From: Blastocystis hominis
Lineage: Eukaryota > Sar > Bigyra > Opalinata > Blastocystidae
Direction of reading: 5' to 3'
DNA length: 64,000 nucleotides
NCBI RefSeq assembly: GCF_000151665.1
Contig: NW_013171815.1
Coordinates: 1,873,153 to 1,937,152 of the forward strand
Of the stretch, positions 1 through 64,000 are shown in pieces (position 1 is the stretch's first letter; every line of letters begins with the position of its first letter). The position numbers were made by a program, and so were the translations under genes. A model generated the notes under the pieces. The model was not told the DNA's origin, did not search any database, and saw only the letters and a list, made by a program, of their open reading frames with translations.

Positions 1-1755
1 TTTCTGTAGAGGCTACGCCGCCGCCCGTTCCCAAAAACAAGAGATATTCTAAGACGAAAGCAGAGAAAACGTTGACCCCTACGTTTTGGTGGTGTTGAGT
101 TTCTCATTGATTGAATCGCGGCATCATACTCGAGTTTATTACGCATCTCTGGAACTTCCACGTTCGAAAGGAAGTTCAATTTCAAATTCAATTTCAATGC
201 TAGAGCAGCGAGTTGGTTTGTGGAATCAGGAATGACGCGAAGAGGACGAATCTTGTACTCTCTTCTGCAATTCACGAAATACAAATTCTCCTGGAATAAA
301 TCGATTCCATAGCCCAAATGATTCGATGCAAGCACGCGCGCCGTTCTATTTCATTACTTCCTAATTCGCATTACTGATAGTGTTCATAGTGTTCAAGCAA
401 AGCCATTTCATCGCCCTGAGAATAGTGCGGCGGAATGTAATACCAATCAACCCCTCCGTTCATTTGTTGAGTCATTACAAACCCAGCTCCAGCAACCACC
501 TTCTTTTGCGGCAATGACAATCGCTGCATGGGGCTGGACAATGGTTTGTGGAGCTGAACGACCAATTTCTCTGCTTCTGAAAGAGATTGGGATGGGAATG
601 GGAGTGAAACGCTGGCCGGAACAATGTTCTCTGCAACAGTTGGGGACGGCAAAGGGAAAAGAAGTGGAGAACGCAATGGAGGGAAGGGGAGGGAAAATGG
701 GAGAGAATGCTGCATTTTCAAGAGGTGGTTGGATTCCAAACGAAGAAGCGGCGGAGACTGGTTCGGAATCGGAATCACAATCAGCTGAGCGCATGATAGC
801 AATTCAAGAAAAGTATTGACAGAGGAGTTTGACTGAAGGGATCGTGGGAGATATACAAAGAGAATCGGCTTTTCTTCGCAGGAGGAGAGGAGCGATTCTA
901 TCGCTGGATGCACTCTCTCACAATTTCCTTCACGAAATCGAATCACAATGAACGAGCCAGTAGAGTGAAAAGAAGAGCAGTAGTAAAGATGGAAGGGAGG
1001 GAGAGGAGAGAAAGCCGAGGAACCAAGAGTTGCTTCTTTACCCAACTTTGCGTTGCAGCAATTCTCACAATTGAAAAACTGGCAATGCAGACAACGATCT
1101 CGCAGAATAGGACAACTGTGTGATAGGGTTGTCCAACGGCTAGGGCTGCTTTGACATACAGAACAAATATGGGAAGCAGAGGAATAACAAATCGAAACAG
1201 GCAAATCGATTGTTGAATCATTGCACTCCATGTCTAAAATGGCAAAGTCATAGAGCTGGTAAATCTGGCCTGTGTGCTGACCGTCCAAGGAGTGATAAAC
1301 AATTGAGGGATACTATGGAAGCAGCTGGAAATGGCAACTACCTGACGATTCGTGAGATCCCTAGTGAGTTGAAAAGACTGCGCCAGTGTTTCTGAAGCAG
1401 CAACATCCAAAAACTCCTTTCCTCGTTCACTCAAATTATACACAAGTTCTACAAAAATACAAAAGAGCGAAAGATACCAGCTAGAGGAGAATTGTAATAT
1501 GTAGAATCATCAGAAAATAGAAGAGATGTGACTTTTGTAACCTTCTGGCAAATCTGCTTGCACATTCGAATGGTTGTGGAGTTCACGTTAAAAATATAAC
1601 TTCACATAACTCGAAGCGACAAAAGCGTACGATCGAATCGGTTCATCTTCTCCAATCGTGAGAACGATAGAGGGAATAATGTCCTCTTCTCCCTCAGTCA
1701 CAATCCACTTATAGAGAGAATTTGGAGGCAGTGAGTAAATTCGGCTGGAGGACAT
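1..1755 (-). CDS. tRNase Z (ELAC2-like, long form), partial
   Basis: The gene runs off the left edge; the N-terminal half is present. Would be the endonuclease that trims pre-tRNA 3' ends. Seen: a 29-nt intron (about 337-365) joins the long exon above 371 to one reading KIRPLRV and ending EMRNKLEYDAAIQSMRNSTPPK. A second short intron near position 60 then leads in frame to YLLFLGTGGGVAS at the window edge. Known: LGTGS/G-x-PS opens the catalytic metallo-beta-lactamase half of long tRNase Z, normally preceded by a helical linker and a segment with (Q/I)RP. The middle part (about 900-1200) is Cys-rich with several CxxC pairs and is not typical of ELAC2, so the upstream exons may be misjoined. 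The start used is the ATG at 1755; the frame is also open upstream without ATG. The metal-binding HxHxDH motif would lie outside the window, so identity is inferred. Confidence 0.45.
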
Positions 1756-1873
1756 GTCTTCGGTTCCCAAATATCCTTTGATCGTTCCTTGGATAGTTTT
1801 TAATATTCTATGTTGAGAAGGTTTTGACTTGGCGTTAGTCTAAAGTATAGTAAACGAAGAGCTAAGCTGTTGA

Positions 1874-1946
1874 GCCCGTCTAGCTCAGTCGGTAGAGCGC
1901 CAGGCTCTTAACCTGGTGGTCGGGGGTTCGAGCCCCCCGGTGGGCG
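1874..1946 (+). tRNA. tRNA-Lys(CTT)
   Basis: Complete cloverleaf of 73 nt. The acceptor is GCCCGTC/GGTGGGC with two wobble pairs, the D arm GCTC/GAGC, the anticodon stem CCAGG/CCTGG with loop CTCTTAA (anticodon CTT, U33 present), and the T arm GGGGG-TTCGAGC-CCCCC. A run of seven T follows at 1952-1958 as a Pol III terminator. No intron and no encoded CCA. Confidence 0.96.
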
Positions 1947-2130
1947 TTTCCTTTTTTTCGATTCGTAACTATATTGTTATTTTACAAAACGATTACCTGA
2001 ATGAATAGGCGTACGAGACTTTAAGCTCAAAAACAATCTTGTTATGTTCCTCTTTATGTGCCATTTCTCTTCTCTTCTCTTCTCTTCCCTTCCCTTCACT
2101 ACCAACGCTAAACAATTTCCTCCCGATTCA

Positions 2131-2138
2131 AACAAACA
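2131..2138 (-). terminator. 3'-end octamer TGTTTGTT of SRPRA
   Basis: Exact TGTTTGTT on the minus strand, 18 nt past the encoded TAA of the SRP receptor gene. It matches the Blastocystis poly(A)-site element, which lies a few bases downstream of cleavage. Confidence 0.7.
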
Positions 2139-2156
2139 CACAACCCCCCGTCACTA

Positions 2157-4059
2157 TTAATTCAGCAACAAATTCACCACATCCTTCACATTCAGTCTCT
2201 TCAAATTCGTGTATTTCTGCCCCGTGCCAACAAAAACAATTGGCTTCCCAGTGCAATAAACCATCGACAGCGCCGCTCCCACCTTGTCGTCGATCGTATC
2301 GAACTTGGTCAGCACGATTCCATCGACCAATCGCGGTTCTGCCAGATCCGAGAGATCGTGCAACGCCTACGCCTCACTCGCCCCATCCGCTGCGACTCGG
2401 TTGAACTCCCTCAGCTGGTCGACGCCGTCGTTTCCGACGAGAGCTTCGCCCACAAAGAGAATGAGATCAGGATGATTGACGTTCACCAGCTTCACCAAGC
2501 TGCGCATCAGCCCCTCGTTGTTCTGCATTCGCCCCGCCGTATCGATCAGACACACATCGAAGCCCTGCTCGTTCGCATACCGCAGCGCGTAGTACGCCAC
2601 ATCGGACGGATCCTTCGTGTAGCCGCGCTCGAACAGATCCAATCCAAGCCGATCCACGTGCACGCGAAGCTGCTCCACGGCTCCCGATCGATAGGTATCG
2701 CACGCTGCCAGCAGAACGCGCAGCCCCTTGCTCTTGAAGTAGTACGCGACCTTGGAGAGAGACGTGCTCTTTCCCACGCCGTTCACACCGCAGAAAACGA
2801 TGCTGAAGGTCTTTCCTTGCTTGCGCGCGTCCTGGACAAGGCGGAGAATATCCACGGAGGACCGCGTGGTCAGAATCGATTCGATGCTCTCTTCCAACGC
2901 AGCGCGGACGACGGAAGTCACGCTGAATTGAAAGAGTGGAGAGCAAACGCTACCTCTTGATGCCGCCGAGCTTCTTGCCGAGGATTTTGGTTCGCACATT
3001 CTCGCAAATGCTGTCTGCTATATCCGTAGCGACGTTCTTCTCGACGAGCTATGCATCATCATTAGAAGACATGCTCACCTTCTTCTTCAACGAATCAATC
3101 ACAGGAGTCAGTTCTTCGTTCGTGATCGGGGTTTCGCCCACTAATCGCTTCATAAACCCGGTCAGTTTGCCCAATCCCCAACTCGAAGAAGAAGAAGAAG
3201 AAGAAGAAGAAGATTCCTCTTCTTCGGGACGATCCATTTCGGATTCATTCTATCAATGAACACAAAACAAGACACACACAAAGTTCTCAACTACATCGCG
3301 CGTTACCGAGGCGTTTTCACTGTTTCGATCCAGAGAGTTTATGTCCACGTTATCGTCCTCCGACACGAGGAATTTGCTCTTTTTCTTCTTCTCCGGCTTG
3401 GCTTTGGCCTCCTGCTTCTTGGAGTTCTTCCGAGTCATTGTTGGAGAACTTTTCTCAACCCTTTCTTCGACCTCTGGCTCTTCGGGCTGGGTTTCGGACT
3501 CAACTGCTTGAACGCTCGATTCCGATGTCTAGCGGTAAAGAAAGTTTGAGAAGGCATACTTCTTTCACCTCTCGACTTGATCGGAGACGGTTCAATGTGC
3601 TCCCGCTAAACTAGAAGGTAAGAAAAAATAAAGAAAAATACAAGCGATGGCCTCTTCGAGCGTTGCGAAGCAGATTCTACCGAATCAAGGAGTTGCGAAA
3701 ACTGCTCATCAAAATCAAATTCGCATCTAAATAAAATGCACAAAAAACCAATACATAGTGGTAACAGGAAGGCTGTCCTTGAAAGAAGTGACAAACGCCT
3801 TCTTCACTGCGGCGAGCAAGTCATCAACGTACATTAGTTGCAGAATGCGCTGATAGACCACAACAAACACCAGACCCAGATCATTGTTAAAACTCCACTT
3901 CAAGGCGTACTGATCATCATAGAACACCTTCTCGTTTGTTCGCTCGACGAGAATCACATCCTTTATCAACTTGTTGATGGGAGTGCCTTTCAACTCGCAG
4001 AAGCTCTTGGACCACAGAACAAGTCCGGTGGTAGTGAAAATACAAAACAGATCGATCAT
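2157..4059 (-). CDS. SRPRA: Signal recognition particle receptor subunit alpha
   Basis: SRP-binding GTPase of the ER receptor that docks ribosome-SRP complexes. Exon 1 (4059 down to 3755) encodes the SRX/longin domain ([16 protein letters not shown]..., LMYVDDLL). After 28-nt (3727-3754) and 31-nt (3611-3641) introns come a charged linker ([17 protein letters not shown]; a poly-Glu/Ser run near 3190-3230) and the NG domain. GTPase motifs in order are GVNGVGKST (P-loop), [32 protein letters not shown] and GTGQKYTNL. DTxR is followed by SGA rather than the usual AAA. The stop TAA is encoded. The family is unmistakable; the linker exons between 3000 and 3600 are the least certain part. Neighbours are an ER co-chaperone gene in the same direction and tRNA-Lys behind its end. 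Confidence 0.93.
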
Positions 4060-4087
4060 TCGTGACGCTTACAAATATTATTTCTCA

Positions 4088-4095
4088 AACAAACA
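4088..4095 (-). terminator. 3'-end octamer TGTTTGTT of DNAJC3-like gene
   Basis: Exact minus-strand TGTTTGTT starting 14 nt past the encoded TAA of the DNAJC3-like gene. It sits only about 30 nt upstream of the SRPRA start codon, showing how tightly genes are packed. Confidence 0.7.
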
Positions 4096-4109
4096 CACAA
4101 ATGATGCAT

Positions 4110-5940
4110 TTATCCAAAATGAAACGTGAAATGACTATTACCATGCGAATTTCCCTTCCCTTTTCCTTTCGAACCGCCTCCAAATCCTCCAGGGAAGCCC
4201 CCAGGGAAGCCTCCAGGGAAGCCTCCAGGGAAGCCTCCTGTGAATCCTCCTCCAAAGCCCTCCTGGAAAAAGGTAAAACCGCCTGGGAATCCGCCAGAGA
4301 ACGGATTTCCCTGTCCCTGATGCTCGTTGGAGTCTTCTCCACGATCATACGCAGCTCGCTTCTCTACAATCAACACTGCCCCAAACAGCCCACCTTCGTC
4401 CGAAAGCACTTCGTAAGCTTCCGCGATCTCTTTGAACTTCTGCTCAGCAACGTCCTTGTCCTCCTTCTATGCCTCACATCGCTCTCAAAGAAGCAGTACA
4501 TGCTTATCGGGATGCCACTGCAGCGCTAGCTTGCGATACGCTTTTTTAATCTCCTTCTGCGTAGCGTCACGTTTCACTCCCAGCACCTTGTAATAGTCCT
4601 TCTCTTTACTCCGCTTCAGCGCGGTCTGCGCTTCATGCAGCTTGTCTTTCAGCTAGAAATCACTCCACCTCGCCCAAAGAAACCTTTTTATTTTCTTGGT
4701 TCTCGCGCAGAGCGTCTTCGAGAAGCTTCACTGCTCGGTCATACTCCTCTTGATTGATCAGCACGGTCGCCAGATTGCACACAGCATCAGCAACGTCCAC
4801 AGCGTTGCTCAACTCCGATTTGTGGTCGACAACGTACTGACAATGGGGCGAGACCTTGTCGTACGCTTTTTCCTTGGTATACAAATTGCATAAATGATAA
4901 TGAGCGAGACCGATAAAATGCTGAGGGACCTTTGGAAGATGAAGCAGATTCTCCGCAGCTTCGATTTTCTCCTTCGTCTCTTTACTCGAAGGGTCGGTAA
5001 TCCGATTCAAGTTTCGGTTGATGGATCGAATCAACTTGCTTCTCTCTTTGCATTTCTTATCTTCTGGATCACTTCGCAGACACTAGAGATTACAAACACT
5101 ACAAAAGGCAGCACCTTCTTAAAATGAGCATTTGCTGTGTCGATGTCTCCGCTCTCCAAAAGAGCGTATCCGCGCAAATACAACGCTTCCAGATTATCTG
5201 GCTGCATTTTCATTATCGTTACACATTCATCACTGAGCTGGTCCCACTTCTGGGTCTCGAAAAGAACACGGGCGAGCGAAAGACGCAAGGAAATCGAGTT
5301 CTTTACAGTCGCCAGCAGCTTATTTAAGGTCGAGATAGCTTCCTTATAGTTCTTCTTGGTGATACTGTTCTGAACACTCTTGATCTCCTTCGAACACTCC
5401 CGACTCACAGAAAGAGACTTTTGAATTTCAGCATTATCATAACCAGGGTAAAGAGACTGGCAACGCTTGAAGGTTTGATAAGCTTCCTGGCATTTTCCAA
5501 CCTTGATCTGTAAATTCCCCAGTTGTTGTAATGCCTAAAACTCAAATATGCAACAGACCTTTACTCTTGGCGAAGGGTTCAACTCCACAACATGGCCTAA
5601 ATCGGAGACCGCTCCATCGAGCTGCTGCAAGTTCAGCCGGCATAAATACCGACTATTATAGCAAGCAACCATCGAAGAATCAGAAAAAATACACTTTGAA
5701 TACATCCTTTCTGCCTACAGTATAACAGAGAACGAAGGAAGCATACTTCTCGATATTTCTTTTGTTTATAGTAGTTATCGGCTTCATCTTTATACTTTAG
5801 GGCATTATTGTTGTTTTTTGATTGTTTTGATTCAGAAGCATCTTTTGCGAATGATACTACCAAGATCTGGAAAATCAGAAAAAGAAACATAAAAAACGTA
5901 CTCCCACGATAAAGAGTAAAGTTCGAATTCCTTCTTTCAT
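4110..5940 (-). CDS. DNAJC3: ER-lumenal DnaJ-TPR co-chaperone, DNAJC3/p58IPK-like
   Basis: Holds unfolded proteins and hands them to BiP; in animals p58IPK also restrains PERK. The start at 5940 gives [13 protein letters not shown], then a 35-nt intron, then [13 protein letters not shown]: a clean signal peptide that appears only after splicing. Several TPR repeats follow (for example [50 protein letters not shown]). A C-terminal J domain reads [20 protein letters not shown]...[10 protein letters not shown] with an intact HPD. The end is a Gly/Phe/Pro-rich tail of 12-nt (FPGG)n repeats near 4190-4245, like the G/F region of DnaJ proteins. Introns of about 30 nt fall at roughly 5030, 5410, 5530 and 5740. 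No KDEL-type retrieval signal is visible at the C-terminus, which ends HFTFHFG. A PERK-type kinase lies at 56.2-59.9 kb. Confidence 0.9.
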
Positions 5941-6347
5941 CAATGATAAGGAATATTCTCAATGTTTAAGGAAAATGTAAACTTGTAGTATTTTGAAACT
6001 CCCATTTTTCTCGATTGTTCCATAGAGATGAATAATGAGTGTAGATGGTTGTAATCTATATTGGATCATTGGGGCTTGCACGAAGTGGATCAAAAGAACG
6101 CAATTATCAAAAACGAAATGACAGATTGAGAAGGGTTGTACAGTTTTGATCCTGGTCGTTTTAATCTCGATTTGAAAGCATGAAGATTCTCTAATAACCT
6201 AATTTCCTGAAAAGAAAGCAACAAAAATGAAATTCGTATCTGTCTCAGAGAATTGACCTGGAAATAGCGAGATGATTCAAAGAATTGAATTGATAGGCTA
6301 CTGGAAAACAAGGATTCAAAAACATAGCCAGCGATCACAGCTGAAGC
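5941..6347. other. Intergenic spacer
   Basis: Spacer between the DNAJC3-like start and the Smr gene's 3' element. An open minus-strand stretch (6090-6347) has no ATG of its own, begins inside the octamer and resembles nothing known. It probably holds the DNAJC3-like promoter. Confidence 0.5.
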
Positions 6348-6355
6348 AACAAACA
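6348..6355 (-). terminator. 3'-end octamer TGTTTGTT of Smr gene
   Basis: Exact minus-strand TGTTTGTT starting 26 nt past the encoded TAA of the Smr-domain gene. Confidence 0.65.
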
Positions 6356-6380
6356 ATAGAAACCCAAGAGATAGTTCAAT

Positions 6381-7040
6381 TTACATAACACAGCAACACG
6401 AGCACGCCCTCTTTGTCTCCTTTGCAACCGGCATCTCTTTCGAAGAAGCGACTTCTGCAGACTTGGAAGGAACTTTCGTTTTGGTTGGTGTAGCAGTAGG
6501 CTTCGGGGGCGCAACAGTAGGTCTCGGGGGAATAACTGACACTTCTGCAGTGGGAGCAGTGAAATAAACCGTGCAACAACCATGGTTAGGGGTATCATCT
6601 TCAAACTTCCATCCTCCCTTATTCAGAACCTCTACTACCGCAGGTTTGATCTTGCGAACACCTCCTTCGCTGTGATTGCCAGCCCCCCAAATGATAACCA
6701 GAGTTCCCTTTCTACCAATCTTATCAAAACGCTGGTTCAAGCGTTCTAGAGCTTCTTCGACATACAAACCATGTAGATCAATGGTGTAGTCGTCACGTCC
6801 TTGATTATGAGCGGCAAAAAAAGCGTCAGCAGCCTGCTTATTGTACTGCTCCATCTGTGCACCGTGCTTCTTTCCCTCCTCTGAAAGCTGCTTGGCCTTT
6901 GCCTTGTCCCCGCTCTCAAATTCTTTCTTTGATTGATCGAAACAAGTGCCTCGAAGCTTCGCCTCCTCTCCGGCTTTATCTCGCAACTTTTGAGCCTCTT
7001 CCAATGCTTTTTTCTTTTCGGGAGATAGTTCTGGTTCCAT
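6381..7040 (-). CDS. Smr-domain (DUF1771+Smr) protein with CaaX-like end
   Basis: 219 aa, no intron. Residues about 10-85 are a charged helical DUF1771 region (LRDKAGEEAKLRGTCFDQSK...). Residues about 86-165 are an Smr domain: the entry motif is YTIDLHGLYVEEALERL, with LVIIWGAGNHSEGGVRKIKPAV and a PNHGCCTVYF end. Known: Smr domains bind nucleic acid and many are endonucleases (the N4BP2 and SDE5 type); the usual DxH is present here as DLHG. A Pro/Thr-rich linker leads to a final KRACSCCCVM. The last four residues, CCVM, fit a CaaX prenylation box preceded by Cys and Lys/Arg, suggesting a lipid-anchored form, which is unusual for the family. A divergent promoter is shared with VPS54. Confidence 0.88.
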   Translation of the reverse strand: MEPELSPEKKKALEEAQKLRDKAGEEAKLRGTCFDQSKKEFESGDKAKAKQLSEEGKKHGAQMEQYNKQAADAFFAAHNQGRDDYTIDLHGLYVEEALERLNQRFDKIGRKGTLVIIWGAGNHSEGGVRKIKPAVVEVLNKGGWKFEDDTPNHGCCTVYFTAPTAEVSVIPPRPTVAPPKPTATPTKTKVPSKSAEVASSKEMPVAKETKRACSCCCVM

Positions 7041-7256
7041 TTACAAAAAAACAATAATAAAAAAACGTTAGCAATAAAATGACCTGTATTTTTGGAATTC
7101 GAAACATCTATTTCTCGTAATCGAACAGACAGAGGGAAACTCGAAATGGCACGTCCTGTGGAAGGTAGCTTTCTAGTAGAGCAGTGATTTGACTCTGTAG
7201 AGAGTATGAAGTTCTCCCTCCAGAGTGTGAAAATATCCACTCAGATTCGAAAGAAA

Positions 7257-10197
7257 ATGATCGATTCTGCCTATTTGGACAATGCAAACTTGACATCTGT
7301 AACACTGACTCCCAATTCTCGTCGTCCGTATGTTCTGTTATTGAGACTCTTGTTCTGTGATTTCTTATAGCATTGTAGATTGGTTTCGACTCAGCCGTAT
7401 GGATATGTGAGGGATACCAGCGGTTTACGGTCTTTGGCTCATCACTTTGAATTGTATTTTAACAGAATGAACAAAGTACGTTTGTGTCTGGGCTTTTTAG
7501 TTTTAGCTGCAAGAATCCTATATAGAGCTCCAAAAGCAATTAAAAGATGAGCAGCAGCAGGTGAAGTCTGTGAGCGACTGTGAAGTGGAGCTGCGCATTT
7601 GTTTTGACTCTGTTCCTCAGGTAGTTGAGGTTTCTATTGTATTCTCCAGATTTTCTTTGATAGCGATTTCGATTTGTCAGATCCGGTGATGTTTAGCGTT
7701 GTGTTGGATCCCAATGAGCATTTCAAAGTAGTGAGCTACAAAGTAGTTATATATATATTGCCTCTTCTGGTAGCTTACCGGGTATCTAGACCTTGTGGAG
7801 GTCTGCCTGAACGAGCAAATCTCTATTCAATCCGACTCGCTGTTCGCAGCGATCAAGCAACTTCAGGAGTTTCAAGTTCATGTTTCAGAAACTTTGCAGG
7901 CGATTCATGGCTTATCGTAGAGCTAACGGTTTGTATTTGATTGCAGAGGCTCTATGCAAGCGATCCAGTCGCGGCATACAATTCCTCCTCTTCTAATTCC
8001 TGTCTATTTACGTCGCATTCAGAATCTTCGAAAGGTGCAAAAGATCGTGCTGTTTTGATTTGCTTTGAACGATAGACGGATCAGATCGCATCGATCCGAA
8101 GCACGTTGAATCAAGCTCGGAGTTATTTGAATCAGAACCGATTTGAAGAGTCGTTTGTGTGCATTCAGAAGTGCAAATCGTTCCTTCGAGGCGATTTGGG
8201 AGGTGTGAAAGCGCTGAGTGGCGTTGTGGCGATTCTGGATAGCACGCAAGATTTGCTTTGTAAGAAACTGGCGAACCATTTCATTACGTTGTGTTTAAGT
8301 GATGAAGAGGAGGAAAAGAAGAGAGAGCGAGAGGAGCAAGCTAAAGAGAAGGAGAAGAAGAGAAGAAAGGAGGAAGCCGAAGCCGAAGCCGAAGCCGAAG
8401 CCGAAGCCGAAACCGAAGCTGAAGCCGAAGCTGAAGCCGATGATGAGAGTGAGAATGAAATTGCCAATCGCGAGCCACCCAATTCATTGGAAGATCGTCT
8501 TCGCCCCATCTTCTACGCGCTGCTCAATCTCAAATGGCTTCTGAAATCGCTGGAACAATACAAAGAGAAGGCGGAGCTGCAGCTCCAAGAGATCGTGAGT
8601 ACGGTCATGACCATCTGTCTTGGACCTGAAAGTCTCACAAACCCGGTCATTCTTCGCCAGTTGCCCCATAAAGATTTCGTAACCACGCTGGACGTTCTCT
8701 GCGAGCAGTTCCTGAAGTCTGCTCAGCGGAGTCGTCGCGTTGTAGCAGTGTGTTTGAACATTCTTGCCACGATTCCCAACAAACAAGACAACACAAAATC
8801 GAGTTCTGTTGATGATATTTTGGGAGTGGAAGACGTTCTCGCCATCACGGACGCTGAGCGAACAGCCTTACAGCAGCATCTGCAGACGCTCCACACAAGC
8901 ACGTGGAGTCGGATGCAGCAGCACATCAGCACGATGCTGGATGCGCGAAGTGAGATCCACTCGCAACTACAGATCGATGAGTTGAAGCAGGTGTGGGATC
9001 ATTGCATGGACTTCGTGAGCGTGGCAGGACGGATTTACAACACGAAGGGAATGCTGTTGCTGCACACTCTCTTGCGCCAGGCACGCGATTCCCTCGAATA
9101 TCTGCACAAAAGCCAGCTACTCATGCTGCAGAATCTTCTCCATGAGGAACTTTGGAAGCCTGCGCTCGTTCCAAGCGCCTTGCAAAACGAACTAACCCAC
9201 TTGCAGGAAAACCCACGTGTCGACATCTCTTCAGAGTATGATTTCTAGACGGCGGCGCTGCTTGTTCGCACGTCAACAACTGACGTAATCTCCGCTCATC
9301 CGCGTCTCCTGATCGGATCCCAGTCCTTTTGTGTGACTCATTCGATGCTGGAGTTTGTGAAGATGCTGCTGCATTACCTTCTCTATGCACGTTCTTTCCA
9401 AGGACTCGGTCCTGAGGTCATGCATCGAATTCTGGAACTATTCCGGACGTTTAACACCTCGTCTCGCTCCCTGGTTCTCAACGCGGGCGCTGTTTCTCAA
9501 GGCTTTCTCAAGCGGATTAGTGCTCGCCACATCGCGCTCGTAACGCAGTGTCTGAGCGCAGCAATGAGTCTGGTGACGGTCGCTCAAACGTCTTTGGTGC
9601 TGTATCTTCCTTCCAAGCAGCACCCCGTGCTGATGCAACTCTCCCAAGGAATGATCGAGCTGTTCGCTGATCACCGCAGCCAGCTGTTTGAGAAGTTCCC
9701 CGAGATAATCAAATCGGTTGCAGAGAAGAGCTGCAGCAATCTCGAAGTAGTTTGAACTGTGCGATGAATGATGATATTAGTCAATGGATTGGAGCGAGGC
9801 CGTTCCTCCTCCAAGTCCGTACATGGACCAGCTGATCAAAAAGATCGAAGTTCTCTTATCTCAGCTCAAGCCCATTCTTCCAGACGACCAAATTCAAGTA
9901 GAAGGATTCAAAGCGTACTAAGAGTAGACAATTTTCTCTCGGATTCTCTCGGAATTATCTTTGTTTTTCGTTTCTCGGTTCGAAACTGTGGATCCACAAA
10001 GCATTTCGCTTGCAGGGCGAGAGAGGTAGGAGCGCAGCATCGGATAGACTGTAGAATTATTGGCGATATTGGATGTCTTTTGAGCGTATTTCGGGGAATA
10101 CCGGGAATTGTGGAGCGTGGATTAACCCTTGAAAATGCATTTCGCGATCGCTATGCGATAAAGCAAAAAGAAGAGGAAGAAGAAGAGGGAAAGTCGT
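7257..10197 (+). CDS. VPS54: Vacuolar sorting protein 54, GARP tethering complex
   Basis: GARP subunit tethering endosome-derived vesicles at the trans-Golgi. The start ATG at 7257 is followed by many exons with introns of 29-34 nt (near 7310-7370, 7478, 7619, 7727, 9216, 9746, 9889 and 10026). Signature parts: N-terminal FFDSDFDLSDPVMF; the helical body LTGYLDLVEVCLNEQI; and the VPS54 C-terminal domain (LNAGAVSQGFLKRISARHIALV). A Glu/Ala repeat with (EA)n and KKRRK lies at 8380-8440. The encoded TAG at 9246 is removed by a frame-keeping 30-nt intron. TAA at 9919 is likewise inside a 30-nt intron, after which the frame continues QTIFSRILSELS...SISLAGRERIIGDIG to ...EEEGKS. The frame then meets TGTTTGTT at 10202, so UAA is probably made by polyadenylation after T10197. 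An encoded TAG also follows at 10209. Confidence 0.88.
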
Positions 10198-10201
10198 ATA
10201 A

Positions 10202-10209
10202 TGTTTGTT
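10202..10209 (+). terminator. 3'-end octamer TGTTTGTT of VPS54
   Basis: Exact octamer 4 nt after T10197. Cleavage after that T would convert ...TCG T into UCG UAA. Confidence 0.75.
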
Positions 10210-10694
10210 AGATAGAATTCCGCTAATCTGGATTTACAAAGGTTAAATCAAATGTGGAGCGATGATCTTATAAAGGAGAGATCGATACAAAACTAGAATC
10301 GAGAATCAAGAAAGATTATGTGCTGTGGTAGATAGGATATCACATTGTAATAAGAGAGTATTAAGTTGAAACAAAAACAAAGAAGCAGAAGGAGGCTGTG
10401 GAATGATGCACTAGAAGCAATTATCGAGATAAGACTCGGAAAAGAATTGAAAAGTGGCTATATAGAAGCGAGAAAAAAACGTAGAAAGTGTCACATAACA
10501 TAAAGGTATACAACAAACAGTAGCAAAAGTAAAGGAAGAACAAAAATACAAAACAAAGAAAGTGAAATAAGAATAAAAACAAAGATACGCATTCAAATCC
10601 AATCCAATCCAATCCAATCCAATCCAATCCAATCCAATCCAATCCAGCATAATTCGTTATTCATAAAAGCAAACGAATAAAACCACACCACTGA
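10210..10694. other. Convergent intergenic region
   Basis: AT-rich spacer between the ends of VPS54 and the RING gene. Apart from the AATCC repeat nothing else is recognised. Confidence 0.6.
10596..10645. repeat. Microsatellite (AATCC)10
   Basis: Ten perfect copies of AATCC (GGATT on the minus strand). Because the unit is 5 nt all frames stay open, giving spurious WIGLD repeat proteins on the minus strand. Confidence 0.97.
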
Positions 10695-11419
10695 TCATTC
10701 AACACTGATTTTACACACCGGACACCGAATGTCTATTTCCAACCATTGCTTAATACAGCAAGTGTGGAAGCGATGTCCACCTACAACTCACACACAAATG
10801 TGAAAGATACAAGGAAGTTCAGCCGAAAAGGAATTGAAAAGGAAGTCTTCCAAGCAGATAGGGCACTTATCCACTGAGAAATACATATTCTATTTCACAG
10901 CCAACTCAAAAAACGTACAGTATGCAAATTAGCCAAAAACCTTGAAGAAGCGCAAGCCCTCTTCTTGTCCGCTTCTACTAACTGCAAAAACCTGCGGAAA
11001 AGTTCCCAATTCGTTCTTCCACTTCCTCCATTCCTTGAAAGCAGGGAAGCATCCACGAAAATGCTACTCGTATAGACTCTATAGAGAAGCTGATTAAAAT
11101 TCCCCTGATTTCTTTCAGAAAAATCGTCTTCCTGCTCTACAGAGTCAATTTCCTCAATTTCCTCGGCAGGATGTATTGTATCCACAGAATCTTCATCAGA
11201 AAAGTCTTCCACATATTCCTCCTCTTCAGAGTGGAGTTGTTCCATATGGTTGTCATAGGAAGCGCTATAATCGAATGCCCATATCGTTTTTTGAGTCAAT
11301 AATGGAGAAGGAGAAGTAGGAACAGTACTAGGATCAATATGCAGGGAATCTGGGAGTATGCTGTGTACAAACGGTCCCAGTCCTCCATTAGGGACACTAC
11401 ATTCGAACTCGTAATCCAT
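10695..11419 (-). CDS. RING-H2 finger protein, probable E3 ubiquitin ligase
   Basis: The start chosen is MDYEFECS at 11419; an in-frame ATG lies further up at about 11479. An acidic, disordered middle (SEEEEYVEDFSDEDSVDT) is followed by a 29-nt intron near 10887-10915. The RING is split by a second 30-nt intron: CPICLEDFLFNSFSAELPC, then GGHRFHTCCIKQWLEIDI and RCPVCK. The spacing C-x2-C...C-x-H-x2-H(F)-x2-C...C-x2-C is RING-H2-like. Known role: transfers ubiquitin from an E2. No membrane segment, so the partner or target cannot be predicted. Stop TGA is encoded. Confidence 0.82.
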
Positions 11420-11479
11420 CTTTCCTAAACAAGGAAAAAGTGTGAAACTCCCAGCATCATTTTGAACTAATTTCAGCAT

Positions 11480-12673
11480 TTGAATGAACTGGCAAAGTGA
11501 AATAACCTGTTTGATCGAAGTGAAGGTTGGTAGGAAGAGATTGTTGAGGAAATAAGTTGAATCAAGGTTTTTGAGGGATAGAAGTGTTTGAATCGTGCAA
11601 TGGAATCATAATAACAACAGAGAGCATTACAGGGATTGCTTTAGTTTGTGAGAAGCCTTAGTTGGCTTGAGTTATCTTCAACAAGCTTATCCGGATGTGA
11701 ATCACCCTTATAGTCTAATAGTAATTCCATAATAGGATATTTTGAGCAATCAAATGAAAATGGTGAGGTTATAACTAGAGTTCATCATTCTATTGTTTAT
11801 CACAATAGCGTGCTCGTTTTTATAAGTCAATGATCATATACATAGTTAGCTATTTTATTAATGTAAAATGAGTTAAACTAAGAAATATGGATGTTGGTCG
11901 AATTCGTTGTTTTTTTGTACTAATAGCAAAATAAAACGACAGTAAAACTAAGAAATATGGAGTGTTCAAGCTAGGATAAGCTTGCTCAATAAATCACGTC
12001 ATAGTAGGATTCTGAGTTTTTGATTATTTGTATTATTGTTAACCGTGTATATATATGAAGAGAATTCCTTGAGTTAGTTTTGTATGAAATAGCCGGAAAG
12101 GTTCTGAATTCTAAATGATATTTATCTATTATTTGGTAATTGTGACACTGATGATGATAGGTTTGTTTTAGATGTTTGTAAATGATTTTGAACTCCACTT
12201 ATGGTTGATGGATAGATTAGGGACTTTATTAAAAACTATGGCTTGCAATGGATGGAATGGATAGGTAATAATGACATTTGGAAAGGGATTCAAATCATAC
12301 CAATTTGTAAACTACTATACAATTGAAGGGATAAAGATATATATATATATGTAATTATTATAAGGATTTAAATGATATAATAAAAATAGGGGTATGAAAC
12401 AAATAAAAGCCATTTTACTGCAAATTCACTACTAAATCATATGATCCGTTCAAATACTATGTAAGACGATCATCTTCTTATTACTTTCCAATAACCACTA
12501 TTTCTACGACCCTACACAAAAAGGGACACATTGTTTAATAAGCAGGCTCTTTTTATGTATGATATGTATTGCATATAACAACGCTTTGTTAGAAGCATCA
12601 TATAAATAGTTAACGAACTATAACAAACTGGAAAGCTTGTTAATCAAAATACTTTTAATTGACATCCCAAATC
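11480..12673. other. AT-rich intergenic region, no gene seen
   Basis: About 1.2 kb, strongly AT-rich with short (TA)n runs (near 12340) and no reading frame with family similarity or a plausible short-intron gene model. It probably holds upstream control sequence of the MORN-LRR gene. Confidence 0.6.
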
Positions 12674-13496
12674 ATGGATTCTAACAGTAGGAACAACGAA
12701 TATGTGATAACAATGAGATGGACTGCAAACTCTTAAGGGAGGCGAGTTTCTCCTGGATGGCTACATTACTCTTGGTGAGCAAAAGGAGATCACTTTCGGT
12801 GGCTCCAAATACACTCTCCAATGCTTTGAAGGGGATCACGAAGACGAATATCTTTTGAAGAAAGATCAGAAAGTCTGCTTATTCCAGAATGGAGTACTCA
12901 AGATGATATATGAAGAAGAAGCGGACGGAGCTCAGATCGGAGAGTTCACGAGGTTTGAGAATGGTTGTGTTTCCTTTGTCCAGTCATTTGATGACATATT
13001 GGATAACCGCAATTTCAACCGGATAGTAAACCATGTGAACGGGAAACGGATGGAAATCTATTCTCATGACAGTGACAAATTGATGTATCATGGAGAATTC
13101 AATGAGAGACGTGAGAGAGAAGGATGGGGTATCCAATACGATGAGACATCGGGAAGAATGTTGTTGGAAGGAGTATGGAAGGGAAACAAATTGGTGGAGA
13201 TCATCCGTAAAATCGAAGGGACCATTATGATCGAGTTTAAACGAAATGGAGATAACACAACCGCCTCTAATCGAGTTCCCCTTTATGTGGGTGAATTCAT
13301 TTATGATGAATCGAAAGAATTGTTTATTCGAAATGGTCGAGGATACTGGATCGATGAAGAAACTCGGATTGCTACTCGCGAAGTGGAATGGAAAGATGGA
13401 GTGGAAGTGAGTGGAAGAGATCTGTATGATGGATGGTACACTCGATCCACAACTCCAAAACCCAAACCCAAACCCAAACCCAAACCCGCTCCGATG

Positions 13497-13528
<32 letters not shown>

Positions 13529-14529
13529 AAAACGCGAAGAATCTGCTCCTCTTCGATTCAGCGTCACTGGATCTACAAAATGGACCGATGTGAGTTTGCA
13601 AGTGACCGATTTGAAGATTTCATCGAATTGCTGTAACGATTTGAATGCATTGGATCTGAATCGATTCGAGTGGCTACGATCTATCGAAATCGGCAATGAA
13701 TGCTTTGGATCAGTGCAAACATTCAAAATCGATGGATTGAATCGATTGAAAACTATCAAAATCGGAAACAATTCATTCACTCAGAGAAAGAATGATGAAG
13801 AGGAAAATGAAAATGAAAATGGCGATAGTGAATCGAAATCATTCCACATATTGAATTGTGGATCATTGGAATCCATTCAAATTGGTGAATACAGTTTCAG
13901 TGATTTTGCTGGAGACTTTGAATTGAGCAATCTACCACAATTACAATCCATTCAAATTGGGACAATTGGAAATGATTCAAGCAATTTCTTGTATAGTTCA
14001 TTTGAGATTCGAGGTATCGATATGATATTGAATATTTGAATGATGCATAGATCTTCCAAATCTACAATCCATTACATTAGGTGATTTTGCATTCGCTGGT
14101 TCCCTATCGACAATAATTGAAAGTATTGAATGAATTCGAATAAAATGATTGATGTAGATCTTCCATCATTACAATCCATTCGACTCGGTTGGTGTGTACT
14201 TCATGGAATAAATGTTGATTCATGCTCATTGACACTTCGAAGTAATAATGAATTGATTGGTTATGATTTGCTTTGTAGATCTTCCAAATCTAACATTAAT
14301 AACTTCTGTAAAATGGAGTTTCCAATATCCTCGTGTAGTGAAATTGGAAAGTATTTCTGAATATTGAATATTGATAGTATTTAGATATTCCAAATCTTCA
14401 AAATGTCAAGCTACCTTATTCATTCCAGAAAGTTCGATCGAAATCAATTTCGAGTATAGTTTGATTAATTTGATTTGATTTATAGATGTTTCCTCCATTC
14501 TCGCTGATCTTGTCGAAATCGATGAGTAA
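12674..14529 (+). CDS. MORN-like and leucine-rich-repeat protein with Pro-Lys/Pro-Ala linker
   Basis: About 550 aa in at least seven exons. The start ATG at 12674 gives MDSN, then a 31-nt intron, then GLQTLKGGEFLLDGYITLG. Residues about 60-250 have MORN-like spacing (LMYHGEFNERREREGWGIQY; LYVGEFIYDE...NGRGYW). A linker (PK)n then (PA)n lies at 13455-13530. The rest is a BspA-like LRR array: SFHILNCGSLESIQIGEYSF, FELSNLPQLQSIQIG. From 14005 on each repeat is its own exon, always opening with AT CTT/GTT/ATT after an intron ending TAG (DLPNLQSITLG, NLPSLQSIRLG, DLPNLT..., NIPNLQNVKLP, NVSSILADL). Stop TAA is at 14527. No signal peptide or membrane segment. Function unknown; the same LRR module ends the GTPase gene at 19-22.5 kb. 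Confidence 0.8.
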
Positions 14530-17500
14530 TTCCAGCATTGGATCTACACAAATCACTCCATTCCATTCCAATCCATTCAATGATCATTGTATATTCAATG
14601 CTTACTTTGTTTGTTCCAAACCCCTTACCATTATTCTTTGGTCATTGATTTAGGATCCAATCATCGATTGACTCTTTTCCATCATCACAACCCAGATTGG
14701 TTTAGCTAGCATGTTCCAATCCTTCTTGTAACGATGTTAAGAATGAAAATAAAGAATTTATGAAAAATGAAAAAGCCAAACTAATACTATCCAGTATAGT
14801 TCAGTGTTCAAAATAAAAATGTGTTATACTGGACAAATCACTAAATTCTGAATGATTGAATTGAGACTATCAAGTGTATGAACGGATAGTCTCAAAAAAT
14901 AATTATCTATACTAACTTGAATAATGATAATAGAAAGGACATTATATTCCATTCATTGTCTTTATTCGATTTACATGGTTTGAATGAGAATATACTTATT
15001 TGAAATGAGTTATGTAGTAAACTATTAATTTTGGAAGTAGTTAAGATTTGTATTATTTCGTTCAATATTTATAGTAGATTAATCAACAATCAGATGGATT
15101 GATACATAGATAGAGAGTATAGTAAAAAACGATTGATATGAATTGTGTTATGGAAATCATTTTAATACTGACTACAACATACTTCATCACATGAATCAAA
15201 TATCAGTTTTGTCTGATCTATTCCATATTCAAACCGATACATTCACATTCAATAGCCACCTATTATAGCTATTATTACTCTATTATTGTATTATTAGTGA
15301 AGTGGTGTGCTGTTCGTTGTTCACCTCGAACCTATTAGAAAGAAACACAATGATACCTGTATTCTATTTCCTACATTAATTCGGTCACATCCAACCGTTC
15401 ATTGATTTCGATATACTTATTGTTTCAGATTTACGTCATATACGCATTACTAACTAAATTTTCTTGTTATGCCCTAACGAATAAACTTGTTCATCATAAT
15501 CACACTTTTTGTACTGTCTTACATTCTCTTTTTTCTTTGTGTTATGAATAAGATATGATAGCGATTGCTTTTTCTTTTCTTTTCTTTTCAAACAGTGATT
15601 CATAATTGTTTGTACATTTGTAATGACTTTTGCATAATCAGGATAGTAGTAGGTCTCATAGTAAAGTGCTGTACCCAATCTGTTGGTGTATCATACACAT
15701 TACGTTAGGTGTTATATCCGTTTTTCACTACTCACAATCAAAGACTACACAATTTTAATGAAGTATGTCTATTTGGTTGTTATTTTCATTTCTAAACATC
15801 GTTGATTTTAATGTCTGTATTTCTGACTTGCTTCATTGTAGTTAACTAATTATTCGTCACTGATAAAACAACTTCACTGTTATTTGATGACTTCTTAAAT
15901 GAAAGCGTTCTTTTCAAGCATATTTTGAATTACCATTTACAGATCGATTTTCTCAATGCAAACAATTATAATAGCCACAGCAACTCGTTACCTATGAAAC
16001 TACTATTTGGGAACATTCCATATCACATTTCAACAATTTACAATCCTTTACACGGATCAAATAACAAAAATAGGAAAAATAATCCAACAAGAATATGTTA
16101 TTCTGCATTCTATTCACGTTATTTATAGTTTCTTTGTTGCAAAAACACACAAATCAATTACAGATATATATATTCTTTTCTATATAAAATCCCTATCATT
16201 CAAAAGAAACCAAGGCAATTGAAGGATGGTTATTTGAGCCTTTTAGATGTGTTTGTAGATCCATCATTATGCGTTTTTTTCTTTGTACTATGTTATACTA
16301 CAATTCTATAAAACTGATCAAAAGCACATTACAAGCTGCTTGATTATTGATTAGTAATGTTGAATTACCCTGTTTTTCATTATCAATTATTCTATAGTAT
16401 TATGCAACCAGCTTAATGTCGATTTGATAAAATACTCTCATACACAATAGTGATATGAATTGTTAATTTCATACAATAACAACTATTACTTACATATCGT
16501 TTCTGTGCATGTAATACGCTTATTGGTGATTCACATCCTATTTTGTTATTTATCAAAATTCATAAAGCATATATCTGTGCAAAAGGCATAGAAGTGATGT
16601 TTCCACATTACGTTATAGCTAGATTATCTACTAACCATCCACGTATTTCTATTTGATTGTATGTCTAATAGATGTTATTATTAGACTTTACACGAATTTA
16701 TACAGATATTAACATTACTTATCAATATCCAAATGATAATATACTATTTATTGTCTATATTATCTTTAAAATAGCTTGATAATTTGTTTTTATCGCTTTT
16801 GTTATTTCTGAAGCATATTTGGAATTGGTAGATTTAAGTGTTTTAAGTAATTGACACAATAATAAGAAAAATGCAATGAATCATTTCCTTATACTCTTTC
16901 AAATACTAAATCTATTTAGCATAACCTGTGTAATCACTATATGTATGATAGTTCTTTATTGCCAAGACTCTAACTATCTAACAATATCCGTTCAATTATC
17001 CTTTCATTTATTCTAATAGCTGGAATAATAAATTATTCTTACATAATCTAAGCTGTTTAAAAAAATGACCACCAAACTCAATTCACACACATTAGCTAAA
17101 CAAGTTCAAAAGTATTCATCATATTTACACCTATCTTAGCATACTCGCTTTTAGATATCGTTGTATTACATTCCATAATACAATACTAACGATATTCATG
17201 TAGTAATTCTAGAGATTATCGTTCTTATTATTTCAAATCAATACTCACTTTTCTATAATAATATGTTGATCTTTATAGCCATTGCAATAATGATTGGAAT
17301 ACACTATATCCTAAGAATATCATATTCGGATGAATGTACAAACTGGCCTCTGACCAATTAGTATCAGTTGTTAATATCACAGTCATTACAAATGCAATAG
17401 TGATAGCAGTTTATCGAATTGGTTTACTAGTGAGCTACATTCGTCACATTGGATATTCTTATGAATCGTACTGAATTAATAATTTGACTCATTCCAAGTG

Positions 17501-19023
17501 TATACTGATTATTTGTAGATTTTCATAATCTGTTTCCAGTGTTTTGATAATACATTTCTTGTATATTCCATTTTCTATACTATTCTCTGTCACATTATGT
17601 AAGAGAATAGAAATGTTCTCTTTATATTTCGTCTCTGCTGTTGTTGACAAGGTTTTATTATACAGTGTAGTCGAATAATACATACATCAAAAATCGTGGT
17701 ATTGATTTTACTTTCACCTGTTAGTTTTGATGATTTGTGAACGAGTCTACTCCAATGAAGCTGAATACTCATTGTTTGGTAATAATAAAACAATGATTAG
17801 CTCTTCCATTAACTACATTGATAATTCCCAAATAATGAAAGTAAGTGCCCTGTTTGTTTACTTCATAATGCTGCGTATTCAATGATGAACAAATGTAAAT
17901 ATTCTCATCACTACATCCAAAATGTCTTTCCCATATTTGTTGATGATCACACGAAATAGTTTTTATGCAAACCTTCAATTCTTATCCTACATTTGTGTCA
18001 ACAGCATAGTAATCCTACATTATCTTGGCTAGACACAACAGTAGCTTTTCAAAATACAGTCTTCTTCAGTGTAATCTCCCTTATTGTCATACGTTTCTTT
18101 GAAATAGCACAAAATGAATATTCCTATCTACCATCATAAAAACTGCATAAACCACATAGATTATCAACAAAAGTGCCATTTTCCACTATGTTTACAATGT
18201 GCGAATATCGGAATACTTTACACCGCTTGTTAACTCTAATTTCATTATGAGCAGTGATTATTACGTAATGTCATGTACATCAATACCTACCTCTGATAAA
18301 TACCTTCAAGTTGTTTTCTGTCCTTATTCTCTTTTAAAAACGATTTATCTTTATCTATCATTAATCAAGCTTTTCTTTTATATAATGAGTGCCACCATTA
18401 TTGATGTATTATGCTGTCTGCATACTCCATACTTTTGATACATGTTTCTTGATCCAAAATAGATTTAATCCAAAATACTCATATAGTCATTAACCACTTC
18501 TTTTGTTATAAATTATAGGGACTCTATTTTAAAAAACCCTATATTCCTTTTTTTTGAATCTGTATGTGCTGGGAATTTAACGATATGAAATTAGAAACAT
18601 ATAATAGACAGTATTTAACGCTATGGTGGTCATTTCCCAAAAAGTAGTAAACTCGATTCTTTCTGAGTAAATACTATTTCAACCAACACTACCTATATTA
18701 TCCATTCATTTCACTTCTTTTCAAAATAGAATTCGCTCCACTTGGTTCTATTTACAAAGTTTTGGCATTTTCGATCATTTACAGCATTTCTGTCGATTTC
18801 ACCAAAATGTCATTTTCATTTTAAATCGATTCGTTTTCCTATCACATTCCAAAACTACAAAAAACAGCTCTTTCATTTAACAAATTTCAATACTCCTTTT
18901 TCTTCCATATTTCTGCTGTATCCTTTATCCCCGTTCTTAGTTACTTGCAACCATTGCACACAACCATTGCAACCCTCTTTCACAAAACATATAATATCTT
19001 TACTATTACTTGTATTTTTTAAA
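14530..19023. other. AT-rich gene-free block
   Basis: About 4.5 kb of very AT-rich sequence. Longest open stretches are below about 90 codons, low-complexity, and show no conserved motif, transposase, reverse transcriptase or tandem satellite. No tRNA or rRNA was seen. It separates the two LRR genes. It could be a recombination-prone or regulatory spacer or a centromere-like zone; nothing in the sequence decides. Confidence 0.6.
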
Positions 19024-22000
19024 ATGAGCGAACGAGGTCGATTCCGAAGAAGTGTCTCATCCAATGAACATCCTATCCAGGTGAGTTAAACTCGATTCCT
19101 AATATTTGTAGTTCATTGTTGCTGAGGGGCAATCCAACGTTTTTTCAGTCAATAAAGAGCAGTTGCATGAACTGATCTCCCAGGTATATCCACTCATTCA
19201 GGTTTGACATAGATTCCACATAATACTCCGCTTAGCGTTATTTCAATTGTAGGAGCTTTTCGAAGCGGTAAGTCTTTTTTGTTAAACTTTTTTCTCCGTT
19301 ATCTTCACGCCTTAGAAGGTATTCATTCTCTTCTATTACTATTATTCGTAGGTGGACAACGCATCTCACAAGGGTCCGTTTCTTCTTGGATGCAGTTTGG
19401 TGGAACTATCTTAGAAGGGTCCTTGAACAGTGCTAGAAGGGAAAACGGGTTTTCTTACGGTGGTGGAAATCAAAGGGTGACAGAGGGCATCTGGCTTTGG
19501 AGTAAACCTTTTATTATTCCTGATCCAAGCACAGCTGGAGGAAAGCTGTGTGTACTCCTCATGGACACGCAGGGGATGTGGGATGGGCAGACAGGTCAAG
19601 GGTTGACAACGAGTATTTTCGGTTTATCGACACTCCTCTCTTCCTATCAAATTTACAATGTCCAAAACCGGTTACAAGAAGACCAGCTCCAGCACTTAGC
19701 GATGTTTTCAGAATATAGTTTAAAGATCAGTGAAGTGAAGAAATGGAAGGAGAAAGCGCCATTTCGTCATATCGATTTTCTGGTGCGAGATTTTTCAGCA
19801 TTTTCGAATGAAAAAGATGTAGAATCCTGTCTGGAAGAAATGAAGACTTATAAACAAGAGTTTTTAGCTCCTCGAAATGCAGATGATCTCAATGAAACGC
19901 GAAACAAGATTCGAAAATGCTTTGAAGAGATTGATGTGTTTTGTCTGCCTCACCCAAATCGAGAGGTTACGACTTTGTCATTTAGTGGAGTTATCGATTC
20001 CATCTATCATCCATTCCTCGCTTTGTTAGGATACTATGTCGATCACTTGTTTCGAAATTGGATACAACCCATGGAAGTGAACAACCGAATCGTGTATGCC
20101 AAGGATTTCGAATCGTAGGACTTCAGCGTTTGTGTAAATCTAGTTATGCATTGCGATATGGAGAACTCTTTGCCAAACAGTCGAGTTTCCCATCCGTTCA
20201 TTCTATCCTCCAAGCCACTGCCGAAGTGGAGATTAGCCGAACAGCGAACGACTGCTATGATGTTTGAATGCGATTCTAGAATATAAACTGTAGATGTATT
20301 CGAATATGATGGATAAGTCTTTGGATTCAGTTCCCTTCCTTACTGAAAGCGCTTTCTCCCAGACTCATGAAAATGCCCTCAAACAAGCGTTGACTGTGTT
20401 TGATACAAATAGTATCTTTGGAGACAAGTCCCGAATTCGGAAATATCGGGATTCGTTACAGTCCAAAATCAAAGAGAAAAGATACCGGCTTGAGATACGA
20501 AATTGGAAACGACTCATTTCAGAACAACAAAAGAGGTGGGATGAGGAGCGACAGGAACTGAAGAAACAATTGAATGAAAAGGACGCACAGGCATCTTCGA
20601 TGAAAGTCGAAATGGATCGAACGATTCGAACAGCCGCTTCGTTGAGTGAGGAAATTCAAAAGAAAACAGATCAGATTGACCAACTTCAAGTCCAATTCCA
20701 ACAGAAGAATTCTGAAGCCTCCACATTATTGCTGGAAAGCAAGCATTTACATGATGAAGTCAGCTCTTTGAAGAGTCAGTTGCAAGTTGCCGTTCAGGAT
20801 AAAACTTCAAATCAAGAGATGTTGAGAAAGAAGGAGACAGAGAATACAGTGTTGAGAAAACGAGTCGAAGAAGAAGCTGCTCATTCTCGAACTCTGTCGG
20901 AACAACAGCTAAAGAAGGAAAACCGAATTGCCGAATTGGAACGGAAAGTGAGGGAGAAAGAGGCTGAAATCCTAAGTCAGCAAAAGGAAGCAGAAAGCAA
21001 GAAGAAAAGATTGAATACGCTGTATGAAGAAGGCAGAAAGAAAGATAGTCTAATTGGAGAGCTCAATGGAAAGATCAGTGTTCTGCAGCGCAGAGAAGAA
21101 GAATCAAAAGATCAACTGAGAAGCTATGTGACGCAGCTGAGCCAACAAGAATCAAAGATACATGAACTGAATATGGAAGTTCGACTTAAACAAAAAACGA
21201 TTACAGATCTCGAAAGTCAAATCCGATCAATGGAAGTCACTGAGAAAACAATGCGAAAGCAGCTAGCAGAGAGGGAAGAAAGCCAGTTAAAACTGAGCAA
21301 GAGAGGAGATGAACTGGCTGCCCAACTTGGAGAAAAGGAAAGGCAAAACAGCGAGCTGAGAACGAGAAACTACAAACTCACTGAAGAAGGCGGGAAAGCG
21401 AAGCAGAAGATCGAGTTGCTTACGATTCAGGTTCAGAACCGCGACAACATGATCAGTCGATTGAAGACAAACTATAACAGCTTGTTAAGTCAGGCACAAG
21501 AAAAGGATAGAACGATCCAACGATTAGAAACAGACAAGAGAACAATCGAGGAATCACAAAAGCTGACGGAAAGCAAAGTTCTGGAACGAAATGCGAAGAT
21601 TAGCGAAATGGAGAAAGCGATCGAAGTGCTGAAAATCGATGCGAAAGGCGAGCCATTGGTGATTGACTCCGGATCCTTCAACTCAGTTACAAAATACGTT
21701 TTTTCGAAGAATATCGAAACTTTGGAAATCGCTGATGATTGCTTCATCAATCTCTCTACGTTCCATATCGATGGACTGCGAAAACTAGAAAGCATTCGAA
21801 TCGGAATGAACAGCTTTACGAGAGTGAAGAGCGACGATCACTGGGATTGGAAAAAGGTAAACGATTCCTCACGTTCTTTCCGAATTCTGAATTGTCCGCG
21901 ATTGAAATCAATCGTGATTGGGGAGTTTAGCTTTAGCGATTATGCCAAGGATTTTGAATTGTCAAATCTTCCTGAATTGGAGGTTTTGAAGCTTGGAGTT

Positions 22001-22554
22001 ATGAATAAGGATTCGTCGAACTTCTATTTCGCTTCTTTCGTTGTACGAGGTAGGCATTGTCGGCTCTTTTGAATACTTCACAGATCTCCCCAGTCTGAAA
22101 TCGATCGAATTGGGAAACTGGACGTTCTACTGCTCTTTTGAAACAGTGATCCAAAGTACACACATTCGTTGATTTCTCAGTAGATCTTCCCAGTTTGGAA
22201 ACCATTCGTCTCGGAGAACACGCTCTCGAAGGAAAAGACGATGATCGATGTTCTCTGGTTCTACAAGGTCGACTTCGAAATGCTAATTCATTGGTAGATC
22301 TTCCAAAGCTGAGCTCGATTTCGTCTATTGGATCTAGCTTCCATTATTTGCGTCGTGTGACGCTGGCAGGTAAAATTCAAGGTTTGTATTTTGTCAAAGA
22401 ACTTCCAAAGGTGGAGAAAGTGGAGTTGCCCGCTGCATTCGAGAAGGTTCATACGCAAAAGATTCAGGGTATGTTTGGTTGAGTGGACTTACCAAAATAG
22501 AGAATGTCGCTCAGTGCTTAGTTGATATGATTCATCCAAAGAGTAAAGAAACGT
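19024..22554 (+). CDS. GBP/atlastin-like GTPase fused to long coiled coil and leucine-rich repeats
   Basis: About 1,070 aa in about 11 exons, with introns of 28-36 nt. Domain order: short basic N-terminus (MSERGRFRRSVSS). A dynamin-type GBP/atlastin G domain follows: G1 GAFRSGKSFLLNFFLRYL, switch region HALEGGQRISQGS, G3 DTQGMWD, and LVRD resembling the RD motif of G4. A helical region comes next, then about 400 aa of heptad coiled coil (QLNEKDAQASSMKVEMDRT... to KISEMEKAIEVL). The C-terminus is an LRR array (SFRILNCPRLKSIVIGEFSF; ELSNLPELEVLKLG), then one LRR per exon (DLPSLKSIELG, NLPSLETIRLG, DLPKLSSIS, ELPKVEKVELP). Known: this GTPase family self-assembles and remodels membranes; GBPs act in cell-autonomous immunity. 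No C-terminal membrane anchor or CaaX. No encoded stop before the octamer; UAA is probably created after T22554. Confidence 0.85.
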
Positions 22555-22558
22555 GTTT

Positions 22559-22566
22559 TGTTTGTT
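22559..22566 (+). terminator. 3'-end octamer TGTTTGTT of GTPase-LRR gene
   Basis: Exact octamer 4 nt after T22554. The frame reads ...AAA GAA ACG T, so cleavage there yields UAA. This is the same 4-nt spacing as at VPS54. Confidence 0.75.
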
Positions 22567-23037
22567 CACATAAGGAATAGTGTTATTGTTGGTATTTGGA
22601 AGTAGTCGAAATAAAACAGAGGAGTTTTGCAAATGGGGAGTAGCGAATAAATGGGATGATACCAACACTTTTTCAGACAATCCAAAGTGAAGAAAAGTAA
22701 AGTTAGTTATGATGGTAAAGAGGTATTTGATTGAGAGTACCTAATACTGAGGTGATAGCAATTGAATCTATACTAGTCCAATACATGTTCTATTAACTAC
22801 ACTGATCCATCCTTCTTTATTACAATCGTATCCACATAACGACCAAGTCTTTAGCAGAAATGCTTTCTATTTGAATCAGTCGATTGCTTAATCATTCACT
22901 CTTTCTCATCAACTATCACACATACGTTTCAAACAAACAATCTTCCATCATCGATTAACCCGAATATTATATCCCTTGGAATGAGGCAATTCAGGAATTG
23001 AAATCGTTTCAGTCGATGGATCAGTCACGAGACTGGG
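22567..23037. other. Convergent intergenic spacer
   Basis: No gene seen. A minus-strand TGTTTGTT lies about 100 nt past the MFS stop, near 22936-22944. Confidence 0.5.
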
Positions 23038-24707
23038 TTATAAAGTCACTTTGACTGTTTCATTCGTGTTCGACACGATCGATGGGCTCGATGATTCAAC
23101 AGGCTTCGCTGCTTCGTTCACCTCGCTCGATTCAGCGACCGTCGGAGTTGTCGAAAGTTCATCAGCAGATTGTACCGAGTTCTTCATAGGAGAATCTGCG
23201 TTGGTAATATCAACCATCACACCACTCTCCCCTTGCTCCGCTCCCTTCTTCTCCACTTCGCTCATCTCGATATTCTTCTCTTTCTTTTCTTCCTCTTCAT
23301 AGCTCGCTATCTTGCCAAAGTCCTTCGATCCCTTCCATGTAGCCACATAGCCAATGTCCAGCATGCCCAAGAAACACACTCCAGCAGTCACGTAGTACAC
23401 AGCCTCGCGGCTGCTGCTGTAGATCTCTGACAGCACCAAAGGAGCGGAAATCAATGCCGCCTGCATGGCGAAGTTGTCCCAGGAAAGCACTTTGCCGGCC
23501 ACAGAAGGAGGGAAGCTCGTCTAAAGGATGAGAGAGAAAACAAGAGGCAATACACTAAGAATCGAAGTGGAGGCAGGACAAACGAGGCTCCAGCCAACTA
23601 GGTAAACAAAGATAGGAGCGAATCCCATAAAGGCGTTTGGCGCCAATGCGATAGACACGTGAGCAGCGACTTCGATGAACATTCCCACAACGGCAAGGTG
23701 AGGAATGGGAATTTTGCAACGAGTCGAAAGACAGGGATAAAGGACCGACTGCAGAAGGAAGCACCAAATGCCTTGAATGCAGAGCATTGTGGCGAAGAGC
23801 GTTGTTGTCACGCCGAATTTGTCACTCAGATAGATCGCATAGCGGGAATTGTAGCAACCACTCGTCCATGATGTGCAGAACTCCAAAAAGAAACAAAACG
23901 GCATGATCGGCTTGAAGTGCACTCGCTCCGAAGCAGAAGAGGAGGAGGAGGAGGAGTGAGACTCTTTCGAGACGGACACAGAGGCAGACGTCGATGTTGC
24001 AGTGGAACCAGCAGCGGAATGCTGTTGTTGTTTGCGTTGTAAATAAGCCATGTTCGATTCCTTCAAGAAGAAGAAAGAGAGGATAAAGGCGATGCCTGAG
24101 ACAGCACCAGCCACAAAGAAGGGGAAACGCAGATTTACGGAGATCAAAGCAGCACTCACTGCAGGACCCAACACAAATGCTATTGAGTTTGTAGCTGCCA
24201 GGCGTGCCATAAACACATTACGCTCACTAGCCTCAGTCACATCAGAAACAACACTAGATCACAAGGAAACGCCAGCAACTTACGACTGAGCAATAATCAT
24301 AGAACCAGCAAATAAACCAGTTAAAGCACGCCATAGAATCAACGTCCACATATCATAGGAGAGGCCTTGGAGAATTATACCTATCAAATAAGCGCAAACA
24401 ACGGAAAAAAGCCTACCAGCACAAGACCCAAACAAAGACAAAATCAAAAATGGCTTACGCCCATAGTGATCACTCAACGGACCCATAGCAAGTAAACCTA
24501 GACTTCACAAACAAAGGAAAACTCAATACTCAGGAGTTGCATTAAGGAATAAATACTAAATACTAAACCTTCCTGGAACGGAGTTGATTCCATTTCCAAT
24601 ATCATGTAAGGCAAAACAGCTCCTGCAAAACTGTTGTTTAGGGAGTCCATAAACACGGTGATGAAAGTCATCACCAGAATACTCTTGCGCCTCGAACGAA
24701 CCTCCAT
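23038..24707 (-). CDS. Major facilitator superfamily transporter
   Basis: Multi-pass membrane carrier of the drug:H+ antiporter (tetracycline-resistance-like) type. The start ATG at 24707 gives MEVRSRRKSILVMTFITVFMD (TM1). The loop 2-3 motif A is GPLSDHYGRKPF, followed by LWRALTGLFAGSMIIAQS. An internal second half begins RVHFKPIMPFCFFLEFCTS after a cytosolic Ser/Ala-rich loop at 23930-24030. About 12 helices are spread over four exons (introns near 24490-24560, 24245-24285 and 23503-23520). A roughly 80-residue Glu/Ser/Thr-rich cytosolic tail follows the last helix. The substrate cannot be told from sequence. No transporter partner genes are nearby. Confidence 0.85.
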
Positions 24708-25768
24708 ACGAGAGAGTTAAAGAATTTTTGAAAAAACACAACAAAGATAGAACGATTGGATGAACCGAATAATGGTGCAAACCATTGCCTAATAATACTT
24801 CAGACCGTTTCATCCAAAAATATGAGAATAAGTAAATAGGAATTTACGTAAGATGACTACAAAATAGGTTCTATTGTAAATCTACAAAACGATCAATAAA
24901 CAAAAGCAGAAATGAACAAATTGTAACACAGAAGGAAGACATCCTATATTTTGTTCAATACATGGATTGCATAATATTAGCACCATAGGAAGATGTAACA
25001 TATGGTTTGAAAAATACTTTTTTTGGACATTCTTCATCAAGAAAAAAGAATCCATGAATCCTGCTAATATATATGTTTTGGGAGTGTAATCTTGATCCCT
25101 GTTGTATTTCCATTTGAGTATGTATAAATTAGATAATGATATCAGCAGATAGAATCATTTGCTAGAGGGTTGTACAAACACGATTCTCTGAGATTATTGT
25201 ACAACAATCTAAAAACGCTAGTTCATAATCGAATGCTACAATTACTGGATAAAAGAATAAGAACACTATTGGCTTGATACACCTCCATACTCAAAACAAT
25301 ACATAGACTGCTTTATTTCTGCAAATCAATAAGAAAATCACAAGTAGCTCAAACATCGATGAATCCAATACAGGCACAACAAATCAATATTTGATTTCTC
25401 ATGATTGTTACAACTATACAACTCCACCACTGAGTAAAGTCGAGTTTGTTTATATATGAAATTGTATTATTGTGTAATGTGGCAATGAGGAAAGATATAA
25501 TCATGGTCACTGCCTAGCAACTTCCTCTTCCAACCAAGAAGAAATCCTATCAATCCTTTCCCTATTAGTGATTGTTATTTTGCTATTAAGAATGAGTGCG
25601 AAGATCACCAAACATAATATTCACATATTGTGTCATCCCCTCTTCCATCCCCTATCACACATTACATTCCAACACCCTCTCCCAACCATTTTCAAAAACA
25701 ACAGAATCAATCGCAAATAAACTCTCTATTCACTTTCTTTTCACTTTTTCCGTGGTTAGCCATCGAAC
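24708..25768. other. AT-rich divergent intergenic region
   Basis: About 1.06 kb between the divergent MFS and NOL10 genes. AT-rich, no ORF with similarity and no RNA gene seen. It should contain both promoters. Confidence 0.55.
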
Positions 25769-27788
25769 ATGGAAGTAGTCAACCCGAACGGTGTGAAAGT
25801 ATATAATCTATCGACTGGAAAGAGTTTTCCGAAGGTTGCTGTGTATTTCGTTCATTTACTTCCTAGTTCCTATCTCCCGCTCAAAAGCGTAAATTAGCAA
25901 AAAATGAAGGTGTGTGTCAAATTGGTGTGGTAATTCTCTAGAATACCGAAGGCGCATTGAGTTGATCCAGGATTTCGAATTCAACCAGTCCTGTCAAAAG
26001 ATCAAGGTGTCAAGAGACGGAAACTACATTGTTGCAAGCGGTAAGTGTGGAACTGCATTCTCACGTTGTCAGGAGTTTATCCTCCCATGGTAAAGTGCTT
26101 CGAGACGCAGCAGATGAGCGAGAAGTTCCGACGTCATTTAGAGTGCGAGATTGTCCAATTTCAGTTTTTGTCGGACGATTTCAGCAAGTTTGCCTTCCTT
26201 CTCGCGGACAGAACGCTCGAATTCCACGCACGGTACGGATTTCACTACCGTACTCGCATTCCCAAGTTCGGGCGAGACATCACCTATCATCGTGTTTGTT
26301 CCTCTCTCCCCGCCTCACCCGCAGGAGCGATGCGAGCTCTACGCGGTGGGCAGCAGTCCGGAGATCTACCGTCTGGATCTGGAGCAAGGAACGTTCATGT
26401 CTCCGATCCCTGCGCACTGCGCCGAGCTGACCCAAATCGTTCTCTCCCCCGTGCACCAAATGCTGGCCGTGGGGAACATCCAAGGCGAGGTGGAGTGCTA
26501 CGACTCGCGCAGTCGCGACTGCCTGCAGTGCGTGAAGATCTTCGACTCGGAGACGCGCGCCATTCGCTTCCGCGACGACGGCATGCAGATGGCCGTCGGC
26601 AGCGAGACCGGTGTCGTCAAGCTCTTCGACATCCGCAGCAGCCGGCCGCTCCTCGAGTTCGAGCACGCCTACGAGACGCCCATCACGAGCCTCAAATTCG
26701 CGGGCGATCATCTCCTCTCTTCGGATCGGAAAACGCTCCGCATCACCGACCTCCACGTTCCTTCCTCGTCTCTCTGCGAGCCGTAGACCCGCGAAGCGCT
26801 CTGCACGCTGGAGCCGGACGCGCCGATCAACCACATGAACGTCGTTCCGCAGAGCGGACTGCTCTTCGTGGCCGCCGAGCAGCCCAAGGTGCTGGCGTTC
26901 TTCGTCCCCGCGCTGGGCCCCGCGCCGAAGTGGTGCTCGTTCCTGGACAATCTCACGGAGGAGCTGGAAGAGCAGAGCGCGGGCGTGTACGAGGACTACA
27001 AATTCGTAGAGGAGGGAGAGAGGAGTGAGGGATAGGTGACGCGGCAGGAGCTGGCGGAGCTGGGGCTGGAGCATCTGATCGGAACGGATCTGCTGCGCGC
27101 GTACATGCACGGCTATTTCATGGACAACAAGCTGTATGAGCGGTCGAAGGTGGTGGCGAAGCCGTCGATGTACGAGGAGTATCAGAAGGAAAAGAACCGC
27201 CAGCGCGAAGAAAAGCGGAAGGAGAAGCGGATCACGATGAAGCAGAAGAAGACGGGCGTGAACGCGGAGCTCGCAGAAAAGTGGGAGAGCGGGAAGAAGG
27301 CGGTGGACGAGCGATTCAGCGCGCTGTTCGAGAACGGAGACTACGAGATCGATAAGAATAGCGAGGAGTATCGAAGAGCGCACGCGAGCGAAATGCGAGG
27401 AAAGAAAAAGGCAGCGGTGGAAGAAGCGGAAGAAGAAGAAGAAGAAGACAGCGAGGAAGCGATGCTGGGAGAGGACTTTGATTTGCTGGATACGCATGAT
27501 GCGATGATTGCGAAGAAGAACGCGAAGAGGGAAAGCGAAAAAAGCGAGGAGAGCGAAGAGAGCGAGGAAAACGAGGAGAAAAGAGAAAAGACGGCGAGTC
27601 GGAAGGAGCGAGAAGAAAAGGAGCGGATTAAGCCGAAAGTGAGATTCTATGGAGTGAAAGAGGGAAGCAAGATTCAAATCCCAACAAGCAAGAACGAGAT
27701 GAAGAAGGAGGTGGAAAAGAGAAAGGAGAGAAGGACAATGTCACTGGGACAAAGAGCGAAAGCGAACGAACGAAAAGGAAGAAAGTAG
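25769..27788 (+). CDS. NOL10: Nucleolar WD-repeat ribosome biogenesis factor NOL10/ENP2
   Basis: Small-subunit processome factor needed for 18S rRNA maturation. The start gives MEVVNPNGVKVYNLSTGKSFPK. After short introns the family signature appears: RRIELIQDFEF, CQKIKVSRDGNY, YPPMVKCFETQQMSEKFRR, FHYRTRIPKFGRDI. A seven-blade beta-propeller follows, and a conserved C-terminal part (ELGLEHLIGTDLLRAYMHGYF, VAKPSMYEEYQ). The Lys/Glu-rich tail of about 180 aa is typical of the nucleolar family. Introns of 29-32 nt are near 25800-25935, 26041, 26296, 26757-26786 and 27007-27036. The last two keep frame and remove encoded stops. The TAG stop at 27786 is encoded. The exon GC content is much higher than in the flanking spacers. 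Confidence 0.93.
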
Positions 27789-27916
27789 ATTGTGCTTGTT
27801 TCTTAGAATCATAACTCTGTTATTGGGTAGTCGATGTGTTGTAAACGGTATTGAATCAAAAAACACAGAAAGGAGAGTAGAAAGGCAAAAGACTTGAATG
27901 ATAACAAAAAGGAAAA

Positions 27917-28016
27917 AGGAGATTTTGCAAGAATCGAACTTGCGTCTACCGAAGCATAGAGATCCAAGCACGGTCTTGAAAGATCGGTAGCTCTCCCATT
28001 GAGCTATAAACCTCCT
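27917..28016 (-). tRNA. Atypical tRNA gene, identity unresolved
   Basis: Has an A-box (TAGCTCAATGGG), a B-box (AGTTCGATTCT), a T arm GCAAG-TTCGATT-CTTGC and two minus-strand T5 runs right after the end (Pol III stop). Odd: the acceptor can pair over nine bases (AGGAGGTTT/AAATCTCCT) and the D stem over six (TAGCTC/GAGCTA). The part between the D and T arms is about 45 nt. It can be read either as a class II tRNA with a variable arm (CTAT-GCTTCG-GTAG) or as a tRNA with an intron between ACCGA and TCGGT. Candidate anticodons in the TCTTTCAAGA stretch are TCA, CAA and TTC. None gives a fully canonical anticodon arm, so no amino acid is assigned. Confidence 0.6.
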
Positions 28017-28914
28017 AAAGTTTATCTTAAATTATTATATAAAATATACTGCTATTTAGCCTCACACTTGTTAGGATTGTTATGTGTTTTTGTTTCCCTT
28101 GTTATTAACTATTCGTTTTTCATAATGATGAATACTTAGAGTAATAAAATAATATAAATATAATCAAAATGGATCACTTTTCGATTAATCACACAAATGC
28201 ATCTGTCTGGATAATATGCATACAAAATATAACAAGAATAATGAACTTTCGCATACAAAACTAACCCATCCCTCATTCAATATACTCATATCTCCAAAAA
28301 GCAATTCCAACAAACAAGCAAAGCTACAAGCTACAGCGTGGGCTTCTTAATCAACTGCTGTAGTGGTTTCTGATGATCTCGCACTTGATTCTGAACAATA
28401 CACATCTAAAAGCTATCTTAGGGACATGTTTATACCTAATCATACATCCAAAAGAGTGATACTATTTATTCCGATCGATAACTCGGCATTTTCGTCACCT
28501 CATAATTGTTCTTTTGTTTATCATATAATCCCGCTGAATGCCTATTAATAAGTATATCCAAGTTTTGCTATACATCCTTATAAAGCTTTTATTTCACTCT
28601 ATTCCTTAAAAACAGGAGTATAACAATGTGGCTGATTTTTCTTCTTTAAATTTTCTCTCTTTTATCATTCTTCCTTGTATGTTACATGAGAATTTGAGCA
28701 TTATTGATCGTTTCAGAGTTCGGAGTAGACATACGTGCATCACATATATTTTTATTCATCCATATCTTATAATTCGAGCCACTCAATCATTTTCGTCGAA
28801 CTCTATTTTCAATTATAACCCATCATACCCAGTATCACTTTTTGTTAGATTGAGTAAGTATTTCTATATATTTGGTTATCGCTTACTATGTTCAGTTCCT
28901 GGCTCATTAGAAAG
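28017..28914. other. AT-rich intergenic region
   Basis: About 0.9 kb, AT-rich, between the atypical tRNA and TYW1. No supportable gene or RNA seen. Confidence 0.55.
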
Positions 28915-31117
28915 ATGCCGTTAAAAGTTGCATTCTTGTATAGGATTTTTATTTCTTGAATGTGATAGCTATGATAAGAACAATTCATCCATCAATTCAG
29001 AAGTGGAAAAGGTGCTATCAATTATCAACGATTGTGTTGAGAAAGGACTACTTTGGGAACTGACAGTATTCGATCTCAATGAGAAATTGGAATATGTACG
29101 AACCCTTCTCGATGCTTTAAGAGCAGACTCGCTTTCAAGAGTATAATTATCTTCTCTTTTTCTTATTTTCCCATGACCAATCGCTAGAAGTAATATTTTC
29201 GTCCAACTTGCAATATATAGTCATCTTCGCATCCCGTTGTTCTTTTGTATATTCAAGACCTTGACGGAGATCACCGTGTGAGTCATGACATCTTGAAAGG
29301 TATTCAAGTGTCATCACTGTACGATGGCACTGGAAGTTGCATCATTTGGTACTTTTTGTGTTTGGCATTCAGAGTAGTGATAATCTACAACTGGATTTAG
29401 CCAGCCTAGGCGCTTCCGAGCTAACTCGTTACGACTTTGGACATTGCCCAATCGACAAGGTTCTTTTTTACTGCTATTGTTGACCCAGAGTTATCTCTCC
29501 ATTGTCTGGATCGTGGAAATTCTTCAGAACTGCATTCGCAATTCAGAAGAAGCTGTGGAGCAATCGAACAAGCAGCAGCTCCTGTCTCAGTTGGCTGCAT
29601 TTGGCCACTTCTGATGAATAGTCTTCGCGAATTGGTGCCCATGAAGGTCCGTCGCAAACTGAAAGTGTGGCTGAAAGAGCGGTTCGTTGCGTGTATCTCT
29701 TCTGATCGGTAGAGAAGAAGAGGAAAAAGAGCTCGAGGAGCGCAAATCGATGAAGCGAGATCTCGGCGAGGACGTGGAAGATTTGGGAAACGTCCCCAAA
29801 GAGAAAGAGATGATCACTCGCGAGCTTCGTTCCATTCTCCAGAAGCAGGGCTACGGGGTCGTGGGATCCCACAGTGCGGTCAAGCTGTGTCGATGGAGCA
29901 AAACGCATCTCCGAGGGAACGGAGCGTGCTACAAGCACACGTTCTACGGGCTGAACAGCGCGTCCTGCATGGAAGCGACGCCCTCTCTGGCCTGCGCGAA
30001 TCGCTGCCTGTTCTGCTGGCGACACCACTCCAATCCGACCGGACGCTCGTGGCGCTGGAAGATCGACGATGCGAAGGACGTCTACGACGGCATGGTGGCG
30101 AACCAGCGCGTAGCAGCGAGGCGAGATCTTCCCGATAGAGACTTCTGAAGCAGTTCGCGGGGTGCGAAGGCGTCTTGCCGGACCGCGTGGAAGAAGCGAT
30201 GGCGCTGCGCCACTGCGCGTTATCGCTGGTGGGCGAGCCGATCATGTACCCGAAGATCGCCGAGTTTATCGACCTTCTTCACCAGTACGCAGCCATCCCA
30301 TAGAGTGAGCGCTAGACACGGGACCTCGTCGTTCCTCGTCACCAACGCGCAGTTCCCGCAGGAAATCCGAAGCGTGCCGCCGGTGACGCAGTTCTACATC
30401 TCGGTCGATGGGAGCACCAAAGAGGGGCTCAAGAAGCTCGATCGGCCGCTGTTCCGCGACTACTGGGAGCGGTTCAATGAGTGCGTGGAGGCGGTGAAGA
30501 GTCGAGTGCGGGACGAAGGGGCGGGTGAAGGGTAGACGGAGCGAACGGTGCTGCGATTGACGCTCGTGAAGGGGTACAACATGGAGGATGTCGAGGGGGT
30601 GGCTCGGATTGTGAAGGAAGCCTTGCCGTCGTTTGTGGAGCTGAAGGGAATGACGTTCAGCGGGCAGGGATGCCTGCTGACGATGGAGAACTGTCCGTGG
30701 TATTCGGAGGTCGTTTTGGCGGGGAAATGACATCCAGATCGTGCAGTTTGGAAAGGAGCTCAACGCGCTCTTGGATGACTACGAGATTTCATGTGAGCAT
30801 GAACACAGCTGTTCCGTTCTGCTGACTCACAAGAAATTCTTCTACGATGGAAAGTGGCACACGTGGATCGATTTTGACAAGTTGTACTGATGGGATTGTG
30901 TGTCGTAGATTTCAGGAGTTGTACGCGAAGTGGAAGTTGGACGGGACTCCGGTGAACGCCCTCGACTACTCCATTGAGACACCCGTTAATTGTGTTTATT
31001 GTGTTTTTATGGTAGGATTGGGCCATTTATGGAGCCACGGAGCAGGGATTCGACCCTCTGGATGAGAGAAAAAAGAAAAGAAAGTCTCCGGAAATGTCTA
31101 GAGATACTGAAGTTTGA
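28915..31117 (+). CDS. TYW1: tRNA 4-demethylwyosine synthase TYW1 (degenerate flavodoxin + radical SAM)
   Basis: Makes the tricyclic core of wybutosine at G37 of tRNA-Phe. A 32-nt intron (about 29590-29621) holding TGATG joins in frame two parts that otherwise look like two genes. N-part (MPLKVAFFYDKNNSS..., VVLLYIQDLDGDH, LASLGASELTRYDFGH) follows the order of the TYW1 flavodoxin fold, but the usual FMN-binding SQTGTA loop is replaced by YDKNNSS. The radical-SAM part is typical: GSHSAVKLCRWSKTHLRGNG, CYKHTFYGLNS, the 4Fe-4S cluster motif CANRCLFCW, RHHSNPTGRSWRWKID, LSLVGEPIMYP, SFLVTNAQFPQEI, SVDGSTKEGLKKLDRPLF. The end is TPDWAIYGATEQGFDPLDE, created by the last 32-nt intron. The intron after the first long exon (near 29141-29220) is the least certain. 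Stop TGA at 31115 is encoded. Confidence 0.9.
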
Positions 31118-31125
31118 GCAACGAT

Positions 31126-31133
31126 TGTTTGTT
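31126..31133 (+). terminator. 3'-end octamer TGTTTGTT of TYW1
   Basis: Exact octamer 8 nt past the encoded TGA. With 4-nt spacing the 3' UTR would be only about 4 nt. Confidence 0.7.
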
Positions 31134-31312
31134 AAAATATATGTAATTTTGTTTGATTGCGATATGCCTTCTTTTCAAGTCGAATATAAAGTATGAATAG
31201 AACCCTAAAACTAAGTAAATCTGTAGGCGTTCAGTGTGATTCATTTCATAAATATCAAGAGCCTTTGAAACTCCTACTCGCGATAACCCCTCTGTTCAAA
31301 TTATTCTTAACC

Positions 31313-33257
31313 ATGGATAACAAAGCTGTTGAAGTGAAGGTTGAGGGTCAAGAAAACACCACAATATCTCCCAGTAGGTGGCGCCCGTAGAATTCTCCTG
31401 TAGAGTCCGGAGAAGTGGAAATGTCCTTAATCTCCTCCGATACCGTTGAGGTGAAGAGATCTGCTAGTGCAATGGTGTGGTTCGTGGTTGTGTATTATGT
31501 AGGATAAGATTGCATTGGGAGCCGCTTCCTTAACCCAGGGCTCTGCGTAGTTGAGTCGATGGGAGTTAACATTTAGGGGTCAGGGAAAAAGTGGAAGTTT
31601 CTACGGAGAGATGGATCCTGCCCTTCTTCCCTCAATTATTAAGAGAGGTTCTTCTATGATGGGAGAGGATGCGAAGAAAGAGGCAAAACCCAAGACTTGG
31701 TGCGAAGTGTTTTCACAAGTCAGGGTCATTGCCTGTATTATTGGACTTGTGATTTCCATCGTCGTGATGTGCCTCCCCCTGAATAAAGAGAAGCCCGCTA
31801 TTGCAAAGACTCTCGGAGTGTTGTTAATTATGGCCACTTGTTGGATTACCGAAATTCTTCCCCTTTCTGTGACTGCACTGTTCCCTGTCGTTATGTTCCC
31901 TCTACTGGGTGTGGAGAGTGCTTCCAAGATCTCAACCCAGTATTTCAATGATACCATTTTCATGTTCCTCGCCGGCTTCTTGCTGTCGCTTGCGATGGAG
32001 CGATGGAATCTCCACAGACGAATTGCTCTGTTCATTACTTCTTTCTTCGAGCGTCCGCGAAGCATTCTCTTTGGTGTCATGTTTGCCGCTTTCTTCCTGT
32101 CCATGTGGATTTCGAACACGGCCGCTGCTCTTATGATGGTGACCAACGTCACTGCCTTGGTCGATACTCTCGAAGAGCACTACGGAAAGCAAAAGATGGC
32201 TCGTTTCTCAAAGGCGATTATGATCGGAATTGCCTTTTCCTGTAACATTGGAGGCTTCGCCACGCTGATCGGAACCCCTCCCAACATGCTGTTCGCTCAG
32301 ATCTTCGCTCAGACATGGCCCTACGACCCCACCAACCCCAATGGTCCTCCAGATATTTCCTTCTCTTCCTGGCTGATCGCCGTGCTGCCCTGCGATATTC
32401 TCCTGTTCATTTTGATGTGGCTGTACTTCGCGTTTGTCTACACTCCCAGTGCCACGGAGCTGCACATCGATCCTGGCTACTGCGCCCAGGAATACAAGAA
32501 GCTCGGCAAGGCGTCCTACGAGGAGAAGGTCGTGTTCACCGCCTTCATTTGTCTCGCTGTGCTGTGGATGTTCCGCTCGGATCTGGGCTCGCTGCCCGGC
32601 TGGAGCCGTCTGTTCGGTGAGTACGCTAGCTATCTTTCGGATGGAACGGTGGGTATGACCATCGTTTTGATTCTGTTCTTTATCCCCACAATGCGTTGCT
32701 GGAAGCGCCAGAACACGGAAGAGGAGGACGCCACGATCCTGACGTGGAACACCGCCAAGAAGCTGCCGTGGGATCTGGTCTTGCTGTTCGGAGGAGGCTT
32801 CGCGTTGGCGGATGCGTGCAACGTGTCGGGTCTCTCCGAGTGGATTGGTGATTTGCTGAAGGGTATCGGTAGTTGGCCGCTGTTCCTTGCCATTTTGGTG
32901 ATGACTCTGGTCATGTGCGTCCTCACTTCCTTCACTTCGAATACCGCGACTGCCTCCATTCTGCTGCCTGTGATGGTTGGTATTGCACAGAAGACGCAGA
33001 TCAACCCGCTGGTGTTGATGGTGCCTGTGACCATTGCCGCGTCGTGCGCGTTCCTGCTGCCTGTCGGTACGCCTCCAAACCTCGTCGTATTCGCATCGAA
33101 CCGTATTACCATGCTTGATATGTTGAAGGCTGGTATTATGACCACCGTGCTTGCTTTGATTATTATCATGCTGATTACTTTTGTCATGCTTCCTTTGGTG
33201 TACGACGTCGATCTGGATTCGTACCCTGCGTGGGCGAATACGACCTCCACTGCTTAA
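31313..33257 (+). CDS. SLC13/DASS-family sodium-coupled dicarboxylate or sulfate transporter
   Basis: Imports di/tricarboxylates or sulfate with Na+. The start ATG at 31313 gives MDNKAVEVKVEGQENTTISP. Three introns of 28-30 nt follow (31374-31410, 31473-31500, 31548-31580), then one long exon. About 11 hydrophobic helices. Both signature SNT motifs are present: WISNTAAALMM (about 32110) and TSNTATASILLPVM (about 32940). PVGTPPNL is near the end, and the repeat GTPPNMLFAQ lies in the first half. The N-terminal cytosolic region of about 100 aa is charged. Stop TAA is encoded, then TGTTTGTT at 33279. The substrate cannot be fixed by eye. The gene converges with PheRS alpha across a tandem-repeat zone. 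Confidence 0.93.
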
Positions 33258-33278
33258 CCATCAAGACACATTATTGTG

Positions 33279-33286
33279 TGTTTGTT
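33279..33286 (+). terminator. 3'-end octamer TGTTTGTT of SLC13 gene
   Basis: Exact octamer 21 nt past the encoded TAA. Confidence 0.7.
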
Positions 33287-33306
33287 CGATATATTTTTGA
33301 AGATAT

Positions 33307-33327
33307 ACTACTACTACTACTACTACT
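33307..33327. repeat. Microsatellite (ACT)7
   Basis: Seven copies of ACT directly behind the SLC13 3' element. Confidence 0.9.
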
Positions 33328-33388
33328 CGTATGGGGAGTAATAATTGAATGAGAGAGAAGATTTGGTTCTATGGCTATTCACACGCTT

Positions 33389-33550
33389 CAATCCATTCGC
33401 TCTCCCTCACACACTGCAATCCATTCGCTCTCCCTCACACACTGCAATCCATTCGCTCTCCCTCACACACTGCAATCCATTCGCTCTCCCTCACACACTG
33501 CAATCCATTCGCTCTCCCTCACACACTGCAATCCATTCGCTCTCCCTCAC
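33389..33550. repeat. 28-bp tandem repeat, about 5.8 copies
   Basis: The unit starts CAATCCATTCGCTCTCCCTC and ends ACACACTG. Five perfect 28-nt copies start at 33389, 33417, 33445, 33473 and 33501; a sixth, truncated copy starts at 33529. It lies between the convergent 3' ends of SLC13 and FARSA. 28 is not a multiple of 3, so the repeat keeps three frames open and mimics coding sequence. Confidence 0.97.
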
Positions 33551-33620
33551 CCTCCGCATTCTCTCCCATCCCACTACTCCTTTTGCTAGAAAACACCCTT
33601 CCAACTCGACGACTGATTTC

Positions 33621-33628
33621 AACAAACA
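33621..33628 (-). terminator. 3'-end octamer TGTTTGTT of FARSA
   Basis: Exact minus-strand octamer. Cleavage 4-5 nt upstream turns ...CGA TTC TA(C) into a UAA stop at the expected family C-terminus. Confidence 0.8.
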
Positions 33629-33632
33629 AGCG

Positions 33633-35342
33633 TAGAATCGAGGTAACGCCGAGTTCTTGCTCATGTCCAAATCGTACTTGTGTCCGAACAGCTCACGAAT
33701 ATTCTTGCAATGATACTTGATCATCGTCGGTCTACGCCTCGCTCTCTCCCCTCTCCCTCACCTCTCCAGCGACAATCCGCACGCGATGCATCGCACGTCC
33801 TCCGGCAGTCCCATCGGTCGCAGCATTTCCGGTCGGAACATTCCGCTGTTTCCGATCTCCGTCCAGCGATTCAGATCCGGGTGGAACCCGAAAATCTCCA
33901 TCGACGGCTCCGTGTATCTACGCCTCGCGCCTCTCTCTCCGCTCCTACGGATTGAACGCCGGCTTGAATCGGATGTCGGTGATTCCGATCTTGGCGAAGA
34001 AGTCGTTGATCATTCCGATCAGATGGCCCAGATTCAAGTTCCGATCCGCCACGAACAGCTCCACTTGGTGGAACTCCGCGAGGTGCGTCGCGTCCATCGT
34101 CTCGTTTCGGAACACGCGGTCGATCGAGAAGCACTTCATCGGCTTGAAGCCCTCGGGGTTCTTCGCCGCCTTGTACAGCTCCTTCGTGGTCACCGCCGTC
34201 GTGTGCGTTCGCAGAATGTTCTTCATCGCCTCGCGACGGTCCCACTGGTAGCCATAGCCGAACGATCCGAAGCCTCCTTCGGAGTGGATCTTCGCCACGT
34301 CCTGCAGATAGTCCTCCGGAACGGTCAGCGTGGAGGCGGGGTCGCTAATGAAGAACGTGTCTTGCGCATCGCGCGCAGGGTGGCTCTGCGGCTGGAACAG
34401 CGCGTCGAAGTTCCAGAACGACGACTCCACGAACTGGTTGGTGGGCATCTCGGTGAAGCCCATCTCCAGGAGAATCTTGCGGAACTCCGCTCGCACCATC
34501 AGCAGAGGATGCAGATAGCCGCTCTCCGGCTCCTTGCCCAACGCGCAGAAGTTGTATCTGGGAGGGAGGAGGAGGCGAAAGAGAGTACGGCTTGAGCGTG
34601 ATGGCGCTGAGATCGGCGTCGAGCATGTCCTTGGTGATATCCGCCTGCTGCTTGCGACGCTCCAGAGCGAATTTCTCGCCCTTCTGCACTTTGTAGTATT
34701 TGCGCGTGCTAGGAAAGAGGGAGAGAAAAAGGCGTACACCAGGGTGACCATTTGGCGACGGACCAGCAGCTTGGCGTCCGCGGAGGCGGGAGCGAGAAGA
34801 TCGGTCGAACCGTTGTTTTCATGGAGAGACTTGAGACGGATCTAGAGATGAGGAGCCGTGTAGAAAGCAACCTGGAGGGAGTCCTCTGGCTCGGAGACCA
34901 AGGGGGTGATCAGCCCGGAGGCTTTGTCCTTTTTTACCCATTTGTTTTTCATGCAATAGCTAAATCCAATTTTGTAGAGATCCTGCCCCACCGCAGCGAT
35001 CAGCGCATCGTTCGAGATACCCTCGCTGGGGATGCTCTTCATCACTTGCAGCTCTATGAACCATCAAGCCAGTACGCGAATAGAGTACCGGGGCTTCCCT
35101 TCTCCAAAACTGAGAGAGCTTCTTCCGTAAGTGTCCAGAACTGCTGAGATAACTGTTCCGTCTTAATGAGGAGATCTGTCTCGAGGGACTTGATCACACC
35201 GACGACAGCCTGGTGATCTACGTTCAGAGAAGCAGCAAAGTCGTAAGAATTCTCAATCTCCCCCTTCTCGTTCAAGGTCTATTGCATCATCCCTTTCCGT
35301 AGGGCGCACTCTCAGCAAACTATTCTCGATCAATTCAGTCAT
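33633..35342 (-). CDS. FARSA: Phenylalanyl-tRNA synthetase alpha subunit (cytosolic)
   Basis: Catalytic subunit of the alpha2-beta2 class II synthetase. The start ATG at 35342 gives [11 protein letters not shown], then a 31-nt intron, then [19 protein letters not shown] and [14 protein letters not shown] (N-terminal DNA-binding-like fold of eukaryotic FARSA). Class II motifs: [19 protein letters not shown]; motif 2 [18 protein letters not shown]; motif 3 GLSLER. Purine- or pyrimidine-rich introns of about 30 nt lie at 33732-33761, 33918-33948, 34558-34588, 34707-34739 and near 34840 and 35045. The last exon reads [29 protein letters not shown], matching the usual family end. No stop is encoded there: the frame runs on into the 28-bp repeats. 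UAA is therefore probably made by polyadenylation ahead of the octamer at 33621. Confidence 0.93.
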
Positions 35343-35445
35343 TAGAAAGAATACTCAGAAATGAAAATGCTAGTAGTTGCGATTTTGTGAATTCCAAAAA
35401 ACAGGCCATTCAAGACAAACAAAAATAGAAAGTACCGATTTACAT

Positions 35446-36282
35446 TCATTGTTGGGAATCCAATTTCCGGATTTTCTTACACTGACTGAAGACGTAGCAT
35501 CCAATCAGGAACAAGCATAAAAGACATATAATTACAAAAACGTTAAGGACCACTCTCCTAACATGGATGACTGACTTGTGCTCGTGAAATACCGGCATCG
35601 TGTGATAGTATACGTGGCAGTTTTTCTCGCCCAAGTCGGTTAAGTAGTTATAGTTTTTTCCTTGTGAATTATTCTCTTTCAAGTAATTTGCAAGTTGAGT
35701 GGAATTGCTCTCTGCAGATAGTTGAGTATAAAACGAATAAGCTAAGTTTCTCTCCGCAAACATACGAATTTGGATAGATGTACACTAGCTAGTAAGGTAG
35801 CTCTCACAATGTTACATCGGTTTCGATTGCAGCAATCCGAAAAACACTAATACTGTCAGGTACAACGCCATACGTAACGGAAAAGGCGTTCACAATTCCG
35901 TGGGGGTAGTTCTGAATCGTTCTCCATTTTGAATCACTGATTATAATCGTAAAGTCAACATATCCATATCCTTCATCCGGGTACATCGGCAAGCAGAAGC
36001 TGTCATCCACCTCGCCCCAACTACCAGTGGAACTGCACTGTCGTACGTAATCTCCAATGAAGTCTCCTTCGCAGGGGAGCGCTTGTATTTTTCCATTCTC
36101 CGTTTGTCGCCACTTGCCGTCCCGCTCGCAGACTCCCCAAACTGCAGGAAGAATATCTAATCAGGTGAGTTTTGTTTCCTTTCCTTTCCTTTCCTTTCCT
36201 TTCCTTTCCAATGCCACTCAAGCAACTTACACCCAAGGATATAGAATAACCTCAGATAGAAAGTCCCATGATAGGACAACAT
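35446..36282 (-). CDS. Small type I membrane protein with sushi-like Cys module
   Basis: The start ATG at 36282 gives MLSYHGTFYLRLFYILG (signal peptide). An intron of about 74 nt carrying a TTTCC microsatellite follows. Next is a Cys-rich module (CERDGKWRQTENGKIQALPC, GDFIGDYVRQCSSTGSWGEV), like CCP/sushi repeats. A non-Cys region of about 120 aa spans a 31-nt intron near 35786-35816. One membrane helix (VVLNVFVIICLLCLFLIGCY) and a short basic tail (KKIRKLDSQQ) end the protein. Potential N-glycosylation sites NST and NNS. The same Cys module occurs repeatedly in the giant gene at 48-53 kb. Likely a surface protein; function unknown. Confidence 0.75.
36175..36209. repeat. Microsatellite (TTTCC)7 inside an intron
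   Basis: Seven perfect TTTCC units (GGAAA in transcript sense) inside the first intron of the sushi-like membrane protein, about doubling that intron compared with the usual 30 nt. Confidence 0.95.
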
Positions 36283-36396
36283 TTTATATTTTAAACACAA
36301 ACATCGAATTTTAAAACGCAAACTAAATTACAAGACCTTCGACTTAAATATTGATATATTGATATATATATATAGAGAGTATATATGGTAGATTCC

Positions 36397-38550
36397 TTAC
36401 AACTGGCAGTGGTCATTCGTGCAGAAGGACACAGCATCGGGGAACATCTGTCCCACTCCCTGTTCCTCCTCCTCCTCCTCTCCCTCATTTTCATTCTCCT
36501 GCGCGAACAACACTCTTCTCGCCGAGCTCTTCTTGCTCGGAAGAATCATGAACTTGTTCTTCTGCGTCAGCTTGATCGGGGAGAACTGCGTGGGCTTCGC
36601 CTTGACGACGGCGGGCTTGCTGCGATCCACGAACTCGATGGGCTTCAAATCGCGCGTCATTTCGTTGTAGACCTCCTCGGAGATGGCCTCGTAGGGCAGC
36701 TGGGGATACTTGGAGTAGTCCTGCTTGGGGAACATGGACACTCCCTTCAGCTGGTACTGGAAGTACTGCAGCATCTGCGCGATGTGCGGTCCCTCGCTCT
36801 CCGGGTCGAACGTCACCGTGCACGACACCTGGTTGTCCGCCCAGTACCGCTGCAGGAACGCCGCCAGCGACAGCTGCTCGAACATCGACACCTCGCTCTG
36901 CACGCGCACGTTCGCGGGCAGCTTCACCGGCACCTCCACCACCACCGTCGTGTCTTCCTGCCCGATCGCCGGCACCACGCTGTACCCCGCGCGCCGCAGC
37001 GGCGCCACCAGCGGGTCGTTCTTCCCCATGCGCATGCGCCGGATGTAGATCCGGCTCTCCGGGAAGTGCATGCCCGGCGTGGAGCCCGCCAGCAGCGACA
37101 CCGTCCCCGACGGCTTCACCGAGGTCGTCTTGATCGACCGCGGGATGCAGAACCAGTTGCTGTACACCTCGTCCCAGTGCTGCACCGTCGCGTAGCCCTC
37201 GTCCAGCCACTGCCGCAGCTCCTCCAGGCTGTGCTTCCCCAGGAAGTCCGCCACGCCGCTCACCGAGCACCCGATCCGCCGGTTCCGCAGCATCACGCGG
37301 TTCGTCTCCGGCCAGTGCGTCATGCGCAGCGTCACCGTCTTCGCGTACAGGTACGCGAACTTCAGCGTCCGCAGGTACTCCTCCTTCGTCGCGTGCCGCG
37401 CGGGGAACGTCTCCACCAGGCAGCACAGCTCGTACGACTCCAGCGACTGCTCCAGACACGGGTTCCCGCCCTTCACGCGCCAGTCCTTGTTGTTCGGACC
37501 GTCCGCCATGCGCCCGAACCGCTGCATGTTCTCCAGCCACGCCAGACCCGGCTCCCCGTTCACGCGCAGACGGCTCGCCACTTCCGAGTAGTCCATTCCC
37601 ACACGCGCGAACACCGAGTTGTTCGACGACCAGCCGTACGCCATGCGCTCCGGATGCTTCGAGTAGTCCTTCAGGTCCAAAAACGTCTCGTCGTCCGCCT
37701 CGCCGAACGCGATCTCCGCCGAGCGACGCACATTCCCGGAGACCACGCACTTCCCGATCAGATTGAACAGATCCACGATCCCCGTCGTGTCCAAGCGCGA
37801 ACCAATCCGCTTGTTCAGCACCTCGCGGATGCTGCAGTGCAGCTCGCGCAGAGGACGCGGACCACTGCTCACTCCGCCGAACGTCTTCAACGGCTCGCCC
37901 TCGGGACGAATCACCGAGTAATCGAACTCCACGTCCGGCTGTTGAACTCCGTTCACGCCAAAGTACGCCTTCAGCAGCAACGACACGGAGCTCACCCATC
38001 CTTCGCGCGAATCATCGATCACATAGGTGAACTTCTCTCCCTCCTTCGGACCCAGCACCGGCAGCGTGTCGCGTCCCTTCGTATCGAAACCCACACCCAC
38101 TCCCAGCATCGACGCATCCATCAAAAACTCGAAGGGACGCGTTGGGTTGTTCACAATATCCTCCGTAGACACGAAGGCACAGTTGTTCAAAGCGGCAGAC
38201 AGATTCTTCTTGTGGACGATCGCAGTACCCATAGCCCACAAACCACGACCAGGAGGCAGGAATTTCATGTTGAACATCAAATCGTACATCTCTTGAGCCG
38301 ATCGTTGACCATGCTCATCATCCCAACCCAGGTGGAAAGCTTGAATGTGTTCCTTCTGCAATGAATAGGTTCCTTCCACTACACGACGGACAGTCTGCCA
38401 CCAGTCTTCGTTGGTTCCATCCTCCAGTTTTCTAGAGTAGGTGCGACGATACACCATTTCACCCAGAGGCGCATATCCAAAAGGAGGCTGAATCGTCTTA
38501 TATTTATCCAGAAACTCTTCGTCCAATTTGAAACAGAGATTACAATTCAT
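36397..38550 (-). CDS. Adenosylcobalamin-dependent (class II) ribonucleoside-triphosphate reductase
   Basis: 717 aa, one uninterrupted exon. Reduces NTPs to dNTPs with a cobalamin-derived radical and needs no oxygen. The start ATG at 38550 (MNCNLCFKLDEEF) aligns with the family start; upstream frame lacks ATG. Seen: TYSRKLEDG; NNCAFVS (first active-site Cys); MLGVGVGFD; SGNVRRSAEIAFG; GNPCLEQSLESYELCCL (catalytic thiyl Cys with N and E, plus second active-site Cys); SVKPSGTVSLLAGSTPGMH; and a C-terminal CTNDHC redox pair. Known: monomeric RTPR as in Lactobacillus, also in Euglena, Dictyostelium and some oomycetes. An acidic EEEEEEQ stretch sits before the C-terminal Cys pair. GC-rich and intronless among intron-rich genes, which is compatible with lateral origin. 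Confidence 0.95.
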   Translation of the reverse strand: MNCNLCFKLDEEFLDKYKTIQPPFGYAPLGEMVYRRTYSRKLEDGTNEDWWQTVRRVVEGTYSLQKEHIQAFHLGWDDEHGQRSAQEMYDLMFNMKFLPPGRGLWAMGTAIVHKKNLSAALNNCAFVSTEDIVNNPTRPFEFLMDASMLGVGVGFDTKGRDTLPVLGPKEGEKFTYVIDDSREGWVSSVSLLLKAYFGVNGVQQPDVEFDYSVIRPEGEPLKTFGGVSSGPRPLRELHCSIREVLNKRIGSRLDTTGIVDLFNLIGKCVVSGNVRRSAEIAFGEADDETFLDLKDYSKHPERMAYGWSSNNSVFARVGMDYSEVASRLRVNGEPGLAWLENMQRFGRMADGPNNKDWRVKGGNPCLEQSLESYELCCLVETFPARHATKEEYLRTLKFAYLYAKTVTLRMTHWPETNRVMLRNRRIGCSVSGVADFLGKHSLEELRQWLDEGYATVQHWDEVYSNWFCIPRSIKTTSVKPSGTVSLLAGSTPGMHFPESRIYIRRMRMGKNDPLVAPLRRAGYSVVPAIGQEDTTVVVEVPVKLPANVRVQSEVSMFEQLSLAAFLQRYWADNQVSCTVTFDPESEGPHIAQMLQYFQYQLKGVSMFPKQDYSKYPQLPYEAISEEVYNEMTRDLKPIEFVDRSKPAVVKAKPTQFSPIKLTQKNKFMILPSKKSSARRVLFAQENENEGEEEEEEQGVGQMFPDAVSFCTNDHCQL

Positions 38551-38998
38551 GTTCCGAGGATATCTATATAGCGTGAGATACAACTTCACACTGTTTTCCA
38601 AGGGATCCTACCTTATGTGGAAATATTTTTTGAATTCAATTTGAAAGGTGGCGCCAGAAAAAGGGAGGCAAATGGCGGGATCAGAAAGAAGAACCCGCGA
38701 ATTTTAATATAGAAACTAATAATCGGAAACCGTTGATTTGCTTTCCATCCCCCAAACCATATTTTTCAGCTTTGATAATGCACTACCGCTGTCTAGACAT
38801 GGCAAGAAAGAAAGGAAAATGTAAAAACAGTAACACTTGCTCTATTTGCAAAGCAAATGGTGCTTTGTCTCATGATAATTTCTAAATTTTTGAAAATGAA
38901 ATTGCTTACAAGTTGATATCAATGGTCAAACATTTTTCGTTTTTTCCTGTTTGAATTTATTTTTTGTAAACTTCTCAAAGCCACGCTGGTTTGGCAGA
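38551..38998. other. Divergent intergenic region
   Basis: About 450 nt between the divergent reductase and small membrane-protein genes. No gene seen; it should contain both promoters. Confidence 0.55.
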
Positions 38999-39657
38999 AT
39001 GGAGGACGACAAATTAGACAAGGAAGTAGTACCCAAGGAATCTAGCGCAGAAAATATAGAACCGGAGCAAGCGAAGAATTGGAAATACCAAATCACACAT
39101 ATCGGTATAAAATAGAGAGGAAGAAGGTGATGTTTGTAGATGGGTTTCGTCGTAATTTAATATTGTCGTTGTGGGGAGGAGGTATCGATTCTGAATCAAG
39201 TTGAGTGGATAGGTGCGACCGGAGCTGTTTTGGGGTATTCTCTTTCCGTTTTGAAGGGAAAGCCTATTCAAATGTATATGACATCGATGACAATGTCGTT
39301 TGGTCTCGGCTGCATGGTTTTCTATGGAACTCACCATTACCTGCAACGTGGAATGGGAAATACTGCTTTTACCTGGATGGTGTCAGGCGCTGCTACCGGA
39401 ATCGTCGGCGGTCTTCTGACCAACCCCCGCTACCTTCCCTTTTCGACACTCTGTTTCACAGGTCTAGGCGCAGTCGGTTATTTGGTGACTCTTTAAATCG
39501 CTTTTTGACTTCGTAGACGTTCTTGGGATGGAATCGCTTCTATCGCGTGAAGCAACTGCGTCTAAAGCGTGAGCAAGCAGGTCTTTCCGAGGCAGAAAAG
39601 AACGAATTGTATGACTTGACGCATCTGAAGAAACCAAAGTGGATATCCAAAGTGTAG
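38999..39657 (+). CDS. Small multi-pass membrane protein (Tim17/TMEM-like), unassigned
   Basis: The start gives MEDDKLDKEVVPKESSAENI. Introns of about 31-40 nt are near 39107-39140, 39181-39211 and 39479-39518. The body has about three or four hydrophobic, Gly-rich segments (LILSLWGGGATGAVLGYSL; MYMTSMTMSFGLGCMVFYG; MVSGAATGIVGGLLTNP; LCFTGLGAVD). A basic C-terminal helix follows (VKQLRLKREQAGLSEAEK). The GxxxG-rich helices recall Tim17-type or COX20-like small inner-membrane proteins, but no decisive motif is seen. An encoded TAG and an overlapping octamer-like TGTTTATG with the usual 4-nt offset close the gene. It converges with the large gene on the other strand, 29 nt away. Confidence 0.65.
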
Positions 39658-39686
39658 AATGTTTATGATGACCAAACAAAATCACA

Positions 39687-42007
39687 CTAAAGTACTACTG
39701 AAAAGTCATAGGAGTAGCTGAGAAGTGAAAGATACTGGTAGAACAAGGAAACAGAATCCGCAATGCTTCGATCATCCTCCTTGTCGCACGTGTCCCCATC
39801 AAAATACCAAAGCAATACGATCTGGTTATTTGTCCACAGATTCGTGAGCACTTTCTGCAGCCCGCCCAGCAAATACTTCAAGTGCTGCTTCACGAACGCC
39901 ACGACATTCTCGAACCCTTTCTCACGCAGCGTCTCGAAAAACCGAATGATCGAAATCACCGTTTCCAGCTGGGTATAGCCCATTTTCTCCGGAATTCTAC
40001 ATCACACCCGACCTCCACACCCCACAAATAGAGCGTCTTCATCAACGCCATACTCAGCACTTTCAGCATCTGCTCTGTCTCTGCATCCAGCGGACTTCGC
40101 AGATTCTGCACTTCCTGCAGCACGAAATACGTCGTGAGCTGCGCGAAGCTTGTGTGAATGATGAGAGCCGACGCCTTCACGCGGCCAAACACCGAGTTCA
40201 GCGAGCTGGCCAGCAGGTCGCTCGTCTCTTGCGAGTAATTCAAATGTGTGAGCGAGCATTCGAAGTTGGTCACCGCGTTCAGCGAGAGAATCGCTTCGCC
40301 TCGATGCAGCGTGAGCTTCTTCTTCTCTGCCTCTGCGGAAGCGCCGCTCTCCTTCTCGTTGGCAGTTTCGCTGGCTTCGTTGCCGCCCATTTCTTCTTCG
40401 CTCTGCTTTTCTTCTTCTTCTTCTTCTTCTTCTTCTTCTGGAGGCACAATTCCGAGTTGTTTGTATTGATCCATCAGATACACGAAGGCAGCAATCAAAA
40501 ACGGGAATCTATCATTCATCGCCTCTTCTCCTGTCTCTCCCTACATGGATTCGTTGCTGATGATCCCCTCAAATAACTGCACGTGCTGGAAAATCGGCGA
40601 GTTCCGGTTTCGATTCGTCGCCGTGTCCTGCTCATTCTTTCGTCCCCATTGCACGAACGTGACGTAATACATGTGCGTCAGCATCATGTACATCGTCATA
40701 AACCCGAAATACTCGTTCATGCAGAACGATTCGCGATCGATCGGAACGAAATACGATCGCGTCGGAATCGATTTCAATAGCTTCGTATACAGTGCAAACG
40801 CGGCTTGTTTCGTCTATGCTTTACCACGTCTCTCCATGCCCACAGCCGCGTTCTCGCACAGCATCATGCTTAAAAGACAATTGCAGGTAATCGTGAAGCA
40901 ATACTGTCGCGAATAAACCCTCGGATAATTGGAATACGCAAAGTCCTGGACGAAAACAATGTATCTACGGTCGAGCAGATCGCTCAGAGCTACGCCAACA
41001 CCGCGGATCCCACCGGGTCGAACATGCAGCGAATCATAAAAATGATGTTTTCGTCTTCGGTGGTCGGCGCTTCCACTCTCTGCAGATTGCTCAGATCCAG
41101 CAAGTCCATTAAAGGGAGTTTCAGGAGGTTGAGCATGAACAGAATACGGCTTCGGTTGGTAGAACGTTTCTGGAAGACGCTATCGGGGAGTCCATAGTAG
41201 AGAATGCGAAGCAAAAATGCCGCCAAAGAGTATTTCTATGGATGAGCGGTCAGGGAGGGCAGAAACCATAGGGAGACTCAGGATCTGCTTGTTTCGAGAG
41301 TAGATCGAGCGGACGAATTGTAATTCGAGGTAGACGGAGGATTCTGGGAGAGAGGAGAGCGAGTGAGAGCGTACCCTCATCGATGGCACAGTTATTTTGA
41401 AGCAGGAGGATTAAGCCGTCGCAGATTACCCAGAAGAGGAGAAGCATCATGTTTGTAGGGCAAACGTTTATCGTTTCAGCGATCACTGAAACAAGGATGT
41501 CTTGCTGCGGGAGCGAGTATGTCTTTTTTAAGAGGAATGAACACTATGGGAAATACACATTCAAAAGCGAACGAGCTCAATAAGTTGATTAATACTATTG
41601 TGAAACACGAAAACTAGGCTTGTACAAAACTAAAAAATCATGGCAGTGAAGTGAAATATACCTGCTTAACAAGAATTTGCAACTCACCTCCAGTGTCAAC
41701 GATGTGTATTAACTCATCGATCATCTGTTCCACTCCAACATAGGACTATATTAAAACCACTCCCAAATAGAATACTGCTTCCATTCCACTCATCCCGCTG
41801 TCGACCAACTCCTTCATTTCGGAAATGCGTGTTTCGGATAGCAATTGCTTTGTTTTAATCATTTCAAACAGTTTCTCCTTTATTTCCTGATCTATCAAGG
41901 TACAAACAAGCACTTACAGCAATCGTCTCCATTGCGTGACTATCCTCTCGCTGTATCTCGGGGAGGTTTTTACAATACTTCTCTAGGATATCGCCCACGC
42001 CTTCCAT
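39687..42007 (-). CDS. Large helical protein of unknown function
   Basis: About 650-700 aa in many exons. The start ATG at 42007 gives MEGVGDILEKYCKNLPEIQ. The protein is rich in hydrophobic amphipathic helices (AETINVCPTNMMLLLFWVI; LAAFLLRILYYGLPDSVF; LNLLKLPLMDLLDLSNL; MALMKTLYLWGVEVG). An acidic poly-Glu insert lies at 40400-40440. The pattern suggests an armadillo/HEAT-like solenoid rather than a membrane protein. I do not recognise the family. Exon joins at 40520-40545, 40790-40990 and 41490-41940 are uncertain, and the model may hide errors. An acidic-loop helical scaffold is all that can be said. Confidence 0.55.
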
Positions 42008-42037
42008 GGTTTGTGTAAAAAAATAAAAATATAGAAA

Positions 42038-42108
42038 TGCAATAGCCGGGAATCGAACCCGGGCCTGATCCGTGGCAGGGACCTATCTTACCACTTGACT
42101 ACTATTGC
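42038..42108 (-). tRNA. tRNA-Gly(GCC)
   Basis: Full cloverleaf on the minus strand. The acceptor is GCAATAG/CTATTGC with discriminator A. The anticodon stem GGTCC/GGATC has loop CTGCCAC (anticodon GCC). The T arm is CCCGGG-TTCGATT-CCCGG. A T-rich Pol III stop (T5, T7) lies just beyond at 42015-42030. No intron. Confidence 0.95.
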
Positions 42109-42225
42109 TCGCTCACAGTTTGAACAAACTGCTTTATATACCTCCAACTCAGCGCATTCTCCTTTATTTGTCAAACAAATGCAACAACAACAACAACACA
42201 ATAGAATTGTAAGGTAAAAGACAAT

Positions 42226-43135
42226 TTAGCGACGTCGACGAGCAGCCATCTTGCTCAAATACTCTCCGGCATCAACACGGTTTGTATTCTTGCCATAAAA
42301 GTGGCGTTTCTGGAATTCCAGAATATCCGAATTGATCGGCTTTCCCAAACTTGCATTGGAATTCTTAGGAAGCGACACCAGCTTGAACCCATCTCTACAC
42401 AGTAGCGCAATCGACCTTCCCCGTACACTTTCTTCTCCACCTTCTGCGTGGGATTGAGATCCTCCGTGGACAGGTGAATCACTTTGCTCCTCGGCTTCTC
42501 ATCCGCCGGTGTCGTTACTGCAGACAACACCTCTCTATCTATCACACGAAAAAATGCATGCATACGAATTCATAGCCAGCATTTTCAGCGTCTCTTCATC
42601 CAAAGTCTCTTCCACTTTGGCAGTTCGCTGCTTTCTCTTTCGACGCTTGGTCCTATCACTCACACCTCACACACAACAGCTACGCCAGTGCTGCCTCCTT
42701 CTGTCTCTCGTATAATTCCAAAGTCTCTTGCTTCTTTGAAGTATTTCCTACCTCCTCGGGAGCATCATCATCATCACTGCTCGATTCATTGTACTTCCAA
42801 AATGGCTTAGGTGGCTGTCTGTTTGCAGCCACATTCGCTGGACTCGCCTTTTCCTCATTTTCACTGTCCGCCTCCAAAGCCTTCTTCCCGCTACTCATTT
42901 CCTTAATTTCCTGTTCACTCTCATCATCCATCTGGTTCTCTCCGGTCGAAAGTTCATCTTCCTTAACTTCCTCTTCAGAGACAGTTTTCTCTTCATCGCT
43001 TTGGTAAATCAATTCATTGTCTTCACTTCCATTGTTTCCTTCATCCTCTTCATAATCACCCACCTGCTGGTCAAAATCATCGTTCTCGGGTGCTTCGAAG
43101 TCTTCATCTTCATGGCGTACCAACTTTTTAGGCAT
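42226..43135 (-). CDS. NOL7/UTP16-like nucleolar protein
   Basis: The start ATG at 43135 gives MPKKLVRHEDEDFEAPENDD. Long acidic N-terminal half (Glu/Asp/Ser), typical of nucleolar factors. Then SSSDDDDAPEEVGNTSKKQE, ELYERQKEAALA, a 30-nt intron, and a basic KRRKRKQRTAKVEETLDEETLK. The end is FQKRHFYGKNTNRVDAGEYL SKMAARRRR. The APEEV box and the F-x-(K/N)-x-x-(L/F)YG-x-x-(T/S)NR end are NOL7-like features. Predicted role: small-subunit ribosome assembly, as for NOL10 in this window. Shorter than animal NOL7 after the YG-NR box. Two further introns are near 42390 and 42535-42560. Confidence 0.65.
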
Positions 43136-43402
43136 TTCCGAAAGTGAAACAGGAACAAAGTGATTCTATAGGAAATCTTGGAGATCCCATTGAATTGGCT
43201 AAATAGTGCAATGATGCCAGTAATACACAAGGAACAGTTATTTGACAATTCCTCGATGATTGTCCTGAGACTCGTAATTCTTGCAAAACATCATGTTCCG
43301 ATGTATATTGAACCAGCAACACGATTGGTTTCACTCACAATTTGCTTCCTAGTTCGCAGGTTTTGAAAAGTAACAATTGATTTTGGCTCCTTTTATATAG
43401 TC

Positions 43403-44181
43403 ATGGACATGGACATGGATATGGAAGAGGACGTGGAGATGTATACTCCTACGGCCCCTGTTGCCCCTGATCAACAAGCTGTGCCTGTAGCCGCAACGCC
43501 GTCTCCTATACATACTATTTACATACGGAACTTAAACTATAAACTTCAGCCTAACGAACTTCGCAAATCGCTCTACATGGAGTTTATCAAGTTTGGGAAA
43601 ATATTAGATGTTATTGTGGGAATCAAGCGCTTCGCTCTGCGTGGCCAAGCGTGGATTGTCTTTGACCAGGTCGAGTCTGCTGTTCGTGCCATAGCGGAGA
43701 TGAATGGAAAGGTCGTTCTGAATCGTCCTGTGGTAAGTATTTTGCGCTGTGTGTGATGTCAAGACGGTGACCTTCGCAAAAACGGAATCGGACATTATTC
43801 TGAAGAGAGAAGGTCGCTTTACCTACGTTAAGCGTACATTCCAGTCCTATGCAGAAATCCATGCTCGCGAGATGGAGGAGAACGAGGGTCGTGCTGCTGC
43901 TGTGCGTTGCGCTTTGTGAGTGTTATGCGTAGGCTCGCATCCACAACAATCCTCCGAACAACAAATTAATCCTCTTCGATCTTCCAACGACCATCACAAA
44001 GGAGGTACTGCTTCCGATCGTCCAGCCCTACGTCGGATTCCACGATTTGGGAATCGTGCCTGGCCGTGGCATCGCCTTCGTGGATTTCAACACTATACAC
44101 AACGCAGAAGTGTGCTTAAGCGCGATCAAGTCGGCAACCCTTCCTACAGGAGAGAAGATATACGCATCGTATGCTAAGTAA
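43403..44181 (+). CDS. SNRPA: U1A/U2B''-type spliceosomal RNA-binding protein
   Basis: Two RRM domains that bind U1 and/or U2 snRNA hairpins. N-terminal MDMDMDMEEDVEMY repeat, then RRM1: TIYIRNLNYKLQPNELRKSL, RNP1-like LRGQAWIVFDQ, VLNRPV, then a 31-nt intron, then KTVTFAKTESDII. The linker (KREGRFTYVKRTFQSYAEIH) is shorter than in animal U1A. RRM2: NNPPNNKLILFDLPTTITKE, PGRGIAFVDFN, YASYAK. Introns near 43734-43764 and 43915-43934. The single protein may serve both the U1A and U2B'' roles, as in other protists; that is inference. Stop TAA is encoded. Confidence 0.92.
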
Positions 44182-44258
44182 TGCTATTGTTGTTGCTATT
44201 GTTGTTTGTGCAAAAAACAAGTCTAAGGAATAATCTGTATATCACCTTGTACACCCTT

Positions 44259-44621
44259 TTACTTCTTCACACGGAAGGAGCATCCAGTAACGACGTGAGC
44301 CTTACCTCCGGAAGGAGTGCAAAGGAGGGCATTGCAGCTACACCATCAACACGGCCTCAAAACTCCTACTTCTCACAAACAACAGCGGTCTGTGCATGGC
44401 TGAACACAGTGGTACTACGCATTAGGCAAAAACCGAAGTCACAAACATAGTCAGGCAACCGGGGCACTTGACATCCATAAAATAGCTGTTAGGGGCCTGG
44501 ACAAGGCGCTTCAGCTTGTGCTTCTGAGCTTCATCTTCAGCAGTAGGATAACGGAGATCGTTCACCTAAAATACGGTTAGACACTCCGCACATCAGGAAT
44601 AGCCTCTACATGACCTACCAT
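44259..44621 (-). CDS. RPS27: 40S ribosomal protein eS27
   Basis: Zinc-ribbon small-subunit protein. The start codon sits alone before the first intron (ATG at 44621, then GTAGGTCATG...), a common arrangement in ribosomal protein genes; an in-frame ATG further up at about 44700 would add about 28 aa. The body reads [77 protein letters not shown]. The four zinc Cys are CPGC and CENC; the second pair is completed by a 32-nt intron. Stop TAA is encoded. Converges with SNRPA 77 nt away. Confidence 0.93.
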
Positions 44622-44886
44622 ATTCGCAAGTTCCAAGAAAGAGATTATTCCAGACTTTTCTAATATTGGTGGAGCTGTTTTGAAGGGAGTTTTTTCTACC
44701 ATGAGTAGTTTTTACTACCAAGGGGTGGGATTTTCTTGCTCATTTGATATTCTCGAATAATTTGCATCCTCTCGTTGTATGGAGCGGTGCCTTATGCAGT
44801 CCAGAAGCAGAAATCGTCGTGCGAAGCAAAGAAAGTACACTTCTGAAACAAACAAGTTCCAATCTCCCCCATAACTCACACTTTTA

Positions 44887-45539
44887 TCACTTTTTGTTTT
44901 TCTTTGATTTCTTCTCACTGGCCTTCTCACTAGCAGAATCCTCGTTCGAAGCTTCTCCCTTGAAAGCAGGAAGGCCCAGTTCGGCACGCAGAGCCACCAA
45001 ATCTTGTTCCATCTTCACTCCATTCTCACCGTCCGCGTAGTACTTTACATCGACATCAATGCGCCTTTCCCTCAAACCACAGAATCGAACCTACTTAAAG
45101 CCGAGTGTTTTTTCATACAGGTGCTGCGCCGCGTAGTTCGACTCCCGCACATTCAGTCGGCAGCGTTTCAAATTGTATATTTCCATCATCTTTCGCTGAG
45201 ACTGGCGGATCAGACGGTTTGCCAAACCCAAACGACGATAGTTGCGATTGACTGCTACAGACGTGATGGCTCCACATGTGGAATCATCGTCATCCCTTTG
45301 GCATCAACTATTCGAACATTGAGTACACTTTGGCTAGCACGTAGCCAACAACGTGGTTTTTGTCATCCACTGCGACCCACGACAGTTCCGGTGCTGTAAT
45401 CAGATGGAAGTAGTAATATTTCATTGTGTAGTTCTCGGGAAGCGACAACAGATTCTGTGTCTGTATCGAAATAAGGTCATCTGTCTACACTTTACTTCTA
45501 CACTCCGTTCCGAACATTAAATCGCCGTATCGAAGTCAT
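44887..45539 (-). CDS. NAA10: N-alpha-acetyltransferase 10, NatA catalytic subunit
   Basis: Acetylates N-termini of nascent proteins as part of NatA on the ribosome. The start gives MTSIRRFN, then a 31-nt intron, then TDDLISIQTQNLLSLPENYT MKYYYFHLITAPELSWVAVD, DKNHVVGYVLAKV. A GNAT core follows: the acetyl-CoA loop (Q/R-x-x-G-x-A) is in the RRLGLANRL-like stretch near 45215-45235, and VRESNYAAQHLYEKTLGFK is the motif B equivalent. The end is RRIDVDVKYYADGENGVKME QDLVAL and a Lys/Ser/Glu-rich tail SEKKSKKNKK. Exons between 45080 and 45400 need cDNA to settle. Start and end fit the family length. Confidence 0.88.
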
Positions 45540-45608
45540 CTCGCAAATGGGATGTTTTTCTCTGAACAAACAATTCTCATTCTACACCCGCAACTCTTTC
45601 CAAAGTTG

Positions 45609-47911
45609 CTACTTTCCATCCTGATTCTTCATAAAATGACCCTGTCTCCACTCTCCCTTATACTGTACACTCCCTCTTCGATCAAAGCTCGTTCCGTATC
45701 CCTCTCTCTTCCCCTGTACAAAACTCCCAATATACTCTATCGTTTCTCCTTCGGGATTGATCTCTTCCCCGATTCCCTCCTTCTCATCATTCACGAGCTC
45801 TCCCACATACACCAGCTTTTGATTTTGATTGAACACATAACTGAAGTCTGGAATTCCATTCGAAACCTTCGCTACGATCGTGGTTCCATTGCATAATCGA
45901 CTCCTCTTCTCTCCGTTCCACAGCTGATTCTGCCTCCATTCTCCACAAAGTTCCACCGATCGATCCGAATAAATCTCCCAGCACGTGCCCTGACCGTTCA
46001 TCTGATCGTTTTGCATGCTGCCTGCGTAGTAAACACCCACATTTCGCTGAGGATCATAGTCGATGTACTCTCCCTTTCCGTTCATCATTCCTGCGAAAAA
46101 CTCCCCCTTGCGAACAAACCGCTTCACTCCGTCTTCCGGAAAGAAAACATCCAAAATCTCTCGCTTCTCATTAATCATGTTGATCTTCATGTCGATCAAC
46201 GCTTTCAAACTTTGCAGCTCCTCCGCAGAGAAGACCATTCGACTCAGATTGATGTGTTGCACGAACTGCTCGAGATTTTCTTTGATCGCCGGACTGATCT
46301 CCATGTCGCGTAGCCGATTCTTCAGCTCAATCAAGGACCCATCGGTGCTGTTAAACAGCGATGACAATTTCTTGGCTTCCTGATGGCGGGAATTCAAAGT
46401 CGCTTCCAGTCTTTTGCATTTGTCAATCTCTACATGATGATAATGGAGGCGTGGATTCGCGCGTACCTGCTTCGGATTGTCGATAGAAGAAATCGGTCCC
46501 GTCTGGAGGAACGTACGCGTGGTTCAGTTGCTCGATGCAGTTCATCAGAGCCGCCTGCCCGACCGCGCCGGGATCGATTTTATACGCAGCGTACAACGCG
46601 GAGCCGCTGGCGATGCTTTCATCGCAGTTCAGCGTCGTGGTGAAATCGCACTTCCAGCGCTTCTCTTGCAGTTTGGCTTGGAGTGTTCGCTGGATCAACG
46701 GAACGCGGCTGTTTCCCCCAATCAACTCGCATTTCAGGGGAGAAGGACACCCAGCCTTCCGAATGCACTCCAGAAAATCACTGGCGATTTCATCCGCAAT
46801 GCCTTCGGCTCGGATCTCCTCCGCGATTTCTCGCTCGGAGAGCATCACGTAGTACTCGTCTTCTTTCTGACTCAAATCCACTCTCGCCTCGTCCAATCCC
46901 TTCAAACTCAGATCGTGTTTGGCCTTCTCTGCCTGATCGTACAGTACGAAGTGGAAGCGATGCGAGGTTTTTGGACAGAAGCCGTAATGCTCTTCATATT
47001 TCTTGAGTAGCACGTTATAAATCACTTTAGTTACACGATCTCCACCACAGAATTCGCGGAATTGATGGGCAGCCAGATCGATATGGTCCTACGGAGAGAC
47101 AAAGCTACTATGAGATTGTACTTGCCAAATTCGAAAAACGGAATATTCTGTAGCGTGAAACCCAGAGTTGAGGATCATTAAATAAAAGGGAGAGTGTTTG
47201 CTATAGGACGCGAATTGTTTGGCTAGGTTTCGATAGTACACATAGTCCAGAGCAGCTGCCAAGTCACAGTTGAGCGTGTAGCACTGTGGAAGACCCGACA
47301 ACTCTCTCGCCTTTTCGAAATTAAATCGGAAATTGGCTGTCGAGTAGGAGGGAATCTACCGCTCACGATCCCAAGGCGATTCTACAGCAAATGCATACAC
47401 TGCGGGCGCCTTCGTGGCCTTTTCCACACACGAAACACAGCCATTCATCATCATACCCAAGACATACTCGAGAGGAATTGGATCCTCCACCTCTTTGAGG
47501 AGTTTGGCTTGGATCGGCACATTCTCCTTTCCTTTCTGGAGATAGGGATAAAACATCCAATCGAGATCCGATAGAACCGATACCGTTTTCCCAAAATATT
47601 GATAGTAGTGAAAGACTGCGGTTTTCAAGTGAGAAGCAATCTAGATTTAAAATAATTTTACTTTCATCGACAATATCGTTCGAGAGCGAACCAATATCGC
47701 GCAGTCCCTTGTGAATGTACATGCAATTCCTGTCAGTCAATTTTCCCTCGCATCCCTACAGCGTTTTTCGGCGCGAGTAGCGGTTGAGGAGCACTTCCGT
47801 GGTCAATAACCCGGGTTTCTGCATACTTTCTTTGGCTTCCGCAATGTAGATAGATTGCGTTCCAATATCGATTCCGACAGGGCAGCAATCGCCCCTAATT
47901 ACGGATAGCAT
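45609..47911 (-). CDS. HSP70-type ATPase domain fused to coiled coil and MORN repeats
   Basis: About 700 aa. The start ATG at 47911 gives MLSVIRGDCCPVGIDIGTQS (phosphate loop 1; the usual LGT is IGT). Then KTAVFHYYQYFGKTVSVLSD, YVLGMMMNGCVSCVEKA, YTLNCDLAAALDYVYYRNLA, DHIDLAAHQFREFCGG, YEEHYGFCPKT, CELIGGNSRVPLIQ (the GG-SR-P adenosine motif) and LNCDESIASGSALYAAY: a complete actin-fold ATPase closest to the HSP110/HSP70-like branch. No beta-sandwich substrate-binding domain follows. A 36-nt intron (about 46425-46460) joins the ATPase in frame to a helical stretch (EIDKCKRLEATLNSRHQEAK) and about six MORN units (YYAGSMQNDQMNGQGTCWEI; YVGELVNDEKEGIGEE; YIGSFVQGKREGYGTSFD; YKGEWRQGHF). Introns of 30-39 nt throughout keep frame. 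Stop TAG is encoded, only 70 nt upstream of NAA10. Confidence 0.83.
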
Positions 47912-48038
47912 ATTTTCTAACAACAAAACATTTAAATTGAAACAACAAAAGGATGGAATTCCACAATTACGAATCTCTTTCACGTTGGCCAAATATCTAT
48001 TTACGAGAGAAGTAAATTGTAGAATAGATAGGGATTTA

Positions 48039-51000
48039 TGCGTACTTGTTATTGCTCTATTCCTTTTTTTCTTTTAGTTCTTTATTGTAATACGAGAGAG
48101 AGTTGACTCAATACCTAGGCACTCAGTCTTTGCTGTGTTCAAGGAGCGATCGCCAAGTACCTCTAACCGTGTTTATTCAGAGTGAACGCCCTAGTCGCAA
48201 TACCCGCTTTCTTGTGACAAACACATATTCAACACCTGAAATCCTGTACTATGATAGTAAAAACTCGTTGAACGGGTTAATGGAATACACAAAGACGTTG
48301 TGCGTCTCTGAAAATGATCAGATGGCCTACAAGTTGATTGTTGAGACGTACCCTATGGAGTGAGTGTGCTATTTAATAGAAGTGGGGTGATTGACAGTGA
48401 GTTGGAAATTGCCATATTCTACGGCTATCACACAGTGCGTTCTACCATGCGAATCAAAATCAAGCTTCAGCAATCGGAGCAGCCGACCATCATGAAAGGT
48501 CCTTTCACCAGTAAGTGTCTGGACGAATTTCCGATGTTTTCTAGTTCCGAATATCGTCTGTTCTACCGGGAAGCAATACTCTCTTTTCAAAAACAACGGT
48601 GCCTACTCCAACCAAGAATACGTGTATATTTGGGGCACAGTTCCCACAACGGGAACAAAGAAGCTGCTCCTCTCCCTCCCCAGCAACACGGACTACATCA
48701 GCTACATGGTGGACGTGTGCATTCCGAACCAGATGGAGAACATCCAGCTGATGCTGAAGTCCATCGGTGGCGGCAGCTGGGGCGACGAATCCTACGTCAC
48801 CATCTTCGATTCGGTCACCGAATCCACGCTCCTCTCCACCACTCTCCCCGAGCGCGAGGGCGTGACGCTCCCCTTTCCCCTCTCGGTCGCGGTGATCCCC
48901 GTGGAAGTGACCATCCGCACGCCCTCGCTGCAGGACCGCGCGCTCATCACGGTCTGGGGCCAGTACGCGGGGCTCAAGACCATGATCGCGGTGCTCGCCG
49001 ATCCGTTTCCGTTCCAGCCCCACGTCATCGAGACCGTCCACTTGGCGGCGAACGAAGACGAGCACTACGAGCTGCACTGTTCGCACGTGCGCTCCGACGC
49101 GATGACCGTCACGCTGAGCGTCCGCGGCCGCTCCATCGCGCAGTTCTCGCCGAGCAACGCGACGTCGATCCTCCCGATCGGTCCGCTTCGCCGCGCCGCT
49201 TGACGCGTAGACACCGCGCTGTACTGCCCCGAGGAGGTCTGGCACTCCGTGGAGTTCCCGCGGACGCACATCGACCGCACCTTCGCCTTCCTCTGCCTCG
49301 ACAACTCCACCGGCTACACGCGCCACTGCGACTCCTTCGGCAACTGGGGCGCGCCGCAGGGCCCCGGCTGCCGCTGTCCGCAGGAGGAGGACGAGCACGG
49401 CATTCGGTGGAAGCCCATCCAGGGCGGCTCGGTCGTGCAGCGCTCCTGCGTGGGGCCCACCGTCGGCATGATCGTGCGGAACTGCCTCCCCGAGGGGCGC
49501 TGGGTCTACGTGCAGGGCGCCTGCGAGGCCATCACGTGCCCGCAGAACCGCAGCCACGAGGTGGTCTGGCCGGCCACGCTGGGCGGGAAGATCGTCACCG
49601 TGCCCTGCGCGTCTTCCGACTCCGTCGCCATGCTGCGCAAGTGCAGCGATCTGGGGCAGTGGGAGAGCATCCAGGAGCGCCCCTGCTTCTGCCCCGAGGA
49701 GTCCGACGGGGCGTTTCACTGGCCACGGACGCAGGGCGGGACGGTGCAGTCGCTGCGCTGCCCCGCGGCCTTCACCGGCGCCATCACGCGGTCCTGCAAT
49801 CGGCTGGGGCGCTGGGAGGCGGCGCAGCGGCGATGCAGTCGAATTATGTGTCCCTCCAGGTCGGAATTCGGCGTCACGTTCCCGCGGACAGAGAGTGGAA
49901 ACGTGGTAGCGGTGGCGTGCCCGTTCCCGTTCCTCGGCTCGCTGCGTCGCGTGTGCAAGCAGAACGGGGAATGGGGGTACCTCTTCGACGAATGCCAGCC
50001 CCCCGCGTGCTCCGAGTTCCGATTGTCCCGCGACAAACACGGCTGCGTCAGCGTGGACGTCGTGGACCGCGCGATCGGCGAGCTGGTCCGCGTGGATCTG
50101 ACCCCCAAGCCCTCCACGATCTCCTCGATGTTCGACGCGACGCTGCCCGCGACGATCTGCGGCCTGGACGCCAACACGGCGTACGACATGTTCCTAACGC
50201 GCTTCGTGAACGGAACCAACCTCCTCACCAAGGCGCCCAGCCGGCAGATCCGGCAGATCTGCGCGGTTCGGAAGATTTACGGGAAGCAGCAGTGCGAGAA
50301 CGCGACGATCCCGCTGCTGCGCGACCGGTACTACGATGAATCGGGGAACGGTGGAAACGGAGGCGGGATGGGGATCCGCGTGCTGCTGCGCGTTCCGTTC
50401 TGCTTCGACCTCTCCGTGGTGTCGATGCAGCTTCGCATCGAGTGCGTGGACGGCTGCAAGGACGAGCGTCCGCGGATTATGACGCACACCTGCTCCACCG
50501 AGCGGCTCTGCCAATCCGGCAACGCCATCGCCATCACGTCTCCCGCCACGCTCTCGCCCAACGCCACCTATCACGTGTCCACGCGCGCCATCCCCGCTCG
50601 CTCGCTCCTCGCGATTCCTTCGCAGTGGTCCGTGCCGCTGGAGCTCGCGCCCGTTCGGCCAATCGTCGTGCAGCCGCGCCTCCAAGTCATCCCCAAATCC
50701 TCGCACGTGATTCGCCTCACGTGGGACGTGGAGGCCCAAGGCAGGCCGCTCGTCTTCGTCAACTTCTACATCTATGTGTATCTCTCCGCCCCGCACGAAA
50801 CCACCTTCGATCCGCGGTATCTCCGCTTTATGGACTCCCAGATGCTCTGCCCCGGCTCGTCGTCCTGCGAGCGGCGAAGCCTGGCGATTCCGATCGCCAG
50901 CAAGGACTACCGCTACGTGTTCATTCTGCAGAGCGTCCCGATCGACGGGCAGAACGTGATCGCGAAGAACGTGTCGATCGCGTATCAAGTGCCTCGGCAG

Positions 51001-53191
51001 CCGAACGTGCTTTCGCTGGTCACCAACTTCGACGTCTTCGCGAATATCTCCTTCTCGCAGAGCAACATGGACGTTCTGGTGAACTGCTCCGTCTTCAACA
51101 CGCATCGCCGCCTCATCAGCTCCTTCTCGGTCGCCGTGGACTACGGCGAAGTGGCCTGGTACGTCGTCAACGACCTCCAGCCCCAAACCAAATACTCCGC
51201 CATCTGCTGGGTGCGCGACGGGTTCATGGAGGCGCGCGAGTTCGACCTCTCGCTGCAGACGGTCAGCTTCGTGCCCGCCAACGCGTCCATGACGATCTTC
51301 CGCACCACCACGTCCTTCGTGATCGTGGATCTGACCGCGAACAAGCACGGCCGCTTCCACTGCATGGCGATGTACACCAACGACAAGGAAGACCTCAAGC
51401 AGTTCTCCATTTCCTTCATCGAGGAGAACGGCATCACGCTCGACTACCTCATCCCTCACCGCTCCGAGCACCTCTACATCCCGCTCCTCCACGGCGACGC
51501 CGCTCCCTTCCCGCCCGACGACGACGACCTCGACGACGACGACCTCAACGTCTACGTCATCTGCACCTACTTCCCCGTCGTGGGAAAGGTCCCGCAGATC
51601 TCCCAGGGCAAGATCATGCGTCTCCGCGGAAAATCCCCCACCGGTAGGTTCCACGTTTCCACTCGACGGCAGAGCTGTACTACCCGGAGATTCTGCTGCG
51701 CGACCCCCCGCTGGGCGCGACGAGCATCTACTCGCACAGCAACGTGACGCTGCGGTTCGCCACCACGGTCACCATCAAGCAGTCGCTCCGCTATTTCTTC
51801 CTGCTCGAGCCCATCGACGGACTCGGACCCACCTACCGACGCGTCCTCCTCCCCGCCAACCCTTCTTCGTCTCAGACTTTGACATCTTCGTCTCAGACTT
51901 TGACATCTTCGTCTCAGACGATGACATCTTCGTCTCAGACGATGACATCTTCGTCTCAGACGATGACATCTTCGTCATCTAAAATGACATCCTCATCCCA
52001 AATGACATCTTCGTCGTCTTCGTCTCCCACTTTGACATCTTCGCCACCCTCCACTCTGACTCCACCCGGCTCGGTCCTCGGGAGTTTCACTGCGTATGAC
52101 CCGCTGTCGATTCGTCCGGAGGACTGCTGGATCGACCCTTTCAGCATCCGCTGTCCGCTTCCCCAGCTGGACTCGCGGATTCGCTACGGGCTCCGTCCCT
52201 CGCTCCCCGACATGATCGTCGATTCCCTCTCCGGGCACGCGCTTCCCCCAAACCAGCTTTCCCGCGGGAAATACCTCCTCGAGTTCACTGCCGTCGCCAG
52301 TACGTTCCACGTTTCCACGTTTCCACTAGGCGCGCCGCGCATCACCGCGCAGCTGCTTCGTCCCGCGGATATCGCCGCCGCCCCGCTCACCGCCGACCTG
52401 GTGGTGCGCTATTCCCGCGGGGATTTCGCGCCCACGGACGTGCCGCTTCTTTTGGCGCGCAGTTTTGGCGGGGTGGTGCTTCGCGCGCGATTGGGCGATG
52501 CGTGCGCCATCCTGTCCAGCGAGCCGTCGGGCGCGCTTTCCGTGACGATCCCCGTGGGGAAATGTCTGACGGCGCTGGAGCCGGACACCAACTACGAGGT
52601 GATCATCCCCGCGGGATGTTGGAGTCACGGGTCGAAGGAGTCGCCGTCGTCGGCGCGCTTCGCGTTCCACACGGTGGATTGTAAGGCAGGCGGAGGAGAT
52701 GAGACGCAGCGAGCGAGCCGCCGACATTACTCGCGTCTGTGCCGAAAAGCGCGGAGACGCTCGTCTGGAGGCAGGAAGTGCGTCTGTCGTTCGATCGGCC
52801 GGTGAATCCGGGAAGCGGGAAGATTCATGTGGATGTGATCGATATGGTGAGGAACGCGCTGCTGTACGATTCGGTGGAGGAGGAAGCGGCAGCGGTGGTG
52901 AGGGGGACGGACGATCCGTTTGTGGTGAGTTTGGACATGAAGCGATTTCCGTTCTATCCGTATGCGCTGTTTAATGTAAGGAAGGGAGAAGAGCGGCTAA
53001 AATGCAGATTTCGTGGACGGGCGATGCCTTCAAAACGTTTTCCAATGTGAATGCAAAAGAGGGGTACGTGTTCTTCTACACTGTCGACGAAACCTGTGAT
53101 CGGCATTTGCCGGCCGATTCGATGCAACCGCTCTTTTGTAACTATTATTATGATGGCACCAAGCGGTTTTGTCATTGCTCAGCACTTTTCT
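48039..53191 (+). CDS. Giant secreted/surface protein with repeated sushi-like Cys modules
   Basis: About 1,600 aa. The likely start (48039) gives MRTCYCSIPFFLLVLYCNT, a signal-peptide-like stretch, but the first join is uncertain. After short introns (about 48362-48397, 48512-48545, 49182-49210) comes a long extracellular region. Near 49230-50020 are at least five Cys modules of the form C-x-CP...GG...C...R-x-C...G-x-W...C (CDSFGNWGAPQGPGCRCPQE; WVYVQGACEAITCPQNRS; WESIQERPCFCPEESDG). Fibronectin-III-like segments follow, then a Ser/Thr repeat (51863-51975) and a C-terminal SbsA/Ig-like domain (VPKSAETLVWRQEVRLSFDR). Introns at 51644-51672 and 52300-52329 share a TTCCACGTTTCCAC core. No membrane helix at the end. 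The frame meets TTTTTGTT at 53196, so UAA may form after T53191; an encoded TAA follows at 53203. Role unknown; probably cell-surface or matrix. Confidence 0.72.
51863..51975 (+). repeat. 21-nt in-frame repeat (SSSQT-L/M-T)n
   Basis: About five copies of a 21-nt unit with core TCGTCTCAGAC and TGACATCT, encoding the 7-aa repeat SSSQTMT/SSSQTLT inside the giant surface protein. Ser/Thr-rich, likely a glycosylated stalk. Confidence 0.9.
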
Positions 53192-53195
53192 TGCC

Positions 53196-53203
53196 TTTTT
53201 GTT
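53196..53203 (+). terminator. 3'-end octamer variant TTTTTGTT of surface-protein gene
   Basis: One mismatch to TGTTTGTT, 4 nt after T53191. Directly abuts the opposite-strand octamer of histone H3 (53204-53211). Confidence 0.6.
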
Positions 53204-53211
53204 AACAAACA
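53204..53211 (-). terminator. 3'-end octamer TGTTTGTT of histone H3
   Basis: Exact minus-strand octamer 33 nt past the H3 stop and 10 nt past its stem-loop. Confidence 0.65.
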
Positions 53212-53221
53212 GAGTGAGGAT

Positions 53222-53237
53222 GGTATTGACAAATACC
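53222..53237 (-). terminator. Histone mRNA 3' stem-loop of H3
   Basis: GGTATT-TGTC-AATACC: a perfect 6-bp stem with a 4-nt loop, 7 nt after the TAA. It fits the metazoan-type histone stem-loop (GGYYYU-loop-ARRRCC) bound by SLBP; the loop has G at its second position. Confidence 0.85.
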
Positions 53238-53244
53238 AGATTTC

Positions 53245-53652
53245 TTACTTTTCGTTGCGGATGCGACGAGCCAGCTGCATATCTCTCGGCATGATCGTCA
53301 CACGCTTGGCGTGGATGGCGCACAGGTTGGTATCTTCGAACAGAGAAACCAGGTAAGCCTCAGCAGCCTCCTGAAGAGCCATCACAGCGGAACTCTGGAA
53401 ACGGAGATCGTTCTTGAAGTCCTGAGCCACCTCACGCACCAGTCTCTGGAAAGGCAGCTTGCGGATCAGAAGCTCAGTGCTCTTCTGATACTTGCGGATC
53501 TCACGCAGAGCCACAGTTCCGGGGCGATAACGATGGGGCTTCTTCACGGCTCCAGCGGTGGGCGAGCTCTTACGAGCGGCCTTGGTAGCCAATTGTTTAC
53601 GAGGAACCTTTCCTCCAGTGCTTTTACGAGCAGTCTGCTTGGTACGAGCCAT
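53245..53652 (-). CDS. Histone H3
   Basis: 135 aa including Met, intronless. Core nucleosome histone. N-tail [20 protein letters not shown] keeps K4, K9, S10, K14; K27/S28 are in the ARKSSPTAG stretch, with V in place of A15. The fold is typical ([32 protein letters not shown]). The usual Cys110 is intact and Cys96 is Ala (QEAAEAY). The end is RRIRNEK instead of RRIRGERA. Start 53652; divergent with H4 over 202 nt. The stem-loop plus lack of introns suggest replication-dependent expression. Confidence 0.97.
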
Positions 53653-54166
<514 letters not shown>

Positions 54167-54169
54167 TCT

Positions 54170-54185
54170 GGTATTTTTGAATGCC
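54170..54185 (+). terminator. Histone mRNA 3' stem-loop of H4
   Basis: GGTATT-TTTG-AATGCC: a 6-bp stem with one G-U pair and loop TTTG, 3 nt past the stop. Loop fits the UYUN consensus of histone stem-loops. Confidence 0.85.
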
Positions 54186-54203
54186 ATTCTCCGATTGCTT
54201 ATT

Positions 54204-54211
54204 TATTTGTT
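54204..54211 (+). terminator. Octamer variant TATTTGTT behind H4
   Basis: One mismatch to TGTTTGTT, 19 nt past the H4 stem-loop; it nearly abuts the opposite SPF30 element. Confidence 0.5.
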
Positions 54212-54213
54212 GA

Positions 54214-54221
54214 CACAAACA
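54214..54221 (-). terminator. 3'-end octamer variant TGTTTGTG of SPF30
   Basis: One mismatch to TGTTTGTT. Cleavage 4 nt upstream turns GTG T into GUG UAA. Confidence 0.55.
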
Positions 54222-54225
54222 CGAC

Positions 54226-55259
54226 ACACTTTCACACGCTTTGGAGCCGGTGTCATCGTTCGCTCGATCGGAGCAGCTCCCGATGTCCTCTGCGATCCCT
54301 CCGACGTGCGGAAAATACTTTCTTTCTTGAATGCTACACATCAGAAGCACCCACACGAGCGCGTACGATCCGAAATCACTCCTTCCGCGACCAGAAGCTT
54401 TCTTCGCTTCTGCGTTCGCTGCTGGAATTGCTGCCACGCGGACTGCTTGTTTTTGTAGTACTCGTTCTCCTCCTTCGCTTTCTTCTCTTTCTGCAACATG
54501 TACATCTTTGATGAAGCGATCTCCTCATCCTCACCTTTCGCTTCTTTAGATTCACCGTTTTCTTGTCGTCGGTTGGGAGAATGCGGAGATCGTCCGAAAC
54601 AACGTCTTCCGTCTTGCCTGCCATTCTACAGCTGAAGAACACATCCACAGATATCCACTTCAGATCGGACTTGCGGACTTTGTCGTACGTATCAAACTTG
54701 GTGTAGCGAATGTTCACATCGTCGCCATTCACGCTCTCGATGATCGTGTCGTAGAAATTACCATCACCGTGGAAAATGACTCGACATTTCGTTCCTGGCT
54801 ACAGAACAGAAAAAGGCAGGATCAGGAATACCTTGATATCCTTCTCAGGAAGACGATCTGCGACATCCCAGCGACTTGTAGGTTTGCGAATTTGAGACAT
54901 ATCGAGAACGGCCGACGAGTTGTAGCCAATATAAAACACAGTCACATCAATTTGGAATTCGTCAATCTTGTGAACAATCGCTAGAGAATGAGTTCTCTTT
55001 CAAATTATAGCTAACCAGGATAGTATTTATTATCCTCCTTGTATAGCGCCTCACAACGGTCACCGACCTTCCATTCGATGTAGTTTGCTGCAAAATGATG
55101 GCCACTCGTAGCAGAATACGATTTACTTTCTGCGGAATATTTGTAGTGACAGACTGCGCTTCTTTCGGTTTTTGGGTGTCTCTTCGACTGACTCCACGTC
55201 GAAGCCACTTACTTAGTCTCTCCAGATTCCTTTCGCAGCGAAATCACGTTCTCACTCAT
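54226..55259 (-). CDS. SMNDC1: SPF30/SMNDC1-like Tudor splicing factor
   Basis: Tudor protein that binds dimethyl-Arg Sm proteins for tri-snRNP joining. The start gives MSENVISLRKESGE. A Tudor domain follows (IEWKVGDRCEALYKEDNKYY, AIVHKIDEFQIDVTVFYIGY, NSSAVLDMSQIRKP). A second Tudor-like unit comes next (PGTKCRVIFHGDGNFYDTII, ESVNGDDVNIRYTKFDTYDK). The C-terminal part is as in SPF30: KEENEYYKNKQSAWQQFQQR, KKESIFRTSEGSQRTSG. Two tandem Tudor units rather than one is unusual. Introns of 25-39 nt are near 55190-55215, 54985-55017, 54799-54831 and 54290-54322; the two N-terminal joins are uncertain. The end is probably ...PKRVKV with UAA made by polyadenylation; an encoded TAA lies at 54203. Confidence 0.8.
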
Positions 55260-55284
55260 AATGAACGAAAGAAAAGTGTGTCCA

Positions 55285-55292
55285 AACAAACA
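55285..55292 (-). terminator. 3'-end octamer TGTTTGTT of mL59-like gene
   Basis: Exact minus-strand octamer 17 nt past the encoded TAA and 26 nt upstream of the SPF30 start. Confidence 0.7.
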
Positions 55293-55309
55293 CCCAAACT
55301 ATGCTTGTT

Positions 55310-56132
55310 TTATTTCTTATCTGTCTCTGCTTCTTTTCCCTTCTCCTTCTTAGCTCCCTCTTTACCCATCTTTTGTTTTTCATTCACCTTCTCTTTCTTC
55401 TCGGCTTCCTTTGCAGGCTCCTTCGCAGTCTCCGCTGCGCTTTTTGCTGTAGCCTTTGCTGTAGTCTTCGCTGTAGCCTTTGTTGTAGCCTTTGCCGCAG
55501 CCTTTGCCGCAGCCTTGGCAGCTTCGGCAGCGCGATTTGCTTTTCTTGCCTTACTCGTCACACGCTTTCCAATTTCAAAGAACTCGTCGCTACATTGTGA
55601 ATCAGCTGCAATCAATTTTTACTAGTCGTCTGCATCTAGTTTTATATCGAGGAATGTGTGAGGTTTTGTCAGATAGGCTTCCTACACCATCAGAATGGAG
55701 CAACTCGACCCACCTTGCGAGTTTCTTCGATTAGTTTGTCCATTCCCTTCAAGTTTTTGTCGATAAGAGCAACTCTACAATCAACGACTCAAATCCGAAA
55801 CGATACCTCTCAGCAAGTTTGTTATCAAACGCATGTCCCTTGGGCGACTTCGGGATCCAGGACTTGGCAGGCTTGTCCCATTCGGGATTCCACTCTAATT
55901 GTCACTCGCTCAACACAGAAATAGTACGAGCTTGGATTCCATTGATCGTTCCATAACGTAAACACTCTTTTCGAATGCGAGCGATTCTTCTTGCAGAAAG
56001 CTTCGGCTTTTGCCAGACGCCGTTCACCAACTGCGGCTTCATGGCTTTGGCAATCTGTTCCACAGCATAGTACTTGCTCATCCTTCCACCGAAAAGAGAT
56101 TGTAAATCTCCTCCTCCCTCTCCACGGTCCAT
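55310..56132 (-). CDS. mL59-like mitochondrial ribosomal protein with Lys/Ala tail
   Basis: The start gives MSKYYAVEQIAKAMKPQLVN, then GVWQKPKLSARRIARIRKE, then after a 33-nt intron WNPEWDKPAKSWIPKSPKGH AFDNKLAERVALIDKNLKGM, and after two more introns KPHTFLDIKLDADDYDEFFE. The N-GxW-x-P-x-xSxR box and the PKGH...R...I-x-K-N-L-x-x-M pattern resemble the mL59 mitoribosome family; this is a by-eye match. A tail (KAAAKAAAKATTKATAK...) is histone H1-like, low-complexity, rich in Lys/Ala. If right, the protein serves the large subunit of the organelle ribosome of the mitochondrion-related organelle. All four introns (about 33 nt) keep frame. Stop TAA is encoded. Confidence 0.6.
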
Positions 56133-56165
56133 TGGGACCCGAGCCCCTCCTCCGCAGTCGATTCA

Positions 56166-56173
56166 AACAAACA
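56166..56173 (-). terminator. 3'-end octamer TGTTTGTT of PERK gene
   Basis: Exact minus-strand octamer 28 nt past the encoded TAA of the kinase and 34 nt upstream of the next gene's start. Confidence 0.7.
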
Positions 56174-56201
56174 CTCCGAACATGTAGCAATTACATGACA
56201 C

Positions 56202-59200
56202 TTAATTCACAGAGTCTACCCCTTCAATCTTGGCGATCGTCTCCTTTACATCGCTAATATCACTCTACTCCTCACCCTTCCCCTCTCTCCACCCTACCTC
56301 CTTCACATCATCCACATTCAGCGTTACCACGATTTTCTTCGCGTTCGAATCGAATTCCATCGATTTTATGCACTGCGCCATCCCCATTTCCTGCAGTTTC
56401 GAGCTGATCAGCACCTGGATCCTACCCTTCACCCCGTTTCCCCGTTTCTACCTTCCGAAATCCTCCTCTTCCTTCAATTTCACCACAAAATGCTCCTTTT
56501 TCTCCCGAATTTGCTTCGCCAGTTCCACAGCCTCCCCCGCGGAAGGCCGGTTCCGCGGGTCTTTCGCCATCATCCGCGTCACCAGGTCGAAGAACGCGTC
56601 GCTGACCGTTTCCTTGTCATGCTGAAACTCCCCCTGTCTGGCTCTCCCCAGAACCATGTAGCGTTCCGTCGTGGTCGCGAACGCGGGGAACATCATTTCG
56701 TACAGCACCATTCCCGCGGAAAACACATCGCTTTTGTAGTCGTAGGTGGAGTTGACCGCGAATTGTTCCGGCGACGCGTAGATTTGTGTTCCGATGCGCG
56801 TCGTCGTGGCGGAGCCGGATAAACTGGAGGGAAGCGAGGCGTCCGCGCGTTTCGCGGGGGAAACCGACTAGAGGTAACGTGGAAGAAAAGGTGGAAACGG
56901 GGTTGGCGTCGCTGAGGATGCGGGAGAGTCCGAAATCGCCGAGCCGGACGACTTTGTCTTCGCCGTAGAAAATGTTGGCGGGCTTCACGTCGCGGTGGAT
57001 GACGTTTTTCCCGTGGATGTAGGTGAGCGCGTGGCAGAGCTGCACGCAGACGTCGAGGAGCTCGCGCTCGCGCACCACGCGCGCGGGGTCCTTGAGGTAG
57101 TTCTCCAGCGTGGTGCGCCCGCAGTAGGCCATCTGGATGTACAGCACCAGCGCGTACTGCTGCAGGAGGTCCGACAGCCCCGACGACGCGCTCGCAGCGC
57201 TCGCAGCGCTCGCAGCGCTCGCAGCGCTCGGCCGGCGCACGCGGCGGCGCACGCGCGGAACCCCAGAGGCAGCAGCGGTAGCAGTAGCGACAGGCGTGGA
57301 AGAGACCACGGCGGACTGGGAGTCGAGGGAAGGAGGCTGAGATTGGATGGATTGGATGGAGTTGGGCTGAGATTGGACGGATTGGACGGATTGGACGGGA
57401 TCTTTGGAGTCGAGGGAAGGGTCGAGGGGCTCTTTGGATGGAAGAGAAAGCTGGGAGGGCGATCCCGGGGTGTGGGACGTGGAATAGGAATAAGAAGAAG
57501 AAGAAGCCGAGGAAGGAGAGAGCGAGGAACCGTTCGACGTTGAAGCAGACGAAGAAAAAGAAGAAGAAGATGATGATGAAGAAGAAGAAGACGCCGATCC
57601 CGATCCCGATTCCGAACCCGATTCCGAACCCGAACCCGATTCCGAAGAGGAATGGAAGGAACGCGACGCCGAATTCGAATCGAACTCCTCCTCCTCCGAG
57701 GACTCCGCGGTATCCAGCTTGAACGCGCTATTCGACAAGTACTCCACGCTGAACGTCAAGCGCGACGAATCGTCCTCGAACTGGAACGGGCAGAACGATC
57801 CCTCGCCCAACGCCAAGCTCCCCGCCCCCGAGCCGTTCGCCAGCTCGCTGCTGGTCTCCTCGCAGGTCGACAGCACGCCGCCCTCCGTCCCCAGCGTGTT
57901 CGTCAGCAGGAACTCCTGCGTGATGAGCGACTTCTCGGTGAGGTCCTCGGTGGTTTCCTCGGTTCCCCGCAGCTCCGCGGGCATTTTATCCAGCTCCACC
58001 TGCTCCACCCACGCGTTGTAGAACCGCACGATGTTCACGTCGTCGAACTTCGCCAGCAGCTTCACCTCCCGCAGCACGCGCTGCGTGTGCTCGCCCTCCA
58101 GTCCTCCGCGCGTCAGATTCACCTTCTTCACCGCGTAGTCGATCCCGTCGATCATCTTATTGCACAGAAACACCGCGCCGAACCCGCCTCGCCCGATCAG
58201 TTCCTTCTCCTACGCCTCGCCGCGCCTCCAAATCCCCACCTCGAAGTCCTGGTGGTACAGTCCCGTGCACACCGGGATCGCTCCGCCCGACAGATGAATC
58301 ACGTGCAGCGACGCCATGTCCGGCGACGGCGACGGCGACGGCGACAGCGGCGGCGGCGGTGTAGCGACCTCGCGGAACGACACGGGAATGGCGGCCTCCC
58401 CCGCGGTTTCCTTGGGGAGATAGCGCTGCAGGAGCCACGTGGCCCAGCGGTAGAGGAGGTAGAAGAGGAAGACGCAGCCGAGCATGGCGAGCAGAATCAC
58501 GGAGTCGTGCCCGAAGCTGTGGTCGCGGGGACGGCCGTGGTACAGCGGGAGCGAGGGAAAGCCCTCGGAGAGATTGCTCTTCGTGATCGGCCACACGTCC
58601 GACGACGTAACGCCCTTCGCGGGGATCCGGTCGATCTCTTCCGCGGGGAGCGACGAGAGGAGCGGGAGCTGCGGGTGGTTCCCCACGGGGGAGAAGAGCA
58701 GCGCGAGCAGCACGTGGTTGTCGACCTGCTGGTCGCCCCCCGGGAGGAGTTTCACGCCATCGGAAATAACTCCCTGATCCGCGGTGAGGGATCGGGAGTT
58801 TCGGATGAACACGAAGGAGTCGTTGAAGGCGAAATAGCCCTGGATGAGCATGTTGGGGAAGGTGGTGGTCCAGAGTTCCGAGCCGTCGAGGCCCAGCGCC
58901 TGCACGGAGAAGGCATCGGTGAAGATGAGGTCGGAGATGTGCGCCACTTCGTCGATGTGCCGGATCTGCATGGAAGGAGAAACGGAGAAGTACCACGTCG
59001 TTGCTGAATTGGAGGAGAATGGTGGTCGTGGTGAGGTTCCAGAACTCATAGCCGCGGTTGCTGAAGCAGTTGACGCCTTTGTCGATGCGGATCACGCGGA
59101 TTTCGGAGAGAGAAGAGATGAACTATATGGATGAATGGAATGCTTAAAAAGAAATATACGTCCATATCGGGAGACGTGGAGGAACCGGGAGAGGAACGCT

Positions 59201-59880
59201 TGCCTGTGAGGGCGTCGAGCGAAATGAACGAACTCTTCTTGGAACCCAAAAAGATGATCGACGAGTCATCTGACAGATTAGCACACCCAATGAAGGAAAG
59301 AAGTACTGTTCGGACCAGGAATGTCCACGGAAATCGTGTCCTTGTTGATAATGTTATCGATTGAATGTTGAAACACGTTAAATTTACCATCTACACGAGG
59401 AATCAAAATGTAGCCATCCAGAGTAACCAGAATTTCATTGAACGGTCTATTTACATGTGCTACAAATAATCGAATTCGACCGCGCCTACCTTGTAAAGAA
59501 GTTGCATTCCCAGAACTCCCGTAAGGTTCGGGAGGAGGGGGCGCGTCAGTCACACGCATCAACTTGTCACTGATCTTTCGTGCCCAGAGGATTTTCCCGT
59601 TGTCTGAGTCGAGAGCATACAATACGCCCTCTAGATCAACGAGATACACTCCAGGATATTTCTTAAACGGGATAATGTTGTTTGGAGCTCCCTCGCCGAC
59701 CACTTCCTCGTAGTCGTACTGGGCATCTTCTAGCACGACGTCGTCTTCCTCAAAATAATCAATGTCATTATTTATTTCATAATCATATTCTTCTACGTCA
59801 AATCTCTCCACACTCAAAGCAAACGAGAGTAGGAGAGAAAGCAAGAGTGCTCGATTGGCTATAACTCTCGCCAACTTCAT
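56202..59880 (-). CDS. EIF2AK3: PERK-type transmembrane eIF2alpha kinase
   Basis: ER stress sensor that slows translation. The start ATG at 59880 gives MKLARVIANRALLLSLLLSF ALS (signal peptide). An acidic stretch is followed by PQQ/beta-propeller-like lumenal units (YLVDLEGVLYALDSDNGKIL WARK; LFVAHVNRPFNEILVTLDGY). Next are a membrane helix (DSVILLAMLGCVFLFYLLYR) and a kinase: IGRGGFGAVFLC, YAVKKVNL, then a Ser/Glu-rich insert of about 250 aa (with SAA repeats at 57190-57225) as in eIF2alpha kinases. Then HGKNVIHRDVKPANIF, GDFGLSR, DVFSAGMVLYEMMFP, KDPRNRPSAGEA. Not IRE1: no KEN nuclease. An extra C-terminal piece of about 60 aa (QVLISSKLQEMGMAQCIKSM, EFDSNAKKIVVTLNVDD) has no counterpart I know in PERK. 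Introns are about 30 nt, two with GGAAACG cores. A p58IPK-like gene lies at 4-6 kb. Confidence 0.88.
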
Positions 59881-60222
59881 TATTTTATATATAAAGGGCT
59901 AATAGAGAGACCTTAAGACTATAAAGAAGAACATACAAAGAATGCATGCGCAGTGGTTCTTGATTATCAAGAAACTAGAGTTTTCAACCACCCTAGAACT
60001 ATGGAATGAAGATATGTTCTCATGGATCACGAAAGAGTCATACGCCAGATTTCGTTGCGAAACGACTTCAGTCACCATCATCTGCAGGCTCGGTCCCAAC
60101 GGGTCTACCGAGAGCAGAAAATAGAGATAGGAAATTTTCCCAGCCGAATTTAACGATCTAGATTTATATTGATAAGGAGGCGTTTCAATATTTCCACTTT
60201 CAAAAACACTTATTCATCAAGG
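59881..60222. promoter_or_regulatory. Divergent promoter region PERK / PHD-RCC1
   Basis: 342 nt between two divergent start codons. No ORF with similarity and no clear TATA or ERSE-like (CCAAT-N9-CCACG) element seen. Confidence 0.5.
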
Positions 60223-62074
60223 ATGGAGAATCAACAAGCCGAAGTAAGGGATATTACAGATCTTGTTATGCTAGCAAATGACAAAATGCCAGGTCTGCAA
60301 ACAAGCCTGTGATGAAAACGTGCTCGTCCTTTGTGATGGATGTGATAATGCCTATCATACCTACTGCATGGTATATTTTTCGTATGGTTGTGTGACTCAT
60401 CTAGTCTGGTTGCGAATGTTGCGGAAAGGTTCCTAACAAACAATTCAAGAAGGTAGCGGAGGTTCCTGAGGGTGCCTGGTATTGCAAGCACTGCAGAGAT
60501 CGCCTTCCGTCTCTTGCCAAAGGACAGAAGCCCATAAGCCTCATGTACGGCTGGGGAAATAATTCTTCTGGATGTGTACGTGTGCACAGCTCGTGTGAGC
60601 GCTAGTTAAGTTCGGGATTAGAAAAGAAGTTGATTACGACTCCAACCCCCCTGAAGGACGTGGAGGCCACCGAAGTTGTCGACATCGCAGTGGGCGACGT
60701 ACAGTTCCTCGCTCTTTTCAATGGCAGGAAATCTCCGTTCTGCTGGACGCCTCGGGCGGCGTCTACACGTGCGGCAACGGCATTAACGGGGATCTGGGCC
60801 ATTCGGACATCGTGCACGAGAGTCTGGACCACTTCCGTCGCGTGGAGCATTTCCAGAGTTCGAAGATAAGCAAGGGCGAAGGCCCGATCGTGAAGATCTT
60901 CTGCCGTGCGGACAACGTTCTCGCTCTGACGCGCAACGGCCATCTGTACGGCTGGGGCGGCAACGCGCAGGGCGAATTAGGTCACATGGACTACAAGGTG
61001 AAACGCCTCCCCAAGAAGAACAGCGTAGCTCTCTCCTTTTATTTTCTCCTCACCCTTCCAGGCGTTCCGCGAGATGAACGTGCAGGTGCGGGACATCGCG
61101 ATGGGCAATCACCACACGCTGGTCCTGGGCGACGACAACGTCGTGTACGCCATGGGCGAGAACACGCACCGCCAGCTCGGCGTCTCCAACAACTCCCTCG
61201 AGTGGACGCCCAAGCGGCTCTGCCAGGAGTGGAAGCACGTGGGTTTCTCCGTTTCCACGTTCCGCGTAGGACCGAACCGTCGTGGAGGAGCCGGACTTCC
61301 CCGGGCCGGTGACGCGCGTCTTCGCTGGCGGCAATTCCAGCTGCTGCGTGGACCGCAAGGGACTCTGGTACTTCTGGGGCGCCGACATGCTCCGCCTCGC
61401 CCCCGCGGGAACCGAGGCCGCCGTCTCCTTCCTCCCCGCGCACTCCACGATCCCCTACCCGCTCGCCACCGACGTCTTCGCCAAGATCCCCGCGGTAAAG
61501 GACCTCGCCTTCGGCTTGGCCCACTGCCTTCTTCTGGACGCCGACGGCGCCGTCTTTGCCGCGGGGGACAACGCCAAGGGGCAGCTCGGCCTCCCGGGCG
61601 TTTCCTTCACGTGGGAACCGGGCGGGCGTTTCATGTAGAGGGGAGTTCCGGAAGGTGGACGTCCCCGCGGGAATGGAGGGCGTGTTCGCGTTCGACGGGG
61701 TCAGCGGGTGCTTCGGTCCCCGCGGGTTGTACATGTGGGGCGACGGCGCGACGCGGCTGATCCCCGCGGAAGAGGGCTGCGTGAAGACGCCGAAGAAAAT
61801 CGCGGGAATCGAGGGCGTGAAGCGCGTGCGCATCAGCGGAACGCACGTGCTCGTGCTCTGCAAGCCGTCCGATGAAACGGTCGACGAAACGGTCGACGAA
61901 ACGGCCAAGCAGCCATCCGAAGAAGGAAAAGAAAAAGAAAAAGAAGCGAATCAGCCGAAGGAAGAGGCGCAGAACGCGAAGGCGGCGGAGGAGAGCGCGA
62001 AACGGGATCGCGAAGAGCGGACGGAGGCGGACGCGGGCGAGAGCGAGGCGAAGAAGCTCGAGATCGGCGCGTAG
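60223..62074 (+). CDS. PHD finger fused to RCC1 beta-propeller
   Basis: The start gives MENQQAE, then a 31-nt intron, then a PHD finger: CQVCKQACDENVLVLCDGCD NAYHTYCM, a 34-nt intron, and PEGAWYCKHC, which completes the Cys4-His-Cys3 pattern. An RCC1 propeller follows: MYGWGNNSSG, VYTCGNGINGDLGHSD, LYGWGGNAQGELGHMD, VYAMGENTHRQLGVSN, WYFWGADMLRL, VFAAGDNAKGQLGLP, LYMWGDGATRL. About six to seven blades. Ends in a Lys/Glu-rich tail. Known: PHD fingers read histone tails and RCC1 binds nucleosomes or acts as an exchange factor; the combination suggests a chromatin reader (inference). The intron at 61239-61269 carries the TTTCCACGTT core. The tandem VDETVDET lies at 61880-61905. Stop TAG is encoded. 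Confidence 0.85.
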
Positions 62075-62422
62075 CTCGGGAATTTTCGATTTTGTTTTCT
62101 TGGATGAGTTTGTGGGAAACAGTAAAGAGAAAAGGAGGATTGTGTGTGAATCAAACAGAGAAAATATTAAAAAAAGAGGAGAAACAACGAATGAAAGAAA
62201 GGAATTGAATGAATGAATGAATGAATGAATGAATGAATGAATGAATGAGTCATTGAATCATTGAATGAATCGGAAAGATTCAATCAAAGCAGCATTCAAT
62301 TCATTCATTCAATTCACTCATTCAATTCATTCGATTCATCGACTAAATCACACAACCAAACAGAGAACATTCAGCTTCCAGCTTCCAGCTACACCTTGAA
62401 CCCAGCCATTCCATTCCATCCT
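62075..62422. other. Convergent intergenic region
   Basis: Between two gene ends. Apart from the GAAT repeat and its mirror-complement arm (separate entry) nothing else is seen. A TGTTTGGTT-like sequence near 62356 may serve the minus-strand gene. Confidence 0.5.
62205..62340. repeat. (TGAA)n tract with inverted (TTCA)n arm
   Basis: About ten TGAA/GAAT units at 62205-62248, followed 45-90 nt later by TTCATTCATTCA and imperfect copies (62293-62340). The arms are complementary and could form a long hairpin between the ends of two convergent genes. Confidence 0.85.
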
Positions 62423-64000
62423 TCACGGCTCCATCCACGGACTCTTCGCTTCGCCTTCCCATTCTTCCCCGTCCCTCATGCTGCTCAGACTCGCCACCAC
62501 CATCGCATCCAGCATCGCTCCGCGCAGATCCCTCGACAAACACCACCGAATTCCGCACCGCGGGGAAGTCAGCCTTTCCACCCACTCCTTGATCACGCCG
62601 TTCACCGTTTCCACCGTTTCCACCGTTTCCACAGCCTCATCCATTCGATCTCCCGCGGTTTTCCCCGCGAAATCGCGCCATTTGACCAGCCATCGGAGCG
62701 TTTCGCGCAGCGTCGCCGTCGTCAGCCCGGAAACCGCGGTTCTGTTCGCATCCGCGCAGCGCGTTTCCAGCAGATCCACGATTTCCTACCCGTCAACGCG
62801 ATCCATCGCTTCCACCCGCGCAACGCCGCGGATTCCCGCGATTTCGACGCCGATCGCGCAGCCCTCCATCCGACGCAGGCGAAGCAGCAGCCCGCCCAAT
62901 CTACTCCACATCCCCGCGGGAACCCTACTCCACGTAGAACCTCGCCTCCGTTTCCACGGTTCCACGATCCTTGGAACACAAATCACTATCCAGCCAGCCG
63001 TTTTCCCGCGGTAAACGCGATTCCAGCGTTTCCCATGGGAGTTTCCCCATTATCTACGTTTCCACGGTTTCCACGTTTCTACCTCGATCCATCTGCATCC
63101 CTCCAGAACCGCGGTTTCGTCCAACACGTCGCAGAGAACATTCCAAAACATTCCCGCGCGTTCCTCCACTTCCCCCGCGGTTATCAGCAACGCCCGGCAA
63201 CTTGCCGCCAAATTTTCTTCGTCTTGGCGGGCGTTTCGCTGTAGAAAGCGCGCGAACCAGGCGAAGAAAAGCCGCTGCAGCGACGGTTTCTGCGAACGCA
63301 CTTTTCCCGCCAATCCGCGAAGCGACGTTTCGAAACTCCCGCCACTTTGCTTGAAACTCCCCCAGGAATTCCCCGCGATTTCGATTAGAATTCGGAGCGC
63401 CGCGTCGTCGCCCAAAAACGGCAAATAAACGAACGGAATTTCCGAGTCGTCCCGCGGTAAAAGCGCCCTTAAATAGTGTTCCATCGCTTCCTGCCAGTCC
63501 ACGTGACTCGAAACCCCCGCGAGCGTTTCGGGAACGGCGTATCCCGCGGTTAAATCGCCCAGCCGATCCAGTAATAGTGTCGCGTGGCACACAAATCGCT
63601 TCGCGTCCAGCCATCCCCGCGGTTCTTTGATCTCCTCCACCAGCTCTGCCCAACATTCCCGCGACTTCGTCAGAACCGCGGCAATCCCTTTCCCCGCGAA
63701 ACTCCCGAGCGTTTCCCAGCGTTTGGCGATTTGCCGCGCTTCGGCGCAGAGCGAAGAAATCTTCTCCTTCGCTTCGAACACCGTGAACAGACGCAAAATG
63801 CATGTCGTCGCGCCCCACATCGCATCGCTCACCGATTCCAACGTGTCGCCATCATGCGCATCGGCATGGCCGATCTCTCTCTGTAGCTCGAGAATGTGCC
63901 GCAGATCGTCGACCGTCTCGGCGGTGTGGAGGGAAAAGAGCAGCCGCTCGGTGGCGTCGTCGGATGCAAATGAGCGGCAAATGCGTTGAAAGGATTGGCG
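62423..64000 (-). CDS. Unknown protein, 5'-truncated by window edge
   Basis: The gene enters at the right edge and ends TAG/TGA at 62423 (…KSPWMEP). The main exon (63841 down to 63083) reads as helical, Trp/Leu-rich (ECWAELVEEIKEPRGWLDAK; LLPRDDSEIPFVYLPFLGDD; SLQRLFFAWFARFLQRNARQ). A 29-nt intron (63054-63082) and at least one more (near 62787) lead to LLETRCADANRTAVSGLTTA TLRETLRWLVKWRDFAG. VETVETVETV lies at 62608-62637. No recognised motif, signal peptide or membrane helix. Exons between 62780 and 63050 are unclear. Family unknown. Confidence 0.55.

Follow-up and report, generated by a model that had tools for sequence, protein, structure and literature searches.

Does a single gene of Blastocystis, which is more prevalent in the human gut than any other eukaryotic microbe (PMC5608401), join a dynamin-type GTPase to a long coiled coil and leucine-rich repeats (LRRs), and, if so, from what was it assembled and what might its product do? 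The question is raised by a locus in a 64-kb stretch of Blastocystis hominis DNA (the whole stretch that was analysed, below called the window), in which a sequence-only reading had placed such a gene at 19024-22554 of the forward strand, with all parts joined by short frame-keeping introns. The position was borne out by one model of 11 exons and 1074 codons whose frame is open throughout (19024..22554, +). Exons 1-5 lie at 19024-19080, 19112-19183, 19213-19318, 19352-20114 and 20144-20261, and exons 6-11 at 20294-22049, 22084-22155, 22184-22267, 22298-22369, 22400-22468 and 22501-22554, all on the + strand. The ten introns are indeed short (28-34 nt), keep the frame and follow the GT-AG rule in 10 of 10 cases. 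Introns of around 32 nt are described for Blastocystis in the report of the 18.8-Mb genome of subtype 7 (PMC3129679); the genome searched in this work comprised 18.7 Mb in 40 contigs.

Seven of the ten introns have a length that is not divisible by three, and retention of any of these leads to a stop. The remaining three (19319-19351, 22268-22297 and 22370-22399) can be read through without a stop, and for these the frame alone is no proof. The frame is open across the joins at 20.1-20.3 kb. Intron 4 lies at 20115-20143, a placement based on the match of the residues VYAKDFES to the paralogs on C39 and C7. An intron at 20092-20126 was rejected, since it would delete these matched residues. With the intron at 20115-20143, the TAA seen in a duplicate of the gene on C16 falls inside intron 4, and the GT, the AG and the length are conserved in this duplicate for 9 of the 9 aligned introns, the tenth being not alignable. 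Within the single exon 20294-22049 one reading frame runs from the last part of the middle domain through the coiled coil into the first LRR block, so the fusion of these three parts is independent of any splicing guess. They also share one uninterrupted frame in the C16 duplicate and, with a different sequence, in the C39 paralog. The window almost certainly holds a single gene with the order atlastin-type G domain, middle domain, coiled coil and LRRs.

For the last coding exon (22501..22554, +) a UAA stop is expected to arise from polyadenylation. The poly(A) site in Blastocystis has been described as lying 4 nt upstream of a TGTTTGTT-type element (PMC4159000), and such a downstream element is present at 22559..22566 (+), conserved in the same arrangement in the C16 duplicate. 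The 4-nt rule applied to this element puts the poly(A) site after 22554, where an in-frame T would be extended to UAA, and the stop codon of the gene is probably completed in this way. TGTTTGTT was counted 22 times in the window against 2.65 expected, which is an about eightfold enrichment, and stop codons of other genes at the 21 further sites are perhaps likewise completed by polyadenylation. The predicted C-terminus is KSKET, and reading on to the next encoded stop gives CSHKE; a CaaX lipid anchor was found in neither version.

The G domain (19213..20091, +; aa about 45-325, with the intron 19319-19351 inside) contains GAFRSGKS, T-E-G-I, DTQG (within DTQGMWD) and RD, which we take to be the G-domain motifs in their usual roles; all those named beforehand (GAFRSGKS, DTQGMWD and RD) are present. 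Its assignment to the GBP/atlastin superfamily held (Pfam GBP model, 1.1e-45), but within the superfamily both the structure matches and the tree place it with the atlastins and not with the GBPs. The best solved structure was Atlastin 3x1d (3.2e-39), in comparison to 1.7e-11 for human GBP1, and the top-scoring solved structures were atlastins (13 of 27 matched sequences). The middle domain follows at 20092..20497 (+; aa about 326-440) and contains the introns 20115-20143 and 20262-20293, both of which were found by eye at the same places in C39. A similar stretch occurs in the database atlastin P0003, and the identity to the C7 atlastin, at the level of sequence, reaches 50 % over 408 columns including the middle domain. 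Judged in this way, the middle domain is of the atlastin type.

What follows the middle domain departs from both families. The GBP_C helical domain (PF02841) was absent from the Pfam matches of the full model at 0.01, a result that is not sharp as PF02841 is also listed for some atlastins, and the C-terminal end consists of LRRs and a short tail. No transmembrane stretch was found after the middle domain, the top 19-residue hydropathy after residue 430 being 0.73 in the window protein and 1.13 in the C39 paralog, against 2.46 in the tail of the C7 gene and 1.99-2.35 in four database atlastins. The two closely spaced transmembrane segments of an atlastin are thus missing from the GTPase-LRR protein, whereas the C7 gene has a hydrophobic stretch like other atlastins and would be expected to form a full hairpin there. 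This gene, the genome's own anchored atlastin (L010:2100-4050, G000:C7), directly follows an LRR gene of the same strand.

The tree was built from 43 proteins, namely 40 of the best 120 listed homologs and the window, C39 and C7 genes of the Blastocystis genome. The window and C39 LRR genes formed one clade (100/100), which joined the anchored C7 atlastin (100/98, or 100/97 with a corrected C7 row), and the metagenome atlastin P0003 was placed next outside these three (100/100). All four fell within a branch of 17 rows (99/95), eight named oomycete rows among them. A constraint that put C39 and C7 together, a grouping chosen after the tree was seen, was rejected (p-AU 2.6e-5). Since the G domain is of the atlastin type, the view of the gene as a GBP with a new end is better replaced by that of an atlastin minus its membrane hairpin. 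Atlastins have been recorded in stramenopiles (PMC9804665).

The coiled coil (20498..21655, +; aa about 441-826), sharing its frame and exon with the middle-domain end and the first LRRs, had been put at about 400 aa of heptads. It was confirmed as a stretch of about 390 aa with zero proline, whose 3.5-residue periodicity (22.7) exceeded all shuffled versions (mean 1.03, maximum 7.7; 0 of 2000 as high). Compared with the coiled coil in C39, which appears shorter by eye, 67 residues were identical among 245 aligned of 386. Since the coiled coils of the paralogs differ so much, a precise geometric role for this part is doubtful.

The LRR end begins with a first block at 21656..22049 (+; aa about 827-955), homologous to the LRRs of MORN-LRR proteins, and continues at 22084..22468 (+) with four more units, one per exon, bordered by phase-1 introns and delimited by eye; in all, about eight units were counted by eye in residues 827-1054. 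The assignment as LRR, also made beforehand, is supported by this homology and by a broad core pattern of our own making, which occurs 5 times in the protein against 1.2 in shuffles (1 of 1000 shuffles reaches 5). The Pfam matches were weak (LRR_At5g56370 at 0.0013 and LRR_8 at 0.0096, both under the cut-off), the best LRR score being 18.9 bits against a curated cut-off of 27. A profile of an alignment of LRR and MORN-LRR sequences (8 sequences) matched solved structures weakly (best E 0.047), with LRR and MORN proteins among the matches.

The LRR end is not private to the GTPase gene: the genome has a large MORN-LRR family, of which it is a module. It is 42-52 % identical to 48 MORN-LRR database proteins, and the best MORN-LRR place in the genome matched the large exon with an E value of 2.8e-40. 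At least 80 matches of the large exon were found in the genome, mostly via its LRR part (74 of 742 first candidates scored), and at least 147 of the later LRR exons (150 of 439 scored). A MORN-LRR protein gave at least 125 matches at about 121 places with 121 of 865 candidates scored, which makes the number a lower bound. Over long stretches, these places share 72-92 % identity with a protein that the database lists as MORN repeat protein; the database MORN-LRR protein P0127 reached at most 91 % in the genome over its whole length and 92 % over a part. Among the best 120 listed relatives of the MORN-LRR protein, five are named Blastocystis hominis (85-89 % identity), and 3 of the 5 are called 'MORN repeat protein'. 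The analysis thus exposes a very large MORN-LRR family in Blastocystis. No description of this family was found among the papers listed in a literature search or in the main text of the two Blastocystis genome papers, where the words leucine, MORN, guanylate and atlastin are absent.

To classify what precedes the LRRs, 30 loci, not all of them independent genes, were fetched from the 80 matches of the large exon. In 18 of the 30, patterns of the MORN type stand before the LRRs in the same frame, three are of the GTPase type and seven have too little sequence before the LRRs to be classified. Of the last two, L034 is MORN-like by eye and misses the MORN pattern, and L037 has no frame before the LRRs, yet its place matches the MORN-LRR protein. 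The MORN pattern was self-made and used without a shuffled control. In the alignment A2, made of 24 MORN-LRR database proteins and two pieces from the window, LRR_8 was matched by 21 of the 26 rows (best 1.6e-4) and MORN_2 by 6 of 26 (best 1.7e-4), at E up to 1, and a strict LxxLxLxxNxL-type pattern occurred 1.8 times per protein against 0.01. By profile the MORN assignment of the family is therefore weak, and it leans also on the database names and the pattern. The GTPase-LRR protein itself gave 0 MORN pattern matches in the 826 residues before its LRRs and no Pfam MORN match at 0.01. Entropy across the LRRs of 48 family members pointed to a few variable sites and one variable loop, which were not taken as a sign of diversifying selection.

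One member of the family is a neighbour of the GTPase-LRR gene. A separate MORN-LRR gene with the same LRR module lies about 4.4 kb upstream (12717..14608, +; exons not fully modelled); it includes a linker rich in proline, a TGTTTGTT element lies at 14608, and its first frame, when searched alone, matched no MORN model of Pfam, only LRR_8 at 0.55. A phase-1 intron before a D-L-P junction is common to the two genes (by eye in the neighbour). In view of this shared junction and of the unit-per-exon phase-1 introns, it is most likely that the LRR tail was acquired as a block, introns included. That the module came from the MORN-LRR family is inferred from the size of the family only, and it may have other partners in the genome. 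At one further locus (L064:2-3685, -; G000:C39:554000-560000) a MORN-LRR frame stays open and is extended by over 800 aa with no Pfam match at E 1. This extension, we assume, resembles capsid-type proteins of polinton-like viruses and might represent the insertion of viral sequence into a MORN-LRR gene.

The paralogs with the same domain order, which it had been proposed to count, fall into two diverged GTPase-LRR types. The GBP model gave six matches at five places in the genome: the window gene, its duplicate on C16, the C39 paralog, a C39-type copy cut by the end of C16, and the C7 gene. The types are thus window/C16 and C39/C16-end. The C16 duplicate is 99 % identical over the large exon. 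Neither copy on C16 is assembled completely, since the duplicate has a run of N near intron 5 and the other copy runs into the contig end. The C39 paralog has the same domain order and is 58 % identical to the window gene over the G and middle domains together (169/281 in the G domain, 63/115 in the middle domain), with 55/117 identical in the first LRR block. Downstream of its coiled coil there are more LRR blocks, which may belong to the same gene.

Between the window gene and the C16 duplicate, 14 non-synonymous and 21 synonymous changes gave an overall pN/pS of 0.18, with 16 codons not comparable. The ratio was 0.20 in residues 1-333 (5 non-synonymous versus 7 synonymous changes), 0.19 in the coiled coil (6 versus 8) and 0.09 in the LRRs (2 versus 6), and the middle domain had one non-synonymous and no synonymous change; all of these counts are small. 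Coding indels were seen only beside the run of N.

The architecture had been unfamiliar to the sequence-only reading, and within the length and candidate limits of the protein searches no second example was found. In the full-length search 7996 candidates of about 590-1876 aa were scored and 229 passed; among the best 120 of these none had the same architecture, the top local alignments covering at most 47 % of the query. With the large coiled-coil/LRR exon, 8000 candidates with lengths of about 326-1036 aa gave no match at E 0.001. Both searches would miss gene models of public genomes that are shorter or broken. Among the papers listed in literature searches none dealt with an atlastin-LRR architecture, and none paired Blastocystis with atlastin. 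What is new here is a known GTPase class, the atlastins, with a lineage-specific LRR end that would serve for targeting.

The gene very probably originated from an atlastin and the module of the MORN-LRR family. The tree and the alignments support the duplication of an atlastin gene in the Blastocystis lineage; one copy would have retained the G and middle domains without the transmembrane hairpin, and it carries a coiled coil and the LRR module that also occurs in the MORN-LRR genes, the same junction being marked by an intron in both. Its product would be cytosolic. On binding GTP, the G domains would pair as in atlastins, the coiled coil would form a long dimeric rod, and the LRR tail might bind a partner at a membrane or the cortex, perhaps one also bound by MORN-LRR proteins. 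Such a protein would be a GTP-switched tether or scaffold linking LRR-bound sites and not a fusogen with its own membrane anchor. This function is favoured because the G motifs are present, an anchor is missing, the coiled coil is long and the shared module is seemingly constrained; the notion that the protein is soluble and, aimed by its LRR tail, serves as a GTP-switched tether or scaffold is nevertheless tentative, the balance lying a little against it. The explanation as a whole, in which a hairpin-less atlastin copy, a coiled coil and the module shared with the MORN-LRR family make up a soluble tether or scaffold, seems to us evenly poised between right and wrong.

Several known systems resemble it in part. 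With the ER-fusion GTPase atlastin the protein shares the G domain, the middle domain and the tree position, but it is without the transmembrane hairpin and has the coiled coil and LRRs added. Silkworm BmAtlastin-n is described as an atlastin relative without transmembrane segments, with a coiled coil and in the cytoplasm (PMC4926086). Plant GBPL1 and GBPL3 have a similar size of 1000-1100 aa and a GTPase followed by a long coiled-coil extension (PMC12489281), but they belong to a plant GBP clade with a disordered region and nuclear signals, and the word leucine-rich is absent from that text. In zebrafish Gbp4 a superfamily GTPase likewise carries a C-terminal protein-interaction domain (PMC9005921), but the GTPase is a GBP and the domain a CARD in place of LRRs. 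The MORN-LRR proteins share the LRR module and the phase-1 intron at the D-L-P junction, whereas they have a MORN-type N-terminus and no GTPase. NLR receptors, too, join a nucleotide-binding domain to LRRs, an analogy of function only, whereas this protein is a dynamin-type GTPase with no Pfam match to NB-ARC or NACHT in the full model at 0.01. The gene would represent another way for an atlastin-type GTPase to leave its membrane anchor and be re-aimed; next to the other soluble or coiled-coil forms (GBPs, BmAtlastin-n and GBPL1/3), the aim would here come from a lineage-specific LRR tail. If the tail targets the GTPase, it offers a testable model for how dynamin-superfamily GTPases become effectors.

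A role in membrane remodelling had also been suggested for the protein. By the usual atlastin route this is unlikely without a hairpin, but the protein might still be a membrane-fusion or ER-shaping factor if the LRR tail recruited the G domain via an anchored partner and the hairpin were thus replaced in trans. The good conservation of the G and middle domains between the paralogs speaks for such a factor, as do hydrophobic stretches seen by eye between the MORN and LRR parts of some relatives (L018, L026, L027, L020 and L038). However, the normal anchored atlastin on C7 can do such work and a coiled coil of about 390 aa would keep the G domain far from the membrane, so that we hold this route to be unlikely as well.

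Somewhat less probable again is an intracellular defence protein, that is an atlastin without transmembrane segments acting like a GBP, in which the LRRs as the recognition end trigger GTP-driven assembly on an invader or a damaged membrane. For the MORN-LRR family no role in defence is known to us, the genome yielded just two GTPase-LRR types, and the LRRs are seemingly constrained between the duplicates and not diversifying (pN/pS 0.09, on only 8 changes). What speaks for it comes from other organisms and not directly from this genome: BmAtlastin-n, besides being cytoplasmic and free of transmembrane segments, is antiviral (PMC4926086), a CARD has been added to the C-terminus of Gbp4 (PMC9005921) and, in human cells, GBPs form polymers over bacteria (PMC12091997). 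A bolder and slightly more doubtful idea is a cytosolic recognition system in which more than 100 MORN-LRR proteins and a few atlastins without transmembrane segments share one interchangeable LRR module; the MORN proteins would mark membranes, and the atlastin-LRR proteins would bind the same target and assemble on GTP. If true, an ER fusogen would here have given rise to a GTPase aimed by LRRs, on a path separate from those of GBPs and NLRs.

That the model misjoins two genes, an atlastin fragment beside a coiled-coil/LRR gene, would agree with the failure of the protein searches to find an annotated protein matching the whole of it, but is highly improbable given the single frame of middle-domain end, coiled coil and LRRs in the window, C16 and C39 and the two introns before the large exon at the same places in C39. 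Decay into a functionless gene, suggested by the incomplete C16 copies, is just as hard to accept in the face of the pN/pS of 0.18, splice sites conserved in 9 of 9 aligned introns, coding indels confined to the vicinity of the run of N, and two diverged types that are both open where read.

Some other frames of the window deserve mention. An open frame at 49204-51744 (+), surrounded by long neighbouring frames from 48345 to 52802, matches the hormone receptor domain HRM in four stretches (6.7e-27), to our knowledge an unexpected domain in a protist. The frame at 36400-38607 (-) is that of a ribonucleotide reductase and includes the insertion domain known from B12-dependent (class II) enzymes (6.4e-13); a sodium:sulfate/citrate-type transporter (9.9e-69) was found at 31551-33254 (+).
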